From the NCBI RefSeq assembly GCF_000953825.1, contig NZ_BBUL01000093.1:124001-188000 (forward strand): a stretch of DNA of 64,000 nt. Direction: 5' to 3'. This DNA is from Cellvibrio sp. OA-2007 (GTDB lineage Bacteria; Pseudomonadota; Gammaproteobacteria; Pseudomonadales; Cellvibrionaceae). Under the pieces are notes generated by a model. That model was given only the letters and a program-made list of their open reading frames with translations, was not told the DNA's origin and made no database searches. Of this stretch, positions 1 through 64,000 are shown piece by piece. Within the stretch, counting starts at the first letter, position 1, and the number at the start of each line of letters is the position of its first letter. The position numbers and the translations under genes were made by a program.

Positions 1-977
1 TGAGCCTGCATGGGTGCAAGCAATGCATTCACACGGCTCAGGCTCATAATCAAACGCACGCTGTAAGCGCCATCGAATTTTGTATTGGCAGCCTTGAGCC
101 AAAAATTACGCAGTGATTGAAAACCCACAGTGGACAATGCATCAATGTTGCGCAGAAATAAGGTGCCACTATTGGCATAGGTGTGCAGCGATTGCAGAAT
201 GCTTGCCGCTGCGCCCTCCTCCCATTCCTTGCAGTCAGATTCGATAAAGGGAGCGGTATCGGCGCGCGATAAACAATGCAGGCTGCGCGCCGCAATCACT
301 TTGCCGCAACCTTTATCGGCGCGGATCAATACCGGCTTACTCCCTTTGGCCAATTGATCAATCCGTTGATCCAATTGACGCAATGCTTTGCTATTGCCGA
401 TCCAGTAACTCTGGTCGCCATAAATATGGATCGCGCGATAGCGGGTTTGGTAGCGGCCAATAGTGCGAATAATTTCATCCGCCACCAGCGCCAGCTCTTT
501 CGCCAGCCACTCGGATTTAGCATCTGCACCCGACGTAGCGACGCCCGACGCAACCTGTGCAACCAAATACCCCAACCGCTGCGGCTGGCCTTGGGGTTGT
601 TTGAAATTGAGCGACAAACTAAATGCTGTCTCGGCCACAAAATCCTCAAAGGGCGAATGGTTCACCTCTTGGGTGGAGATAAAAAACTCTTCCACTCGCC
701 CGGCGGCGGCCAGCTGCAAATCCTGCACATCATTCACCAGCAATAAATGGCGATAGCCCTGATGCGTGACGCAGCGCAAAGTGATCGCCATATAGGCAAG
801 CCCCAAGCGCTCAGCCGCAGCGCGCAGGATAATTTTATTGAGCGTGATAAAACTTTTATTGACCGGTACCCACTTGGCAGTAGCGGACTGATTGAATCTA
901 TGAATAGCGCGGGCAACCGGTTTGTGGCTCTTGGTAGCTTGAAAGAGGGCAATCATGGCGACAGTCTCTTGATTCAT
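1..977 (-). CDS. Degenerate sigma-54-activator-like AAA protein (3' end beyond the window)
   Basis: The reading frame stays open on the minus strand from an ATG at 977 (alternative ATG at 956) to the window edge, so the C-terminus is missing. The N-terminal half resembles a GAF-type sensor region. The later part looks like a sigma-54 interaction AAA domain: YGDQSYWIGNSKALRQL is followed by a P-loop-like IRADKGCGKVIAARSLH and by SGTLFLRNIDALS where activators have SGTLFLDE(I/V). The acidic Walker B pair is thus changed to R-N and the P-loop is irregular, so ATP hydrolysis may be lost. It is divergent from the FHA and kinase genes, and the 173-bp gap to them should hold both promoters. The family call is an inference from motifs. 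Without the C-terminus I cannot tell whether a DNA-binding domain follows. Confidence 0.6.
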   Translation of the reverse strand, partial: MNQETVAMIALFQATKSHKPVARAIHRFNQSATAKWVPVNKSFITLNKIILRAAAERLGLAYMAITLRCVTHQGYRHLLLVNDVQDLQLAAAGRVEEFFISTQEVNHSPFEDFVAETAFSLSLNFKQPQGQPQRLGYLVAQVASGVATSGADAKSEWLAKELALVADEIIRTIGRYQTRYRAIHIYGDQSYWIGNSKALRQLDQRIDQLAKGSKPVLIRADKGCGKVIAARSLHCLSRADTAPFIESDCKEWEEGAAASILQSLHTYANSGTLFLRNIDALSTVGFQSLRNFWLKAANTKFDGAYSVRLIMSLSRVNALLAPMQA

Positions 978-1150
978 GCAGACAATAGATGGGAAAACTT
1001 GGGCATCTTGTGGCAATCTATAGCCCTTATAAGAATTTGCCTATTACAGGCTATTACACAGATTTGCGGCGCACGGGTAGCATTCAACAAAGGAGCTAAA
1101 GAATTGGCACCGTCGCTCGCTGGAGACGCTTACTTTTACGCGGAAAAACT

Positions 1151-2125
1151 ATGGCTTATTTGCTGGATGTCGCTGCAGAGAACTACTTTCCCCTCGCACC
1201 CCATCACACGTTTGGCAGACTCGCCGCAAGCGTGGATACACACATCAACAAACCCTACGTATCAAAACTACACGCGGCGATTGAATGGACCGGCAGCCAT
1301 TGGCGCCTGAAAAATCTCGGTCTCAACGGCACTTGGGTCAATGGCGACAACCTCAATCAGGGCGATACCCGCAACTTGAGCTTGCAGGATGAAATTCATT
1401 TCGCCGAGCAGACCGACCCGGGTTTTAAGGTGATCAATCTGGCACCGCCCGCCGATATGCTCTGGCCGCTGGATAGCAGCCCCGCAGACGTTGAACCGAT
1501 TTATCTCTCGCGCTACCACCTGCTGCCCGACGCCGAACAGCCGGAGCTTGCCCTGTTTTACAACGAGCGCGCCCAGCAGTGGCACTGCGAGGCACTGCAC
1601 CAGCAGAGCGAACACGAGCAGCCCGAACTCAACGATGGCGACCTGGTGCAATTCAACGATAGCCACTGGCAATTTGTGCGCGCACAGATTTACGGCCCGA
1701 CCGAGGCAAAATCCTCCCGCCACATCAATGATTACGAATTTATTTTTAATATGAGCTTGGATGAAGAAACCACCCAGCTCGAATTGCACCACCAGCAGAC
1801 GCTGGATTTGGCAGCGCGCACTCACCACTATTTGTTACTGCAACTCGCCCGCCACCGCGCGGAAGATGCCGAGCGCGGCTTGGATAGCAAAAGCCAGGGC
1901 TGGGTTTATGCCGACCAACTCGCCGCTGAATTAGGCGTAGATGGCACCCATATGAATATCCAGATTTTCCGCGCACGCAAACAACTCGCCGACAGCCTGC
2001 CCGATGCCGAAGGTCAGCAGTGCCTACTGGAGCGGCGCGGCGGTAAAATTCGTTTTGGCTGCGAAAAATTCAAAATCTACCGTGGCAACAAACTCACCCT
2101 TGTCTCACCACCTAAAAGCCGTTGA
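1151..2125 (+). CDS. FHA domain protein with C-terminal winged-helix-like domain
   Basis: The 324-residue protein starts with a forkhead-associated domain, a phosphothreonine-binding module. FGR is at about residues 21-23, VSKLHAAIEW at about 37-46, and NLGLNGTWVNG follows; these match the conserved GR, SxxH and NG positions of FHA domains. The last 100 residues (YADQLAAELGV, NIQIFRARKQLAD, LLERRGGKIRFG) resemble a winged helix of the transcriptional-regulator C-terminal type. There is no signal peptide or membrane segment. The kinase gene starts 7 bp downstream, so the two are very probably co-transcribed. I infer that the FHA domain reads phosphorylation by that kinase and that the winged helix passes it to DNA, but this is not shown by the sequence. 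Confidence 0.8.
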   Translation: MAYLLDVAAENYFPLAPHHTFGRLAASVDTHINKPYVSKLHAAIEWTGSHWRLKNLGLNGTWVNGDNLNQGDTRNLSLQDEIHFAEQTDPGFKVINLAPPADMLWPLDSSPADVEPIYLSRYHLLPDAEQPELALFYNERAQQWHCEALHQQSEHEQPELNDGDLVQFNDSHWQFVRAQIYGPTEAKSSRHINDYEFIFNMSLDEETTQLELHHQQTLDLAARTHHYLLLQLARHRAEDAERGLDSKSQGWVYADQLAAELGVDGTHMNIQIFRARKQLADSLPDAEGQQCLLERRGGKIRFGCEKFKIYRGNKLTLVSPPKSR

Positions 2126-2132
2126 ATGCTAA

Positions 2133-4454
2133 ATGAATAATTCCCTCCCCCCATCAACCAACGCAGCGCCGGCTGAACTGATTCAGCTCGGGCACTACGA
2201 GCTGCACGATTGTATTGGGCGCGGCGGCATGGGTTTGGTGTATCGCGCGCGCGACACGCGGCTGGATCGCCAAGTGGCGATTAAATGTTTGCGCACCGAA
2301 TTATTTGAACACCACTACGTCGAGCGATTTAAACGCGAAGCGCTGCTGCTGGCGAAATTAAACCACCCCAATATTGTGCAGATTTACGATTTTATCGAAG
2401 CACCCGACCAGCTCGCGCTGGTGATGGAATTGGTGGAAGGTCAAAACTTACAGCTGCACCTGCGTGAACATATTGTTCCCTTCGCGCAGCGCATGCGCTG
2501 GCTCACCGAAATCGCCCAAGGCCTCGCGGTTGCGCATGACGCCGGTATTATCCACCGCGATTTAAAAGCAGAAAATATTCTGATCAACCAGCGCCAGGTC
2601 GCCAAGATTACCGATTTGGGTATCGCCAAATCGCAAGACTACAACGCCACCCTGACCGATCACGTCGCCGGTAGCTATTGCTCCATGTCGCCCGAGCAGG
2701 CGATGGGCGAGGCCATCGATTTTAAAAGCGATTTATTTTCCTTCGGCATTTTGGCTTATCAACTGTTGTGCGGCGCCCATCCGTTTGGCGACACCAACAA
2801 TAAATTGCAATTAATGCAGCGGATTATTTCCCATCCGCCCATTGCGCCCAGTAAACACAATCCGAATTTGCCCGCCGAGATTAATGACTTGCTCGGTCAA
2901 CTGCTCAGTAAAGACCCCGCCAAACGCCCGGACAATACCCACTGGGTCGCCGCGCAGTTTGAAGCGTTAAGCCACCTACAACTGCAAAACGAATTTGCCA
3001 GCGATGAAACCCAAGCGCTGATTCCCAATGGCAGCGCGGCGAATCCATCGAATGTAAAACATACCGGGATTAATCGCGCCGTAAAAACGCAAGACCACCC
3101 CACCTTTGAAACACGCTTTGTTGCGGTTAATACAGCGCCGAAAAAATCGCGCTGGCTGTCGATTAAGAATTACGTGGCCGACAATAAAATCAGCGTGGGT
3201 TTTGGGTTATTCAGTGTGTTGATTGTTGCAGCGGTAGCGGTGTGGCAATTACAGCCATTTAAAACCAGCAATGACATCGCCGAAAACCTGACAGAAGAAC
3301 CCTATTCGCAAGCACGTGAATTTAATAAGGGAATTGAGGCTCTCAAGTTGTTTGACAGACCGGGTAGCCTGGAAGCAGCAGAAAAAAGTTTTAACAGAAT
3401 TCTGTTGCACACCCCTAACAACGCAGCGGCGGTTGCGGGCCTATCGTTGGTATACAGCTATCGCTACAGCGGCGATAGTGAAGATCCAATCTGGATGCAA
3501 AAAGCCGATGCAAGTGCGCAACAAGCGCTTCAATTAAATGCCCAACTTGCACTGGTGCATGTCGCACTGGGGCGCTTGCTTACCATTAAAGCCGAGCACG
3601 GCAAAGCCCTCGCCGCGTTTGCACAAGCACTCGTACTTGAACCGAAAAATATTTTTGCATGGCGAGGCAAGGTTTCTGCACTACGTTCGGCACATCGCTA
3701 TGACGAGGCGATTCAATTTGCACAACAAGGCTTGGAACAATTCCCGCAAGAGCGATTTCTTGCGGACGAATTAGGTAATGTCTACATTGATACTATCAAT
3801 TACACAAAAGCAGAAGAGGTTTTCCGACGAAGTATTCATATGCATCCCGATGCCGTTACCGCCTATGCGGGCCTCCATATTGCGTTAGAGCGCCAAAACC
3901 GCGCTGATGAAGCCATGCAAATTTTGCAGCAAGGTTTGCAAATAAGATCCAGTGCCGCACTCTATGGAAATTTAGGTAACGCCTTGTTTATACGAGGAAA
4001 TTACTTGGAGGCCGCCTCCGCATTTGAGGCGGCTGTATCACCCAGCACAGGTAATCCCGGCAACTATTTGGCTTGGGCTAATTTGGCAGATGTTCTGCTC
4101 TGGATTCCCGGACGAGGAGCTGAAGCGCAAAAAGCCTACCGCAAAGCACACGATTTATTAGTACCCATACTATCGAGAAGCCCTGATGATGTGACAATGA
4201 TTTCACGTATGGCACTCTACCTTGCTCGGCTGAATGATCGCACACAAGCAGAATCAATGTTAGAACGTGTAATTGCACTTTCACCAAAAAATGCCTATGT
4301 TCATTTTCGGGCTGGCTTAGCATATGAGCTGTTAGGTGAACGTGATGCTGCTCTTGCGTCACTCATCAAAGCAGTTGAACTTGGCTTTCCTGTGAAGCTT
4401 ATTCAAGCAGAGCCAGATCTGCTTGACCTGCGCCGATCTAGCGGTGTTTTTTAA
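2133..4454 (+). CDS. Transmembrane Ser/Thr protein kinase with C-terminal TPR repeats
   Basis: A 773-residue Hanks-type kinase. The glycine loop GRGGMG is at 29-34, the ATP-binding lysine K51 lies in VAIKC, the catalytic loop HRDLKAEN has D143, and the metal-binding motif reads DLG at 161-163 instead of the usual DFG, a known bacterial variant. APE appears as SPEQA. After the kinase domain and a linker, one membrane span lies near 354-374 (GLFSVLIVAAVAVW). The remaining 400 residues are tetratricopeptide-like helical repeats, probably periplasmic and protein-binding. The gene sits 7 bp after the FHA gene and 48 bp before a small gene with its own ribosome site. Function as a protein kinase is secure by family; its substrates are unknown. 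Confidence 0.9.
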   Translation: MNNSLPPSTNAAPAELIQLGHYELHDCIGRGGMGLVYRARDTRLDRQVAIKCLRTELFEHHYVERFKREALLLAKLNHPNIVQIYDFIEAPDQLALVMELVEGQNLQLHLREHIVPFAQRMRWLTEIAQGLAVAHDAGIIHRDLKAENILINQRQVAKITDLGIAKSQDYNATLTDHVAGSYCSMSPEQAMGEAIDFKSDLFSFGILAYQLLCGAHPFGDTNNKLQLMQRIISHPPIAPSKHNPNLPAEINDLLGQLLSKDPAKRPDNTHWVAAQFEALSHLQLQNEFASDETQALIPNGSAANPSNVKHTGINRAVKTQDHPTFETRFVAVNTAPKKSRWLSIKNYVADNKISVGFGLFSVLIVAAVAVWQLQPFKTSNDIAENLTEEPYSQAREFNKGIEALKLFDRPGSLEAAEKSFNRILLHTPNNAAAVAGLSLVYSYRYSGDSEDPIWMQKADASAQQALQLNAQLALVHVALGRLLTIKAEHGKALAAFAQALVLEPKNIFAWRGKVSALRSAHRYDEAIQFAQQGLEQFPQERFLADELGNVYIDTINYTKAEEVFRRSIHMHPDAVTAYAGLHIALERQNRADEAMQILQQGLQIRSSAALYGNLGNALFIRGNYLEAASAFEAAVSPSTGNPGNYLAWANLADVLLWIPGRGAEAQKAYRKAHDLLVPILSRSPDDVTMISRMALYLARLNDRTQAESMLERVIALSPKNAYVHFRAGLAYELLGERDAALASLIKAVELGFPVKLIQAEPDLLDLRRSSGVF

Positions 4455-4502
4455 TTATCGTAATATTCAAGAAAAGCCTAACCATGTAAGAAGGAGTAAG
4501 AG

Positions 4503-4922
4503 ATGGCAGATTATAGCTTTGCTTTGTTGTTCAATAAAAAACCGAAAAAAAATATAGTCACTGATACCGATTTTCAAGTAACCAATTTAACAACAAAAGA
4601 ACCCCTACCAACCAATCAAATGCCAGAGGAATTCTCCCCAGGCGACACGATTACATTTGTTGTAGCAAACAACACCAAGTGCAGTGAGATTAACAGTGCG
4701 TTATATACATCTTATCCTGTCAACGGCTCAATCGGCCCAAGCCCCTTTGCCCCCCCTTATGACAGAGCAAGCATTGACTTTATTGCTGAGGATTTATTCG
4801 GGAAACCGCTGGAAGTTGCTCACGAACGTAAGGGCTCTTGGATCTTTCATCTATTGGGGCTTTATACATACAAGGGTAAAAAAGCCGCCTATTACCTTGA
4901 CCCTGAGGTAACTACTGGCTAA
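4503..4922 (+). CDS. Hypothetical protein of the FHA/kinase cassette
   Basis: A 139-residue protein that I do not recognise. The start at 4503 follows a strong AAGAAGGAG ribosome site at about 4489-4497, so translation is likely. There is no signal peptide or membrane span. The central part (EEFSPGDTITFVVANN, then ASIDFIAEDLFG) looks like a small beta-rich domain, with one cysteine near residue 60. It is the last gene of the rightward FHA-kinase unit and is followed by a convergent glycosyltransferase gene. It could be a kinase substrate or a partner of the TPR domain; this rests only on position. Confidence 0.7.
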   Translation: MADYSFALLFNKKPKKNIVTDTDFQVTNLTTKEPLPTNQMPEEFSPGDTITFVVANNTKCSEINSALYTSYPVNGSIGPSPFAPPYDRASIDFIAEDLFGKPLEVAHERKGSWIFHLLGLYTYKGKKAAYYLDPEVTTG

Positions 4923-4949
4923 TTGCCAAGCTCGCATGCACTCGCTTAT

Positions 4950-6239
4950 TCAGGAGTGCACCGCGACTCTCCCAGCCACACTCTTTGATTCCACGCTCAA
5001 ACCTCTACCTACCTGCTCAACCAAATCACACGCATCCACAATCGCACTACTGTTTCTAACATCTGCAGAATAGTGCAGCAGTGCTCTAGAGCTTTTCGCT
5101 TTCTGCAACATATTGCCAATCATCGGAGCGACCTGCTCTGCTTTAAATTTCTCTGGCATTACATAAGTACCCAAGCCTAATTTATAAATGCGATCAGCAT
5201 TATCCGGTTGGTCGTATTTGATGGGGCGAATCAGTTGTGGAATTCCCGCTTTAATCGCTTGCGCCGTGGTGCCCATACCGCCGTGATGGATAATCGCCAG
5301 GGATTTTGCCAAAGCGTATTCAAAATCGATGTAATCCAGATGCAAGCAGAGCGCAGAACCTTGCAAGAGTTCTGCGCCGCTCGCCCCACCAACAAATACG
5401 CCGGGCACTTGTAATTGCTCGCAAATTTTTCGCCCTACGGCAAACAGCGACTCCACATCTTTCACGCCGGTGCCCGAGGTAAAAATCAGTGGCGCACCCT
5501 GTTGTTCAATAAAAGCATCTAATTCAGAGCGGCTATTCATACTGGCGCGATTCTGCAATGGAAACCCCACCAGTTTTAAATTCTTGGGCCAGTCTTTTGC
5601 GGGCATGCCAAACCATTCCGGGAAAAAACCAATTTGCAGTATTGCCGCAGATTCCGTTTGAAACACTAAAGGGCACTGCAAACGTTCACGGGTAGCAAGG
5701 TAGGCGGCGTTATGCTCCATTTTACAAAACACCTTGAAGCGGGTTTTGCGGTTGCGGCGCAATAAAAAGCGCACAATAAAACGCGGAATACTGGCGGGAA
5801 TTGCCCACTTCATTGGCGCTGGCGGGCTGTAGGCTGAAAATACAATGTTGGGTGATAACAGCATTTTTATAAAAGGAAGGCTGAATTTTTCCGCCGCTAC
5901 CCGCGCGCCGTTTTCTTCACCCAAGGCAAGCACCAGTGTATTTGTACCGGCCAGACTTTTTACATAATTGAAAGCAGGCTCAAACGCGGGAGCGTGATAG
6001 TGCGCAAAGTTGTCCGCGTGATTCCTTGGCTCCCAAGCCGTAACGCTATTACCTTTATGGTATTGCTCAATGGTGCCGACTGAAATGAATTCCAGCCCCG
6101 CTGCAACAATTCTGGGTTGAAAATAATCGTTGGATAAAAAGCTGACTTGGTAACCTCGCCGAAGCAATTCAATTCCCATCGCGACCATTGGGTCAATATC
6201 GCCACCGGTTCCCAGCGCATAAATCACAAACTGTTGCAT
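4950..6239 (-). CDS. UGT/MGT-type glycosyltransferase (GT1-like)
   Basis: The 429-residue protein has the two-domain GT-B layout of the GT1 and sterol/macrolide glucosyltransferase families. The N-terminal acceptor-side motif is ALGTGGDIDPMVAMGIEL, and the C-terminal sugar-nucleotide-binding signature HHGGMGTTAQAIKAGIPQL begins near residue 316, followed by the D-Q pair in KYDQPDNADRI. It probably moves a hexose from a UDP- or dTDP-sugar to a hydrophobic small acceptor at the cytoplasmic membrane; the acceptor cannot be read from sequence. Its ATG lies one base after the stop of the upstream AraC-type gene, so the two are translationally coupled and should share regulation. Confidence 0.85.
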   Translation of the reverse strand: MQQFVIYALGTGGDIDPMVAMGIELLRRGYQVSFLSNDYFQPRIVAAGLEFISVGTIEQYHKGNSVTAWEPRNHADNFAHYHAPAFEPAFNYVKSLAGTNTLVLALGEENGARVAAEKFSLPFIKMLLSPNIVFSAYSPPAPMKWAIPASIPRFIVRFLLRRNRKTRFKVFCKMEHNAAYLATRERLQCPLVFQTESAAILQIGFFPEWFGMPAKDWPKNLKLVGFPLQNRASMNSRSELDAFIEQQGAPLIFTSGTGVKDVESLFAVGRKICEQLQVPGVFVGGASGAELLQGSALCLHLDYIDFEYALAKSLAIIHHGGMGTTAQAIKAGIPQLIRPIKYDQPDNADRIYKLGLGTYVMPEKFKAEQVAPMIGNMLQKAKSSRALLHYSADVRNSSAIVDACDLVEQVGRGLSVESKSVAGRVAVHS

Positions 6240-6240
6240 A

Positions 6241-7443
6241 TTAGTTTCCGGCCACAGCCGCTGGCTGCTGGCGATACTCCGACGGCGTTTTGCCTACCAG
6301 TTTTTTAAAAAATGTATTGAATACCGATTTGCTGTTAAAGCCGACTTCCAGATAGATATCGGTAATGGTTTTGTCTTTGTTGGCTGGATCGATTAGGCGC
6401 TTTTGTGCCTCCTCAATACGATAACCATTAACAAATTCGTAGAAATTTAAATTGAAGTGGCGGTTGATAATCATCGACAAATCTTTTGCCGGAATCGCAA
6501 GGGTATCGGCGAGCATATCCAATGTTAATTCCGGGTTGAGATAGGTTTGTTGCGCGCGCATCAAGCCATCTATTTTTGCGGCATATTCCGGGTTGAGCAG
6601 TTTTTCCTGGGTGTTTTTCTTGGCGGGTTCTTTGGTGTCTTTTTGTTTTACCGCTTCAAAATTGCTGAAATAGCGCATGCTGGTAAAGACCAGAGTACAC
6701 ACCAATACAAACAGCGCGTAATAACCGCTCAAACCTATGTACTCGATGGGGTTGCCGTCAGGATCGGGATGCAGAAAATCGTATTGCACAAATAGACCCG
6801 CTATTTTGGCGAGGGCGAGAAAGGCCTCCATGCTGGTAACGAGGGTAAAACCTACCACTAGAATTTTGAGCCAGAGAATATCGACCTTTTCGATATTGGA
6901 GTGGGTATTTTTGAGTATGTCTTTGTATTTATAAATCAACAGAAAGCCCGCTACACAGTAACCCACCCGCAGGCATTTGATCAGCACATCCATACCTATG
7001 TAGCCGGGGCTGTAGACAAACGTTTCGGTATTTATCCACTCCTGCCGCAGTGCGCCGGGGAAGCGATAGAAGGCAAACACCATAAATAGCGCAAACAAGG
7101 CGAAGGGAATTAGGTGCAGATAATCTTTGGGGCGAAGGTGAAAATCGCGGAACACCAGTGACTTCACATAAAAGTAGAGCAACACAGCATCCAGATAATA
7201 GGCGAAGGCGCCGACAAAATAGACCTGCGGCCAATGCGCGCGCACCTGCAGTTTAAATTCCGCCCCCCAGAGGATGAGTTCGTGCAGAGGAATCAGTGCG
7301 TGCGCCACTAAAAAGGCGGCGAGAAAGTAGTTGCTGATGTTTTTAGGCGGATTGGTGGCGATGAGTAAAAGCGCAAAGCAGCAACAGAGCATTGCGGTCA
7401 TCAACAGGATGACATCGTGGAAGTTGAAAACTACCTGGTTCAT
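6241..7443 (-). CDS. AraC-family regulator with N-terminal membrane domain
   Basis: I chose the ATG at 7443 because GGGGAG lies just upstream; a longer frame to 7485 has no ribosome site. The 400-residue product has about seven hydrophobic segments in the first 260 residues (for example VILLMTAMLCCCFALLLIA). After a Lys-rich linker it ends with an AraC/XylS DNA-binding domain: LTLDMLADTLAIPAKDLSMI forms the first helix-turn-helix and ITDIYLEVGFNSKSVFNTFF the second. It should sense a signal in or across the membrane and act directly on DNA, without a phosphorelay. Likely targets are its own operon with the glycosyltransferase and perhaps the divergent GH5 gene across a 474-bp gap. Confidence 0.85.
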   Translation of the reverse strand: MNQVVFNFHDVILLMTAMLCCCFALLLIATNPPKNISNYFLAAFLVAHALIPLHELILWGAEFKLQVRAHWPQVYFVGAFAYYLDAVLLYFYVKSLVFRDFHLRPKDYLHLIPFALFALFMVFAFYRFPGALRQEWINTETFVYSPGYIGMDVLIKCLRVGYCVAGFLLIYKYKDILKNTHSNIEKVDILWLKILVVGFTLVTSMEAFLALAKIAGLFVQYDFLHPDPDGNPIEYIGLSGYYALFVLVCTLVFTSMRYFSNFEAVKQKDTKEPAKKNTQEKLLNPEYAAKIDGLMRAQQTYLNPELTLDMLADTLAIPAKDLSMIINRHFNLNFYEFVNGYRIEEAQKRLIDPANKDKTITDIYLEVGFNSKSVFNTFFKKLVGKTPSEYRQQPAAVAGN

Positions 7444-7578
7444 GGTTTCTCCCCAACACTTCTTATTTTTTACGGCTGCAATCATCTGCCACAGCCATTT
7501 GTTTCACGCCGGATACTATAGAAGATGAACAGCGTGGGCTATTGGTTTTTCTCTTCCCGCAGGCACCCTTGCTCAGAT

Positions 7579-7678
7579 GGATTCCGGTGTTGGCTCCGGG
7601 ACCGTCTGCGACATGGATGTCGCAGTCGAGCCTACAGGGATGTATTAACGGCGTGTCCTGGAGTCAATACCGGAAGCC
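7579..7678. repeat. Structured 100-bp intergenic repeat (copy 1)
   Basis: The ends are inverted copies: GGATTCCGGTGTTGGCTCC at 7579-7597 pairs with GGAGTCAATACCGGAAGCC at 7660-7678 (three mismatches). In the middle, GCGACATGGATGTCGC at 7608-7623 is a near-perfect palindrome, followed by GAGCCTACAGGGATGTA. The core recurs at 52255-52415 on the other strand. It lies in the 474-bp gap between the AraC-type gene and the first GH5 gene; I see no other gene there. No transposase is nearby, so it looks like a non-autonomous, dispersed palindromic element. Confidence 0.8.
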
Positions 7679-7681
7679 ATC

Positions 7682-7701
7682 GTGCTGGCACGTGAACCAG
7701 C
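7682..7701. promoter_or_regulatory. Candidate operator GTGCTGGCACG upstream of GH5 gene
   Basis: GTGCTGGCACG at 7682-7692 contains GCTGG, which is mirrored by CCAGC at 7697-7701. The same GCTGGCAC word appears twice upstream of the second GH5 gene (14588-14598 and, inverted, 14659-14669). A shared short palindrome-like word before two related glucanase genes could be a common operator. This is a pattern observation only. Confidence 0.3.
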
Positions 7702-7917
7702 GTACGACCATCTTTCCCGCACTCGAACCCGTTCGCATTCATCTTTTTTAAGTACCACTTTTACTCTCGAACGACAGCCTTTAATGCACCGGCTTATTCT
7801 CGCTGTCACGAAATCCAGCGCACACCAACACAGCGCATAACAACAGGGAATGCCGTAACGCGGAATCAGGCTTTCGTACTCTGTGGCAAATAACAATAAC
7901 TTTACAGGTACTCAACA

Positions 7918-10005
7918 ATGAACAAATCAGCAATTGCGCTCTGCCTCAGCAGCGCATTATTCAGTCACTACAGCGCGAGCCAGGTTAATCCGCCCGCCAC
8001 CCTACAGGCGGAAGCCTACAGTCATATGAACGGTGTGCAGCTGGAAAATACCAGCGATACCGGCGGCGGCCAGAATGTCGGTTGGATCGATGCCAACGAC
8101 TGGATGGCCTACAGCAACAATCCCGTCAACATCGCCACCGGCGGCGCTTACGATATTGAGTATCGCATCGCCAGCCCCAGCGGCGGCGGTAATATCACCT
8201 TTGAAGAGGCCGGCGGAACTCCCGCTTACGGCAGCATCGCCATACCGGGCACTGGCGGTTGGCAAAACTGGACCACCATCAAACAGCGCGTGACCTTGAG
8301 CGCGGGCGTGCATCGTTTTGGCATCAAGGTAAATGCCGGCGGATTCAACCTCAACTGGTTCAGAATCGTCCCGGTGCAAACCCAAAGCTGGACGCCACTG
8401 CCCGCCATCAAACAAAACGGCCACCTCTGGGTAAACGCCAATACCAATCAGCGCGTGGACTTGCGCGGCACCAATCTGGGCAACTGGCTGATCCAGGAGT
8501 TTTGGATGATGGGCGGGCTTATGTCCACCAACAACGGCGGCATAAACGACCAATGCACGCTCGAATCCACCCTCGCCCAACGCTTCGGCAATGGCGAAAA
8601 AGAACGCTTGATGAAAGTGTTCCGCAGCAACTTTATCACTGCGCGCGACTTCGACATGATGAAGGCGATGGGCATGAACGTGGTGCGTATCCCCTTCCTT
8701 TACAGCCTGATTGAAGACGAATACAACCCTTACAATCTGCGCCCCGATGCCTGGCAGTATTTGGATTGGGCGATTGATGAAGCCGAAAAACGCGGCATGT
8801 ACACCATTCTCGATTTGCACGGCGCCGTCGGCGGCCAAGCGGCAGTATCCGAGCAGCACGACGGCTGTATAGGCGCAGCGCAACTCTGGACCAACGCTAA
8901 CTACTGGGATCGCACTAAATGGCTGTGGGATATGATCGCCCAGCGCTACAACGGCCGCAGCGCTGTCGCCGCTTATGATTTGTTGAACGAGCCTTGGGGC
9001 ACAGACGCGACCACTCTCGCCAATCGTTCTTATGAATTGTTCAACGTAGTGCGCGCGAAAGATGCCAATCACATCATCTTATTACCCGGCCACAATTCCG
9101 GTATCGACGCTTACGGCAACCCGAACAACGGCCGCACTAACGTCTCTACCTGGATGCACTTCTACCCTGGCCTGTGGGGCTGGAATAGTGCCTCCGAAGA
9201 GCCCACCTACCAAGCCAACGTGCATGCGAACTGGCTACACTGCAACCAGAACGGCCTGGGCGAAAGCTGTGATTGGCGCAACAAAATCATCGGATTGCAA
9301 ACACCTTTCTTGGTCGGCGAATTCCAACCCTGGACACTGCTCGGCAGCTACGGCGGCCAGATGACCCGCAAAACCTACGACATCTATAACAGCTACGGTT
9401 GGGCAGCGACCAACTGGGCATGGAAAACCACCTCATCAACCGGCTCCAATGGCGATACCAGCGGTTGGAACTGGGGCATGGTCACCAACTCCAGCAATGG
9501 CGGCGGCATGAACGGGATAAATGTGAGCAATGCGAGCGCGGCGCAAATCGAAAACTGGTTTAAACAGTTCAGCACCCAGCCCTTAGTGCGCAATGAAAGC
9601 ATCGCCACCTGGATGAACTGGAAAGCCGAAGTGGGCACACGCATCGAAGCCGAAATGTTTAAGGATCACAGCGGCATCCGCATGGAAACCACGACCGATT
9701 CCGGCGGCGGTTTTAACGCAGGCAGCACCGATGACAACGACTGGATGAGCTACCCCATCAACATCCCCACCGGCGGTAATTACACCCTGCAAGTGCGCGT
9801 GGCATCGCCCTACTCTGGCGGCACTTTAGTGCTCAGCCGCAACGGTTCGGATTTAGGTGTAGTGACTGTACCCAATACAGGTGGCTGGCAAAACTGGCAG
9901 ACGGTGAACATCACCGTGAACTTACAAGCAGGCCAGCAAGACCTAGCGATTTTTGTGCGCAAAGGCGGCTGGAATATCAACTGGTGGCAACTGACCAAAC
10001 AATAA
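7918..10005 (+). CDS. Secreted GH5 exo-beta-1,3-glucanase-like enzyme with two CBM6 modules
   Basis: The 695-residue protein has a signal peptide (about 1-20), an N-terminal CBM6 (about 25-155), a GH5 barrel and a C-terminal CBM6 (about 575-695). Each CBM6 carries the usual EAE/EAY start and the GGWQNW and NLNWF/NINWWQ strands. RGTNLGNWL and LDLHGAVGGQ in the barrel are typical of the exo-beta-1,3-glucanase branch of GH5. The acid/base is E358 in NEPWG and the nucleophile is E468 in GEFQPW. It probably releases glucose from beta-1,3-glucan outside the cell or in the periplasm. It is close in sequence to the GH5 lipoprotein at 14756, suggesting an old duplication with different anchoring. A strong terminator follows. 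Confidence 0.88.
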   Translation: MNKSAIALCLSSALFSHYSASQVNPPATLQAEAYSHMNGVQLENTSDTGGGQNVGWIDANDWMAYSNNPVNIATGGAYDIEYRIASPSGGGNITFEEAGGTPAYGSIAIPGTGGWQNWTTIKQRVTLSAGVHRFGIKVNAGGFNLNWFRIVPVQTQSWTPLPAIKQNGHLWVNANTNQRVDLRGTNLGNWLIQEFWMMGGLMSTNNGGINDQCTLESTLAQRFGNGEKERLMKVFRSNFITARDFDMMKAMGMNVVRIPFLYSLIEDEYNPYNLRPDAWQYLDWAIDEAEKRGMYTILDLHGAVGGQAAVSEQHDGCIGAAQLWTNANYWDRTKWLWDMIAQRYNGRSAVAAYDLLNEPWGTDATTLANRSYELFNVVRAKDANHIILLPGHNSGIDAYGNPNNGRTNVSTWMHFYPGLWGWNSASEEPTYQANVHANWLHCNQNGLGESCDWRNKIIGLQTPFLVGEFQPWTLLGSYGGQMTRKTYDIYNSYGWAATNWAWKTTSSTGSNGDTSGWNWGMVTNSSNGGGMNGINVSNASAAQIENWFKQFSTQPLVRNESIATWMNWKAEVGTRIEAEMFKDHSGIRMETTTDSGGGFNAGSTDDNDWMSYPINIPTGGNYTLQVRVASPYSGGTLVLSRNGSDLGVVTVPNTGGWQNWQTVNITVNLQAGQQDLAIFVRKGGWNINWWQLTKQ

Positions 10006-10076
10006 ATTCCACCCAGTATCAACGAGCTCTCCATAGCCTCATTACCAACCTCCGGTTTGTAATGGAGCCCTCCCTT

Positions 10077-10104
10077 GCCGATGCAGAAATGCATCGGCTT
10101 TTTT
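10077..10104 (+). terminator. Rho-independent terminator after the GH5 gene
   Basis: GCCGATGCA (10077-10085), loop GAAA, then TGCATCGGC (10090-10098) and a run of T. This is a perfect 9-bp stem. Confidence 0.92.
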
Positions 10105-10199
10105 GTTTTCATGCGCAGTACTAATTGCGTAACTTGCCGTTGCACAATTGCCTGAGACCTAACAAACTGATGAGCAATAATGCCAAACAAGAGCCCACA

Positions 10200-11210
10200 A
10201 TGACTTACCAACCACCCTTCCACCTAACCCACAACATGACAAAGCGTGTGGCGGAAATTTCTGAATTGATCGGCGCATGGAAAGCCGTGAATCAGGGTGC
10301 GTTGGTGCCGGAGTTGCGGCGTGGCAATAGGATTAAAACTATTCAGGCTTCGTTGGCGGTTGAGCAGAACACGCTAAGCCTTGAGCAAGTGACAGCCGTA
10401 TTAGAGGGAAAAACTGTATTGGGTTTGCCGCGCGAAATACAGGAAGTGCGCAATGCATTTGCGGCTTACGAAAAACTAGAGCATTGGCAACCACAGCGAC
10501 TAGATGATTTGTTGAGTGCGCACCGTTTATTGATGCACGGATTAGTAGACGATGCTGGGCACTTTCGCTCTGGCGGTTCAGGGATTTACCAAGGGCAACA
10601 ACTAGTGCATATGGCACCGCCGCCGAGCCAAGTGGCGCGACTCATGGAGAACTTGTTTGATTGGCTGAGCGCGACCGAGGCGCATCCGTTAATTGCGTCT
10701 ACTGCATTTCATTATGAGTTTGAATTTATCCACCCTTTTTCTGATGGCAACGGGCGCATGGGGCGACTCTGGCAAACGTTGATTCTCAGCAGCTGGCAAC
10801 CGCTACTGGCTTACTTGCCGGTAGAGACGGTGATTAAAAACCGCCAACAGGATTACTACCGATTACTCGGTGAAGCCGATAAACAGGCTGACTGTTCTGT
10901 ATTCATTGAGTTTTTGCTGCAATCCATCCAGGAATCCCTGCATGAAGCTATCGCCTTGCAAAACACCACGGCACCGACAAAAACGCCGGTAGAAGCGCCG
11001 GTAATAACGCCGGTAAAAGTTCGGATAACCACCGAAACCCAGATTCTTGAGTTACTCCGTTTGCGTCCAGAGCTAAGCCTGTCTGAAGTGGCTGCCACGA
11101 TTGGACGATCACTGCGTGCCGTTGAACGCGCAGTAAGCAAGCTGAAAAACCAAAATCGATTGGCATACGAAGGATCTAAAAAAGACGGTAAATGGAAGGT
11201 TTTACCCTGA
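10200..11210 (+). CDS. Fic family protein (probable AMP-transferase) with winged helix
   Basis: From the ATG at 10200 the product has 336 residues; ATGs at 10170 and 10125 are in frame but lie before the region where the family normally starts. The Fic motif HPFSDGNGRMGR begins at H178 and is complete, so nucleotide transfer to a protein hydroxyl should be possible. An inhibitory-helix-like SLAVEQN (S51, E55) matches the (S/T)xxxE part of the class II N-terminal autoinhibition motif, though Q follows E instead of G or N. The C-terminal 65 residues form a helix-turn-helix (LSLSEVAATIGRSLRAVERA). A linker near 260-275 repeats TP-V units. It is a lone gene between terminators with no antitoxin beside it, so self-inhibition is the likely control. 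Confidence 0.88.
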   Translation: MTYQPPFHLTHNMTKRVAEISELIGAWKAVNQGALVPELRRGNRIKTIQASLAVEQNTLSLEQVTAVLEGKTVLGLPREIQEVRNAFAAYEKLEHWQPQRLDDLLSAHRLLMHGLVDDAGHFRSGGSGIYQGQQLVHMAPPPSQVARLMENLFDWLSATEAHPLIASTAFHYEFEFIHPFSDGNGRMGRLWQTLILSSWQPLLAYLPVETVIKNRQQDYYRLLGEADKQADCSVFIEFLLQSIQESLHEAIALQNTTAPTKTPVEAPVITPVKVRITTETQILELLRLRPELSLSEVAATIGRSLRAVERAVSKLKNQNRLAYEGSKKDGKWKVLP

Positions 11211-11334
11211 AACATTTGCGCGCGCCTTCAAACGCACCTTTGATCAATAGCCGTCTGAATTCAGGGCGAAACCCAATTGGCCAGAATGGCATTTGCGGTT
11301 TGAATTTTAGCCAAAGCCTTATGGAGACATCCCG

Positions 11335-11802
11335 ATGAACGTCAATGTTATTCAATTTGAAACCACAAAAGTCGCGCTGCTGGAACATCTAGGCTCACCT
11401 GAAACAGTCCTGGCGACAGCAGGAAAATTTATTGCATGGCGCAAAGCCACCGGGCTATCCCCCGTAAAAACCAGCAAAACTTTCGGCATTCCCTACAGCG
11501 ACCCAAAAACCACAGCGCCAGAAGAATTTCGCTGGTATGTTTGCGGCAGTATTGATAGCGATGTTCCCGCGAATGAGTACGGTGTAAAAACCGGAGAAAT
11601 TCCCGGCGGCAAATGCGCGGTGATTCGCCACAAAGGCAGCCTCAATAATGTCGACACCAGCATCTACGCCTTCTACCGCGAATGGCTCCCCACCAGCGGC
11701 GAAGAAATGCGCGATTACCCCTGCTTTTTTCACTACATCAACTTTATTCACCAAGTGGATGAATGCGAACTGCTTACCGATATCTATTTCCCGCTGAAAT
11801 AA
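11335..11802 (+). CDS. GyrI-like small-molecule-binding domain protein
   Basis: The 155-residue protein starts directly with the effector-binding fold found in SbmC/GyrI and at the C-terminus of AraC- and MerR-type regulators. Recognisable parts are the first strand VIQFETTKVALLEHLGSP, the central FRWYVCGSI, the IPGGKCAVIRHKGSL strand and a final CELLTDIYFPL. No DNA-binding domain is attached. Stand-alone members bind or hydrolyse small toxic molecules or, in SbmC, interact with DNA gyrase; which applies here is unknown. The gene appears monocistronic, with a hairpin shortly after its stop. Confidence 0.8.
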   Translation: MNVNVIQFETTKVALLEHLGSPETVLATAGKFIAWRKATGLSPVKTSKTFGIPYSDPKTTAPEEFRWYVCGSIDSDVPANEYGVKTGEIPGGKCAVIRHKGSLNNVDTSIYAFYREWLPTSGEEMRDYPCFFHYINFIHQVDECELLTDIYFPLK

Positions 11803-12114
11803 GGTGTAATATCATCCCCCACACAAAACCGCATAGACTATGCGGTTTCCGTCACAGGAATGACCAAGCAGTTACAGCCCCAAGGAAAGGTGTTACGGAT
11901 TTTGGATACACGCTCGGCTGCTATGGAATTATGGATATAAAGCACTACTTCTTTACCTACTTCCCCGCTCACCTCAGATTCGTACCCGTCAGATTTAGTT
12001 TCGCTTCATCTGCTGGTATTCCATTGCGGCATTTCTGCAAAACTGCAAGCCAAATCATAGTAAAAAACCAACAAAAGCGCCAACAAGCGCATTACCAATC
12101 CCAAAAGGACCCTT
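11803..12114. other. 312-bp noncoding gap with a hairpin
   Basis: After the GyrI-like gene, AAACCGCAT (11826-11834) pairs with ATGCGGTTT (11840-11848). This may terminate transcription, although the following TTTCCGTC is a poor T-run. I see no gene in the rest; the open frame running through it has no family features. Confidence 0.5.
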
Positions 12115-12552
12115 ATGAAAAATAAATTTTTAATTCTCGTAGTTTCTATGTTTTTAGCTTCCTGTGGAGGAGCAGGAACAGAAGAAAAGAAACCGAGCAA
12201 AAACCCGACCATCAAACTTGAAAAGAGCATTCTGTACATTCAAGCAGAAGAGGGAGGAACCGCTAATATATATAAAGAAGAGATTGGATTTAAAGTTGAG
12301 AACCTAAATGGAAACATATATATATTCGCAAAAAATAATAATCCCGAACTGATTGAAAGAATGTATCTTCCAATTATTCACATGGATGCTGATTCAACAC
12401 TCACGATATATGCAGCACAACCATTTTTTACAGACTTAAAAAAGGGAACCTATCAAGGATCAATTACGCTGTCGCTCTGCGAAGATAAAGAGTGCACAAA
12501 GCCTGTTCCAAACAGCACAGTAATGATTAGCATCGTTTATGACGTGCTATAA
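12115..12552 (+). CDS. Hypothetical lipoprotein
   Basis: A 145-residue protein with a short signal peptide and the lipobox LASC (Cys at about 17), followed by GGAGTEEKK, so it should be lipidated and exported. A good AAGGA ribosome site precedes the ATG. The mature part is beta-rich and contains a closely spaced Cys pair (LCEDKEC). No family is recognised. The gene and the next one are clearly richer in A and T than their neighbours. The following lipoprotein gene starts 39 bp downstream, so they form a probable two-gene operon. Confidence 0.75.
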   Translation: MKNKFLILVVSMFLASCGGAGTEEKKPSKNPTIKLEKSILYIQAEEGGTANIYKEEIGFKVENLNGNIYIFAKNNNPELIERMYLPIIHMDADSTLTIYAAQPFFTDLKKGTYQGSITLSLCEDKECTKPVPNSTVMISIVYDVL

Positions 12553-12591
12553 AATAACTAAAAAACGTCCAGAAAAATTGAGGATAACCCA

Positions 12592-13236
12592 ATGAAACTA
12601 TATCACACATCTATTATTTTTTTGCTAATTTTATTATCTGGCTGCCAGGCTAACTCTATTAAATACAATCATCTACGAGCCGGATCAATTACTCCAAGCA
12701 ATATCTTTTATGAATCAATCAGAATAGGAGAAGTAACATCGTCTTTTAGAAAAATTCCTTCAAATGACTTAAAAGAAGCATTCACTAAAAGCCTTTCTGG
12801 AAATAATTACATAACAGAAAGCGACAAATTTAAAGTAAATGTTAAGCTAACAAATGGGGATATAAGTGGAGTGTTCACAAACGAAGTAAGTTTAACGATT
12901 CAATACGAAGTTATCAGCACGCTAACTGATACCACCGTGCTAACAAAAAACATTGAAAGTAGAGCTATCGTTAAATCCAGCAAATTAGCTCCCTTACTTG
13001 AAGGGATAAACCATGCCTTAACAGGCCATACCGATTACAACAAACATATAGTTACGACAAATACTTATCGCTCTTCAAGACAGGAAGATATAGAATTTGG
13101 ATTTCCAGATCTTGGAACACCTGTTAACGCAAAAGATCCATCATCTAGAATCAAGTTTGCCATTGACACCGCATTAAGAAAAAATTTCGCAGATTTTTTG
13201 GGGGTATTAAACTCGAACGTAATAGAGAACTATTAA
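12592..13236 (+). CDS. Hypothetical lipoprotein
   Basis: A 214-residue protein with the lipobox LLSGC (Cys at about 18) and a GAGG ribosome site. The mature region (KFKVNVKLTNGDISGVF, then SLTIQYEVIS) resembles small outer-membrane-associated lipoproteins with alternating strands, but I cannot name a family. It shares low GC content with the preceding lipoprotein gene and probably its transcript. Both could have come in together by transfer, or they could be an envelope protein pair; only context supports either. Confidence 0.75.
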   Translation: MKLYHTSIIFLLILLSGCQANSIKYNHLRAGSITPSNIFYESIRIGEVTSSFRKIPSNDLKEAFTKSLSGNNYITESDKFKVNVKLTNGDISGVFTNEVSLTIQYEVISTLTDTTVLTKNIESRAIVKSSKLAPLLEGINHALTGHTDYNKHIVTTNTYRSSRQEDIEFGFPDLGTPVNAKDPSSRIKFAIDTALRKNFADFLGVLNSNVIENY

Positions 13237-13324
13237 TGCAGTAACTAGCATACCGCCCGCATGAAATCTAATAAGTTACGGGCATATTTACCACTTATAA
13301 AGTGACCAAGATTTATGACCCCAG

Positions 13325-13348
13325 CAAAAAAGCTGGAAGCTTTTGTTT
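13325..13348 (+). terminator. Putative terminator after the lipoprotein pair
   Basis: AAAAGCT (13328-13334) pairs with AGCTTTT (13338-13344), followed by GTTT. The stem is short, so this is tentative. Confidence 0.45.
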
Positions 13349-13403
13349 GATTGCGCAGCACGCGCTGTGCTGCTGCGCTACAGAGAGATGATACGGGTAG
13401 GTA

Positions 13404-13793
13404 TTAAACTATTTCGCCAGGTTCGATAAAATCGGGTTCTTCAAGCTTGGCAAAATCGGGGCTTTCAGCGCGGGTATTTTTATCGCGCATTTTACCAAGC
13501 TCCGAGCTTAACTTGCGCTGCATTTTTTCGGCAGCGCCGCTTACCGCTTGGCCGAGTGTTTCTGCGAATTCGGTAATCGCTACTGGTGCTTTACCTTCTA
13601 GGCGAGCTTCCAACATGCAGCGTTTATCTTTGCCTGCATGTTTGGTATTGCCATTCTCATCACTTAAATGCACTTCAATTCGGGTTACATGGTCAGCAAA
13701 GCGATTTAATTTGCTTTGCAAGGTAGTGCGAACATACTCAGCCAAGCGTTCGTCTGCTTGAATATTGTGATCACTGTTGATTTGAATCTGCAT
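13404..13793 (-). CDS. Ribosome hibernation factor (HPF/RaiA family)
   Basis: The 129-residue protein matches the short hibernation-factor fold: an N-terminal strand MQIQINSDHNIQADERLAEY, the helix SKLNRFADHVTRIEVHLSDE, the basic KHAGKDKRCMLEARLEG strand pair, and a helix with QRKLSSELGKMRDK. It ends in a longer acidic tail than in E. coli HPF. Members bind the 30S decoding centre in stationary phase and either stall or dimerise ribosomes. Here it stands alone and is not next to rpoN as in many proteobacteria, so it is probably a second copy in the genome. Confidence 0.85.
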   Translation of the reverse strand: MQIQINSDHNIQADERLAEYVRTTLQSKLNRFADHVTRIEVHLSDENGNTKHAGKDKRCMLEARLEGKAPVAITEFAETLGQAVSGAAEKMQRKLSSELGKMRDKNTRAESPDFAKLEEPDFIEPGEIV

Positions 13794-13989
13794 AAGCTAC
13801 TCCGATCAATTGCCCTATAGTGGGCTTAACGACACCATAAAAATACGGACGATAAATAACTCACTCGCTTTAAATGGAATCAATGTCCAGTAACGTACTT
13901 GGAGACGGCAGATTACAAAATCAAGGCATTTACAAAAAATGACTCGGAAAGACAATACTGAAGAGCGTATCACTTGGTTAAGTACCGAT

Positions 13990-14173
13990 TTATTCGGTAC
14001 GGTTTTGCCAGTAGCCCGGCTCTCGATGAAGGTTCATAACCGCCACAACCAGCAGATTATTTTCGTCTATTGTGTAAATCAAACCGAAGGGGAAACGGCG
14101 GAGTAAGGTGCAGCGAAAAGTTGTATTGAGTGGCGCCCACGCAGTGGGATATTTGGTGAAAATCCACTTTCAT
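13990..14173 (-). pseudogene. ParE/RelE-type toxin remnant (internal deletion and frameshift)
   Basis: An ATG at 14173 overlaps the antitoxin stop as ATGA, the usual layout of this toxin-antitoxin family, and begins MKVDFH as such toxins do. After those six codons the frame breaks. In the +1 frame, KYPTAWAPLNTTFRCTLLRR leads into FPFGLIYTIDENNLLVVAV and ends MNLHREPGYWQNRTE with a stop at 13990. That is a typical ParE-like C-terminal half. About 35-40 codons of the N-terminal half appear deleted at the junction with a net frame change. No intact toxin can be made from this locus. Confidence 0.78.
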
Positions 14174-14394
14174 TTATCGAAGCGGTTCCAGATTTTGCCG
14201 AAGACTTCTTGCGCAGAAACGCTGGCGACTTTGCCTGACTGCACTTCATCTAAACGACGCTGTGCAACCGCAAGCCATTGCTGATCCAGTTCAGTAGAGG
14301 ATGCATTCAGGCTATGCAGCAGCGAATCGACCACCAGTGCGCGATCCTCCAACGGCAGCTCGTTCGCTTCGGCGATTAATTGTTGTGCATTCAT
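14170..14394 (-). CDS. Addiction module antitoxin, now without an intact toxin
   Basis: The 74-residue protein has the pattern of the short unstable antitoxins that accompany ParE/RelE toxins: LIAEANELPLEDRALVVDSL at the N-terminus and a C-terminal toxin-binding tail QEVFGKIWNRFDK. It normally neutralises the partner by wrapping around it and autoregulates the pair. The partner gene directly downstream is broken, so the antitoxin is either drifting or retained against a related toxin encoded elsewhere. Confidence 0.82.
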   Translation of the reverse strand: MNAQQLIAEANELPLEDRALVVDSLLHSLNASSTELDQQWLAVAQRRLDEVQSGKVASVSAQEVFGKIWNRFDK

Positions 14395-14755
14395 AAAACC
14401 TCCGAAAATGTATTAGCGAAACCACTATAAATAGACAAGCATCCAACCACAAGCGCAGGTATCCATAAAGGATGAATTAACACTGCCCCACCGATCACCT
14501 CCCTCCATCAACCAAACTCATCCATTTTTCGCTTTCAGGTTCTGTTGCACGCAGCAGGACGCGAAGCCGGGTTTTCTATCGAAAAACAGCGCTGGCACGC
14601 TTCCCATTTTAGGCAAACTCCAACCTGAACCAGTTCGAGTAAATTTAAACGGGCGCATGTGCCAGCGCTATAGGTCAGGATTCTCGTGGCAAATACAACA
14701 TGGCACCTATAAGAAATGCCAAACAATAACTATGGACACAATAAGAGAATCCTCT
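14395..14755. other. 361-bp gap between antitoxin and GH5 lipoprotein genes
   Basis: No gene is seen. The gap contains an inverted pair, AGCGCTGGCAC at 14588-14598 and GTGCCAGCGCT at 14659-14669, 60 bp apart. This may be a double operator for the GH5 gene or a long-range hairpin. The right copy lies about 87 bp before the chosen start codon. Confidence 0.5.
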
Positions 14756-17356
14756 ATGACTTACTTCAACAGCAAAATCCCGTTTTTCACTTTGAAAACC
14801 AGCCTGCTCAGCACCTGCATTATCGGCCTTGTCGCCTGTGGTGGTGGCAGTGGCGGCGGCGGTAAGTCGTCTACGCCTGCAAGCTCATCAGCGGCCTCAG
14901 TAGCGCCATCCTCATCCAGCGCCGCCAGCAGTATCGTGCCCGATGAAGGCATGACCATGCTCAAAACCAAGGACACCCAATGGGTCAAGGCCAGCGGTAC
15001 GCCGATCCTGCTTAAAGGCACCAACCTCGGTAACTGGCTGGTGCAAGAATTTTGGATGATGGGGCAAGGCGGCAACGGCGTGCACGACCAATGCACTCTG
15101 GAGGCCAAACTCACCGAGCGTTTCGGCTATGACGAAAAAGAGCGCCTGATCAAATTATTCCGCGATAACTGGATCAAAGAGCGCGATTGGGATCAACTTA
15201 AGGCGTTCGGATTTAATGTCGTACGCCTGCCGATCCTGTGGAATGTGATCGAGGACGAAAAAAATCCTCGAACCCTGCGTGCCGATGCATGGCATTACCT
15301 GGATTGGTCCATCGCCGAAGCAAAAAAACGCGGCATTTATGTGATTCTCGATTTACACGGCGCGCTGGGCGGCCAAACGCCGAACGATCACACCGGCTGC
15401 TCTGGTCAAAACAAATATTGGATCAATACCGAATATCAAGACCGCACCAAATGGTTGTGGGAGCAAATCGCCACCCGCTACAAAGATGAACCCGCCGTCG
15501 CCGCTTACGACCCGCTCAATGAGCCATGGGGTTCAACTGCGCAAGATATGGCGGTGCGCGTAGAAGAGCTGTACCAAACCATCCGCAAGATCGACAGCAA
15601 ACACATAGTAATGTTGCCCAGCCACTACGGCGATATCGAAGTCTATGGCGACCCGGTTGCCAAGGGCATGAGCAATGTCGCCTTTGAACTGCACCCCTAC
15701 CCCGGTCTGTTTGGTGATAGACCCGGCGACAGTCATTACGACATCCATCGCGATTGGCTCAAGTGCGGTCAAACCGGCACCAGTGGTGTATGCGCTTGGA
15801 ACACCAAGTTAACCGCACTCAAAACCCCCATGCTGATGGGCGAATTCCAACCCTGGCAGTCCGCCGGTTTGGAATTAGGCGGCAAAATTGGCCGCGCCAC
15901 CTACGACACCTACGCCAGTTACAACTGGGCATCCACCAGCTGGGCTTACAAACTTGTCTCGGTTGCGGGCGGTCAGGGCAAAGGCACCTGGGGCATGGTG
16001 ACCAATGAAATCAATACCAGTTTAGATACCGGCGTTGGCCTGATCACCAAAGCCAGCACCTGGGATTGCAACAACTGGGACTCCACCTTCGCTGAGGCTT
16101 GTGCCAAAAAAGCCACCACCATCACCACCGGTGGCACGGGCGATAAAACCTATTATCTGGTGGTTAAAACCGGGGCTAACGATGGCGCTAGTCCCGACGT
16201 AACCTTCGACAGCATCAGCCTGAAAAACACCACCACTAACCAAGAACTGCTCGCCAATGGCAGCTTCGGCGCAAGTGGCGGATGGTCGGAATTGAGCATC
16301 AGCGGCTCGCTCAACTTCAACTACAACAGTACTGACGCGAGCAAAGCGCCCACTGGCAGCGAAGGCGCCGTGATGCATATCACTCGCCCGGCTGGCGTAA
16401 CCGGTGAAATTAACGGCGCGCTTTACCAGCAAGTCACGCTCAAAGGCGGCCAGACCTACAACTTCAGCGGTGTATTCAAAGGCAATAGCAGTGTGAATAC
16501 CTGGGCGGAGATCTATTTGATCGAAGAGGCACCAGTCGCCGGTAAAGATGTGGTGGATAACGCGGGCAAAGTGGATTTCACCACCGCGCCGATTGCCGAC
16601 ATCGAAGCCCTATTCAAAAGCTACGGCGAGGTGGGCTACGACGTGAATAGTGGTTTGGCCAAATGGTTGGTGACCGATGAACACAACGACGTGTTTGACT
16701 ACCCGGCGCGCCCAACCAATCTCAAGCTGGTGCAAACCGGCAACAATGTCGCACTGACCTGGGCGGCTGTCACCGGCACAGGTATTACTTACAACGTCTA
16801 TCGCGCAGCCAGTGCCGGGGCAAAAGGCACCTTGATCGCCGAAGGCCTCACCGTCACCAACTTTGCCGATTCCGGCCTGAGTGAAGAGGAAACTTACTAC
16901 TACTCAGTCGCCGCAAAAAATAGCATCGCCGAGGGTTACGCCAGCGCACAGGCCAACACCCAACTGCTGTTTGTGGCAGTGCCCGCCAAAATCGAAGCAG
17001 AAAAATTCACCGCCATGAGCGGCATTCAAACCGAAGCCTGCGGCGATATAGGCGGCGGCACTAACGTTGGCCATTTTGAAACGGGCGATTTTATCGAGTT
17101 CAAAATCAAAGCCGACACTGCAGGCAACTACGCCATTGATTATCGCCTCGCCACCCAAACCGGCAGCACCGGGTTTGAAGTGCTGATCGATGATGTAGTA
17201 GTCGATACCCAAGCGGTTGCGGCAACCGGCGGCTGGCAAACCTACATCACTAAAACCAGTGCGATATTTGCGTTAAGTGCAGGCAACCACACCTTGCGTT
17301 TCCGCTCCATCGGCAAAGAGTGGAATATCAATTGGTTTGAAATTAAAAAGCAGTAA
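14756..17356 (+). CDS. GH5 exo-beta-1,3-glucanase-like lipoprotein with FN3 and CBM6
   Basis: I start the gene at the ATG at 14756 because it puts a lipoprotein signal (IIGLVAC) at the N-terminus; the frame is open further upstream. After a Gly and Ser/Ala linker comes a GH5 barrel very similar to the enzyme at 7918, with GTNLGNWL, LDLHGALGGQ, acid/base E256 in NEPWG and nucleophile E363 in GEFQPW. Then follow a beta-sandwich region like CBM4/9 (LLANGSFGASGGWSEL), a fibronectin type III domain (NVALTWAAVTGTGITYNVYR) and a C-terminal CBM6 (KIEAEKFTAMSGIQTE). It is 866 residues long. It is probably tethered to the outer membrane, acting on beta-1,3-glucan at the surface, while the 7918 enzyme is released. 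Confidence 0.87.
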   Translation: MTYFNSKIPFFTLKTSLLSTCIIGLVACGGGSGGGGKSSTPASSSAASVAPSSSSAASSIVPDEGMTMLKTKDTQWVKASGTPILLKGTNLGNWLVQEFWMMGQGGNGVHDQCTLEAKLTERFGYDEKERLIKLFRDNWIKERDWDQLKAFGFNVVRLPILWNVIEDEKNPRTLRADAWHYLDWSIAEAKKRGIYVILDLHGALGGQTPNDHTGCSGQNKYWINTEYQDRTKWLWEQIATRYKDEPAVAAYDPLNEPWGSTAQDMAVRVEELYQTIRKIDSKHIVMLPSHYGDIEVYGDPVAKGMSNVAFELHPYPGLFGDRPGDSHYDIHRDWLKCGQTGTSGVCAWNTKLTALKTPMLMGEFQPWQSAGLELGGKIGRATYDTYASYNWASTSWAYKLVSVAGGQGKGTWGMVTNEINTSLDTGVGLITKASTWDCNNWDSTFAEACAKKATTITTGGTGDKTYYLVVKTGANDGASPDVTFDSISLKNTTTNQELLANGSFGASGGWSELSISGSLNFNYNSTDASKAPTGSEGAVMHITRPAGVTGEINGALYQQVTLKGGQTYNFSGVFKGNSSVNTWAEIYLIEEAPVAGKDVVDNAGKVDFTTAPIADIEALFKSYGEVGYDVNSGLAKWLVTDEHNDVFDYPARPTNLKLVQTGNNVALTWAAVTGTGITYNVYRAASAGAKGTLIAEGLTVTNFADSGLSEEETYYYSVAAKNSIAEGYASAQANTQLLFVAVPAKIEAEKFTAMSGIQTEACGDIGGGTNVGHFETGDFIEFKIKADTAGNYAIDYRLATQTGSTGFEVLIDDVVVDTQAVAATGGWQTYITKTSAIFALSAGNHTLRFRSIGKEWNINWFEIKKQ

Positions 17357-17365
17357 AGCAACCGC

Positions 17366-17517
17366 TGGCCCCCCGCACGCGGGGGTGACGACGACACCTA
17401 ATACTGGATACCGCACGCGGGGGTGACGGCAGAGAAATAAAAAAGGATTTCGCAACGTGAGCATAGCGATAACTCGTTAAGTAGGGAGTCGTCATCCTCG
17501 CGCAGCGGGGATCCATT
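17366..17517. repeat. Cluster of GTGACGACG/GTCGTCATCC palindromic repeats
   Basis: Three related units lie between the GH5 and GH30 genes: CCCCGCACGCGGGGGTGACG near 17371, CCGCACGCGGGGGTGACGG near 17411, and GTCGTCATCCTCGCGCAGCG from about 17489. Each is a small palindrome with a GTGACG or CGTCAT arm. The third unit is shared with 24519. Confidence 0.75.
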
Positions 17518-17591
17518 GCTTTTACCCAATTAGACAAGTATCAAGAAAATTTCTACTCAATTTTTAACCACAAAAGACGAGAACCACAAGC

Positions 17592-19028
17592 ATGAATAAA
17601 CACCTTAAAAAATTAATCGTCGCACTCGCACTGGCCAGCCCCGGCTTTGGTGCGCTGGCTGCCGATACTCCAGCAAAAACCCTGAGTGTTTACACCACTG
17701 CCAAAGATAGCGATAAAAAACTGAGCCTGACCGACACACTCAGCTTTAAACCCGCAACACAAAATATGGAAACAGATATTGCGATTTACGTGAACCCGCA
17801 AAAACAATTCCAAAGCTTCTTAGGTTTTGGCGGAGCGATTACCGATGCGAGCGCAGAAACATTTGCAAAATTAAGCAGCAAGAAAAAAGCCGAATTTCTC
17901 AAAGCCTATTACGATAAAAAAGACGGCATAGGCTACAGCTTACTGCGCACCACTATTCACAGCTCCGACTTCGCCAGCGGCAGCCACACTTACATCGAAG
18001 AAGGCGATAAAGAATTAAAAACCTTTAACATCAAGCACGATAAAAAATATCGTCTACCCATGTTAAAAGCGGCCATCAAAGCAGCGGGCGGCGAGATCAC
18101 CACCTACGCCAGCCCCTGGAGCGCGCCGGCGTTTATGAAAGACACCAACAATATGTTGCAAGGTGGCAAATTACTGCCCGAATACAACCACGCCTGGGCA
18201 ATGTACTTCACCAAGTTTATTAAAGCCTATGAAAAAGAAGGCATTCCGATTTGGGGCATCACTATTCAAAACGAACCTATGGCAAAACAGACCTGGGAGT
18301 CGATGATTTACACTGCCGAAGACGAGCGCGATTTTTTAAAAAATCATCTCGGCCCGGTAATGCAACAAGAAGGTTTGGGCGATAAAAAAATTATTGTCTG
18401 GGATCACAACCGCGATTTAATTGTGCATCGCGTCAATACCATCATGAATGATCCGGAAGCGGCAAAATATGTGTGGGGCGTTGGTTTCCACTGGTATGAG
18501 ACTTGGGCGGGCGGCAAGCCGATGTACGGCAATGTTGCGGAAGTGAATCGCGCCTACCCCAATCTGAACTTGTTAGTGACCGAAGCCACAGTAGAAAAAT
18601 TCAATGCCGAACGTTTCCACTACTGGCCCAACGCTGAGCGCTACGGTGATTCGATCATTAACGACTTCAACTCAGGTGCAGTCGCCTGGACTGATTGGAA
18701 TATTCTGCTCGACAACACCGGCGGGCCCAACCATGTTGGCAATTTCTGCTTCGCACCAATCCATGAAAACAACGGCGAACTAATTTACACCCCGACCTAT
18801 TACTACCTCGGCCACTTCTCCAAATTTATCCGCCCCGATGCCAAACGCGTCAGCGCCGTACCCAGCCGCAGCTCATTGCAAACCACCTCGTGGCTGAACA
18901 CCAACAACCAACTGATTACCGTGGTGATGAACAGCACTGATGCAGCCATTGACTATCGCCTGTATATTGGCGACATAGAAACCAGCGTAAACATCCCCGC
19001 TCACGCGATGCAAACTCTGGTCTACTAA
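17592..19028 (+). CDS. Secreted GH30 glucanase/glucosylceramidase-family enzyme
   Basis: A 478-residue protein with a signal peptide (cleavage near LAAD, about 23-24). GH30 landmarks are SFLGFGGAITDASAETF, the acid/base E228 in TIQNEP, the nucleophile E331 in LLVTEATVE, and a C-terminal beta-domain ending in MQTLVY. GH30 members of this type act as beta-1,6-glucanases or beta-glucosidases; the choice cannot be made by eye. Lying next to two exo-beta-1,3-glucanase-like enzymes, a beta-1,6 side-branch activity on laminarin-like glucans is the most economical reading. It may share a transcript with the GH5 gene, although 235 bp with palindromic repeats separates them. A strong terminator follows. 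Confidence 0.87.
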   Translation: MNKHLKKLIVALALASPGFGALAADTPAKTLSVYTTAKDSDKKLSLTDTLSFKPATQNMETDIAIYVNPQKQFQSFLGFGGAITDASAETFAKLSSKKKAEFLKAYYDKKDGIGYSLLRTTIHSSDFASGSHTYIEEGDKELKTFNIKHDKKYRLPMLKAAIKAAGGEITTYASPWSAPAFMKDTNNMLQGGKLLPEYNHAWAMYFTKFIKAYEKEGIPIWGITIQNEPMAKQTWESMIYTAEDERDFLKNHLGPVMQQEGLGDKKIIVWDHNRDLIVHRVNTIMNDPEAAKYVWGVGFHWYETWAGGKPMYGNVAEVNRAYPNLNLLVTEATVEKFNAERFHYWPNAERYGDSIINDFNSGAVAWTDWNILLDNTGGPNHVGNFCFAPIHENNGELIYTPTYYYLGHFSKFIRPDAKRVSAVPSRSSLQTTSWLNTNNQLITVVMNSTDAAIDYRLYIGDIETSVNIPAHAMQTLVY

Positions 19029-19083
19029 TTTAAACAGCAAGCGAAAAACAAGATCATGGATGGCATTCGGTCAAAACCAAAAT

Positions 19084-19105
19084 AACCCGCTTCGGCGGGT
19101 TTTTT
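19084..19105 (+). terminator. Rho-independent terminator after GH30 gene
   Basis: AACCCGC (19084-19090), loop TTCG, GCGGGTT (19095-19101) and a T-run. Confidence 0.92.
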
Positions 19106-19225
19106 ACGCCATTAACATTCCCTTCAATACCCTTCCTTAACAAAAAATAATCCTTCCACGCTGTTGGCTGAAGCCATTGGCTGGCACACTCTAGCGAGCT
19201 TTCTCATCAATAAAGGAATCCTGAC

Positions 19226-20086
19226 ATGAAAAGATTTGCCCTTTTGGCCGCCGCCATCTTCTTGCACGGCTGTGCGACAGATACCACCAGCACATCGCTC
19301 ACCACTGCAGATAAACAACGGCTGGTTGAAATAACCCAAAGCATGCCCGCTGAACACCAAGCTCGTCACAATGCACGTCACCCGGTGGAAACCCTCGAAT
19401 TTTTTGGTATTAAACCGGGCGATACAGTAGTAGAAGCACTGCCCGGCGAGGGCTGGTACTCACAAATCCTGTTCCCCTATTTGGGTAAACAAGGGCGTTT
19501 GATTGGGGTGGATTACAGCCTCACCATGTGGCCGGAATTTGGCGCCTGGGCAACACCGGAATTTATTGACGGGCGCAAGGCCTGGCCTGCGCAGTGGGCA
19601 GTGGATGCAAAAACCTGGGGTGGTGCCGACGGCGCAGCGGCAGAAGCTTATACCTTTGCAAATCTTCCCGCAGAATTAACCGGCAAAGTTGACGCGGTAT
19701 TATTTATTCGCGCACTGCACAACCTCGCACGGTTTGATGCAAAAGGAAATTATTTAACACAGGCATTGGCAGAAACCCATCGCGTATTAAAACCCGGCGG
19801 CGTAGTCGGTATAGTGCAACACGCAATGAGCGAAGATAAACCCGATGCCTGGGCCGATGGCAGCCGTGGTTATTTAAAACGCTCGATGTTGATTAGCGCC
19901 ATGACCGCCGCCGGATTTGAATTTGTGGGCGAAAATGACATCAACAAAAACCCCAAAGATAATCCGCAAGCTGACGACAATGTGTGGCGTTTACCGCCAA
20001 GCTTAAGAACTAGCGATGAGCAAAAAGCCGCAAATCAGGCGATTGGTGAATCCAATCGGGTGACTTTGTTATTTAGAAAAAAATAA
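19226..20086 (+). CDS. Lipoprotein-type class I methyltransferase-like protein
   Basis: A 286-residue protein with a signal peptide and lipobox (LHGC, Cys at about 16). The mature part is a SAM-dependent methyltransferase fold: DTVVEALPGEGWYSQIL (motif I, with EALPGEG for the usual E/DxGxGxG), GRLIGVDYS, VDAVLFIRALHNL, and HRVLKPGGVVGIVQH. This matches a family annotated as predicted methyltransferase in proteobacteria. It is odd because SAM is not expected outside the cytoplasm, so the exported protein may have another role or the signal may be inefficient. It stands alone between a terminator and the transglutaminase operon. Confidence 0.82.
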   Translation: MKRFALLAAAIFLHGCATDTTSTSLTTADKQRLVEITQSMPAEHQARHNARHPVETLEFFGIKPGDTVVEALPGEGWYSQILFPYLGKQGRLIGVDYSLTMWPEFGAWATPEFIDGRKAWPAQWAVDAKTWGGADGAAAEAYTFANLPAELTGKVDAVLFIRALHNLARFDAKGNYLTQALAETHRVLKPGGVVGIVQHAMSEDKPDAWADGSRGYLKRSMLISAMTAAGFEFVGENDINKNPKDNPQADDNVWRLPPSLRTSDEQKAANQAIGESNRVTLLFRKK

Positions 20087-20286
20087 TTATTTTTTCGACA
20101 ACAAAAACGGATTGCATTATTTAGGTGCAATCCGTTCTCCCCTCGCTCTGTATCGCGTTACACCCTCGCCCAAGATTTTCCGTCTCCCTGTATTTGTACG
20201 TAAGTGCGCTAGCGAACTGACAGATTTGGAAAAATGATGCCTGCTTGCGGTATCAGTAACCCAATTGTTATACGAGGAAATATAGA

Positions 20287-21108
20287 ATGGATATTCGCGT
20301 CGGCTATGAATTAATTTATGAATGCCCACAGCCAACTCCCATGTTGCTTACTTTAAACCTGCACTTCACCCGCGCCTCCGATATTGTCATTCCCGATCAC
20401 ATCATCACTAACCCCGCGGTTCCCATCAACGCGTACCGCGATGACTTTGGCAACTGGTGCAGCCGCATTGTGGCACCACCTGGAATATTTACGATTTCAA
20501 CCGATGCACAATTGCGAGACTCGGGGTTAGTTGATCCTGTTTTTCCCTATGCGCACCAACATGCTGTAGAGCACTTGCCCTCAGACACCATTGTTTATTT
20601 ACTTGGCAGCCGCTATTGCGAAACAGATCGTTTATCCGAGATCGCGTGGAATTTATTTAGCAATACACCTATGGGCTGGGCGCGCGTGCAAGCCATTTGC
20701 GATTTTGTACACAACCATATTACCTTTGGTTACCAATATGCTCGCGCAACCAAAACTGCATTCGAAGCCTATAATGAGCGGGTTGGTGTATGTCGGGATT
20801 ACACTCATCTTGCGATTACTCTGTGCCGTTGCATGAATATTCCCGCGCGCTATTGCACCGGTTATTTGGGCGATATAGGCGTGCCAATTTCACCTAACCC
20901 AATGGATTTTTCCGCTTGGTTTGAAGCTTATCTGGATGGCCAATGGCACACCTTTGACCCGCGCAACAATATTCCGCGTATCGGCCATATTCTTATCGCT
21001 CGCGGGCGCGATGCAACCGATGTTCCCCTCACCAATGTATTTGGCCCCAACACCTTAAAAAGTTTTACCGTTTGGACCGATGAAGTAAAACCACATAAAA
21101 ATGAATGA
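20287..21108 (+). CDS. Transglutaminase-like cysteine protein
   Basis: The 273-residue protein has a bacterial transglutaminase N-terminal beta region and a papain-like core. The nucleophile is C169 in GVCRDYTHLA and the third triad residue D224 lies in HTFDPRNN. The usual catalytic histidine (DFHAW in relatives) is S209 here, in MDFSAWFEAYL. I believe this serine form recurs in a subfamily, so the enzyme may use another histidine or be a binding protein. No signal peptide is seen. It overlaps the N-formylglutamate amidohydrolase-like gene by 8 bp and is in one operon with it. Confidence 0.85.
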   Translation: MDIRVGYELIYECPQPTPMLLTLNLHFTRASDIVIPDHIITNPAVPINAYRDDFGNWCSRIVAPPGIFTISTDAQLRDSGLVDPVFPYAHQHAVEHLPSDTIVYLLGSRYCETDRLSEIAWNLFSNTPMGWARVQAICDFVHNHITFGYQYARATKTAFEAYNERVGVCRDYTHLAITLCRCMNIPARYCTGYLGDIGVPISPNPMDFSAWFEAYLDGQWHTFDPRNNIPRIGHILIARGRDATDVPLTNVFGPNTLKSFTVWTDEVKPHKNE

Positions 21109-21886
21109 TTCACGAACTCTACCAGTATTTTTATTAGCGACTGAACCCGCAGCAGTCGAAATTTTCAACGAGCAAGGTAAACGCAATCTTGTGTTGGTGT
21201 GCGATCACGCCTCCAACCGCGTACCGGAATGTTTACAGCAATTGGGCTTGAACGATGTGCAACTAGCCGATCATATTGGTTGGGACCCAGGTGCAGCGGC
21301 AGTGGCGCGCTTGCTGGCGCAAGACCTTGATGCACCGCTGCTGCTGAGTGGTTATTCCCGGTTAGTGATTGATTGCAACCGGCCACTGGCGAGTAGTGAT
21401 TTAATTCCGCAACAGAGCGCAGGCGTTATCATTCCCGGCAATCAAAATTTGTCATCGCACGAACGCGATCAACGGATCAAACATTTATTTATTCCCTATC
21501 ATCAGGCAATCGAAAAACTAGTGGCTGAGCGCACGCTCGAACAAACGTTGCGTCCGATTGCATTTTTGAGCATTCACAGTTTTACTCCATTTCTTTTTAA
21601 TCAGCAGCGCCCTTGGCACATAGGTGTTTCACATAAAAGTGACGACCGCTTCGCCCAAAATTTATATAAGGCACTAGTTAAACAGGAAGACATTATTGTC
21701 GGCTTGAACGAACCCTATCCCATTGAGGATGCGTTCGACTATAGTATTCCCGTGCACGGTGAGGCGCGTGGTTTACCCAGTGCCATGATTGAAATACGTC
21801 AGGATGGACTAACCACCCAAGCCGGAATTGAGCAATGGGCGAAACGCATTGCTCAAGCCTATCGCACCATTGAATTAGAATTTTGA
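21101..21886 (+). CDS. N-formylglutamate amidohydrolase family protein
   Basis: The 261-residue protein carries the family's zinc-hydrolase pattern: LVLVCDHASNRVPE, DHIGWDPGAAAVARLLA, YSRLVIDCNRPL, an internal FLSIHSFTP and a late MIEIRQDGL. The HutG-type enzyme hydrolyses N-formylglutamate, but many relatives outside histidine-degradation loci act on other N-acyl amino acids. No hut gene is nearby. It starts within the transglutaminase gene (8-bp overlap) and is followed 8 bp later by a DUF1993 gene. The combination of a transglutaminase-like protein and an amidohydrolase suggests work on amide or isopeptide bonds. Confidence 0.87.
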   Translation: MNDSRTLPVFLLATEPAAVEIFNEQGKRNLVLVCDHASNRVPECLQQLGLNDVQLADHIGWDPGAAAVARLLAQDLDAPLLLSGYSRLVIDCNRPLASSDLIPQQSAGVIIPGNQNLSSHERDQRIKHLFIPYHQAIEKLVAERTLEQTLRPIAFLSIHSFTPFLFNQQRPWHIGVSHKSDDRFAQNLYKALVKQEDIIVGLNEPYPIEDAFDYSIPVHGEARGLPSAMIEIRQDGLTTQAGIEQWAKRIAQAYRTIELEF

Positions 21887-21894
21887 GATTTGTT

Positions 21895-22401
21895 ATGCAA
21901 CAAAATCCAACCGGAATTTTTATCCACTACCTGAACCAACTCAAACGGATAGTGATAAAAATTGCTGATCACCAACAGCACAATCCCGCACTGCTTTACA
22001 CCAGCCTGCACAGCGACATGCTGCCGCTGCTGGCGCAAATACGTACCGCCGCGAATTTTTCCCTGCGCACTTGCTGCCCGCTCGCCCGGCGCGAACGCAT
22101 CAATTTTGATAACTCGCAGGAAACCTATGAAGGATTGCAACAACAGCTGGATGACACCATCGCCTATCTGCAGGCGATTCCCGCCGCTGATTTCCATCAG
22201 CCGCCAGAGCGGGTTAAGGATAAAGCAGGATTTAACGAATTGAGTTTAACCGCTGATGAATACCTGAATTGCTACGCTCTACCCAATTTTTTCTTTCACC
22301 TGTGTATGGTTTACAGCATCGCCCGGCAGGTAGGTGTGCCGCTAAGCAAAGGCGACTTTGATGGCTACCATCAGTATCCCAATGATTTTTCGTTTGTTTG
22401 A
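21895..22401 (+). CDS. DUF1993 family protein
   Basis: A 168-residue, mostly helical protein of the DUF1993 family, related to DinB-like four-helix bundles. Recognisable parts are LHSDMLPLLAQIRTAANFSLRT near the start and YLNCYALPNFFFHLCMVYSI towards the end. The ATG at 21895 follows the amidohydrolase stop by 8 bp, making this the third gene of the operon. The molecular function of the family is not known to me. Confidence 0.8.
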   Translation: MQQNPTGIFIHYLNQLKRIVIKIADHQQHNPALLYTSLHSDMLPLLAQIRTAANFSLRTCCPLARRERINFDNSQETYEGLQQQLDDTIAYLQAIPAADFHQPPERVKDKAGFNELSLTADEYLNCYALPNFFFHLCMVYSIARQVGVPLSKGDFDGYHQYPNDFSFV

Positions 22402-22769
22402 TGCACCGAGTGCAAGCGCGCCTAAGGTTCCACCACCCCCGATCAGCAGCACCCAATTTGTAGCTGAATTGTGACGCCCTGCGCTTCGCACTGAATTAGC
22501 ATTTTTGTGCAACAGTGCACTCTTGTACACAGTGCCGGGCTTGTCTTTCACTTCTAAATAAGCCTATCATGTAACCGATTACAGAAATCATGCAAACCTG
22601 ACTGTAACAATAACAACAGGCGATACCTCTCCAGTAAGCGCCGCAGCACCTCAGGGCAATCGAGCAATGTAATCAACCGGCAGCTTCGCAGTCGCCCCAA
22701 TACCCACAATAACGTTTATTTGCAGCAATCCCGCCTGCAAGGGCCTTTTGCTGCCCAAAGGAAACCACT
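22402..22769. other. 368-bp gap before the mannanase gene
   Basis: No convincing gene. Just before the mannanase start, GCAGCAA and TTGCTGC near 22722-22752 form an inverted pair around a GC-rich stretch, followed by an AAAGGAAA ribosome site. A minus-strand frame with a hydrophobic segment runs here but overlaps the DUF1993 gene and lacks a good start. Confidence 0.45.
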
Positions 22770-24464
22770 ATGAAACGCCTGACGACATTCAAAAAACAGC
22801 TTCTCAAAAAGACCGCTTTAGCCTTCATCACCTCCGCCATGATCGCGCCGGCGTTTGCCGGTTGGACGGTCAACGGCACCCAAGTGCTCGACCCTAACGG
22901 CAACAAGTTTGTGTTTCGCGGGGTCAACCACGCGCACAGTTGGTATACCGACCGCCTCACCCAGTCGTTAAAAGATATAGCCGCGACCGGTGCCAACTCG
23001 GTGCGTGTGGTGCTGAGCAACGGCACCCAGTGGACGCGCAACAACGGCGCCGATGTGACCAATGTGATCAATCAATGTAAAGCCAATAAACTCGTATGCG
23101 TGCTAGAAGTACACGACTCGACCGGCTATGGCGAAAGTGCTGCCGCGACCCATATGAGCCGCGCGACCGAATACTGGCTGAGCAGCGACATCAAGGCGGC
23201 CATTACCGGGCAGGAAGATTATGTGATTGTGAATATCGCCAACGAACCCTTTGGCAATGGCACCTCGGCAGCGACTTACACTGCCGATCACATCACTGCC
23301 ATTCGCGCACTGCGCAGTGGTGGTTTGACCCATATGCTGATGGTCGATGCAGCCAACTGGGGGCAGGATTGGCAAAACGCGATGCGCGATAATGCACCGA
23401 GCATTTTTGCTGCAGACACGCTGAAAAATACGATCTTTTCCGTACACATGTACGAGGTGTACGGCAACGCCAGCATTGTGCAGAGCTATATGAACAGCTT
23501 TCAAACCCGTGGTTTAGCGCTGGTAGTTGGGGAATTTGGCGCCGAACACGGCGGCAGCAATGTGGCGGAAGAGGCGATTTTGCAATACGCGCAGGATATG
23601 GGCATTGGCTATCTGGGCTGGAGCTGGTCGGGCAATGGCAGCTGCTGTGCGCAGTTGGACATAGTGAATAACTGGAATGCGGCGTCGCTCAGCACCTGGG
23701 GCAATTATCTGATCAACAGTACCAACGGGATCAAGGCTACCTCCAAATTAGCCACACATTTCACTGGTACCACCAGCAGCGCTGCCAGTAGCGCGCGCTC
23801 CAGCGTCGCCCCTAGCTCATCAGCACCTTCATCGGTAGCACCCAGCTCATCCAGCCGCTCCAGCACACCATCGTCGGTCGCCAGTGGCGGCACCTGTAAT
23901 TGGTATGGCAACCGCTACCCGATTTGCACCAGTACCGCGAGTGGCTGGGGTTGGGAAAATCAGCAGAGCTGTGTCGGTCGCACCAGCTGCGCCGCATTAC
24001 CCGCGCCCTACGGCATTGAGGGTGGCGCAACCTCCAGCGCCGCGCCTAGCTCTACGCCTGCATCGAGCAGCAGAAGCAGTGTCGCGCCCAGCTCCACGCC
24101 AGCGAGCAGTGTTGCACCCAGCTCAATTCCGGCATCGAGCAGAGCGGCAAGCAGCGCTGCAAATACCGGTGGCGTAAGCTGTACATATGTGGTGAGCAAT
24201 TCGTGGGGATCAGGTTTTACCGGCGCTATTCGCGTGACCAATACGGGCACCAGTAGCAAATCGGGCTGGACAGCAAGCTGGCAATATTCCGGTAGCAACC
24301 GCATTACCAGTTCATGGAATACCAGCCTCAGCGGCAGCAACCCCTACAGCGCAACTGGCGTGAGCTGGAATAGCACCATAGGCGCAGGGCAAACTGTTGA
24401 GTTTGGATTTCAGGGCAATACCAATGGCGGCAGTGTAGAAATGCCTGCAGTGACCTGCCGTTAA
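22770..24464 (+). CDS. Secreted GH5 (subfamily 8-like) beta-mannanase with CBM10-like and CBM2 modules
   Basis: The 564-residue protein has a signal peptide (cleavage after APAFA, about 30), then a GH5 barrel of the bacterial mannanase type: FRGVNHAHSWYTDR, E159 in IANEPFG as acid/base, HMYEVYG, and E255 in VVGEFGAEH as nucleophile. A poly-Ser linker leads to a compact Cys-rich domain (CNWYGNRYPICTSTASGWGW) of the CBM10 type, a second Ser-rich linker, and a C-terminal CBM2 (CTYVVSNSWGSGFTGAIRV to MPAVTC). The carbohydrate-binding modules target crystalline cellulose, keeping the mannanase on plant walls. This modular plan is typical of Cellvibrio enzymes. The linkers are tandem SS(V/T)APSS repeats. 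Confidence 0.9.
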   Translation: MKRLTTFKKQLLKKTALAFITSAMIAPAFAGWTVNGTQVLDPNGNKFVFRGVNHAHSWYTDRLTQSLKDIAATGANSVRVVLSNGTQWTRNNGADVTNVINQCKANKLVCVLEVHDSTGYGESAAATHMSRATEYWLSSDIKAAITGQEDYVIVNIANEPFGNGTSAATYTADHITAIRALRSGGLTHMLMVDAANWGQDWQNAMRDNAPSIFAADTLKNTIFSVHMYEVYGNASIVQSYMNSFQTRGLALVVGEFGAEHGGSNVAEEAILQYAQDMGIGYLGWSWSGNGSCCAQLDIVNNWNAASLSTWGNYLINSTNGIKATSKLATHFTGTTSSAASSARSSVAPSSSAPSSVAPSSSSRSSTPSSVASGGTCNWYGNRYPICTSTASGWGWENQQSCVGRTSCAALPAPYGIEGGATSSAAPSSTPASSSRSSVAPSSTPASSVAPSSIPASSRAASSAANTGGVSCTYVVSNSWGSGFTGAIRVTNTGTSSKSGWTASWQYSGSNRITSSWNTSLSGSNPYSATGVSWNSTIGAGQTVEFGFQGNTNGGSVEMPAVTCR

Positions 24465-24518
24465 TTAAACTCTCTAATACTTGCTCGCGGGAATGACGAT
24501 GACCTACGGAAATAGGGA

Positions 24519-24595
24519 GTCGTCATCCTCGCGCAGCGGGGATCCATGATCAACATCAAGAGCAACAACTGGACTCCCGCAAGCGGGAGTGACGA
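24519..24595. repeat. GTCGTCATCC inverted-repeat element
   Basis: GTCGTCATCCTCGCGCAGCG at the left and ACTCCCGCAAGCGGGAGTGA at the right, ending GTGACGA, form an element with inverted ends between the convergent mannanase and algR-like genes. It matches the third unit of 17366-17517 and resembles 50744-50820. Confidence 0.75.
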
Positions 24596-24652
24596 TAAAT
24601 ATCGGAAGTGAATAATATGCGAGGGATTTTTAGCGAGAAAATTAAACCATCA

Positions 24653-25393
24653 TCACAACACTTTTAATAATTCTTTTAAGTTGCTCACATGGCGACGACT
24701 AATCACGGGGCGCAACTCTATATCCGCCAAGCGCACTTGATACTGTCCCTGCGCATTGCGCTCCAGCGCTTCAATATGCTTGATCGACACCAGCGAGTTG
24801 CGATGAATCCGCACAAAACGCCCGCTAAATTCTTCTTCCAATTCCTTCAGGGTTTCGTCAAGCAATTGCTCACCGGTGCGATGATAGACGGTGACATATT
24901 TGTGATCCGCAAGAAAATAACGCACATCTTCCAGCGCGATAAGCTCTACGCCGCGGCGCGTTTTGGCGGAGATGTGGGTGCGCTGATTATCGGTTTGCGG
25001 CGCATTATCTTTTTGCGCCGCCACACGCTGGATTTTGTTGAGTTTGCTCGCCTTGTCCAACACCTGTAACAGCTGCTCGGCTTTCACTGGCTTGAGTAAA
25101 TAACCCACGGCGTTAGTGCCAAAGGCATCCAATGCGTATTGATCAAACGCAGTGCAAAAAATCACTGCAGGTGCATCATCCAACTCGGCAATATCCTGCG
25201 CGAGGCTCAAGCCGTCGCGACCGGGCATACGAATATCCAGCAGCACTATATCCGGGTCATATTGAGTGATGGCGACCAGCGCATCTTCGGCATTATCTGC
25301 CTCGGCAACCACCGTAAATCCTTCGATTTTTTCCACCATGCGCAGCAGGCGCTGCCGGGCGAGGCTTTCATCATCAACAATTAAAATATCCAT
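24653..25393 (-). CDS. algR: LytTR response regulator, AlgR-like
   Basis: A 246-residue regulator with a receiver domain (DD at 7-8, phospho-acceptor Asp in DIVLLDIRMPG, Lys in YLLKPVKAEQ) and a C-terminal LytTR DNA-binding domain (DVRYFLADHKYVTVYHRTGE, FVRIHRNSLVSIKHIEALER). In pseudomonads the AlgR orthologue controls alginate, twitching and virulence genes. Here it is encoded just downstream of its sensor kinase gene on the same strand, 72 bp apart. Assignment to AlgR rather than another LytTR regulator rests on the AlgZ-like partner and the adjacent argH, the same neighbour as in Pseudomonas. Confidence 0.85.
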   Translation of the reverse strand: MDILIVDDESLARQRLLRMVEKIEGFTVVAEADNAEDALVAITQYDPDIVLLDIRMPGRDGLSLAQDIAELDDAPAVIFCTAFDQYALDAFGTNAVGYLLKPVKAEQLLQVLDKASKLNKIQRVAAQKDNAPQTDNQRTHISAKTRRGVELIALEDVRYFLADHKYVTVYHRTGEQLLDETLKELEEEFSGRFVRIHRNSLVSIKHIEALERNAQGQYQVRLADIELRPVISRRHVSNLKELLKVL

Positions 25394-25465
25394 CGTTATT
25401 GTCTCTGGCTTTTTTGTAGTAAACGCGTTCTTATTTATTTGCGCCTGGTATCGATTTTAATTTGA

Positions 25466-26581
25466 TTACAACGTTAAAGGACAAAAAATATAAGTGGTAA
25501 ACACACCGTTTTCAGCGCTGCTGGATAAGCGCGCTGCGGTGCCAAAGTGCGCGGTCAAGCGGCGGCGAATATTGTCCAGCGCCATGCGGTTATGGCGCGC
25601 CGAGGCGTCATTTTGGTGATTATTTTTTTTCACCAACAGATAAGGATTGCTAATCACTATGCTGAGCTGTTTGTCGTTTTGCGACACTCGAATAGTAATT
25701 TTTCCACCTTTGGGCAGCGGCTCTACGCCGTGGAAAATCGCATTCTCTACCAGCGGCTGCATCATCAAACTGGGGATTTTAAGCTCTTTATTGTAGCTGC
25801 CAATTTGCCATTCCAACTGCAAGCGGCGCCCCAAACGCAATTGTTCTATATCCAAATAGTGTTTGCACAACGCCAATTCCCGCTCCAGTGGAATCAATGT
25901 AGGCTCAGCAAGACTGGCGCGAAACAATGCCGATAAATCTTCTACCACGCGCTCGGCGGTATCCGGATCAGTCGCAATTAAACTGGCGATCGAATTCATA
26001 CTATTAAATAAAAAATGCGGGCGAATGCGCGATTGCAGCGCCTGAATCCGCGCGTGCATTTCGGCCTGCTGCTGATTGCGCAACTGCTGCTGCAAATATA
26101 AATAGCGCAATAAAATGCCCGATAAAATCGCCGCAATCACCATATTGTTAAGCAGCAGCCAACCGTCAAAATGAAATTCCTGATCGCCCGCAAATGCCAT
26201 ACCGCTTGCGCCATAAATAAGCCACTGCCCGGCGGCGCAGAGCACCAAAGTGATGCCCAACACCAGCGCATAACTCACACTGCCCGCGCGCACATGATTC
26301 TGCCTGCCCAGCCAAAAACGCAGGCGACACAGCGCCACCGCACTGAATACCACAATCCATTGCACCTGCACTGAGATGAATGCGAGCTTGTCCCAGTTAA
26401 AATGTTGCAGACCGGATGACCCGCTAATAGTGAGCAACACGGCCAGCAACTCCGCCACCAATACCAGTAAGAAAACCGACTGGCTGCTGCACAAATCCGG
26501 CAAAAACGGATTGGCAGGCTCGGTGCGCGGCACGCCATTTTTGGATTTGGCCTTGGTTTTGTCGGATGCGGGTGCTTTCAT
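25466..26581 (-). CDS. AlgZ/FimS-like sensor histidine kinase
   Basis: I use the ATG at 26581; the frame is open to 26704 but that would run over the argH promoter region. The 371-residue protein has about four membrane segments in its first 190 residues, then a LytS-type kinase domain with the phospho-accepting His in IRPHFLFNSMNSIASLI and the ATP site in MMQPLVENAIFHGVEPLP. The C-terminal part ends ALDNIRRRLTAHFG, normal for the family. It pairs with the AlgR-like regulator downstream and is divergent from argH. Confidence 0.83.
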   Translation of the reverse strand: MKAPASDKTKAKSKNGVPRTEPANPFLPDLCSSQSVFLLVLVAELLAVLLTISGSSGLQHFNWDKLAFISVQVQWIVVFSAVALCRLRFWLGRQNHVRAGSVSYALVLGITLVLCAAGQWLIYGASGMAFAGDQEFHFDGWLLLNNMVIAAILSGILLRYLYLQQQLRNQQQAEMHARIQALQSRIRPHFLFNSMNSIASLIATDPDTAERVVEDLSALFRASLAEPTLIPLERELALCKHYLDIEQLRLGRRLQLEWQIGSYNKELKIPSLMMQPLVENAIFHGVEPLPKGGKITIRVSQNDKQLSIVISNPYLLVKKNNHQNDASARHNRMALDNIRRRLTAHFGTAARLSSSAENGVFTTYIFCPLTL

Positions 26582-26730
26582 GGTGTTAACGCGGTTTCCA
26601 TTAATAGATCGCCGGGACGGTTTTTGAATAGGCATTGGGCTATAATGCGCGGCCTGTGGTGCCATGCTCAATGGTAGCCTAATCGCACCCGACATCTCTT
26701 TCATTCTTTCCAGTTTGTGGACACATGCTC

Positions 26731-28131
26731 ATGAGCCAAAACGATCAGCCCATCAAACCCTGGGGCGGCCGCTTCAGCGAAGCCACCGATGCCTTTGTCG
26801 AGCGTTTCACCGCTTCCGTCGACTTTGATAAACGCCTCTATCATCACGATATCAACGGCTCAATCGCCCACGCCACCATGCTCGCCAAAGTCGGTGTGCT
26901 CACTGACGCCGAGCGCGACCAGATCATCACTGGTTTGGAGGAGATACGCGCAGAAATCGTCGCCGGCAAATTTAACTGGTCGGTCAGTCTTGAAGATGTA
27001 CACATGAACATCGAAGCGGTACTCACCCAGCGCATCGGCATCACCGGTAAAAAGCTTCATACCGGACGCTCGCGCAACGATCAAGTGGCGACCGATATTC
27101 GCCTCTATTTACGCGACGAAATCGATGCTATCGCCAAAGAGCTGACCCGATTGCAACAGGGCTTGCTGCAAGTGGCAGAAGCCAATGCCGATACCATCAT
27201 GCCCGGCTTTACCCATTTGCAAACTGCCCAGCCAGTGACCTTTGGGCATCACTTGTTGGCCTGGTTTGAAATGTTGCAGCGCGATTATTCGCGGTTGATG
27301 GACTGCCGCGCACGGATGAATTATTTGCCGTTAGGCGCAGCTGCATTGGCCGGAACTACTTACCCGATCGACCGCACTTACACGGCGCAGCTATTGGGCT
27401 TTGAAGCGCCGACCGAGAACTCACTCGACTCCGTAAGCGACCGCGACTTCGCGATCGAATTCGCCGCTTTTGCCAGCGTTTTGATGATGCACTTGTCGCG
27501 CGCGAGCGAAGAGCTGGTGCTCTGGACTTCATCGCAATTCAGCTTTATCGATTTACCGGATCGTTTCTGCACCGGCTCCTCGATCATGCCGCAAAAGAAA
27601 AACCCTGACGTGCCGGAACTGGTGCGCGGCAAAACTGGCCGTGTATATGGTCACCTGACCGCACTGTTAACCCTGATGAAATCCCAGCCTTTGGCTTACA
27701 ACAAGGACAATCAGGAAGATAAAGAGCCGGTATTTGATGCCATCGATACCGTCAAAGACTGCCTGCGCGCCTTTGCCGATATGGTTCCGGCCATTCAGCC
27801 GCGCAAAGAGAAGATGTACGAAGCGGCCAAACGCGGCTTCTCCACTGCAACTGACTTGGCCGACTACTTGGTGCGCAAAGGTGTTCCTTTCCGCGACGCC
27901 CATGAGATTGTAGGCAAATCGGTAGGTTATGGCGTGCAATCGGGCAAAGACTTGTCGGAAATGACGCTGGCCGAGCTACAACAGTTCTCTACCGTGATCG
28001 AGCAGGATGTATTTGCGGTGTTGACGCTGGAGGGCTCGGTCGCCGCGCGCAACCATATAGGCGGCACCGCGCCAGCGCAGGTAAAAGCCGCCGTTGGGCG
28101 CGCCAAAGCCAGCTTGGAAAGCCGTCAGTAA
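26731..28131 (+). CDS. argH: Argininosuccinate lyase
   Basis: The 466-residue enzyme cleaves argininosuccinate to arginine and fumarate, the last step of arginine synthesis. The family signature [18 protein letters not shown] is complete, as are [15 protein letters not shown] and [16 protein letters not shown]. An ATG two codons earlier (26725) is possible. A TATAAT at 26641-26646 is the likely -10 of its promoter. The gene is divergent from algZ, the arrangement also found in Pseudomonas. It is the only gene of its transcript. Confidence 0.95.
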
Positions 28132-28146
28132 CACCCTACTCCCTCG

Positions 28147-28176
28147 CCTCCCCCGCCCAAAAGGGGGAGGTGTTTG
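28147..28176 (+). terminator. Possible terminator after argH
   Basis: CCTCCCCC (28147-28154) pairs with GGGGGAGG (28163-28170), followed by TGTTTG. The stem is strong and the T-run weak. Confidence 0.5.
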
Positions 28177-28354
28177 CACCACACCACTCAGCTATTTCCC
28201 CTCGCTCCTGCCAGCCAATGTCGCTGTCGTCAAAATCGCTTTTATATTCCCGCTAACCACTGGTATTTACAGCAAAATAGACTAGCCTTTAGGTCTGGCA
28301 GTTTGTTTTTTGTCCAAGCAGGCTGAGCGCTTGAAAGGGACACAGGTAGGCACT

Positions 28355-30466
28355 ATGGGTAAAAAATCATTGCATTCAGGTGAAGCTGAAGAGGCACTGG
28401 CAGCCAAAATCCGGCAGCTAGAGGACGAGCTCGCCCGCCTGAATGACCGTGATATCCGCCACCGCTATGCGATGGAAGCCTCCAGCGATGGTTTGTGGGA
28501 TTGGAATCTACTAACCAATAAAATTTATTTCAGCCGCAGCTATTTGCGTATGCTCGGTTACGACTACGAAGAGTTGCCCGGTAACCTGGATACGCTGCGC
28601 GACTATTTTGTCCACCCAGATGATCTGGACAACATGCTCAGCGAATATCAGGCAGCGATTGATAACAATCGCGATTCACTGCAGTTGCAGCTGCGTATGT
28701 TGCACCGCGATGGCAGTGAAATATGGGTATTGTCAAAAGCCAAATTTTTTGAACCCGACCACAAGGGGCACCCCACTCGCTGCGTAGGTGTGAACACCAA
28801 TATCAACGATTTTATGGATGCGCGCGAAGAACTCGTTAGCGCCCATGCCCAAGCGGATTTAGCGAGCAAGACTAAAAGCGAATTTTTAGCTCGTATCAGC
28901 CATGAAATTCGCACCCCGATGAATGCGATTATCGGCATTGGGTATTTGCTCAATGACACCAAGCTGGATGAACAGCAACAAAGTTATCTCACCAGCATGA
29001 ATTCCGCGGCGGATTCGCTGCTACAAATCATCAACCAATTACTCGACTTCTCTAAAATTGAAGCGGGGCGAGTCATACTAGAACACGCCCATTTCGATCT
29101 TGATCAGCTATTTGAAAAAATTTCGCGCTTGTTTGAAATCAGTGCGCTGCACAAGTCTGTCAGCATTGTGTATGACATCAAACCCGATGTGCCGCGCTTT
29201 TTACGCGGCGACGCGTCGCGCCTCAGTCAAATTCTCGGCCATCTGATTGGCAATGCCTTCCAATACTCCAATACCAACCAAGTGCTGGTGCGTGTTCGCC
29301 GCCGCGCGCACAATGCCAAACAGGTCATGCTGGAGTTTACGGTTGAAGACAAAGGCTTGGGTATGACCGAAGAAAAACTGGCGCACATTAAAGAGCGGCT
29401 GGTATTCAATATAAATTCAAATGAACATGAAAAACATACCTATGGTCTGGGCATTTGCAGCCATTTAGTCCATTTAATGCAAGGTGACTTTAATATTGAT
29501 TCACACCTCAATAAAGGCTGCAAAGTTACGTTTAGCGCATCCTTTGAACGCAGCCATCTAGGTGAAAAAACCCTGGTCAATCACCCCCGCGATCTCAATA
29601 ATATTCGCACGCTCATTGTTGATGACAACAGTATTGCGCGCACTATTATTGCCAGTACCGCACGCAGTATTCATTTACAGGTTGATGAAATCGACAATCC
29701 GATTAGTGCCATAGAGCGTATTCGCCAAGCAGATAACCTCGGCCAACCCTATCACTTTGTTTTGCTCGATTACCGCATGCCCAATATGAACGGCTTGCAA
29801 CTGACAGGTTTAATAAAATCCGATCGCAGCTTAAAACACAAACCGCGAGTGTTTTTAATTTCCGCCTATCACCGTGACGAGATTTCCAATACCGATCCCA
29901 ATGCTATTTTGGTCGATGAATTCCTCAGCAAACCAGTCAGCGAATCGCGTCTGTTTGATGCCATTAGCCAAGCAATTGGCCGCGAGCAGTTTTTGCAAGA
30001 TCTTAGTCCGGAACTGACTAGTGCAGATGACACTTTAGCGCTGCTGGAAAATACTCATCTATTAATCGCCGAAGACAATGTCGTTAACCAGCAGGTGATT
30101 CGCGGCATACTAAAAAAGAAAAAGATTATTACGACTATCGCCGCCAATGGCATTGAAGCTCTGAAACTGCTGGAAAATAACAGCGACGTTTTTGATGCAA
30201 TTTTAATGGATTTGGAAATGCCGGAAATGGATGGTATAGAAGCAACACGACGAATCCGCGCCGGACAATTACGCACCAACAATCAACAGCAGGACATTCC
30301 CATTATCGCAGTCACTGCGCAAGCCATGCGCGGCGATCGCGAACGCTGCTTGGCGGCGGGCATGAACGGCTATTTATCCAAACCGGTTAACCCGGAATTA
30401 CTCTACACCACGCTCGCCGATATCTTACGCAAGAAAAAAATAACTCACCAAAATCCACAATCCTGA
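28355..30466 (+). CDS. PAS-containing hybrid sensor histidine kinase with two receiver domains
   Basis: Translation probably starts at the ATG at 28355; a TTG 15 codons upstream is in frame. The 703-residue product has a coiled-coil start, a PAS domain (MEASSDGLWDWNLLTNKIYF), a kinase core with intact H-box (LARISHEIRTPMNAIIG) and ATP site (GLGMTEEKL, YGLGI), then two receivers with Asp in VLLDYRMPNMNG and ILMDLEMPEMDG. There is no membrane span, so it should sense a cytoplasmic signal, and no phosphotransfer (HPt) domain is attached. Its stop is 5 bp before the start of cyaA, so the two are co-transcribed. Confidence 0.9.
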   Translation: MGKKSLHSGEAEEALAAKIRQLEDELARLNDRDIRHRYAMEASSDGLWDWNLLTNKIYFSRSYLRMLGYDYEELPGNLDTLRDYFVHPDDLDNMLSEYQAAIDNNRDSLQLQLRMLHRDGSEIWVLSKAKFFEPDHKGHPTRCVGVNTNINDFMDAREELVSAHAQADLASKTKSEFLARISHEIRTPMNAIIGIGYLLNDTKLDEQQQSYLTSMNSAADSLLQIINQLLDFSKIEAGRVILEHAHFDLDQLFEKISRLFEISALHKSVSIVYDIKPDVPRFLRGDASRLSQILGHLIGNAFQYSNTNQVLVRVRRRAHNAKQVMLEFTVEDKGLGMTEEKLAHIKERLVFNINSNEHEKHTYGLGICSHLVHLMQGDFNIDSHLNKGCKVTFSASFERSHLGEKTLVNHPRDLNNIRTLIVDDNSIARTIIASTARSIHLQVDEIDNPISAIERIRQADNLGQPYHFVLLDYRMPNMNGLQLTGLIKSDRSLKHKPRVFLISAYHRDEISNTDPNAILVDEFLSKPVSESRLFDAISQAIGREQFLQDLSPELTSADDTLALLENTHLLIAEDNVVNQQVIRGILKKKKIITTIAANGIEALKLLENNSDVFDAILMDLEMPEMDGIEATRRIRAGQLRTNNQQQDIPIIAVTAQAMRGDRERCLAAGMNGYLSKPVNPELLYTTLADILRKKKITHQNPQS

Positions 30467-30471
30467 GCCTT

Positions 30472-33400
30472 ATGTATTCTCGTTCGATTGATATACACGA
30501 TATTGATGAGGGTGTTGACCGCAAGCAACTCACACAACTCAAGCAACGCTTTCTGGATTTAAATACAAAGCGCTACACGCGCACCTGCGCGGCACTGACT
30601 GAGCGCCAACAACAATTTCTACAAGCGTTACCGCTCTTGTTTCATGTTAACCACCCGATGCTGCCCGGTTATATTTCTCACAGCACACCTGCAGGCATTT
30701 ATCAATACACACCCAATAATGACGAATTGCGTCTGGCAAAAATTCTGGCGCGCAGCTTTCAATACAATCGCGACCTTACTGAAAAACAACCCGCGATTGA
30801 TGCGCTTTTTGTGATGGGCAGTGTGGGCACTATTGCCCAAAGCGATTCAAGCGATTTGGATATATGGGTGTGCCACAGTCTCGACCAGAGCCATCCTTTT
30901 TTACCTGAACTAGAACGCAAGTGCCAACTGATTAGCCAGTGGGCCGCCGTGCAGATTCACTTGGAAGTACATTTCTTTTTAATGCGCAGCGATGAATTTT
31001 CTGGCCAACGCCGCCAATCACTAAGCAGCGAAGCCAGCGGCTCAGCGCAACATTTTTTATTGCTCGATGAATTTTATCGCACAGCCCTGTGGCTCGCCGG
31101 AAAATATCCACTCTGGTGGTTTATTCCCGCATCACAAGAACACAATTACAACAACTATCGCGATAAATTATTAGGTAAACGTTTTCTCAAACAGGAAGAT
31201 GTTATTGATTTTGGCGGTCTGCCCACTATTCCCACCAATGAATTTATCGGAGCAGGAATTTGGCAACTATATAAAGCGATTGAATCACCTTACAAGTCCG
31301 TTTTAAAACTACTGCTATTGGAAGTTTATGCTAGCAGCGAGTTAAATAATGAACACGCCAGCCATACGCAAACACTTGCCACAGATACATCATCAGGTAT
31401 TAACCTATATCAAGACAGCATCAATGCAGCGCTTAGCCGACAAGAAGATACAACGAGCGCGATTGAACAAAACCAACCTCTCACCAGCGAGCCCTTGGCG
31501 CTCAGTTTTAAACGCGCACTTTACGCGCAAGAGCCAGATGCCGATACACTAGACCCTTATGTAATGGTGTATCGCCACATTGAGCAATATTTACAACAAC
31601 ACCATCAATTGCAGCGGCTGGATCTGGTGCGCCGCTGTTTTTATTTTAAAGTGAATAAACCTCTGTCGCGCACCAATCGCCAACCTAACAAGTCCTGGCA
31701 GCGAAAATTATTGGAGCAGCTAGTAAAAGATTGGCACTGGTCATCTCACCAATTGCATATGCTCGATAACCGCGCCTACTGGAAAGCTCCCCACGTGATT
31801 GCCGAGCGCGCGCTGTTAGTCAATGAACTCAACCATAGTTACCGCTTGCTGAATGAGTTAAATAAACACCAACAGCATGATATAGCCATCAGCAGCGATG
31901 AAATAAATATTCTCGGGCGAAAACTGCACGCGGCATTTGAGCGCAAGGCGGGAAAAATTGAATGGATTAACCCCGGCATATCGCGGGATTTAAGTGAAGA
32001 CAACCTGTGTTTTATTCGCGAAGAGAACGATAGCGGCGAAAGCTGGCAAGTTGTACGGGGAAGCCAACATGATTTAGCACTGCGCAATATAGATGTAGAC
32101 CCAATCAAACGGTCGCGCAGTTTATTGGAACTGCTGTTCTGGTGCCATGCAAACGAAATTTTAGCGAGTCACACCAAAGTCGATATTATTGGCCGGGATT
32201 TTTTCCTAAGTGCCAATCAAAAGCAGCAACTTATTCAAGCAATACAACAGTGGTTACCCGTGCCACTGGCAGTTGATCATCAACAATTTACCCGCGCTGC
32301 AGCTATCGAAAAACTTTTAATCATCGTCAACACCGGCGTTGAACCACAAGCGGATCTGCATAAAAAGGGTATGCAAATGCTCAGCAGCCAAAACGATGCC
32401 CTTGGCTATAGCGGCTTGCGTGAAAACTTGATGATTAGTGCCGATATTATTCAACTTAACTCCTGGGGCGAATTAATTTGCCGCCACTACCCAGTGGATG
32501 CATTAATTAATTGCCTGCAACATTATTTCCGTTTATTTCCACCGGGCAAACAATTTAGCTTGCCCGAGTTGAGTGTGCGCTGCTTTAGCAGTGGCCAAGG
32601 CAACAACATCACCCAGCGATTGACCGAATTGTGGCGCGACTTAATTAGCTGCTATTACTCCGGCACCCATCCACGCAGCTGCCGTTATATTTTAGAAATG
32701 GGCGATGAGTATTTACTACTGCAATTTGTACAACAGCAACTGCAAATACAGCGTTTTAAACACTACGATAAACTATTAGAAAAATTAGCTCAGGCACAAA
32801 CTGATTTCAGCCCCATAGTGATTGATCGCTATGGCCTGCGCGATAAACCTTTGCGCATTATTTGCGCGCAGATCAAACAGCGCGGCATCTATGTTTTTTA
32901 TCAACTGGAACATGGCCGGGCACGCATAACCATTGTTGATGAAAAAGGTTCAGTATTTACCACACACACCGAATACCACAACCAACAGACACTGCTGCGC
33001 CCACTGATTAATTTTATTAATGCCGCAATGCGGCGCCAATTATTAGATGGCGACAACAGCGGCACACTGCCCGACAGTAAAGATATTGCCATCTACGAAC
33101 TGGTCGGCAATATAAAACAGCAGCAAGGCCATGCCGAGCGCAGGCAACTACAAAGTGATTTAAGCCAACTGCATTTTATTAATATCAAAGCAATTGCCGA
33201 AATAGATGCAGAGCAACGTTTGCGCTTTACCATTTTTTGCAACGAACAAGAATTTTCTGCATTGGCCTATGGCAATAAATTATTTAGCGCAGTAGCAAGT
33301 TATATTATCGGTCGTCGCCAGCATGGTGAACGCTACCCCTGCTACATTACCGATCTCGACCTATCCCTCTGCCACGAGACCATAGCACAGCAAACTGGTG

Positions 33401-33474
33401 TGCAACTTGGCCACTATTTACAACTCAAAGCCGAGCTGGAAAACAAACTAAATACCGCACTCAGTGTTTTATAA
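30472..33474 (+). CDS. cyaA: Class I adenylate cyclase
   Basis: The 1000-residue protein is the enterobacterial-type (class I) cyclase that makes cAMP from ATP. The catalytic nucleotidyl-transferase region is at the N-terminus: FVMGSVGTIAQSDSSDLDIW with the metal-binding pair D128 and D130, followed by LEVHFFLM and the conserved KWWF-like PLWWFIPASQE. The C-terminal half is the regulatory region. It is somewhat longer than the E. coli enzyme (848 residues), as usual in Pseudomonas-like bacteria. It follows the hybrid kinase gene by 5 bp, an association that could link cAMP production to a two-component signal. Confidence 0.93.
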   Translation: MYSRSIDIHDIDEGVDRKQLTQLKQRFLDLNTKRYTRTCAALTERQQQFLQALPLLFHVNHPMLPGYISHSTPAGIYQYTPNNDELRLAKILARSFQYNRDLTEKQPAIDALFVMGSVGTIAQSDSSDLDIWVCHSLDQSHPFLPELERKCQLISQWAAVQIHLEVHFFLMRSDEFSGQRRQSLSSEASGSAQHFLLLDEFYRTALWLAGKYPLWWFIPASQEHNYNNYRDKLLGKRFLKQEDVIDFGGLPTIPTNEFIGAGIWQLYKAIESPYKSVLKLLLLEVYASSELNNEHASHTQTLATDTSSGINLYQDSINAALSRQEDTTSAIEQNQPLTSEPLALSFKRALYAQEPDADTLDPYVMVYRHIEQYLQQHHQLQRLDLVRRCFYFKVNKPLSRTNRQPNKSWQRKLLEQLVKDWHWSSHQLHMLDNRAYWKAPHVIAERALLVNELNHSYRLLNELNKHQQHDIAISSDEINILGRKLHAAFERKAGKIEWINPGISRDLSEDNLCFIREENDSGESWQVVRGSQHDLALRNIDVDPIKRSRSLLELLFWCHANEILASHTKVDIIGRDFFLSANQKQQLIQAIQQWLPVPLAVDHQQFTRAAAIEKLLIIVNTGVEPQADLHKKGMQMLSSQNDALGYSGLRENLMISADIIQLNSWGELICRHYPVDALINCLQHYFRLFPPGKQFSLPELSVRCFSSGQGNNITQRLTELWRDLISCYYSGTHPRSCRYILEMGDEYLLLQFVQQQLQIQRFKHYDKLLEKLAQAQTDFSPIVIDRYGLRDKPLRIICAQIKQRGIYVFYQLEHGRARITIVDEKGSVFTTHTEYHNQQTLLRPLINFINAAMRRQLLDGDNSGTLPDSKDIAIYELVGNIKQQQGHAERRQLQSDLSQLHFINIKAIAEIDAEQRLRFTIFCNEQEFSALAYGNKLFSAVASYIIGRRQHGERYPCYITDLDLSLCHETIAQQTGVQLGHYLQLKAELENKLNTALSVL

Positions 33475-33512
33475 AAACCACCTTGGCCAGTTCAACACTA
33501 ATAAATAGGCTT

Positions 33513-34637
33513 TTATTGATCCAACAGAAATTGCGTTCGAGCCATTTCTTGACCATTGATCTGAATAGCAAGCTGATGCTGACCGGCATAATAACGACGA
33601 GTAGTGATAGGTTTAAACGAGTGTGTTTTAGTTATCACCACTGTTTCATTTTTAGCTAGCAGGATATTCTTTAATTTAAATACCTTGGGTGCCAGCTTGC
33701 CGTTAGCCTTCATAAAATAGACCACATAATCCACTACCAAATTCTGCGCAATTGTTCTGCCGCTCAGCGTGAATGAAAACGCTATTGCATCACCCAACTT
33801 GATGTGCTTTTTATCCAACTGAATTTCACTCACCAGCACATTGGGTTTTGCCGCATAACCCAATAATGGGAACACCCGCACATCACCAGCTTTTACCAAA
33901 CTGCGCAAACCATGTTTTACAATCCAATCGGTATGCTCGTGCGTATCAGCGAGCCAACTGCGACACAAATCAATCATCCACTCAGGATTGTCTTTACTGA
34001 TATCGTTGAGATTATTGGCCACCGACCGGCGCACATATAAACTCTCATCGACCTTTAATGTTTGTAAAATAGTCCGCAGCGGTTCTGGGTTGTGAATAAA
34101 TTGCGGCAGTCGCATACCCCAGGGCAAACGTGGTCGCGTTCCTTCGGACGCTAAACGGCGCACATGTTCCGATGGATGTTTGCACCACTGCAATAATGTT
34201 GCGTAAGTCAATTCCGTGTGTTGTTGGATAAATGGGCGAATCGCAAACTCTGCACTGAACAGGTGGGTTAACTTCTCTAGCAGTTGCAGCGCCGCTTCAG
34301 GATGTTGCAAACCATGTACCGCGACATAATCAATCAGTGGCCAGGCGGCAAAACCAGCCTTAGCATCTGCTGCACTGCCCCTATCCCACACCTCAGGCAA
34401 TTTCTGCAAGTGTTTACTGAGTTGTTTAAATGGCAAATCATAATGGCGATGCAATACCGCAATCAGGTGATGCACTCGCGCCTTTAATTCCAGCTCATCC
34501 AGACCGCGCTCAGCATCTTTCTGAAACGCTTTGGCATTAAAACCCGGCACAACCAATGCAACACTGTTAGCGATACGTTTGATTGCATGGACACCCAAAC
34601 CATCTTTCATCAACGGACTATTATCGGTATCGCTCAC
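33513..34637 (-). CDS. AlkC-like DNA alkylation repair glycosylase
   Basis: The 374-residue protein has an AlkC/AlkD-type superhelix of HEAT-like repeats for the first 260 residues (HVRRLASEGTRPRLPWGMRL, SLYVRRSVANNLNDISKDNP, DWIVKHGLRSLVKAGD). It ends with a beta domain of about 110 residues (LVSEIQLDKKHIKLGDAIAF to ARTQFLLD) like the Ig-like extension of AlkC. Such enzymes excise 3-methyladenine and 3-methylcytosine from DNA. The gene is convergent with cyaA and lies downstream of the pseudokinase gene, separated by a terminator. Confidence 0.87.
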   Translation of the reverse strand: MSDTDNSPLMKDGLGVHAIKRIANSVALVVPGFNAKAFQKDAERGLDELELKARVHHLIAVLHRHYDLPFKQLSKHLQKLPEVWDRGSAADAKAGFAAWPLIDYVAVHGLQHPEAALQLLEKLTHLFSAEFAIRPFIQQHTELTYATLLQWCKHPSEHVRRLASEGTRPRLPWGMRLPQFIHNPEPLRTILQTLKVDESLYVRRSVANNLNDISKDNPEWMIDLCRSWLADTHEHTDWIVKHGLRSLVKAGDVRVFPLLGYAAKPNVLVSEIQLDKKHIKLGDAIAFSFTLSGRTIAQNLVVDYVVYFMKANGKLAPKVFKLKNILLAKNETVVITKTHSFKPITTRRYYAGQHQLAIQINGQEMARTQFLLDQ

Positions 34638-34670
34638 TGAGCCTATCTCCGGTTAAAAATGGCAAGCATA

Positions 34671-34705
34671 AAAAAAGCTGCTGTCAGATTTTGGCAGCAG
34701 CTTTT
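34671..34705 (-). terminator. Terminator of the PAS/kinase-like gene
   Basis: AAAAGCTGCTG (34673-34683) pairs with CAGCAGCTTTT (34695-34705). On the minus strand the stem is followed by a T-run. Confidence 0.85.
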
Positions 34706-34725
34706 AACCAGCATTCGTTAAATAA

Positions 34726-36102
34726 TTAACTCAACGCTAACTGAATATTAAAACAGGTTCCGTTTTTATCATCTGATGTGACAGCCATTTGGCCGCGATG
34801 ATGATCGGTGATGATGAAGTAGGAGTAGGAAAGGCGTTGCTCTACCGGACAGGTAGACTCGTGTTTGGTGATGGCAAAAAATGGCTGAAAGATATCCAGC
34901 TGCTCTGTTGGACTCAAACATTTTCCGTTGTGTTCGATTTTAATCCAGAGTGAGTCGTAAAATTCGCCGATCTCAATATTGATCCAGGGTTTGTTCTTGT
35001 CATCCCAGACTTTTGAGTTGAGGGCATAAAACGCATTGCGCATCAAGCGCACAAATACTTGCTCCAACTCTGCCGGAAAACAGGGAATTTGCGGCAGCGT
35101 AGCGGCATAATTGCGGCGAATATTGATGTGTTTAAATGCGAGACTATCAACATCGGTAAATAATTTTGTCGCCAGCGCAATACTACGATCCATAATTGGC
35201 GGCACATCGGCAAGCTGCTTGGTATCGCGATGGCTACCGGCAAGATCCAACAAGTTCTGTGCAATCGCCGTAGCCTGATGCGCGCTCAACCGCACGGTTT
35301 CAACTTCTTGCAATAAAAATTCTTTTACTTCTCCCAACTCCGCTGCTTCAATTTCCTGCCGCGCACGAGTGACGCGCGACAAAATAGTTTGCATCGGCAA
35401 GCTGATATCGTACGCCATGGCTGACGCCAGTTCGCCCATCGCCGAAACCTTATCGCGCTCGGCGACTTTATTTTCAGCGTTTACTTGTTTGGTGACATCG
35501 GAAATCAAAATCACCAGGCCGGTGTCGTTTTTGTGGTCGAGTGGATAAAGAGTGATATCAAAACTGTATTGGCCGCGCTGTGCATGTTTAAGGTTCAGCG
35601 TTTCACCTGACTCCAATACCGATTGCACCTGCTCCTGAGTGAGGGTGATAGCGGCATAGGCTTCCCATAAGTTTTTGCCTACAACATCCTTAAATGGCCG
35701 CCCGGTAATCTCTTCTGCTTTTTTGTTCCACTGGGTGATTTGCAAGGCTTGATCCAAACCAATCAACATCACCGGCATAGAATTAACGATGCTGGCAATG
35801 TATGCCTCGCGCGCCCGCAGCTGCTCAGTCGTCTCCTGCAATACTGCGGTGCGATGTGCGACGCGATCTTCCAGTGTTGCTTTAATATTGGTCAACGCGC
35901 GATTGGCGCGCATGGAGCGCAGATGCGCCCGGATTAAAAAAATTAGCACTATCAACAGCGAGAGAATCAATACGCTAGCCGTGGTATTGGCAACATACTG
36001 CCATTTGGTGCTGCCATCTTCTTCGCGAAATACGGCGAATATATCGGCAAATGCGCTCATGCTTAGACTGGTCAGTGCGATTAGGGCCAAAAGGTACTTC
36101 AT
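34726..36102 (-). CDS. PAS domain kinase-like protein with degenerate catalytic motifs
   Basis: A 458-residue protein with a signal-like start, a membrane span (about 42-62, LILSLLIVLIFLI), a coiled coil and a PAS domain (INSMPVMLIGLDQALQITQW is its start region). The H-box region reads GELASAMAYDISLPMQ, where active kinases have GELASGMAHEINQP; the phospho-accepting His is Tyr. The N-box keeps an Asn (LMRNAFYAL), but the G1 box is IKIEHNGKCLS and the GTGLGL G2 box is replaced by a Cys-Pro-rich stretch. It therefore probably cannot autophosphorylate. It may act as a dimerising sensor that modulates another kinase. It is monocistronic. Confidence 0.82.
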   Translation of the reverse strand: MKYLLALIALTSLSMSAFADIFAVFREEDGSTKWQYVANTTASVLILSLLIVLIFLIRAHLRSMRANRALTNIKATLEDRVAHRTAVLQETTEQLRAREAYIASIVNSMPVMLIGLDQALQITQWNKKAEEITGRPFKDVVGKNLWEAYAAITLTQEQVQSVLESGETLNLKHAQRGQYSFDITLYPLDHKNDTGLVILISDVTKQVNAENKVAERDKVSAMGELASAMAYDISLPMQTILSRVTRARQEIEAAELGEVKEFLLQEVETVRLSAHQATAIAQNLLDLAGSHRDTKQLADVPPIMDRSIALATKLFTDVDSLAFKHINIRRNYAATLPQIPCFPAELEQVFVRLMRNAFYALNSKVWDDKNKPWINIEIGEFYDSLWIKIEHNGKCLSPTEQLDIFQPFFAITKHESTCPVEQRLSYSYFIITDHHRGQMAVTSDDKNGTCFNIQLALS

Positions 36103-37071
36103 GGAGGGGAATCTCGTAGGTGCAAATAGGCGAATTTTACAAGATCAGCTGCGCCAATAGCTATGATTCCTTAGCAAGCGGCCATAAACATCAACGAATG
36201 ACAGCAGACTAACGCAGATCAAGCAATTTGTACGATGGGGGAAGCAAAAGCCCAATACTGGGCTTTTGCCTGGGTAGGCACGGGGGGCTTCCTTATCCTG
36301 AGCAATTTTTTCTGTCTGGCATGTGTTTATTGGTGTTATTCCCCAAGGCGATTGCCTCTACACCAGACTCACTGAAACTATCGCAATCGCATTCATGCGG
36401 ATCTTATTATTGTTGGTATTTTTGCATAGGCATTGGCATCGCCTTATTGTTTGCAATTCAACAAACAATGGCAAAAATATAAAAACAAATTACCCCTTAC
36501 ATTGCATTAACGGTGAATTTGTTTCGGGCGCGCACGCCCTGTGTAAAAACAGATGCGGCATTATTATTGGTTATTGTTATGCACCAGAGATTAGCGGCGC
36601 CATTATCCAATTTCATACAAAAAAAACCGGAACAAGGTTCACAGCAACAACAATAATTATCTTGCCCAATCCGTCTAAAAATCTGTCGCACACCAAAAAA
36701 CATCGAATTCCTTTACAGTTTTGAAGCAATTGGCGATCTAGCTCAAGCCTCAAACGATAACCTTGCAACAACTAACTCAGGGTCGAGCACACAATTTATG
36801 AAGCAACCTCCAAAAAATGCAAACACACTCGCAAAATAAACATACCTTTGCCAACATGGCGCACCAATTCACCTCCCGTACAATTAGGATGAATTGACCC
36901 ATCACGCACTCGACGGCACTGAATTTGCACAAGACACTTGTATAAAATTAGGTGAAGCCTTGCGCTCGATCAACTAGACCCAGCATTCACTGGCTACACT
37001 GATAAAATTGCTCACGTCAGTCGCTACACTGATTGTGCCAAGTAGAGTTATTCGTTCATGGAGAGTATTGA
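36103..37071. other. About 1 kb without a recognisable gene, with a strong hairpin
   Basis: GCAAAAGCCCA (36244-36254), loop ATAC, TGGGCTTTTGC (36259-36269) is a perfect 11-bp stem, enclosed by GGAAGC/GCTTCC arms. A 46-codon frame from the ATG at 36235 (begins MGEAKAQYWAFAW and has one hydrophobic stretch) spans it, with no ribosome site. Near the right end CTACACTGAT occurs twice (about 36992 and 37022). Otherwise the region is AT-rich and shows no family-level coding signal. Confidence 0.5.
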
Positions 37072-37149
37072 ATGACGACAAGTTGCGTCTTAAAAGTTGC
37101 CATCGCCAAAGCGGAACTGAAGCTGCGCAGCGAGGATAGAAGTGAATAG
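37072..37149 (+). CDS. Possible 25-residue upstream peptide
   Basis: The ATG at 37072 follows GGAGAG, a good ribosome site. The frame encodes 25 residues (begins MTTSCVLKVAIAK) and stops at 37149, overlapping the GTG start of the diguanylate cyclase by 8 bases in another frame. It could couple translation of the cyclase to its own. The cyclase start also has its own GAGGA, so the peptide may be chance. Confidence 0.35.
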   Translation: MTTSCVLKVAIAKAELKLRSEDRSE

Positions 37150-38287
37150 TATATATATCGCACTCGCGGCATTATTTGGCGTAGTGGTGGTGATCGCCGC
37201 CGCCGTGCACGTCAACCGAACCAACCAAAAACTGCGCAACATGGTGCGCTTGATGCGCAGGGCAGACGTCTGGCAGCGCGGCCACAACAACGTGCTGGCG
37301 CAAATTGTCGCCGACGATGCACTGGAAGATATATTGCTCGGCATTGTTGTGGGCGTGGAATACATAAAGCCGGAGATGACTTGCAGTATTTTGCTGCTCG
37401 ATCACACCACCAATACGCTCAAAGTAGTCGCGGCGCCGAACCTGCCTGATTTTTACAACCAAGCCGTAGATGGACTGCCTGCCGAGCGCGAAATTGGCTC
37501 CTGCGGCATGGCCGTTACTAGCGGTCAACGGGTGATTGTGAGCGACATTCAAGCTCACCCAGCATGGGTAGAAGCACGCGAGCTAGCCACCAAAGCTGGC
37601 CTTGCCTCCTGCTGGTCCGAACCCATTATCAATCATCGCGGCGAGGTACTCGGCACTTTTGTCATCTACCAAAAACAAATCGCGGAGCCCAGCGCTGAAG
37701 ACATCAAACTGATTGAAGAGTCTGCCTATCTGGCGGAGATTGCAATTGAACGAAAATGGGCACTAGAGGCACTGCGCGAAAGCGAGGAGCGCCATCGCAA
37801 ATTGGCGCAGCACGATAGCTTAACCGGGCTACCCAACCGTGCGCTATTTTCCGATCGTTTAAATCAGGCACTACATTATTGCAAGCGCCACCAACGAGTG
37901 CTCGCGGTGATGCTGCTCGACCTCGATAAATTCAAACCCGTTAACGATCAATACGGTCATGCACTTGGCGATGAATTATTAAAACAAGTGGCGCGACGAT
38001 TACTAGCGGTAGTCCGCACCTCGGATACGGTTGCCCGCATTGGTGGCGACGAGTTTGTCATTTTGCTGCACCAAATTGATGACCTTAATCAAGCGCGCGC
38101 AGTGAGTGAAAAGATTCAACTAGCACTCGGCGATTTGTTTTTAATCGACGACCATCTAATCCAAATTGGCTGTAGTATCGGCACGGCATTTTATCCTAAC
38201 GATAGCAGCGACCCACGCGAACTTACCCAAATTGCCGATCAACGCATGTATCAACAAAAACACGCACAATCTGCCCAAACGGTTTAA
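37142..38287 (+). CDS. Membrane GAF-GGDEF diguanylate cyclase
   Basis: Translation starts at GTG 37142 behind GAGGA. The 381-residue protein has one N-terminal membrane span (IALAALFGVVVVIAAAV), a GAF domain (about 45-205) and a GGDEF domain. The active-site loop RIGGDEF is intact and is preceded at the right distance by RTSD, the RxxD inhibitory site, so the enzyme should make cyclic di-GMP from two GTP and be feedback-inhibited. DSLTGLPNRALF marks the start of the catalytic domain. The GAF domain contains GSCGMAVTSGQRVIVSDI, typical of small-ligand or redox-sensing GAFs. Confidence 0.92.
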   Translation: MNSIYIALAALFGVVVVIAAAVHVNRTNQKLRNMVRLMRRADVWQRGHNNVLAQIVADDALEDILLGIVVGVEYIKPEMTCSILLLDHTTNTLKVVAAPNLPDFYNQAVDGLPAEREIGSCGMAVTSGQRVIVSDIQAHPAWVEARELATKAGLASCWSEPIINHRGEVLGTFVIYQKQIAEPSAEDIKLIEESAYLAEIAIERKWALEALRESEERHRKLAQHDSLTGLPNRALFSDRLNQALHYCKRHQRVLAVMLLDLDKFKPVNDQYGHALGDELLKQVARRLLAVVRTSDTVARIGGDEFVILLHQIDDLNQARAVSEKIQLALGDLFLIDDHLIQIGCSIGTAFYPNDSSDPRELTQIADQRMYQQKHAQSAQTV

Positions 38288-38305
38288 CTACTACTCAATA
38301 AAAAA

Positions 38306-38326
38306 GGGCAACCCATTGGGTTGCCC
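38306..38326 (-). terminator. Terminator of the cobA-nirB-nirD operon
   Basis: GGGCAACCC (38306-38314) pairs with GGGTTGCCC (38318-38326). The A-run at 38300-38305 gives a T-run on the minus strand, placing it after nirD. Confidence 0.82.
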
Positions 38327-38413
38327 ATTAAGCCGACTCATGAAGCAGTCGAAGAAGAAGGGGAAGCTCACACAAAAACTAACAATTGCACAACACAATT
38401 TCCATACAGGAAA

Positions 38414-38746
38414 TTACGCCTGCACTTGCACCAAACCATCGTCTACACGCACTGGATATACTGCGACTGTATATTCAGGTTTTTCCAGGCATTCGCCGGT
38501 ACGTAGATTATAGTGCTCTTTATACAGTGGCGATGCCACTACCACCTCATCACCAATCGAACCAATAATGCCGCGCGACAATACATTGGCCTCACCGATG
38601 GGGTCGTAATTTGATATTGCAAAAACTTCATCTAAACGGCGCGAGCGAAAAATCGCTACCTGTTGATTATTCACCAGGGCACAAACGCCGGTATCAGGAA
38701 AAAGGTCATCTATTTCACACACACTAATCCAGGGTTTTTCGCTCAT
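38414..38746 (-). CDS. nirD: Nitrite reductase (NADH) small subunit
   Basis: The ATG at 38746 follows GTGAGAAA; an in-frame GTG at 38758 is less likely. The 110-residue protein has the Rieske-like NirD fold (ALVNNQQVAIFRSRRLDEVF, ANVLSRGIIGSIGDEVVVAS, PLYKEHYNLRTGECLE) without the Rieske cysteine-histidine ligands, as normal for NirD. It partners NirB in cytoplasmic reduction of nitrite to ammonium. It is the last gene of the cobA-nirB-nirD unit, 118 bp after nirB. Confidence 0.92.
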   Translation of the reverse strand: MSEKPWISVCEIDDLFPDTGVCALVNNQQVAIFRSRRLDEVFAISNYDPIGEANVLSRGIIGSIGDEVVVASPLYKEHYNLRTGECLEKPEYTVAVYPVRVDDGLVQVQA

Positions 38747-38864
38747 GATATTTCTCACTGAAAAGTTTCTTCGTAGCCCTTATGGCGCCTTGCGCAATAC
38801 GGGAAAAAATTCAATCGGCAAGTAAACCCCGCACTTCGTTAGACTCCATGCGGGCTACTGATAG

Positions 38865-41405
38865 TTAATCTACCAACTCAACAAACTGAATACTGCTATT
38901 GGTGCGCTCCAGTGCAGTTGCCGGGCGAATTTGTTCGCGCTCAACCACATAGGCAAGATTGTTATCCGGCACATCGGCATTGATGAAATGTTTGAAGCGT
39001 TTTTGCAACTCTTCACTTTCCACCGTGGTTTTCCACTCGCACTGGTACTGGCTGATGTTGTAAGCCATTTGCTCTTCCAGTTCCGCACAGAGACCCAGCT
39101 TGTCATTGATCACCACTTGTTTGAGGTAATCCAAACCACCTTCCATATTCTCCATCCATACCGAGGTACGCTGCAGACGGTCACCGGTGCGAATGTAGAA
39201 CATCATTACGCGGTCGATATATTTAATTAAGGTGGCATCGTCCAAACCTGTGGCGAATAAATCCGCGTGACGTGGGCGCATACCGCCGTTACCACACACA
39301 TATAAACTCCAACCGGTTTCAGTGGCGATAACACCAAAGTCTTTGGATTGCGCTTCCGCACATTCACGGGTACAACCCGACACACCAAATTTAATTTTGT
39401 GCGGTGCGCGTACACCTTTGTAGCGATTCTCCAGCGTGATCGCCATGCCAACTGAATCCAATACACCGTAGCGGCACCAGGTTGAACCAACACAGGATTT
39501 CACCGTGCGCAATGATTTACCGTAAGCGTGGCCCGTTTCAAAACCGGCATCGACTAATTTTTTCCAAATTGCGGGTAACTGATGCAATTGCGCACCAAAT
39601 AAATCGACACGTTGACCACCGGTAATTTTGGTATAGAGCTTGTATTCTTTAGCAACTTGACCAAGCGCGATTAATTTATCGGGCGTAATTTCACCACCTG
39701 CAACACGCGGCACGATGGAGTAGGTGCCATCTTTTTGCATATTGCCCAAGAAAATGTCGTTGGTATCCTGCAGGCCTATGTGCTTTTTATCCAACACAAA
39801 TTCATTCCAGAAAGCGGCGAGAATTGAGGCCACTGCTGGCTTACAAATTTCACAACCCAAACCGTGGCCATGCTGATCCAACAAATCATCAAAGGATTTA
39901 ATTTGTTTAATGCGCACTATGTCGGCCAATTCCTGACGCGAGTGCGGAAAGTGTTCACAAATATGATTGCTTACTTCTACCCCGAGCTTCACTAACTCGG
40001 CATCCATCACTTGTTTGGTTAATGCTGAACAGCCACCGCAACCGGTAGAGGCTTTGGTAACGGCTTTAATGTCGCCCATGGTGCGCGCACCGTCTTGCAC
40101 TGCACAGCAAATCGCGCCCTTGCTCACATCAAAACACGAACAGATCATCGCGGTTTCTGGCAAAGCATCTACACCAATGGCCATGCCTGCGCCATCAACA
40201 CTGGGCAGAATTAAACAGTTGGGGTCTTCCGGCAAATCCATGCCGTTCACACACATTTGCTGCAAAGTACCATAGGCTTCAACATCGCCTACCAATACTG
40301 CGCCCAACAATTTTTTATTGTCAGCCGATACAATCATGCGCTTGTAGACTTCTTCTACATCGTTGCTGTAGGTGTAACTTAATGAACCGGGAGTTGCGCC
40401 GTGGGCATCACCGATTGATGCCACATCGACGCCGAGCAATTTTAATTTGGTGCTCATATCGGCACCCATAAATTGTTCGCTGCCACCAGTGATATGCGAC
40501 AGAGCGACTTTTGCCATTTGGTAACCTGGGGCAACCAAACCGTAAATACGATTATTCCAGAGTGCACATTCACCAATTGCGTACACATCATCCAAATTCG
40601 TTTGGCAATTGTTATCGACTACAATACCGCCGCGCTCACCTACTTGAATGCCGCACTTGCGCGCGAGTTCGTCTTGCGGGCGAATACCAGCAGAGAACAA
40701 AATCATATCGGTTTCAAGATGGCTGCCATCGGCAAAGTTCATGCGGTAGCGCGCTTCAGTACCGGCGACAATTTCATTGGTCGCTTTTTGCGTGTGTACT
40801 TTTACGCCGATTGCTTCAATTTTACGGCGCAATAATTTACCGCCGCCTTCATCGAGCTGTACCGCCATCAACCGCGGAGCAAACTCCACTACGTGAGTTT
40901 CAAGGCCAGCAGCTTTTAATGCGGCCGCTGCCTCCAAACCGAGCAGACCACCACCCACCACTACACCAATTTTGCTCTGTTGTGCCGAGCGAGTAATGGC
41001 TTCCAAATCTTCAATGGTGCGATACACCAAACAGTGCTCACCGTTATTGCCGGGAATAGGAGGAACAAATGGGAAAGAACCCGTCGCAAGAACTAATTTG
41101 TCGTAACCTTCACGGCGACCCGATGCAGTGATCACTTCTTTGTTTTCAAAATCCAGATCGACCACTTTATCTTTCAGGATAAATTCAACAGATTTTTCGG
41201 TGTAGTAATCTTCGCTGGTGAGCATCAGATCTTCAGCGGTTGAACCGGAAAAATATTTTGAGAGCTGAACGCGGTCATAGGCAAGGCGCGGCTCCTCTGA
41301 AAAAGTAATGACCTGGTATTGATCCGCATCGGCGTGATTCACCAGATTATCGATAAACTTATGCCCTACCATGCCGTTGCCGACTACTACAATGCGCTTC
41401 TTCAT
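38865..41405 (-). CDS. nirB: Nitrite reductase (NADH) large subunit
   Basis: I start at the ATG at 41405, which has GAGG upstream and begins MKKRIVVVGNGMVGHKFIDN as NirB proteins do; the frame is open further back. The 846-residue enzyme has an FAD/NADH oxidoreductase part (about 1-400), a BFD-like [2Fe-2S] domain (CSCFDVSKG with STGCGGC) and a C-terminal sirohaem/[4Fe-4S] part with CVGSTWC and GCTREC. It reduces nitrite to ammonium in the cytoplasm for assimilation. The sirohaem-pathway gene directly upstream supplies its cofactor. Confidence 0.95.
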   Translation of the reverse strand: MKKRIVVVGNGMVGHKFIDNLVNHADADQYQVITFSEEPRLAYDRVQLSKYFSGSTAEDLMLTSEDYYTEKSVEFILKDKVVDLDFENKEVITASGRREGYDKLVLATGSFPFVPPIPGNNGEHCLVYRTIEDLEAITRSAQQSKIGVVVGGGLLGLEAAAALKAAGLETHVVEFAPRLMAVQLDEGGGKLLRRKIEAIGVKVHTQKATNEIVAGTEARYRMNFADGSHLETDMILFSAGIRPQDELARKCGIQVGERGGIVVDNNCQTNLDDVYAIGECALWNNRIYGLVAPGYQMAKVALSHITGGSEQFMGADMSTKLKLLGVDVASIGDAHGATPGSLSYTYSNDVEEVYKRMIVSADNKKLLGAVLVGDVEAYGTLQQMCVNGMDLPEDPNCLILPSVDGAGMAIGVDALPETAMICSCFDVSKGAICCAVQDGARTMGDIKAVTKASTGCGGCSALTKQVMDAELVKLGVEVSNHICEHFPHSRQELADIVRIKQIKSFDDLLDQHGHGLGCEICKPAVASILAAFWNEFVLDKKHIGLQDTNDIFLGNMQKDGTYSIVPRVAGGEITPDKLIALGQVAKEYKLYTKITGGQRVDLFGAQLHQLPAIWKKLVDAGFETGHAYGKSLRTVKSCVGSTWCRYGVLDSVGMAITLENRYKGVRAPHKIKFGVSGCTRECAEAQSKDFGVIATETGWSLYVCGNGGMRPRHADLFATGLDDATLIKYIDRVMMFYIRTGDRLQRTSVWMENMEGGLDYLKQVVINDKLGLCAELEEQMAYNISQYQCEWKTTVESEELQKRFKHFINADVPDNNLAYVVEREQIRPATALERTNSSIQFVELVD

Positions 41406-41493
41406 ATCTGCCTCACGGTCGTGATTTTTTGTATTAAATAACTTTGTATTAAATAACGTTGTATTAACGAATAAGAAATAAACTAAAAAACAA

Positions 41494-42369
41494 TCAAGCC
41501 AAAAGGTATTGGGTTTCAGCGACATGCGCTTGTGCTGCATGCTCCTGTATGGCCAGCTGTAATTTTTCTTTCATGCGCACCACTTCGCCGACAATAATCA
41601 ACGCCGGTGATTGCACCTGCTCGCGTAGCACCGCAGCGGGAAATTCATTCAAGCTAGAGATAATGTTGCGCTGATCTTTGCGGCAACCATTTTCGATAAT
41701 GGCAACCGGCGTATCGGCAGCTAAACCACCGGCCAATAATTTGCTAGCGATTTCGTCGGCGCGAGTCAGCCCCATATAAAACACCAGGGTGTGATTCAAT
41801 TGCGCCAGCGCATTCCAATTTACATCCAAACTTTTTTCTGCATGACCGGTAACAAAAGTACAGCCTTGCGACAAACCGCGATGGGTTAGGGGGATATCGG
41901 CATAGGTGCTGCAGCCAGAGGCAGAGGTAATACCTGGAATCACTTCGGCTTCGATACCGGCGCTGCGCAATTCCAATAATTCTTCGCCGCCGCGACCAAA
42001 CACAAAAGGGTCGCCACCTTTTATGCGGCACACAGTCAAACCAAGCTGTGCCTGCTTAACTAATAATTGATTGAGATCTTCTTGCGCGATGCTGTGTTGG
42101 TTTTTTGCTTTGCCAACATAGTGCGCGGGAATATTTTTAGGAAAGAGTGCGCGAATATCGGCGCTAACTAAATAATCGTAAAAAATAATATCAGCGGTAC
42201 TGATTGCACGCAGTGCTTTCACCGTTAACAATTCAGCATCACCAGGACCTGCGCCTACCAACCAGACCTTGCCTACGCGGGATTTTTTAGCGCGGTCATT
42301 AGCATCACTGCGCTGTTTCAGCATGGCAGAAGGAAGAGTTTCTATGCTGGCTTTGAAAAATTGGGTCAT
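41494..42369 (-). CDS. cobA: Uroporphyrinogen-III C-methyltransferase
   Basis: The ATG at 42369 is preceded by AGGTG within a hairpin; an ATG three codons earlier is possible. The 291-residue SAM-dependent enzyme makes precorrin-2 for sirohaem. Motifs are VWLVGAGPGDAELLTVKAL, YDYLVS, RIKGGDPFVFGRGGEE and PGITSASGCSTYADIPLTHR. The CysG-type dehydrogenase/ferrochelatase half is absent, so the later sirohaem steps must be encoded elsewhere. Its position ahead of nirB fits cofactor supply for nitrite reductase. Transcription likely starts at the sigma-54 promoter just upstream. Confidence 0.92.
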   Translation of the reverse strand: MTQFFKASIETLPSAMLKQRSDANDRAKKSRVGKVWLVGAGPGDAELLTVKALRAISTADIIFYDYLVSADIRALFPKNIPAHYVGKAKNQHSIAQEDLNQLLVKQAQLGLTVCRIKGGDPFVFGRGGEELLELRSAGIEAEVIPGITSASGCSTYADIPLTHRGLSQGCTFVTGHAEKSLDVNWNALAQLNHTLVFYMGLTRADEIASKLLAGGLAADTPVAIIENGCRKDQRNIISSLNEFPAAVLREQVQSPALIIVGEVVRMKEKLQLAIQEHAAQAHVAETQYLLA

Positions 42370-42372
42370 GGC

Positions 42373-42401
42373 ATACACCTGCTATTGGGTTACAGGTGTA
42401 T
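42373..42401 (-). promoter_or_regulatory. Leader hairpin covering the cobA ribosome site
   Basis: ATACACCTG (42373-42381) and CAGGTGTAT (42393-42401) are perfect inverted repeats. In the minus-strand leader the second arm contains the AGGTG ribosome site three bases before the ATG at 42369, so folding would hide it. Confidence 0.6.
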
Positions 42402-42404
42402 ATT

Positions 42405-42420
42405 TGCAAGCTCAGTGCCA
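42405..42420 (-). promoter_or_regulatory. Sigma-54 promoter of cobA-nirB-nirD
   Basis: On the minus strand TGGCACTGAGCTTGCA matches the -24/-12 consensus (TGGCAC, N5, TTGCA) with the required GG-N10-GC spacing. It lies 36 bp before the cobA ATG, leaving a leader of roughly 25 nt. Such promoters need an enhancer-binding activator. Confidence 0.85.
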
Positions 42421-42547
42421 GATCGCACAAAACGCAAAAAAAAATTATTTTCCCTTATGTTTCATATGCTTATAATTGAAAACAAAGTCAGTAACCAGCG
42501 CAGCCGATTTAGCCCTTCTATTCATAACGCGCCGCAGTGAATTTAAA

Positions 42548-42641
42548 TGGTGCAAAGCTGCACCAATGAACAGCAAAATAGCCTTTTTGCTTTTTTACAA
42601 AATGCACCATATAAAAACATTGTTATGGTGCACGGCGCACC
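42548..42641. promoter_or_regulatory. NtrC-like half-sites (TGCACC/GGTGCA) upstream of the sigma-54 promoter
   Basis: Five half-sites occur: TGGTGCA (42548-42554), TGCACCA (42559-42565), TGCACCAT (42603-42610), ATGGTGCA (42625-42632) and GCACC (42637-42641). They lie 130-235 bp upstream of the sigma-54 promoter, a normal enhancer distance. The words match the NtrC half-site, but the pairs point outward or are widely spaced, unlike the classical TGCACCA-N3-TGGTGCA. ATAAAAACATT is repeated beside two of them. The same gap (42421-42935) contains no gene. Confidence 0.55.
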
Positions 42642-42935
42642 ACATAAAAACATTTTATAAATTTTAGGTAGATTTCAGGTGAATAACTGGCTATTCAGGC
42701 TGGATGTGATTACACAAAAACCTAAGGGAGCGGTAATTAAAGGTGTAGAATTTTAAAAATCCCCATTTTGGGACAGGGTTTTTAGAGGCCTCCGCCCAGG
42801 CGCTGGAAAAGCTGGCCAGCCGATTGCTAATCACAATGCTGCTGCCCCACTTGAAATGGCCAGATCGAATTGCCTTGAGTGAAATGGATAGCATCGCTAG
42901 AGTGCCTCATCTTTCTGGAATCAGCTTCTTTATAT

Positions 42936-43928
42936 ATGCAGTTAATCGATAACTTTGGCCGAACCATCAATTACGTGCGCCTGTCAGTGACTGACCGCTG
43001 CGACCTGCGCTGCGTGTATTGCATGGCGGAGGAAATGACTTTTCTGCCGCGCGCCGAAGTATTGAGCATTGAAGAATTAGCAACACTGGGCGAGACCTTT
43101 GTTGCACTGGGCGTAACCAAATTGCGCATCACCGGTGGCGAACCCTTAATCCGGCGCGGCATTGTTGATCTGCTAGCGCGATTAGGGCAATTGCCCGGCT
43201 TGGCCGAACTGTGCCTGACCACCAATGGCACCCATCTACCCCAGTACGCACAGGCAATAAAAGATGCGGGAGTAGACCGTATTAATATCAGCCTTGATAG
43301 TCTCAACCCCGAACGCTTCCGTCAACTCACCCGCGTGGGCGACATCAAACAAGTGCTGGCGGGCATTAAGGCTTCACAAGCAGCAGGTTTTAAACGCATC
43401 AAACTCAATTGTGTTGCACTCAAACACTACAATGCCGATGAAGTGCCCGCACTGGTGCAATTTGCACTAGATGAGGGATTGGATATCAGTTTTATCGAAG
43501 AGATGCCACTCGGCCGAATCGATGAACATGGCCGCGCCGCCGAATTTGTCAGCAGCGATGAGTTGCGCACACGCATCAGCCAACATCATTCACTGCAGCC
43601 AGTTGCTGCCAAACAAGACAACGCCGGACCCGCGCGCTACTGGCAAGCAAGCGGTTATGATTCACAGATTGGTTTTATCTCGCCCCACTCCAATAATTTT
43701 TGCAGCAGCTGCAACCGCGTGCGCGTCACCGCTACCGGAAAATTATTGTTGTGTTTAGGTCAGGAAAATAGCGTGGATTTGCGCGCAGCTTTACGTGAAA
43801 GTGAAAATCCGCATAGCGAAGTGCGCACGCGCATTATCAATGCTATGCAACACAAGCCAGAAAAACATACGTTTGATTTAGATGATGAACCGCAAATTGT
43901 GCGGTTTATGAATATGACTGGAGGTTAG
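42936..43928 (+). CDS. moaA: GTP 3',8-cyclase (molybdenum cofactor synthesis)
   Basis: The start at 42936 (MQLIDNFGRTINYVRLS) is the family's normal N-terminus; the frame opens 19 codons earlier. The 330-residue radical-SAM enzyme converts GTP to 3',8-cH2GTP. The first [4Fe-4S] motif is CDLRCVYC, the second cluster uses FCSSCNRVR with a later CLG, and the C-terminal GG is present. It is divergent from the nitrite operon, which fits molybdopterin supply for a nitrate reductase encoded outside this window. Confidence 0.94.
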   Translation: MQLIDNFGRTINYVRLSVTDRCDLRCVYCMAEEMTFLPRAEVLSIEELATLGETFVALGVTKLRITGGEPLIRRGIVDLLARLGQLPGLAELCLTTNGTHLPQYAQAIKDAGVDRINISLDSLNPERFRQLTRVGDIKQVLAGIKASQAAGFKRIKLNCVALKHYNADEVPALVQFALDEGLDISFIEEMPLGRIDEHGRAAEFVSSDELRTRISQHHSLQPVAAKQDNAGPARYWQASGYDSQIGFISPHSNNFCSSCNRVRVTATGKLLLCLGQENSVDLRAALRESENPHSEVRTRIINAMQHKPEKHTFDLDDEPQIVRFMNMTGG

Positions 43929-43929
43929 A

Positions 43930-44445
43930 GTGTCATCCCAAAAAGAATTTGAACCCTTAAGTATTTGTGTACTCACCGTCTCCGACACCCGCACGTTGGA
44001 AACCGATACATCCGGCCAAAAACTGCAAGATCTATTAACCACAGCAGGCCACAGATTGCACGATCGCAAATTAGTGATAGATGATATTTACCAAATTCGC
44101 GCCGTGCTCTCCAACTGGATTGTTGATACACAAGCGCAAGTCGTTTTAATTACTGGCGGCACGGGGTTTGCGGGGCGCGATTCCACGGTCGAAGCCGTAA
44201 CACCTTTGTTTGATAAAACCGTCGTGGGGTTCGGTGAATTATTTCGTCAGGTGTCTTACGAAGAAATTGGTACATCAACGATTCAATCCCGCGCGACTGC
44301 AGGGTTTTCCAATCGCACCTTAATTTTTTGTTTGCCCGGCTCAACCGGTGCCTGCACCACCGCGTGGGAAAAAATTATCAAAGAACAATTAGACAGTCGC
44401 CATAGACCTTGCAATTTTGTTGGGCAGTTACAAATTAATAAGTAA
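43930..44445 (+). CDS. moaB: Molybdenum cofactor biosynthesis protein B
   Basis: The GTG start at 43930 follows GGAGG that lies inside the end of moaA (the stop is 1 bp before), so translation is coupled. The 171-residue protein has the MoaB/MogA fold: VLTVSDTRTLETDTSGQKL, LITGGTGFAGRDSTVEAV and FCLPGSTGACTTAWEKI, including the GTG and PGS substrate loops that bind molybdopterin. It adenylates molybdopterin or has an accessory role. No other moa gene is present here. Confidence 0.92.
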   Translation: MSSQKEFEPLSICVLTVSDTRTLETDTSGQKLQDLLTTAGHRLHDRKLVIDDIYQIRAVLSNWIVDTQAQVVLITGGTGFAGRDSTVEAVTPLFDKTVVGFGELFRQVSYEEIGTSTIQSRATAGFSNRTLIFCLPGSTGACTTAWEKIIKEQLDSRHRPCNFVGQLQINK

Positions 44446-44532
44446 TATCCATCTTCTTCACCGCCGAGTTACCTCCGCACTAATTTAATGCCACCCGATA
44501 ACCTTGATGCATTGTTTTGGTGAGCGCGATAG

Positions 44533-44562
44533 CACACGAACATTGTTGCTCGTGTGTTTTTT
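44533..44562 (+). terminator. Terminator of moaA-moaB
   Basis: CACACGA (44533-44539) pairs with TCGTGTG (44550-44556), followed by TTTTTT. Confidence 0.85.
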
Positions 44563-44701
44563 GTGCTTTTGTCATATCAATCAACAAAACCCCATCCTTT
44601 TGTAAAAAAGTGCTCGCCCCAAGGTGACTGGCAAGCTAATTGCAATTCTCTGAATCCATGCCTTAACAAGGTGCTACTGATGTATTTGTGAGCAGGTCTC
44701 C

Positions 44702-46693
44702 ATGAATAATTCGTTACTGATACATACAGCAGTGCCATCACTGCTGGCAACCATGGATGCCTTAACACTCGAACCGGATTTCCAAATTTTCTTTAAAAAA
44801 GCGGCTGCGGCCGTGCGCGCATTATTGGGCGCCGACGGCACTGCTTTAATTTTACTTGATGATGATAACCAGACCTTTGAATACAAACTATTCGAAGGTG
44901 AACAACAGCATTTACTGAATGGATTTAAAGGGTTGCGCTTTTCAGCTACGACGGGAATTTCTGGCCGTGTATTAACGAGCAAAACCAGTATTTTTACGCG
45001 CGACTACCCCAATGCACCAGATGCTATGGAACAACTAATCGACGCAGGATTGCAATCCAACCTGGTGATCCCGCTTATCTCTTCCGACAAAGTATTAGGT
45101 GTACTGGCATCCTCCTGGTTTGCACACACCAATTCTGTTGCAGACATTTCCCCGCAATTATTGACGCTGGCAGAGCGCATTGCCAGCCAGATTGCAGTCG
45201 CTTGTCACCGCGAAAAACTGGAAGCGCAACTGCGCGCGCTTGCCACGATTGATCCACTGACAAAGTTATTAAATCGCCGCGGAATTTTACAGTGCGTCGA
45301 TGACAGCTTGGAAAAACTGCATCGCTACAATCGCCCATTTGCTTTATTTTTTATCGACGTAGATGGGCTTAAATCGGCCAATGATCACTGGGGGCATGAG
45401 ACTGGCGATGTGCTATTGCGCGATGTCGCCCAGCGTTTATCGGACGTAGTGCGCAAAGGCGATCAATTAGGTCGCTTAGGGGGTGACGAATTTTTAATTA
45501 TCGCCGAGTGCGACGCATCCCATATCGATATTTTAGCCAATCGCTTTTTACAAGCATTGCGCATCCCCTATGGCACAGGGCGTAAACGCGGGCGCTTAAG
45601 TGGCAGCATTGGTGTGGTGCTGGCACCACAAGATGGAGTCGATGAAATTAATTTACTGCGCAAAGCCGATGCGGCCATGTATGTCGCCAAAAGCCAAGGT
45701 GGCGATCGTTTTCAGCGCGCTTCGGTAAAAAGCGAATTGCCACAAGAAACACAAATTTCGATTGTAGATGTTGAAGGCGCATTGGAACGCAACGAATTAC
45801 AACTGTGGTATCAGCCTATTTGTCAGTTAAACGATTTATCGTTAGTCGGTTTTGAAGCACTGTTGCGCTGGTGCAAACCAGATGGTGAAATCATCAGCGC
45901 CGGGCCACTAATTCAAACATTTGAATCCGCGCGCGGCGATTTGGAATTCCGTTTAGGCAATTGGGTTTTGCGCGAAGCCGCACGGCAAATGCAGTTGTGG
46001 AGTAAAAACTCACTGGCACCCGATATTCATATCAATATTTCACCGCGTCATTTTTTACATCCTTCATTTTTAGCGGAATTACAAACACTCTGCGAGCAAC
46101 AACAGGGCTTTGGTGCGGCCTTAATCATAGAAATTACCGAGACAGCAATGCTGGAAGATTTGGAGCGCGCCAAACGTATAATGCTGCGCTGCCGCGATTT
46201 AGGTGCGCGCATGGCGGTAGATGATTTCGGCACTGGCTATGCATCACTCACCTATATAAAACGTCTGCCGCTCGATATGATCAAAATTGATCGTTCATTT
46301 GTAGCGGAGCTACCTGTTAACAAAGTGGATTGGGACATTACCCAAGGCATAGTCTCAATAGCCCATGCGTTGGGTTTAGCGGTTGTCGCCGAAGGGGCAG
46401 AAGCATTTGAACAGATAGGTAGCTTGCGCGAATTGGGCTGTGATCAAGTGCAGGGTTATTTTATTCATCGCCCCATGCCCTTTGATGATGCCAATGCATG
46501 GTTGCAACATAAGTCTTTGCGTGCAACTACAGACCAATACAACGCAAAAAAAGTAAGTAAAACAACAAAGGCTATTGCTAATCAGGAAAAAGGAAACGCC
46601 CTCTCCAGATTAACAACAGCCTTTAGTGTTCCGCAAGAATTTGTTGATCCTCGCTTTAGTGTTGCGCAGCGCAGTAAAAATCGCTCGGCTTAA
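44702..46693 (+). CDS. GAF-GGDEF-EAL cyclic di-GMP enzyme
   Basis: A 663-residue cytoplasmic protein with an N-terminal GAF domain (about 25-170), a GGDEF domain and an EAL domain. The cyclase loop RLGGDEF is intact with RKGD (the RxxD inhibitory site) before it. The phosphodiesterase keeps FEALLR, the N of NISPRHF, ITETAM, DDFGTGYASL, K of MIKIDRSF and AEGAE, so both activities may be functional. Which dominates cannot be told by sequence. The C-terminal 65 residues after the EAL domain are unstructured and basic. It is a single gene after the moaB terminator. Confidence 0.92.
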   Translation: MNNSLLIHTAVPSLLATMDALTLEPDFQIFFKKAAAAVRALLGADGTALILLDDDNQTFEYKLFEGEQQHLLNGFKGLRFSATTGISGRVLTSKTSIFTRDYPNAPDAMEQLIDAGLQSNLVIPLISSDKVLGVLASSWFAHTNSVADISPQLLTLAERIASQIAVACHREKLEAQLRALATIDPLTKLLNRRGILQCVDDSLEKLHRYNRPFALFFIDVDGLKSANDHWGHETGDVLLRDVAQRLSDVVRKGDQLGRLGGDEFLIIAECDASHIDILANRFLQALRIPYGTGRKRGRLSGSIGVVLAPQDGVDEINLLRKADAAMYVAKSQGGDRFQRASVKSELPQETQISIVDVEGALERNELQLWYQPICQLNDLSLVGFEALLRWCKPDGEIISAGPLIQTFESARGDLEFRLGNWVLREAARQMQLWSKNSLAPDIHINISPRHFLHPSFLAELQTLCEQQQGFGAALIIEITETAMLEDLERAKRIMLRCRDLGARMAVDDFGTGYASLTYIKRLPLDMIKIDRSFVAELPVNKVDWDITQGIVSIAHALGLAVVAEGAEAFEQIGSLRELGCDQVQGYFIHRPMPFDDANAWLQHKSLRATTDQYNAKKVSKTTKAIANQEKGNALSRLTTAFSVPQEFVDPRFSVAQRSKNRSA

Positions 46694-46709
46694 ATACCCT
46701 CGCCGTCAA

Positions 46710-46925
46710 TTAATAATGCACAGGCAAACGTTTAAGCATGGCTTGGCGGGCGTTGATTAAATCTTTGTAGGTTTGAATCATGGTGAAATTCACCTGCGCC
46801 CCATTTAATTTTAATTCGGCGAGCTGGCGCTCGTAATCGGAAATTTCGCGCATTAATTTATCGCGCATCAAATCAGAGTGAGTGGTATTAAAATCGGCCT
46901 TTAAATTTTTGCTTTGTCTTCTCAT
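46710..46925 (-). CDS. Small hypothetical coiled-coil protein
   Basis: A 71-residue protein with a GGGAGCG ribosome site before its ATG. It has a basic start (RRQSKNLKADF) and a charged, mostly helical body (LMREISDYERQLAELKLNGA). No cysteine, signal peptide or membrane span is present. I do not recognise the family. It ends 16 bp from the stop of the convergent GGDEF-EAL gene. Confidence 0.65.
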   Translation of the reverse strand: MRRQSKNLKADFNTTHSDLMRDKLMREISDYERQLAELKLNGAQVNFTMIQTYKDLINARQAMLKRLPVHY

Positions 46926-47121
46926 TGGTAACGCTCCCTAAGAACAAAATACTGAATATCGTGTAGCGGTATCGCGTAACGCTAGCGGGAAAAAATACTG
47001 GGTAAACTGCAGCGCGATGTTTTGGTTCCCTGCCTTATGAAGACTAGCCTAGAAGCGCCGTCATGAGCCAATTTAACTTAGAATATTTTATTCTCGGCAC
47101 TATGAAAGTTTGGTTATAAAA

Positions 47122-47140
47122 GCAGCGGCATTGCCGCTGC
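47122..47140 (-). terminator. Terminator of nudE-cysQ
   Basis: GCAGCGGC (47122-47129) pairs with GCCGCTGC (47133-47140); on the minus strand TTTTATAA follows. Confidence 0.82.
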
Positions 47141-47172
47141 ACTTAATAGGTGCATTAGCAATACCAATCGAT

Positions 47173-48054
47173 TTAATGCACCAGCTCATCAGCGACTAAT
47201 AACCGCTCCCAGCAAAAATGCCTATCCCCCAGCGCATAAAAATGAGGATTAATTAAATCGTCTCTATTGTTGTAAACCAGTGGTTGTAAAGTGGGGGTAG
47301 CACAGACCACTTGCCCGCCAGCCGCTTCCAGCACCGCTTGCGCTGCGGCGGTATCCCATTCGCAGGTCGGCGCCAAACGCGGGTAGAAATCTGCTTGCCC
47401 CTCCGCGATAAGGCAAAACTTGAGTGAACTGCCAGCATTGGTTGTCTCTATCTCACCCGGCCAATTGCGGGTGATTGTCGCCATCAAGTCCACATTGGCC
47501 TGAGTGCCGTGGCGATGACTCAACAATACGGTTAAGGATTGTTTCTGTGAAAAGCGTTCCAGCAGCGGGCGCACCGCTATCCGCTCAGGATTGCCCCCAT
47601 GCTCATACTTAAAAGCACCGATGCTTTCGCTCATCTCTGCATCCAATACACCGAGATAAGTAATGTCGGTGGCAGGCACATGCACCACACCCAACAGCGG
47701 GCGGCCGCGCTGGATCAAGGCGATATTGACGGTGAACTGGCCATTGCCTGCAATAAATTCTTTGGTGCCGTCGAGTGGATCAATCAACCAATAGTTTTCC
47801 CATAAGTGGCGGTCGGCAAATTCCGGGATATCGCCCTCTTCCGAGATCATCGGCAGCGGTAGCAACGCAGGTAACTCCGCACTAATCAAGCTATGCGCGG
47901 CCAAATCCGCCGCAGTAAGGGGCGAGTCATCACCCTTCTGTTCAATGTTGTAACTATCGCGATTGTTATAAATAGCCATAATCGCCGCACCGGCGCGACG
48001 ACTGACATCAACCGCACGAGCAATTAACTCAGGGCTAATAGGGTGATTAGTCAT
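47173..48054 (-). CDS. cysQ: 3'(2'),5'-bisphosphate nucleotidase
   Basis: The ATG at 48054 overlaps the end of nudE by 8 bp; the frame is open 42 codons further. The 293-residue phosphatase of the inositol-monophosphatase fold removes the 3'-phosphate from PAP formed during sulfate assimilation. The metal-site motifs are complete: ISEEGD, WLIDPLDGTKEFI and CEWDTAAAQAVLEAAGG. Its pairing with nudE puts two nucleotide house-cleaning enzymes in one transcript. Confidence 0.93.
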   Translation of the reverse strand: MTNHPISPELIARAVDVSRRAGAAIMAIYNNRDSYNIEQKGDDSPLTAADLAAHSLISAELPALLPLPMISEEGDIPEFADRHLWENYWLIDPLDGTKEFIAGNGQFTVNIALIQRGRPLLGVVHVPATDITYLGVLDAEMSESIGAFKYEHGGNPERIAVRPLLERFSQKQSLTVLLSHRHGTQANVDLMATITRNWPGEIETTNAGSSLKFCLIAEGQADFYPRLAPTCEWDTAAAQAVLEAAGGQVVCATPTLQPLVYNNRDDLINPHFYALGDRHFCWERLLVADELVH

Positions 48055-48649
48055 TATGTGTGACCTCGCTAGAGGATAAGTCCAACACCGGCTCAGCCGC
48101 TTGATAATTGCCCGCCAGCCATTCGCGCACCATAAACAGCGCGGCGATACTGCGCCCTTCGCACATATCGGCGCGAGCAATCAGTTGCAGCAAATCCGCG
48201 AGCGGATAAGGCACCACCTCAATTGGCTCCGGCTCATCGCCCTCCAAACGCTCGGGATAGAGATCCCAGGCAATGACGATGTTAATACCGTGCTCCATAT
48301 AAGCAGGCGATAGATTGATGCGTTTGAGAAATTGCAGTTTGCGCGCGCCGTATCCCACTTCTTCTTTCAGTTCGCGGTTAGCCGCCGCCAGCAGAGTTTC
48401 ACCCTGATCTATAGCACCTTTGGGCAGCGCGAGGTGGTAATCCTCGATTCCGGCGGCATATTCGCGCACCAAAAGCACCGTATTGTCGTCGAGCAAGGGT
48501 ACAATAAGCACCGCCCCCGGCCCGCCGGAACAGAGTTTCTCGTAGGTGCGCTCTTGGCCATTGCTAAATCGCAGGTGCAGCTCATCGGCGCGGAATAATC
48601 GGCTGCGCGCAACAGTCGCGCGCTTCAAAATACTGGGCTTGGTCGGCAT
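48047..48649 (-). CDS. nudE: ADP compounds hydrolase (Nudix)
   Basis: The ATG at 48649 begins MPTKPSILKRATVARSRLF, the family's normal start. The 200-residue Nudix enzyme hydrolyses ADP-ribose, NADH and similar nucleotides. The Nudix box reads GAIDQGETLLAAANRELKEE followed by VGY, with all key Gly and Glu residues. It overlaps cysQ and is divergent from yrfG with 43 bp between start codons, the neighbourhood known from E. coli. Confidence 0.92.
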   Translation of the reverse strand: MPTKPSILKRATVARSRLFRADELHLRFSNGQERTYEKLCSGGPGAVLIVPLLDDNTVLLVREYAAGIEDYHLALPKGAIDQGETLLAAANRELKEEVGYGARKLQFLKRINLSPAYMEHGINIVIAWDLYPERLEGDEPEPIEVVPYPLADLLQLIARADMCEGRSIAALFMVREWLAGNYQAAEPVLDLSSSEVTHND

Positions 48650-48692
48650 AAGTCGTAGAGTACAGTTCGCAGAAAGTGATAGAGACAATTTT

Positions 48693-49340
48693 ATGATCAA
48701 TTGGGACTTAATAGATACTGTCATGCTGGATATGGATGGTACCTTGTTGGATCTGCATTTCGATAATTATTTTTGGCTGGATCACCTGCCCCAGCGCTAC
48801 GCGCAAATTCACAATGTAGATCTGGCCACCGCACGACAAAAATTAGCGGGTGATATTCGCCAGCACGAAGGCACACTGCAATGGTACTGCCTGGAATTTT
48901 GGTCCAATGCGCTGGATGTGGATATTTCCAGCTTAAAAGAAGAAGTGAAACACAAAATACAAATTCGCCCTCAGGTTGGCGAATTTTTACAGCGCTTGCG
49001 CGCTTGCGGCAAAAAAGTATTGTTGGTGACCAATGCGCACCCGCAAAGTTTGTCGCTCAAAATGCAAGTGACAAAAATCGATCAATGGTTGGATGTGATT
49101 ATTTCATCGCACGAATTTAAGGAGCCAAAAGAATCACAAAAATTCTGGCAGGAATTACAAGCGCGCGAGCAGTTTGATCCTGCGCGCACCTTATTTATCG
49201 ATGACACTGTGCGCATTCTCGACTCCGCCAAAACCTTCGGCATTAAACATTTATTGGGTATTCACCAGCCCGACAGCAAAATTGAACGCCGTATGGAGGA
49301 GTATCCTGCGATCCATCATTTTGACGAAATTATGCCCTAG
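48693..49340 (+). CDS. yrfG: HAD-family GMP/IMP nucleotidase
   Basis: The start at 48693 gives MINWDLIDTVMLDMDGTLLD, where DMDGT is the HAD nucleophile motif. Other motifs are VTNAHPQ (motif II Thr), a Lys in EFKEPKES, and LFIDDTVRIL (motif IV). The 215-residue enzyme dephosphorylates purine mononucleotides in E. coli. Position upstream of hslR-hslO matches E. coli and supports the name. The frame continues 49 codons upstream over nudE but without family features. Confidence 0.92.
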   Translation: MINWDLIDTVMLDMDGTLLDLHFDNYFWLDHLPQRYAQIHNVDLATARQKLAGDIRQHEGTLQWYCLEFWSNALDVDISSLKEEVKHKIQIRPQVGEFLQRLRACGKKVLLVTNAHPQSLSLKMQVTKIDQWLDVIISSHEFKEPKESQKFWQELQAREQFDPARTLFIDDTVRILDSAKTFGIKHLLGIHQPDSKIERRMEEYPAIHHFDEIMP

Positions 49341-49368
49341 GAAAATCTATTGATGAGCACACAACTGC

Positions 49369-49797
49369 ATGAGTAAACAGAAACACGAGCAAGCTGATGA
49401 CGATAAAATCCGCATCGACAAATGGCTATGGGCCGCGCGCTTTTATAAAACCCGCAGCCTCTGCAAAGAAGCCATCGACGGTGGAAAAATCCACTGCGAT
49501 GGGCAGCGCATCAAACCCAGCAAAGAAGTGACTGTAGGTTTGGTATTAACCATACGCCAAAATCTCGATGAAAAAATTGTCGTGGTGAAAGCACTTTCCG
49601 ATCAACGCCGCGGCGCACCGGAAGCAGCGCTGCTCTATGAAGAGACGGAAGAAAGTAAAGTCCAACGCGAAAAACGCGCCGCTGAACGCAAAGCCGGGCT
49701 GGGTAGTTACATCATCAGCCACCAGCGCCCCAGCAAAAAAGATCGCCGCCATATTCACCGCTTCCAGCGCATTAATTTATTGGGCGACGAAAACTAG
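49369..49797 (+). CDS. hslR: Heat shock protein 15 (ribosome-associated)
   Basis: A 142-residue RNA-binding protein with an S4 domain (IRIDKWLWAARFYKTRSLCK, GGKIHCDGQRIKPSKEV). It recycles 50S subunits carrying a nascent chain after heat shock. It lies between yrfG and hslO, 28 and 24 bp apart, in one likely transcript, the same order as in E. coli. Confidence 0.93.
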   Translation: MSKQKHEQADDDKIRIDKWLWAARFYKTRSLCKEAIDGGKIHCDGQRIKPSKEVTVGLVLTIRQNLDEKIVVVKALSDQRRGAPEAALLYEETEESKVQREKRAAERKAGLGSYIISHQRPSKKDRRHIHRFQRINLLGDEN

Positions 49798-49821
49798 AAT
49801 TTATTGTGAAGAGATTAAACA

Positions 49822-50727
49822 ATGCCAAGCAATGATTTATTACACCGCTTTTTATTTGACGACTGCGACGTGCGCGGAGAAATAGTCACTCTGGGTGACA
49901 GCTATCGCGAAGTGCTCAGCCACAACCCACAACAACCCGCCATTCACCGATTGCTGGGGGAATTTCTCGCTGCAGTAGGATTATTATCCAGCACCTTAAA
50001 ATTTGACGGCAAAATTATTTTGCAAGCGCGTGGCGACGGTGCCATCTCTACCATTATGGCGGAATGTAATCATCACAATAACCTGCGTGGCATAGTGCGT
50101 TTAAATAGCGAAATAGAACTGAGCGAAGACATTGCGATTCAAGGTAATTTGCAACAATTGCTCGGCAACGGTGTGCTGGTGATTACCATTGAGCCGCAAC
50201 GCCGCGAAAACTTTAGCGGCACCATTGAGCGCCACCAAGGCATAGTCCCTATGGATGCCGATAATCTTGCCGGCTGTTTGGAGCATTACTTTTCACAATC
50301 TGAACAGCTCGCCACTAAAATGTGGTTCGCCGCCAATGAAGAATCAGTGACCGGATTTTTGATTCAAGCACTGCCACAGCAATTAATTACTAACGAAGAA
50401 GACAATCGCGACAAGTGGGAAACCATCATCACCCTCGCAAACACGATTAAATCAGATGAGCTACTAGAGCTGGATCATTCAACTGTGTTGTATCGCTTAT
50501 TCAACGAGCAACCACTGCGCCTGTTTGAACCAAAAGCCTTGCGTTTTGCCTGCAGCTGTTCACGCGAACGCAGTGCAGATGCGCTACTGACTATAGGTAA
50601 AGAAGAGGTAGAATCATTATTGGTAGAGAAAGGCAGCATTGATATTGACTGCCAGTTCTGCAATCAACACTATCATTTTTCTGCCGAAGAAGTGCGCGGT
50701 TTATTGGGTGGTGATGTGCTGCATTAA
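49822..50727 (+). CDS. hslO: Redox-regulated chaperone Hsp33
   Basis: The 301-residue chaperone is switched on by oxidation and unfolding. The zinc-binding cysteines are present as CSC (in FACSCSRERSADALL) and CQFC near the C-terminus (CxC then CxxC), and the N-terminal LLHRFLFDDCDVRGEIV is typical. It ends the yrfG-hslR-hslO unit. An inverted repeat follows in the convergent gap to the permease gene. Confidence 0.95.
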   Translation: MPSNDLLHRFLFDDCDVRGEIVTLGDSYREVLSHNPQQPAIHRLLGEFLAAVGLLSSTLKFDGKIILQARGDGAISTIMAECNHHNNLRGIVRLNSEIELSEDIAIQGNLQQLLGNGVLVITIEPQRRENFSGTIERHQGIVPMDADNLAGCLEHYFSQSEQLATKMWFAANEESVTGFLIQALPQQLITNEEDNRDKWETIITLANTIKSDELLELDHSTVLYRLFNEQPLRLFEPKALRFACSCSRERSADALLTIGKEEVESLLVEKGSIDIDCQFCNQHYHFSAEEVRGLLGGDVLH

Positions 50728-50743
50728 ATTTATTAATTTATCT

Positions 50744-50820
50744 GTCGTCATACCCGCGTGGCGGGTATCCAATTTTTAAGACATTGACATAGTGGATACC
50801 TGTTTTACGAGGATGACGAC
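50744..50820. repeat. Inverted-repeat element GTCGTCAT...ATGACGAC
   Basis: GTCGTCATACCCGCGTGGCG starts at 50744 and CGAGGATGACGAC ends at 50820; GGGTATCC and GGATACC lie inside. It is related to the elements at 17366 and 24519. CCCTACGTAGGG follows at about 50838. It lies between convergent hslO and the permease gene and may serve both as a terminator. Confidence 0.75.
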
Positions 50821-50875
50821 TCCCTTTATATAACACCCTACGTAGGGAGCAAAGGCTACCCTCAGCCATCTAATC

Positions 50876-52189
50876 TCAAACAAAAATATCCAGCACCAAC
50901 ACACCGAATAACCCCATCACACCAATAATTGTTTCCATCAGCGACCAGGATTTAAAAGTATCTTTTATACTCAAATTAAAATATTCCTTATACATCCAAA
51001 AGCCTGAATCATTTACATGGGAACACATCAAACTACCGGCACCAATGGCCAATACCATTAAGTTTGGATCGGCACCGGTCAGTGGAATAATTGGTGCAAC
51101 AATGCCCGCCGCGGTTAAACCTGCAACTGTCGCAGAGCCCAGTGCGATACGAATTACCGTAGCAATTAACCAGGCTAACACCAACGGATTGAGCGCAATA
51201 TTTTGCAGTGAATGTGCTAACTGCTCACTCACTCCGCTAACCACCATTACTTGTTTTAATGCACCGGCACCCGCGACGATTAATAAAATAACAGCGATAT
51301 CTTTAATTGCATCGCTGTAAATATTCATTACCTTGCCAATACTCATTCCGCGCTTTAATCCTAGCGTCACCGTTGCTATAGCGAGCGCGATCATCAACAC
51401 GATCATTGAGTTACTTAATAGCAGTACAACAGGTGCGGCGGCAACTTCGGTAGGTAAGCAATAAACGGCGATGCTGCTCAATGCAATTAACATGACCGGC
51501 AAAAGTGCAGTCAGAAAACTATTTGCAACGCCTGGCAATTCATGTTCAGGTAAATCAGACGGTTTGAACGTTGCCATAGGCACACTGTGTATAGATTTTA
51601 ACCGCGATGAAAAAATTGGCCCAGCAACAATCATGGTTGGAATAGCCACCATAATTCCATAAAACAATGTAGTGCCCATACTTGCACCAAACTGTGGAAT
51701 CAATGCAACAGGTGACGGGTGGGGCGGCAAAAATCCGTGTGTAACCGAGAGCGCAGCGAGTAGCGGAATTCCTAAATAAACGGCGGGTAATTTGGTTTGA
51801 TACATTACCGAAAAAACCAGCGGCACTAACAAAACAAAACCGACATTGTAAAACAACGGAATGCCCACAATAAAACCGGTGAGCATTAGCGCCCAGGTGA
51901 TATATTTTGGCCCGCACCAACTCATTAAACTGCGGCTGATTTGTTGCGCGGCACCAGACTCGGCAACCAGTTTTCCAAACATGGCGCCGAGGCATAAAAT
52001 AATCGCCAGGGATCCCAGCATGCCACCGATTCCAGCCTCAATTGTGGCCGGAATTTTATCGAGCGGAATACCCAGCATTATCGCAGCGGATATTGCCGAA
52101 ACCAGAAACGCGAGAAAGGGATTGAGTTTTAATCCGGTGATGAGCACTACAAGGATCAGGATTGCTATGACGACTGCTGCTATAGCCAT
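50876..52189 (-). CDS. GntP-family gluconate/sugar-acid permease
   Basis: The 437-residue protein has about 12-14 membrane segments and family motifs such as FLAFLVSAISAAIMLGIPLD, GGMLGSLAIILCLGAMFGKL, LLAALSVTHGFLPPHPSPVA and SLMCSHVNDSGFWMYKEYF. It probably imports gluconate or a related sugar acid with protons. No gluconate kinase gene is adjacent, so the substrate is uncertain. It is a single gene flanked by repeats on both sides. Confidence 0.9.
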   Translation of the reverse strand: MAIAAVVIAILILVVLITGLKLNPFLAFLVSAISAAIMLGIPLDKIPATIEAGIGGMLGSLAIILCLGAMFGKLVAESGAAQQISRSLMSWCGPKYITWALMLTGFIVGIPLFYNVGFVLLVPLVFSVMYQTKLPAVYLGIPLLAALSVTHGFLPPHPSPVALIPQFGASMGTTLFYGIMVAIPTMIVAGPIFSSRLKSIHSVPMATFKPSDLPEHELPGVANSFLTALLPVMLIALSSIAVYCLPTEVAAAPVVLLLSNSMIVLMIALAIATVTLGLKRGMSIGKVMNIYSDAIKDIAVILLIVAGAGALKQVMVVSGVSEQLAHSLQNIALNPLVLAWLIATVIRIALGSATVAGLTAAGIVAPIIPLTGADPNLMVLAIGAGSLMCSHVNDSGFWMYKEYFNLSIKDTFKSWSLMETIIGVMGLFGVLVLDIFV

Positions 52190-52254
52190 GGATTTTCCTA
52201 TTATTTATTTGTTATTTTTTGGAATTGCTTATCTGAAAAATTCGGATCGCACTC

Positions 52255-52415
52255 CGACACACTCTTTGAGACACGCCGTAAACCCCCTTCGGGACCTGCC
52301 CTCAATAAATTGCGGTCGTTCCGTGCGCGCAAAACACGTTTTGCTTGTTGCGCACTACACCCCTGTAGGCTCATCTTCGACATCCATGTCTCAGACGGTC
52401 TCAAGAACTCCAACC
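52255..52415. repeat. Structured intergenic repeat (copy 2, longer)
   Basis: On the minus strand this contains GACCGTCTGAGACATGGATG, then GATGAGCCTACAGGGGTGTA, closely matching the core of 7579-7678. An extra stretch of about 75 bp follows before a CGGCGTGTC end. TTGAGAC words face each other at both ends. It fills most of the 307-bp gap between dbpA and the permease gene. A 70-codon minus-strand frame here is the repeat read as protein. Confidence 0.75.
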
Positions 52416-52496
52416 CTATGTGTTTTTAACTACATTAATACTATTAAGGTGAGAAAACTGACGATAAAATTTACTTATTTTTCAAATTGAAAATTA

Positions 52497-53873
52497 TCAA
52501 AGGCGTCTTGCACGAAACTTCCTACCTTTTAATCTTCCATCAGATAACTGTTTTAATGCTGCCCGTGCGATGCTGTGATCGACCGCGACATAGGCAGAAT
52601 TATCAAACATATCAATTTTGCCGATTTTCTCAAACGGCAACCCAGCGTCTTTAGTTAATGCCCCGATGATATCACCGGGGCGCAACTTATCTTTTTTGCC
52701 GCCATCAATATGCAAGGTCACCATTGCGGGTGAAGGCACCAAGTTTTTATCGGCCTGGGGTAAGGTTTCGAGCGCAATCGACTGCTTCATATAATCTTCG
52801 AGACGATTAATCTTGTGCACTTCTTTTTGCACTACCAAGCTTAATGCCAAACCCGATTCACCCGCGCGGCCAGTGCGACCGATGCGATGCACGTGTACGT
52901 CGCTGTCGCGCGCCAAATCGACATTAATAACTGCATCCAAACCTTTGATATCAATGCCGCGTGCAGCCACATCGGTGGCAATCAATACCGAGCAACTGCG
53001 ATTGGAAAAACGCACCAATACTTGATCGCGTTCTTTTTGTTCCAAATCGCCATGCAATGCCAAAGCACTTACATCTTGATCACGTAAATAATCCAGCAAC
53101 TCATCACAAGCAACTTTAGTATTGCAAAATGCGATAGAGCTAGCCGGTTGAAAATGTGCAAGCAACGCTAACACTGCAGGATAAGTTTCATCACCAGCCT
53201 GCAATTCATAAAAATGTTGTTCGATATTGGTTTCGCTGTGAATAGCTTCCACTTTCACCATCTTGGGTTCGCGCTGGTAACGCGCACTGATTTTTTTAAT
53301 ATCATCAGGATAGGTGGCGGAAAACAATAAGGTCTGACGCTCGGTATTGCAGGCCGCCAATACAGTTTCCAGATCATCGGCAAAGCCCATTTCCAACATG
53401 CGGTCAGCTTCATCCAGCACCAATTGATTAATGCAGTCGAGTTTCAAGGTGCCTTTGGCGATATGATCGACAATGCGGCCTGGTGTACCCACAACAATAT
53501 GCGCGCCGCGCTCGAGGGAGCCAATTTGCGGGCCAATTGAAACACCACCGCAGAGTGTTAATACTTTTACGTTGTGCGTCAGGCGCGCGAGACGACGAAT
53601 TTCTTTCGCAACCTGATCAGCCAATTCGCGCGTAGGGCAAAGCACTAAAGCTTGCACACCAAAAAAACGCACATTTAATTTTTCTAACAACGCAATACCA
53701 AACGCGGCGGTTTTTCCGCTGCCGGTTTTTGCTTGCGCGATAATATCTTGCCCTTGCAACACCAACGGTAAACTTTGCGCCTGAATCTGGGTCATTTCGT
53801 TATAACCAAGCGATTCAAGGTTGGCGAGCATATCGGCACTGAGCGATAAAGAAGAAAAAGCGGTGGTAGTCAC
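52497..53873 (-). CDS. dbpA: DEAD-box RNA helicase DbpA
   Basis: I start at the GTG at 53873 (VTTTAFSSLSL), which has GAGACG upstream; the frame is open 31 codons earlier. The 458-residue helicase has AKTGSGKT, PTRELADQV, DEAD in VLDEADRMLEMGF, SAT, and HRIGRTGRAG. The C-terminal 75 residues (KDKLRPGDIIGALTKDAGL, FDNSAYVAVDHSIARAALKQ) are the RNA-binding domain that targets DbpA to hairpin 92 of 23S rRNA, identifying it among DEAD proteins. It helps 50S assembly. Confidence 0.93.
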   Translation of the reverse strand: MTTTAFSSLSLSADMLANLESLGYNEMTQIQAQSLPLVLQGQDIIAQAKTGSGKTAAFGIALLEKLNVRFFGVQALVLCPTRELADQVAKEIRRLARLTHNVKVLTLCGGVSIGPQIGSLERGAHIVVGTPGRIVDHIAKGTLKLDCINQLVLDEADRMLEMGFADDLETVLAACNTERQTLLFSATYPDDIKKISARYQREPKMVKVEAIHSETNIEQHFYELQAGDETYPAVLALLAHFQPASSIAFCNTKVACDELLDYLRDQDVSALALHGDLEQKERDQVLVRFSNRSCSVLIATDVAARGIDIKGLDAVINVDLARDSDVHVHRIGRTGRAGESGLALSLVVQKEVHKINRLEDYMKQSIALETLPQADKNLVPSPAMVTLHIDGGKKDKLRPGDIIGALTKDAGLPFEKIGKIDMFDNSAYVAVDHSIARAALKQLSDGRLKGRKFRARRL

Positions 53874-53987
53874 AGGCGTCTCGATGGAATAAATAAATAC
53901 GTGGATAATGCGCGCAGAATACCAGTAAAATCCCCTCAAGTCGCCCAGGATAAGGGCTGCACACACTATAGGATTAGATCATTTTTT

Positions 53988-54806
53988 ATGAATTTACCTT
54001 ATCGCCTGAAGTTTTCTCTTGGCTCGTTATTACTTATCGCACTTGGCAATATCTGTCACGCGCAAGAAGAGAACAATAAAAAATGGGAGCTGGGCCTAGG
54101 TATTGGCGCCATCAGCGGGCCAGATTATCGCGGGTCAGATGAGTACCGCACGTTTATCAGCCCGATCCCCTATGTTGTGTATCGGGGGAAAATTATTCGC
54201 ACTGATCGCGATGGCGTTCGCGGCAATTTTTTGCGCACTGATCAATATGAATTTACCTTTAGCGCTAGCGCATCCATCACACCCGATGCCGATAAAAATG
54301 AACTTCGTGAAGATATGCCTGAACTAGGCTCAACGCTGGAATTAGGGCCATCTTTCAACATTAATTTAACCGGCGATAATTTTGCGCATGGCTGGCACGC
54401 ACAAATTCCCTGGCGCGCGGTATTTGCGCTAGGTGCAGCTGAGTCGGGTTACATAGGTTCGGTTTTTCAACCCCAGCTGGTTTACCGCACCAAACTGGGT
54501 GACTGGGCGCTAAATTATCGTGCCGGCATTATGTTTGCGAGCGATGACTATCACGATTATTACTACAATGTAGAACAAGAATATGTAACTGAAACGCGTG
54601 CCTACTTTAACGCGGATGGTGGTTATAGCGGCTGGAATAATCAGATTGCATTAAGCCGCAGTTTTAATACTAACGGCATTAATACGAGGCTTGCGTTGTT
54701 TGTTCGTTACGACAATATCAGCGGCACCGATTTCACTAACAGCGCCTTAGTAAAAACACGTGATGTTTATCGTGGAGGTATTGCATTTATATGGGTAATT
54801 AAATAA
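53988..54806 (+). CDS. MipA/OmpV family outer-membrane protein
   Basis: The start at 53988 gives a signal peptide (LGSLLLIALGNICHAQ, cleavage near residue 25). The 272-residue product is beta-rich with alternating strands, contains GAISGPDYRGSDEYRTF, a family start feature, and ends in an aromatic terminal strand (GIAFIWVIK), though the last residue is Lys and not Phe/Tyr. Members are barrels or scaffolds linked to murein synthesis (MipA) or are simply porin-like (OmpV). It is divergent from dbpA and convergent with the next gene. Confidence 0.82.
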   Translation: MNLPYRLKFSLGSLLLIALGNICHAQEENNKKWELGLGIGAISGPDYRGSDEYRTFISPIPYVVYRGKIIRTDRDGVRGNFLRTDQYEFTFSASASITPDADKNELREDMPELGSTLELGPSFNINLTGDNFAHGWHAQIPWRAVFALGAAESGYIGSVFQPQLVYRTKLGDWALNYRAGIMFASDDYHDYYYNVEQEYVTETRAYFNADGGYSGWNNQIALSRSFNTNGINTRLALFVRYDNISGTDFTNSALVKTRDVYRGGIAFIWVIK

Positions 54807-54818
54807 TCGTACTGATTT

Positions 54819-55427
54819 TTATAAGCGTCTCAATAACCCAAGCGTTTTTATTAAGGGTATGGCTTCAAATAAACCAGACTGCTGTGCTAGCTGCCAAATT
54901 TCAAATGGTGGGCGACCGCCATCAGCAGGATTGGGAAATACATCGTGAATCGCCAGCCAGCCGCCGCGCACCACATGAGGTGCCCAAGCGCGATAATCAG
55001 TTAGAGCCGCCGCCATGCTGTGGCCACCATCGATAAACACCATACTCAAAGGCGTTGACCAATAGCGCGCAGCTAATTGCGACGGTGCAACAATGGGCAC
55101 TACGCAATCTTCCAACTGTGCACGCGCAAGCGTGTGGCGAAATTCACGAAAGCTATCCATTTTGCCGAATTCTTTATCGTACAAAAGTGGGTCGTGATAT
55201 TCCTCGCCCAACTGATGCTCTTCCGAGCCGCGATGATGATCAACCGCATATAAGATGCTATTCGCTTTTTTACAAGCACTGCCGAGATATACGGTAGACT
55301 TACCGCAGTAGCTACCAATTTCCAAACAGGGGCCGAGCGATGCAACCGCTAAGGCTTGCTCATACAGTGCAGCGCCCTCTTGTGGATCTAAAAAACCTTT
55401 TACTGAATTTATATCAATTGGCAGCAT
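54819..55427 (-). CDS. Class I SAM-dependent methyltransferase
   Basis: The 202-residue protein has a class I methyltransferase core with LEIGSYCGKSTVYLGSA (motif I), ILYAVDHHRGSEEH, and SMVFIDGGHSMAAALTDYRA, typical of the Methyltransf_24/CmcI-like group. The substrate is unknown. There is no signal peptide. It is divergent from a hexapeptide acyltransferase gene with 64 bp between starts, hinting at surface-sugar modification. Confidence 0.85.
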   Translation of the reverse strand: MLPIDINSVKGFLDPQEGAALYEQALAVASLGPCLEIGSYCGKSTVYLGSACKKANSILYAVDHHRGSEEHQLGEEYHDPLLYDKEFGKMDSFREFRHTLARAQLEDCVVPIVAPSQLAARYWSTPLSMVFIDGGHSMAAALTDYRAWAPHVVRGGWLAIHDVFPNPADGGRPPFEIWQLAQQSGLFEAIPLIKTLGLLRRL

Positions 55428-55491
55428 TGTTATTCTCGCTCATAATCGTGGCAATAATTCTACCAGACAAACACTTTAAGCGAACCCGCCC

Positions 55492-56214
55492 ATGCGCCGC
55501 AGCAGCACACCTTACCTGATCAAACGTCTCTACAAAATTATCAACCAATGGTATGTGCAGCGTTTTGTCGCAACGCAATTTGATACGCTAGGCAGCATCC
55601 CGGAAATTGCACATCCACGCAGCTTGGTTATTTTCGGGCGCAATATTCATTTGGGCAAATATGCGCAAATTATTTGCGCGAGCGATAATTGCGTGCGCTT
55701 CACAAGCTGGCCAAGCAAACAAGCCGATGCGGAAATTGTTATTGGCGATTACTGTTTAATTTCACCGGGCGTGCGTATTTCAGCGGCGCAGTCGATTCGA
55801 ATTGGCGACAACTGTATGCTGGCGGCCAATGTCATCATTAGCGATAGCGATTGGCACGGCATTTACAATCGCATTCGCCCATTTCGCTGCACCAAACCGG
55901 TAGTGATTGAAAATAATGTGTGGCTGGGGGAGCGAGTGATAGTCACTAAAGGTGTGACCATTGGCGAAAATTCGGTAGTGGGGGCAGGCTCAGTGGTCAC
56001 CAGAAATATTCCAGCCAACTCAGTGGCGGCGGGGAATCCTGCGCGGATTATTAAAACAATTAATCCCAGCCGCAGAATGTTAAAACGGGAATTATTATTT
56101 TCTGATGCTGAACATTATTTTTATAATCAGGATCAGCTAGATAAATATATGCTCGGTAATAACGGCTGGTGGAATTGGTTGCGCTCGTTAATCAAACCCA
56201 ATACGCATGATTAA
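55492..56214 (+). CDS. Left-handed beta-helix acyltransferase
   Basis: A 240-residue hexapeptide-repeat enzyme. Repeat turns such as EIVIGDYCLISPGVRISAAQ and SIRIGDNCMLAANVIISDSD form the beta-helix, with the catalytic His in SDWHGIY and the acyl-CoA face in NNVWLGERVIVTKGVTIGEN and AAGNPARIIK. It is a WbbJ/LacA-type O-acetyltransferase, probably acting on a lipopolysaccharide or exopolysaccharide sugar. It has a non-repeat C-terminal tail of about 40 residues (ELLFSDAEHYFYNQDQLDKY). Confidence 0.87.
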   Translation: MRRSSTPYLIKRLYKIINQWYVQRFVATQFDTLGSIPEIAHPRSLVIFGRNIHLGKYAQIICASDNCVRFTSWPSKQADAEIVIGDYCLISPGVRISAAQSIRIGDNCMLAANVIISDSDWHGIYNRIRPFRCTKPVVIENNVWLGERVIVTKGVTIGENSVVGAGSVVTRNIPANSVAAGNPARIIKTINPSRRMLKRELLFSDAEHYFYNQDQLDKYMLGNNGWWNWLRSLIKPNTHD

Positions 56215-56248
56215 TCAACAAAGCAATTCCTACATTCATTTCTAAAAA

Positions 56249-56809
56249 CTATTTTAGGTCGAGTGCAATACGCAATAAAGCAGCAACTGAAATGGCATCG
56301 GTGATCTCGCCGCGCTTAACCATTTCTATAGCGTCGACTAACAGAATTTTTTTGACTTCAATATCCTCGGTAGCTTCAAGCTGCTGCTGACCGGCGAACA
56401 AATCGCGAGCCACAAACACTTCGCAAAACTCATCGCTTACTGAATTGGACAAATGCATTGTCATTAAGGGCTGCCAATCATGAGCTTGCAATCCCACCTC
56501 TTCTTCAAGCTCACGTTTTGCTGCAGCAAGCGGGCTTTCGCATTGCGGGCAGCCGCCTTCCGGAATTTCCCAGGTGTATTGATTGAGTGTGTAGCGGCTT
56601 TGTTTTACTAGCCAAGTATTGCCTTCATCGTCAATAGGCACCACACCAATGGCGGTATTTTTAAAATGCACTACGCCGTAGATGCCGTCGGTACCCTTAG
56701 GGGTGACGACCTCTTCGTGAGCAACTCTTATCCAAGGGTTTTCATATGCAACCACTGATGTTTTGGTTTGCCAACCGCCAACTTTTGCAATGGGAAATTT
56801 TTCAGCCAT
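56249..56809 (-). CDS. Nudix hydrolase
   Basis: The 186-residue protein has the complete Nudix box GGCPQCESPLAAAKRELEEE followed by VGL, preceded by WEIPEG. The sequence resembles the ADP-ribose pyrophosphatase/NudF-like branch, with the VVHFKNTAIGVVPID strand before it. It hydrolyses a nucleoside diphosphate linked to another moiety; the exact substrate is not clear. The next gene on the same strand (DUF3301) ends 20 bp upstream of its start, so they are probably co-transcribed. Confidence 0.87.
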   Translation of the reverse strand: MAEKFPIAKVGGWQTKTSVVAYENPWIRVAHEEVVTPKGTDGIYGVVHFKNTAIGVVPIDDEGNTWLVKQSRYTLNQYTWEIPEGGCPQCESPLAAAKRELEEEVGLQAHDWQPLMTMHLSNSVSDEFCEVFVARDLFAGQQQLEATEDIEVKKILLVDAIEMVKRGEITDAISVAALLRIALDLK

Positions 56810-56828
56810 ATAAAATCCAGATTAATCT

Positions 56829-57146
56829 TTAGTGCACACGATGTGCATCAAGCTCCACCTGAGTAATGCGCGAGCCCAGCATGATTACTCGCCCTAAATA
56901 ACGATCTGCACCCGAGACGGTAAATTCAAAATAGAACGCGCGCCAGAGCGATAACTTTCCCTGCTCGTTGCGTTTAAACCACAAGCGGCGCAGATATACG
57001 TTTTCATCCAATAGCTGCACCTGCATTTCTTCGCAACGTTTTTGTGCGGCATTAAATGCGCGCTCTTTTACTACCAATGCACCACGCCAGTAATAGATAG
57101 CAACAACAATAAGGGTAAGCCATAAGACGGATTGTAAATCGAACAT
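56829..57146 (-). CDS. DUF3301 family membrane protein
   Basis: Starting at the ATG at 57146, this is a 105-residue protein with one N-terminal membrane span (VLWLTLIVVAIYYW) followed by a cytoplasmic domain with conserved VYLRRLWFKRNEQGKLSLWR and YFEFTVSGADRYLGRVIMLG. These features match the DUF3301 family of gammaproteobacteria, whose role is unknown to me. It precedes the Nudix gene in a likely two-gene unit. Confidence 0.83.
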   Translation of the reverse strand: MFDLQSVLWLTLIVVAIYYWRGALVVKERAFNAAQKRCEEMQVQLLDENVYLRRLWFKRNEQGKLSLWRAFYFEFTVSGADRYLGRVIMLGSRITQVELDAHRVH

Positions 57147-57261
57147 GAAACAGAAGCCGATGAGAAAAACTAACGAAGGCCGATCACCACAGGATGACGG
57201 AATAGAGTGCAGCAAATTGCGATAAACACCGAGGTATCACAATCAAGTCTTCTAAAACAGC

Positions 57262-57291
57262 AAAGGGTGATTGATTGCTCAATCACCCTTT
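57262..57291 (-). terminator. Terminator of the cold-shock gene
   Basis: AAAGGGTGATTGA (57262-57274) pairs with TCAATCACCCTTT (57279-57291), a 13-bp perfect stem directly after the cold-shock gene. Confidence 0.88.
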
Positions 57292-57307
57292 TCGAAACTC
57301 ACTCAAA

Positions 57308-57517
57308 TTAGAGTGGAGTTACGTTTTCTGCTTGTGGACCCTTTTGACCTTGGGTTACTTCGAAAGTCACTTTCTGACCTTCTTTCAAGGTTTTACGGCC
57401 ATTGCCGTTGATTGCACGGAAGTGTACAAATACATCTGCACCACCTTCACGTTCAATAAAACCATAACCTTTGTCATCGTTGAACCATTTAACAACACCA
57501 GAGACTAGATCTGACAT
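57308..57517 (-). CDS. Cold-shock domain protein (CspA family)
   Basis: Starting at ATG 57517, this 69-residue single-stranded nucleic-acid-binding protein has RNP1 (KGYGFIERE) and RNP2 (VFVHF), and begins [15 protein letters not shown]. It melts RNA structure, in the cold or constitutively. A promoter at 57711-57739 would give an untranslated leader of about 185 nt with two hairpins, as in cold-inducible csp genes, which suggests post-transcriptional control. Other csp genes may exist in the genome, so no number is assigned. Confidence 0.93.
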
Positions 57518-57542
57518 AGCGTCCTCATCTTGCATTTAAAAC

Positions 57543-57616
57543 GTCAGCGTAGCTGACCGAACAAAAAAACCGACTTTACTAAAAGCCAGAGTGAAATAGC
57601 TTGAAATAAAGCTATT
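57543..57616 (-). promoter_or_regulatory. Structured leader of the cold-shock gene
   Basis: Two hairpins occur in the leader: GTCAGC/GCTGAC (57543-57548 and 57552-57557) close to the ribosome site, and AATAGCTT/AAGCTATT (57595-57602 and 57609-57616). They may be temperature-sensitive structure. Confidence 0.5.
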
Positions 57617-57710
57617 GCTCAGGTCGTGGTACGTCCAAGTGTCTTGAGCAAGCAAGCGGGTGTCTTACAAAAGTCTAGTCTTGGGGCGGATCTCAATCTG
57701 TAGCGGTTCA

Positions 57711-57739
57711 AAATTAAAACACTGATCTTGTCGAGTCAA
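57711..57739 (-). promoter_or_regulatory. Sigma-70 promoter of the cold-shock gene
   Basis: On the minus strand, TTGACT (57734-57739) and TAATTT (57711-57716) are 17 bp apart. Confidence 0.75.
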
Positions 57740-57802
57740 GCAGTTAACCGTGAATTTAGCGATTATCGCCACTTTTTGTAATGCTGGGTATGAGGCACAC
57801 AA

Positions 57803-58177
57803 TCAATCGGGCATTTTGGAGTCATCATCGCTTTTTTTGCCATTCTTTTGTGCAGATTTTGCCGTAGCTTTACCCAAAGTTTCGTGCAAAAACAGTGCAA
57901 GCGGAATTAATACAAAGCCCAAGATCATTACATGTCGTTTAATGCTTTGAAATTCGTAGCCTTGTTTTGCTAATTGATAGCAGGCCAGCGCCCAAGCTGC
58001 CGCGGCAAAATAGCCCCAACGCTGTTGTTTAAAAACACCCCAGGCAATAGCCGCAGTAACAGACGCCAAAAACACGCCATAGATATTAAGAAATGAAATA
58101 AAACCGGCGGCCGATGCAACTAAAACAATTAACAGTAGGCCATTTAATACGTTTGAAACAATTAGGAGTTTTGACAT
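57803..58177 (-). CDS. Hypothetical membrane protein
   Basis: A 124-residue protein with about four membrane segments (LLIVLVASAAGFISFL, VFLASVTAAIAWGVF, YFAAAAWALACYQLA, MILGFVLIPLALFLH) and a charged C-terminal tail (KNGKKSDDDSK). AAAGAAG lies before the ATG. No family is recognised. It sits between the cold-shock gene and the MgtC-like gene, 36 bp downstream of the latter, and may share its transcript. Confidence 0.7.
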   Translation of the reverse strand: MSKLLIVSNVLNGLLLIVLVASAAGFISFLNIYGVFLASVTAAIAWGVFKQQRWGYFAAAAWALACYQLAKQGYEFQSIKRHVMILGFVLIPLALFLHETLGKATAKSAQKNGKKSDDDSKMPD

Positions 58178-58213
58178 AAATACTTCTTTAGGAGCGTTAC
58201 TTTTCTACACCAA

Positions 58214-58729
58214 CTAATCAGAACTGGATTTACCTTTACCACGCCAGTCTTGATATTTTTTATGTACACCGCGCGTGAAGGATTGGGAATAATCTTCAAG
58301 GAAGTCTACTCCCACTAATACGACAATCACGACCAAGGATAATTTGATCGCCACCAGGTTGTAACCTATCGCAATCACCACACCAATCGACGCCAACATC
58401 CAAATGGTCGCTGCCGAGGTTACCCCCAATACAAAACCATCGCGCGCCAACATAACACCAGCGCCCAAAAAGCCAATGCCGGTAATCACCTGACCGATAA
58501 TGCGCGAGGGGTCGGTTACCACCTTTTCCGGGCCGGAAAAATGAGCCGAGGCAAATAGCGATGCAGCGATAAAAATATAGGTGCCGAGGGTGATGAGGGA
58601 GGAGGTGCGAATACCGACGGGTTTGCCACGCAGCTGCCGCTCAATTCCGATAATACTGCCGCACAACAAGGCAGTGCCAATCGCACTCCAATCAAACGGA
58701 GTGACCGACAAGATTACATCTAGATCCAT
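58214..58729 (-). CDS. MgtC/SapB family membrane protein
   Basis: The 171-residue protein shows the MgtC/SapB pattern: LLCGSIIGIERQLRGKPVGI with the conserved GxERQ, RTSSLITLGTYIF, GIGFLGAGVML and VTSAATIWMLASIGV. It has about five membrane spans. In pathogens MgtC inhibits ATP synthase and supports growth at low magnesium; environmental members are less understood. It starts 22 bp after the UbiH-UbiI gene on the same strand and may be the last member of the ygfB-pepP-ubi unit. Confidence 0.88.
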   Translation of the reverse strand: MDLDVILSVTPFDWSAIGTALLCGSIIGIERQLRGKPVGIRTSSLITLGTYIFIAASLFASAHFSGPEKVVTDPSRIIGQVITGIGFLGAGVMLARDGFVLGVTSAATIWMLASIGVVIAIGYNLVAIKLSLVVIVVLVGVDFLEDYSQSFTRGVHKKYQDWRGKGKSSSD

Positions 58730-58750
58730 AGACTTACCTCAGCACGCAAA

Positions 58751-61282
58751 TCAGGAAACGCCCAGCGCGGTATTGATGATGATTTTTTTAATAGCCGCTA
58801 CTGAGTTTAGCTGGCGCATGCCGGTATTGCGCAGCCAATTTACGGCCAGACTGCGATTGCCAAACAAGCGTTTAAAACCTTCCATTGCTGACATCATGCC
58901 CAAATTACCCGCCAAGCGCTGACGCTGGTAACGGCGCAGAATGGAATAATCGGCCAGTGGGATGCCGCGCAGCAATGCGCGCTCAATTTCCTGCGCAAGC
59001 GCGATCACATCTAACAAACCTAAATTGACACCCTGCCCGGCCAAGGGATGAATATTGTGCGCAGCATCACCCACCAATGCGATTCCCGGTTGAATATAGG
59101 TCGTCGCGTGGCGCTGGCGCAAAGGAATGGCATAGCGCCTATCGCAGTAGATAACCTTGCCAAGACGCGCTTCAAATGCAGCGGTGAGCCGCGCGCAAAA
59201 CGTTTCATCATCCAAGGCCATCAACTCTGCAGCTAATGCATCTTCTGCCGACCAAACAATTGAACAACTGTGCGCATCGCCCTGCTGTTGCAGCGGCAAA
59301 AATGCCAGCGGCCCCGTGTGCATAAACCGCTGCCACGCAGTAAATTCGTGCGGAAGCTCGGTGCGCACGGTGGTGATAATTGCCTGCTGGCCATAGTCCC
59401 ATTCGCGGGTGGCAAATTCAGCCAATTCGCGTACTTTGGAGTGCGCGCCGTCTGCGGCAATTAACAGCGCCGCGGTAATTTCATTGCCATTAGAAAGTTG
59501 CACCCGCGTGCGCACCGCGCCGTCTTGTGACGAAATAATCTGCGTGACCGCAACAGGCTGCAGCAGAAAAATATTGTTATGCTGCGCCATACGTTCACGC
59601 AGTTGCTTCACAATCACCGAGTTTTCCACAATGTGACCGAGATGAGATTGCTGCACCTCAGCGCAATCAAATTCAATCGCGGCGGTGCCCTCACCGTCCC
59701 ATACTTTCATTTCGCGATAGGCGCAAGCGCGCTGTGCGACAATTTCGTCCCAACAGCCAATATCGGTAAATAATGTTTGCGATGCATGGGTGAGCGCAAC
59801 CACCCGCGGATCAAACTGCTCGCCGCTAAAGTGTTGTACATCACCACTTGCTTCTATCACAGCGATGCGCAAATGTTGCGCCGCATCTGTTTGTGCAATG
59901 GCGCACGCAAGTGCGGCACCCACCAAACCGGCGCCGACGATAATTACATCGTAATCCAGGTTATTTTGTTGCTCAGCCGGTTCATTACTTGCAACTGATT
60001 CACCATTGTAAGCCGCTAATTTTTCGTCCGAAACTTCATCTAACAGCCAGCGAAACCCGCGGCCAGCGGTGCCCATGGTCTGGGCGATAAATTGATTTTT
60101 TATCAGCGGAATAGATTCAAGGCTTAATAACCCGAGATGACGCATAGCAATCAACGGCAGTTGATCGCTGGAAAACAAACGCACTAACTTATCGCTAAAT
60201 TCAATAGTGAGTTGCTGATCGAATGATTGTTTGTGCAGATAGGATTGCAACACGGCCAAATCGCCGTAGGATTTATTTTTTTCAGTCGCCTCGCGCAGGG
60301 TTTCTACCAAGCCAACGCAATCGCGCAGCGCCAAATTAAACCCCTGACCGGCAACCGGATGCAAAAAATGCGCAGCATTGCCGAGCAATACCACATGCGA
60401 GCGCACTTGCTCTTCAGCTAAAACTAACTGCAAGGGATAGGCAAAACGTTTGGCCACGCGATTAAAACGCCCTACCCGAAAACCAAATTGCGCCTGCAAT
60501 TGTGCGAGAAAATCCGCATCGTTTAACGCGAGAGTTTCATCGGCTTGCGCGGCAGGCAAAGTCCACACCAGCGCCGATATTTGCGCATGGCTGGATTCAC
60601 CCAGAGGCAAAAGCGCAACCGGGCCATCGGCCGTAAAACGCTCATAAGCCACACCTTGATGGGGCTCGGAAAATTCCACATTAGTGATAATCGCTGTCTG
60701 CCCATAGTCACGCACTTGCGTGCCTATGCCCAACGCCTTGCGCAAGGGTGAATCGCCACCGTCGGCAATCACGGCAAGCGTTGTGCTGATGGTAAATTCT
60801 TGCGCATCGGTTTTTACATTGAGCAGTGCGCCATCCTGTTGCGGCAACAATTGGGTTACGCTTGATGAAGCAAAACACTGAATATTTTTTTGCGCTTGCA
60901 CATGGCCGAGTAACACTTTTCCCAGCCACGCATTTTCAACCACATAACCGACCGCCGCGATATTATTTTCTGCAGCGTCAATCACACCGCCAAGAAAATG
61001 CCCGCGATCCGACACATGCACCTGCGCAATCGGTGTAATGTGTTGCTGCAGTTTTTCCCACAAACCCAACTCGCGCAAAATAGCCGCCGTACCGTAAGAA
61101 AGCGCAGTAGAGCGCGCATCAAAACTTGGCTGAAAATGAATATCATCGGCGCGCGCAAAGGGCTGCGCTTCAATTAACGCAATGCGCAATTGAGGCTGAC
61201 TGGCAGCAAGCAAACTGGCGAGACTCGTGCCCACCATGCCGCCGCCGATAATGGCGATATCAAATTCGAGTAGGTGCGACAT
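58751..61282 (-). CDS. Fused UbiH-UbiI ubiquinone FAD-monooxygenase
   Basis: One 843-residue frame contains two complete flavin monooxygenases that are separate genes in E. coli (ubiH, ubiI/visC). Module 1 (about 1-410) has FDIAIIGGGMVGTSLASLLA, VIADGGDSPLRKALG and LLGNAAHFLHPVAGQGFNLA; the GN variant of the GD motif fits UbiH. Module 2 (about 442-843) has YDVIIVGAGLVGAALACAIA, LIAADGAHSKVRELA and LVGDAAHNIHPLAGQGVNLG, fitting UbiI. The linker (about 412-440) is Ala/Glu/Asn-rich with no internal start or stop. UbiH hydroxylates C1 and UbiI C5 of the ubiquinone ring. It follows pepP, as ubiH does in E. coli. Confidence 0.9.
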   Translation of the reverse strand: MSHLLEFDIAIIGGGMVGTSLASLLAASQPQLRIALIEAQPFARADDIHFQPSFDARSTALSYGTAAILRELGLWEKLQQHITPIAQVHVSDRGHFLGGVIDAAENNIAAVGYVVENAWLGKVLLGHVQAQKNIQCFASSSVTQLLPQQDGALLNVKTDAQEFTISTTLAVIADGGDSPLRKALGIGTQVRDYGQTAIITNVEFSEPHQGVAYERFTADGPVALLPLGESSHAQISALVWTLPAAQADETLALNDADFLAQLQAQFGFRVGRFNRVAKRFAYPLQLVLAEEQVRSHVVLLGNAAHFLHPVAGQGFNLALRDCVGLVETLREATEKNKSYGDLAVLQSYLHKQSFDQQLTIEFSDKLVRLFSSDQLPLIAMRHLGLLSLESIPLIKNQFIAQTMGTAGRGFRWLLDEVSDEKLAAYNGESVASNEPAEQQNNLDYDVIIVGAGLVGAALACAIAQTDAAQHLRIAVIEASGDVQHFSGEQFDPRVVALTHASQTLFTDIGCWDEIVAQRACAYREMKVWDGEGTAAIEFDCAEVQQSHLGHIVENSVIVKQLRERMAQHNNIFLLQPVAVTQIISSQDGAVRTRVQLSNGNEITAALLIAADGAHSKVRELAEFATREWDYGQQAIITTVRTELPHEFTAWQRFMHTGPLAFLPLQQQGDAHSCSIVWSAEDALAAELMALDDETFCARLTAAFEARLGKVIYCDRRYAIPLRQRHATTYIQPGIALVGDAAHNIHPLAGQGVNLGLLDVIALAQEIERALLRGIPLADYSILRRYQRQRLAGNLGMMSAMEGFKRLFGNRSLAVNWLRNTGMRQLNSVAAIKKIIINTALGVS

Positions 61283-61301
61283 AAAAAATCCAACCTAGAT
61301 T

Positions 61302-62615
61302 TTAACTGGCCATCAACGCTTCAATGTCGGCAATGGTTTTGGGAACGTCTTTGGTGAGGACTTCGTTGCCGTCTTTGGTGATGACGACGTCGTCTTCGAT
61401 GCGAATGCCGATGCCGCGCCATTTTTTGGCGACGCGTTCGTTGTCGGGCGCGACGTAAATGCCCGGCTCTACGGTCATGACCATGCCGGGTTCGAGTACA
61501 CGCCATTCGCCGCCGACTTTGTAATCACCAACATCGTGTACATCAATACCGAGCCAGTGACCGGCGCGATGCATATAAAATTCTTTGTAGGCTTCGCTTT
61601 TAATTAATTCGTTTACATCGCCTTCGAGCAGGCCGATTTTTACCAGACCTTGGGTGATCACACGCACGGTTGCTTCGTGGGGATCGTTCCAGTGTTTGCC
61701 CGGTTTACATTCGGCGATGGCTTCAAGTTGGGCTTGCAAACAAATCTCGTAGAGGGCTTTTTGTTCGGGCGAAAATTTTCCATTAACGGGAAAGGTGCGG
61801 GTGATATCTGCCGCGTAATAATCCAATTCACAACCGGCATCGATTAAAACCAAATCGCCATTTTTGAGCGGCGCGGAGTTTTCAATGTAATGCAAAATGC
61901 AGCCATTTTTACCGCCGCCGACAATGGTGTTGTACGCCGGAAAACGCGCGCCACTCATGTGGAATTCATGCAGAATTTCTGCTTCGAGCTGATATTCCAT
62001 CACACCCGCTTTGCTCGCTTTCATGGCGCGCACATGGGCGCGGGCAGAAATTTCGCCCGCCTCTTTCATTACCCGCAACTCGGCAGCGCTTTTAAACAAA
62101 CGCTGCTCATTGAGAAAGTGGCTTAAATCCAAAAACTCGCCCGGTGGCGTTGCACCAGAGCGCACTTTGGCACGGATGGTGTTGACCCAATCCATGACGT
62201 GTTTATCGAATTCATTATCTTTACCCATGGAGTAGTAAACACGCTGCTTACCTTCGAGTAAGCCGGGTAAAATTTCATCTATATCATCGATAGGAAATGC
62301 ATCGTCCGCTTCAAATTCACTGCAGGCGCCTTCTGGACCTGCGCGATAGCCATCCCAAATTTCCCGCTCACGATTGCGCTCGCGCACAAACAACACATAT
62401 TCACCGTGCTCGCGGCCAGGAATTAATACCAGCACTGCTTGCGGCTCTTCAAAACCCGAGAGGTATAAAAAATCGCTGTTTTGACGGTAGTGATATTCGG
62501 TATCGCGGCTGCGAGTGCGCTCAGGGGCGGCGGGCACTATGGCGATGGAGTTAGGCTCCATTTGTGCCATTAAGGCTTTGCGGCGGCGGGCAAATTCGGC
62601 TTTGGATATTCTCAT
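61302..62615 (-). CDS. pepP: Xaa-Pro aminopeptidase P
   Basis: From ATG 62615 (MRISKAEFARRRKALM) the 437-residue enzyme has the creatinase-like N-terminal domain and a pita-bread metallopeptidase core. The metal ligands appear in LIDAGCELDYYAADITRTFP (two Asp), in MHRAGHWLGIDVHDVG (His), in MVMTVEPGIY (Glu) and in RGIGIRIEDDVVI (Glu). It releases N-terminal residues ahead of proline. The gene lies between ygfB and the fused ubi gene in the conserved order ygfB-pepP-ubiH. Confidence 0.94.
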   Translation of the reverse strand: MRISKAEFARRRKALMAQMEPNSIAIVPAAPERTRSRDTEYHYRQNSDFLYLSGFEEPQAVLVLIPGREHGEYVLFVRERNREREIWDGYRAGPEGACSEFEADDAFPIDDIDEILPGLLEGKQRVYYSMGKDNEFDKHVMDWVNTIRAKVRSGATPPGEFLDLSHFLNEQRLFKSAAELRVMKEAGEISARAHVRAMKASKAGVMEYQLEAEILHEFHMSGARFPAYNTIVGGGKNGCILHYIENSAPLKNGDLVLIDAGCELDYYAADITRTFPVNGKFSPEQKALYEICLQAQLEAIAECKPGKHWNDPHEATVRVITQGLVKIGLLEGDVNELIKSEAYKEFYMHRAGHWLGIDVHDVGDYKVGGEWRVLEPGMVMTVEPGIYVAPDNERVAKKWRGIGIRIEDDVVITKDGNEVLTKDVPKTIADIEALMAS

Positions 62616-62633
62616 GTAGGCACTCGCAAACAA

Positions 62634-63248
62634 TTAATGTAATTGATTAGACCCAGGTGCCATGCTCGCAGGATTTACCCCTTCGGCATGCTCGGCTGAA
62701 AATTCAAAATAGAGTGAGTTAACCACCACCCGCACATATTCGGTTACCTCCATGTAGTCCGCTTCTGCACTTGGCTCGTCTTCTTCATCATCGGCCTGGA
62801 TTTGTACGATGTTGGCCATGTCTTGGAGCATTTCTTCAAATTCTTCGTTGATCACTCGCTTACCTTGATGATCAACACTGCCAAAACCGGTGAGGAAACC
62901 GTGGCACCACTCACTCAGCGCGCGCACGCGATCATTGAGCGTGTTGTCATCATCGGGCAACATCAATTTCAAACTGAATTGGCCGCGCAGTTGATCGCTC
63001 GTGGTGTGATACAAACGACTCAGGGCGATGCGCACTTGCTCGTCGGGTGCGGCGATAAAATCGAGAAATTCAACCGCCTCCAACAGCCAGTTGATTTCAC
63101 TCAAGGTCGCACCACCCGCCAATTTACCGCACAGCAAACCGTGCAGTTCAGAAGGGCTATTGAGGGTGCCGAGGGGTGCCAACAGGTTGGCGAGATCATC
63201 AAAATTCAGGGGGGCGAGCAGTTGTTCGGTGGAAGTGGTATCGGTCAT
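62634..63248 (-). CDS. ygfB: YgfB/UPF0149 family protein
   Basis: The 204-residue protein has the UPF0149 pattern: NSPSELHGLLCGKLAGG near residue 30, LSEWCHGFLTGFGSVD in the middle, and a C-terminal acidic stretch before EVTEYVRVVVNSLYFEF. Its biochemical role is poorly known; in pseudomonads it is reported to modulate AmpDh3-type regulation, which I have not checked. It heads the leftward pepP-ubi unit and is divergent from zapA. Confidence 0.9.
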   Translation of the reverse strand: MTDTTSTEQLLAPLNFDDLANLLAPLGTLNSPSELHGLLCGKLAGGATLSEINWLLEAVEFLDFIAAPDEQVRIALSRLYHTTSDQLRGQFSLKLMLPDDDNTLNDRVRALSEWCHGFLTGFGSVDHQGKRVINEEFEEMLQDMANIVQIQADDEEDEPSAEADYMEVTEYVRVVVNSLYFEFSAEHAEGVNPASMAPGSNQLH

Positions 63249-63415
63249 AGTGGCCTCTCATCGCAGTGGGACGAATGCTATCACGATTGCGCTTGTCGAC
63301 TCTGCAAACTTTTATATAGCGATTTCTAAGGTTAAAACCACCTGAGTAAAACCTGTTTGTTTATCAATTTAATACAGCTCAACTTCTCGAATTCACATTA
63401 ACTTGGGCTGTGTGA

Positions 63416-63444
63416 TTGACCACCCGCTGGGCGCGCAATATAGT
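63416..63444 (+). promoter_or_regulatory. Sigma-70 promoter of the TIGR02449-zapA unit
   Basis: TTGACC (63416-63421) and TATAGT (63439-63444) are 17 bp apart, directly upstream of the start at 63480. Confidence 0.78.
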
Positions 63445-63479
63445 GGGCGACCTGCGCTATTTATTGGTTATTTATTATC

Positions 63480-63686
63480 ATGTCTGACGATCTGTTACTC
63501 GCCCTCGAAACCAAGCTGGATAAGCTGATCCTGCTGTGCAATCGCCTGCAGCAAGAAAACGCCGAACTCAAAACCCGCGAAAGCGAGTGGCAGCGCGAGC
63601 GGGTGCGCCTGATCGAAAAGAATGAAGTGGCGCGCAGCCGCGTAGAAGCCATGATCACCCATTTACGTAATCTGGACGCAGAGTAA
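63480..63686 (+). CDS. Small coiled-coil protein of the TIGR02449 family
   Basis: A 68-residue protein, almost wholly coiled coil (LETKLDKLILLCNRLQQENA, RVRLIEKNEVARSRVEAMIT). It resembles the small ZapB-like family that regularly lies upstream of zapA in gammaproteobacteria and may take part in cell division. The zapA start is 11 bp after its stop, so they are co-transcribed. Confidence 0.87.
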   Translation: MSDDLLLALETKLDKLILLCNRLQQENAELKTRESEWQRERVRLIEKNEVARSRVEAMITHLRNLDAE

Positions 63687-63697
63687 TCGAGGCATTG

Positions 63698-64000
63698 ATG
63701 AGCAACGAAACTGTTTTTGTAAAAATCCTCGATAAAGAATATCAAGTCGCTTGCCCGCGTGAAGAGCGTCAAGCACTGGTGGAATCGGCGCAATTGCTCG
63801 ATGAACGCATGAAAGCAATTCGCGGCACTGGCGCAGTGATCGGCCTTGAGCGCATCGCCGTTATGGCGGCGCTCAATTTGAGCCATGAATTGCTGCAAGC
63901 CAAAACAGTGGCGGCCAGCGCCGGAGCCGGCAGTTCAGTCAATCGCACGGATTTATTGCGCTTGAATGACAAATTAGATAACACCCTGAACAAATTGGGA
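63698..64000 (+). CDS. zapA: Cell division protein ZapA (3' end beyond the window)
   Basis: The frame from ATG 63698 (GAGG at 63689-63692) stays open to the window end for 101 residues: VFVKILDKEYQVACPREER, then LLDERMKAIRGTGAVIGLER and AALNLSHELLQAK, the head domain and first helix of ZapA, which crosslinks FtsZ filaments. The missing tail should be short. In many relatives the 6S RNA gene follows, outside this window. Confidence 0.92.
   Translation, partial: MSNETVFVKILDKEYQVACPREERQALVESAQLLDERMKAIRGTGAVIGLERIAVMAALNLSHELLQAKTVAASAGAGSSVNRTDLLRLNDKLDNTLNKLG

Follow-up and report, generated by a model that had tools for sequence, protein, structure and literature searches.

A single gene of Cellvibrio sp. 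OA-2007 encodes a genuine, natural fusion of UbiH and a UbiI-type hydroxylase, as judged from sequence comparisons, and very probably provides two working enzymes for hydroxylation of the ubiquinone (coenzyme Q) ring in one polypeptide. The architecture appears to be new; the component enzymes were already known. The gene occupies positions 58751-61282 on the minus strand of the window (the whole stretch of DNA analyzed, 64,000 nucleotides). It is a single open reading frame with an ATG start, 843 codons, a stop codon, and no internal stops; frame 1 of the plus strand contains many stops. The preliminary description of this DNA gave no strand for the fusion. Its reading of two complete, distinct hydroxylases in one 843-residue frame was confirmed by the frame, the profile scores, the motifs, and Foldseek, and the linker of approximately 30 residues that it placed between them comprises about 31 residues (Table 1).

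Table 1. The fused gene and its neighbors in the window
Feature	Residues	Positions	Strand	Description
UbiH half	1-412	60047..61282	(-)	2-octaprenyl-6-methoxyphenol hydroxylase, C1
Linker	413-443	59954..60046	(-)	Predicted disordered; near-neutral; in frame in 12/12 fused genomes
UbiI-type half	444-843 + stop	58751..59953	(-)	2-octaprenylphenol hydroxylase, C5, by synteny
pepP, Xaa-Pro aminopeptidase		61302..62633	(-)	Upstream; Peptidase_M24 and AMP_N; same order in E. coli
ygfB, UPF0149		62634..63248	(-)	Upstream; UPF0149 domain; same order in E. coli
MgtC-family gene		58214-58729	Same as fusion	Downstream

Two hydroxylase halves and their assignment

Residues 1-413 passed the curated cut-offs of two UbiH profiles, scoring 446.5 bits on NF004356 (cut-off, 384) and 418.7 bits on TIGR01984 (cut-off, 392.2). 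Foldseek matched this half to the Acinetobacter UbiH structure 7mwa (TM-score by target, 0.86). In a 73-row tree, one branch (100/100) split the H rows from the I rows, E. coli UbiI and UbiF lying with the latter, and the N half fell among the 36 H rows, which include E. coli UbiH. The sequence data thus support the UbiH identity of the N half well.

The C half (residues 437-843) passed TIGR01988, the UbiH/UbiF/VisC/COQ6 subfamily profile, with 425.3 bits (cut-off, 224.65), and remained below every UbiI and UbiF equivalog cut-off. The best score was 447.8 on NF004318 (cut-off, 653), followed by the UbiI models NF006461 (360.5 versus 633) and NF005949 (343.7 versus 620) and the UbiF models NF005951 (302.8 versus 590) and NF006460 (272.6 versus 598). 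The 654.2 bits of the whole protein on NF004318 are the sum of both halves and not a genuine pass. Our guess is that the UbiI equivalog models are narrow. The top Foldseek match of the C half was E. coli UbiI (4k22; TM-score by target, 0.91), and 4n9x and p-hydroxybenzoate hydroxylases were also among the Foldseek matches. In the tree, the C halves were on the UbiI/UbiF side, with E. coli UbiI and UbiF, which pair with each other (95/83), beside them on long branches; UbiI and UbiF were thus not resolved from one another in this tree.

The preliminary description ascribed to each half its own dinucleotide site and DG and GD/GN motifs. Indeed, GGGMVG, ADG, and GNAAH in the N half and GAGLVG, ADG, and GDAAH in the C half aligned with their counterparts in E. 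coli UbiH, UbiI, and UbiF. With GxGxxG, DG, and GD/GN motifs and the corresponding fold in each, both halves are class A flavoprotein monooxygenases.

In E. coli, pepP, ubiH (b2907), and ubiI (b2906) are adjacent, separate genes, with a gap of 22 bases between ubiH and ubiI, and the same operon was reported for gammaproteobacteria (PMC7641849). The fused gene had been said to occupy the position of E. coli ubiH, and ygfB and pepP are upstream in both organisms. The adjacency of ubiH and ubiI in E. coli was absent from that account. The C half follows pepP-ubiH, in the same order as E. coli pepP-ubiH-ubiI. Furthermore, Coq7, which was reported to replace UbiF in C6 hydroxylation elsewhere (PMC5069965), is present in 21/21 Cellvibrio genomes, so that a C6 role for the C half would be redundant. 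Because it is placed after ubiH and Coq7 is available for C6, the C half is likely to be UbiI, the C5 hydroxylase. Of the two identities given in the preliminary description, that of UbiH was therefore upheld by profile cut-offs, while that of UbiI is likely from synteny and Coq7, its equivalog cut-offs having been missed.

Separate ubiH and ubiI genes elsewhere, which would have spoken against the fusion, were not found in the source genome (4,595,379 bases in 97 contigs; completeness rated 100%) by protein and TIGR01988 profile searches. The protein query matched itself and one distant place with 24% identity, and the profile detected both halves and, at 77.3 bits and thus below the cut-off, that distant locus, an FMO. 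Since Coq7 covers C6 and no spare copy was found, C1 and C5 hydroxylation are left to the fusion. A UbiK-type protein was found in the source genome.

In comparisons of the source gene with other fused genes, dN/dS was 0.06-0.12 for the H half (nine pairs; the tenth was saturated) and 0.05-0.11 for the I half (ten pairs). The median pN/pS over 55 pairs from 11 genomes (G015 was left out since its halves disagree) was 0.20 for the H half, 0.21 for the I half, and 0.84 for the linker. These values indicate strong purifying selection on both halves. The scores of the C half below the equivalog cut-offs could suggest that only one half is active, with the other kept as a structural or regulatory relic. 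We regard this as very improbable, because purifying selection is equal on both halves, the motifs are intact in both, and no other gene for the missing step was found in the source genome.

Distribution and origin of the fused gene

Inspection of the junctions revealed the fusion in 12 of 21 Cellvibrio genomes (G000, G001, G002, G003, G005, G006, G007, G009, G014, contig C124 of G015, G017 on a partial contig, and G019); Cellvibrio mixtus subsp. mixtus J3-8 (L035) has the fused gene. Seven of the 21 have separate genes (G004, G008, G011, G012, G013, G018, and G020), G018 being scored from the genus search by a TGA within the UbiH end, and G016 gave no match. In G010 (L072, G010:C66), the junction is interrupted by two N in the assembly, beside a palindrome also found in the linker of G005; this break is probably an assembly gap rather than a split gene. 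The draft G015 (6% contamination) carries a separate pair on contig C1 besides the fused copy on C124.

One sequencing error, such as a missed stop or a frameshift, can join adjacent genes, and the broken junction of G010 might seem to point to such an artefact, though it lies at the two N. However, the same junction is open in 12 assemblies, four of which are single-contig (G002, G005, G007, and G014), and the linkers differ widely among the 12. The stop or frameshift in the linker that the preliminary description had named as a refutation is absent from all 12 assemblies with the fused gene. Recurrence of the open junction across 12 genomes excludes chance and refutes the artefact, the probability of which we consider negligible.

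Fusions with long linkers, suggested by open frames of 925-940 aa in G012, G015-C1, and G020, were rejected since reading of the junctions revealed separate genes. In G011, G012, G015-C1, and G020 (L063, L064, L067, and L068), a short ORF is located between the separate ubiH and ubiI. That of G012 is DUF3144, and the other three are similar by eye only. The position of this short gene between ubiH and ubiI may point to a connection with ubiquinone synthesis.

Beyond the genus, overlapping samples of the family (144 genomes, genus included), order (390), class (369), and phylum (398) were searched with thresholds of 1e-30, 1e-150, 1e-140, and 1e-120, respectively. In the family sample outside the genus, every whole-length match among the matches listed has at least one internal stop, and the same was observed outside the genus in 29/29 listed whole-length matches for the order, 18/18 for the class, and 13/13 for the phylum; in these three samples, the top one or two candidates per genome were scored, so that fusions carrying long inserts could escape. 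None of the 77 fetched loci with both halves (two genomes counted twice) is a fusion. Junction reading also revealed separate genes in the family candidates G112 and G138 (open frames of 911-945 aa) and in G202, G307, G384, G421, and G487 of the phylum sample (values 978-989). The search for homologues with both halves, proposed earlier together with a survey of the family, thus detected fusions in 12/21 Cellvibrio genomes and none outside the genus among the matches listed. No description of a natural UbiH-UbiI fusion was found in titles and abstract openings, which leaves its absence in print unproven, and the words "fusion," "fused," and "Cellvibrio" are absent from the main text of PMC5069965. 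The fusion sequences were already public.

Besides the genus, the trees sampled 11 other genomes of the family, and coverage beyond the family was sparse; one alignment (A2) was dropped because single UbiH proteins had been placed on the UbiI half. In the 73-row tree, the fused rows and G010 formed one clade for both the H half (100/99) and the I half (97/79). In a concatenated tree, from which G015 was left out because its halves disagree and in which G010 belonged to neither group, 11 fused and 18 separate rows were divided by one change, with support of 100/99 and in 100% of 200 bootstrap trees. These data are best explained by a single origin of the fusion within Cellvibrio. In the fused gene on contig C124 of G015 (L007:1252-3780), the H half groups with G019 and the I half with G014, due to either recombination within this gene or chimeric assembly of the draft contig.

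Since ubiH and ubiI are neighbors in E. coli, fusion is an easy step, a merger of adjacent operon genes. Unfused ubiH and ubiI of Cellvibrio overlap by 4 bases (G008 and G013) or 17 bases (G004). Probably, ubiI came into frame through a minor change close to the ubiH stop in an ancestral ygfB-pepP-ubiH-ubiI operon, and much of the linker would then be derived from the UbiH tail and the UbiI leader.

The linker and the retention of the frame

In the fused genes, the linker is 27-32 aa long, and 78% of its residues are D, E, N, Q, K, R, S, T, G, P, or A. Its pLDDT in an AlphaFold2 model is about 30. An exposed, predicted disordered, and unconserved linker would be compatible with a cut there after synthesis, yielding two ordinary enzymes, so that the fusion would set their ratio only. 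This is improbable in our judgment, since the linkers share no conserved stretch that could be a cleavage motif.

The linker is near-neutral yet stop-free in 12/12 fused genomes. When an unconstrained linker was simulated on the scaled I-half tree, a rough model, under nine settings, 0/4000 runs per setting remained open in all 12 tips. Selection thus maintains the linker frame; it may act on the fusion itself or reflect the lack of another start for UbiI. In the source gene, the in-frame ATG, GTG, or TTG codons nearest to the start of the UbiI half lie 40 codons before and 10 codons after it, with none between these two. In several other fused genes, start codons occur in frame within or close to the linker, such as the ATG at codon -16 in G007, and no clear ribosome site was seen by eye at these codons.

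A serious rival explanation, which concerns why the fusion was kept and not what it is, is neutral retention: the fusion would work no better than separate enzymes and, UbiI having lost its own start, would be hard to split again. We give it close to an even chance. In line with it, the fused genes form one clade with no clear reversal, the linker is near-neutral, the linker of the source gene has no spare start, and sister species live with separate genes. Against it, possible starts in the linkers of several fused relatives would have allowed re-splitting, yet 0/12 are split; this point is weak, as ribosome sites are not evident there.

The linker of G005 (L005; G005:C1:1299149-1299168) contains a perfect palindrome, ATTCCCGC-N4-GCGGGAAT, read as DSRVRGN, and variant or degraded forms are present in the linkers of G001, G007, and G019. 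With up to 2 mismatches allowed in its 18-base core, the palindrome is absent from the 64-kb window, and exact copies are rare (1-2 in 8/21 genus genomes). These counts do not support an abundant repeat family. The palindrome does not account for the fusion.

The fused enzymes and the Ubi metabolon

The AlphaFold2 model (mean pLDDT, 75.7; pTM, 0.52) contained two folded domains and a linker. It showed no docking between the halves, at this pTM and with an alignment of 12 rows (7 fusions and 5 single UbiH proteins), of which only the 7 fusions cover the C half. The sequence features suggest that the fused gene provides two enzymes working side by side, probably two independent FAD hydroxylases, both active and tethered by a flexible linker in one polypeptide. 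One chain would fix a 1:1 supply and hold UbiH and UbiI close within the Ubi complex, with UbiG taking the step between theirs. As modeled, the flexible 31-residue linker is compatible with many placements.

The proposed route of the intermediate is UbiI, UbiG, UbiH, UbiE, UbiF, and again UbiG (PMC10863985), and we propose that Coq7 takes the place of UbiF on it in Cellvibrio. As UbiG acts between UbiI and UbiH, we do not expect direct passage from active site to active site. Any gain would lie in equal supply and in closeness inside the complex; both the placement in the metabolon and a kinetic gain from proximity are conjectural. It is possible, if rather doubtful, that the fusion serves as the covalent core of the Cellvibrio Ubi metabolon, that the intermediate stays in the particle from UbiI through UbiG to UbiH, and that separate halves would be an incomplete substitute.

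The Cellvibrio fusion and E. coli UbiH (b2907) and UbiI (b2906) are alike in enzyme types, order, operon context, and motifs. However, E. coli has two proteins and uses UbiF for C6, whereas the source genome has one polypeptide and Coq7. UbiH and UbiI are also members of the E. coli Ubi metabolon (the UbiE-K complex), but their association there is non-covalent, while in Cellvibrio two members are one chain. An engineered UbiG-UbiE fusion in Rhodobacter sphaeroides was said to have relieved a bottleneck (Lu et al. 2015, as cited in the review PMC8854274). It likewise joins two ubiquinone enzymes, but it is man-made and consists of methyltransferases, not hydroxylases. UbiL of Rhodospirillum rubrum was reported to cover C1 and C5 with one polypeptide (PMC5069965); it does so with a single active site of broad regioselectivity, in contrast to the two dedicated active sites of the Cellvibrio fusion.

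The structure of the Ubi metabolon was called poorly defined (PMC10863985). A fusion with a selected frame provides independent evidence that close placement of UbiH and UbiI in equal number is possible, and the polypeptide of approximately 92 kDa is a natural handle for purification and structural analysis of the Ubi complex. With fused genes in some species and separate genes in others, Cellvibrio is a natural experiment on the value of covalent joining.
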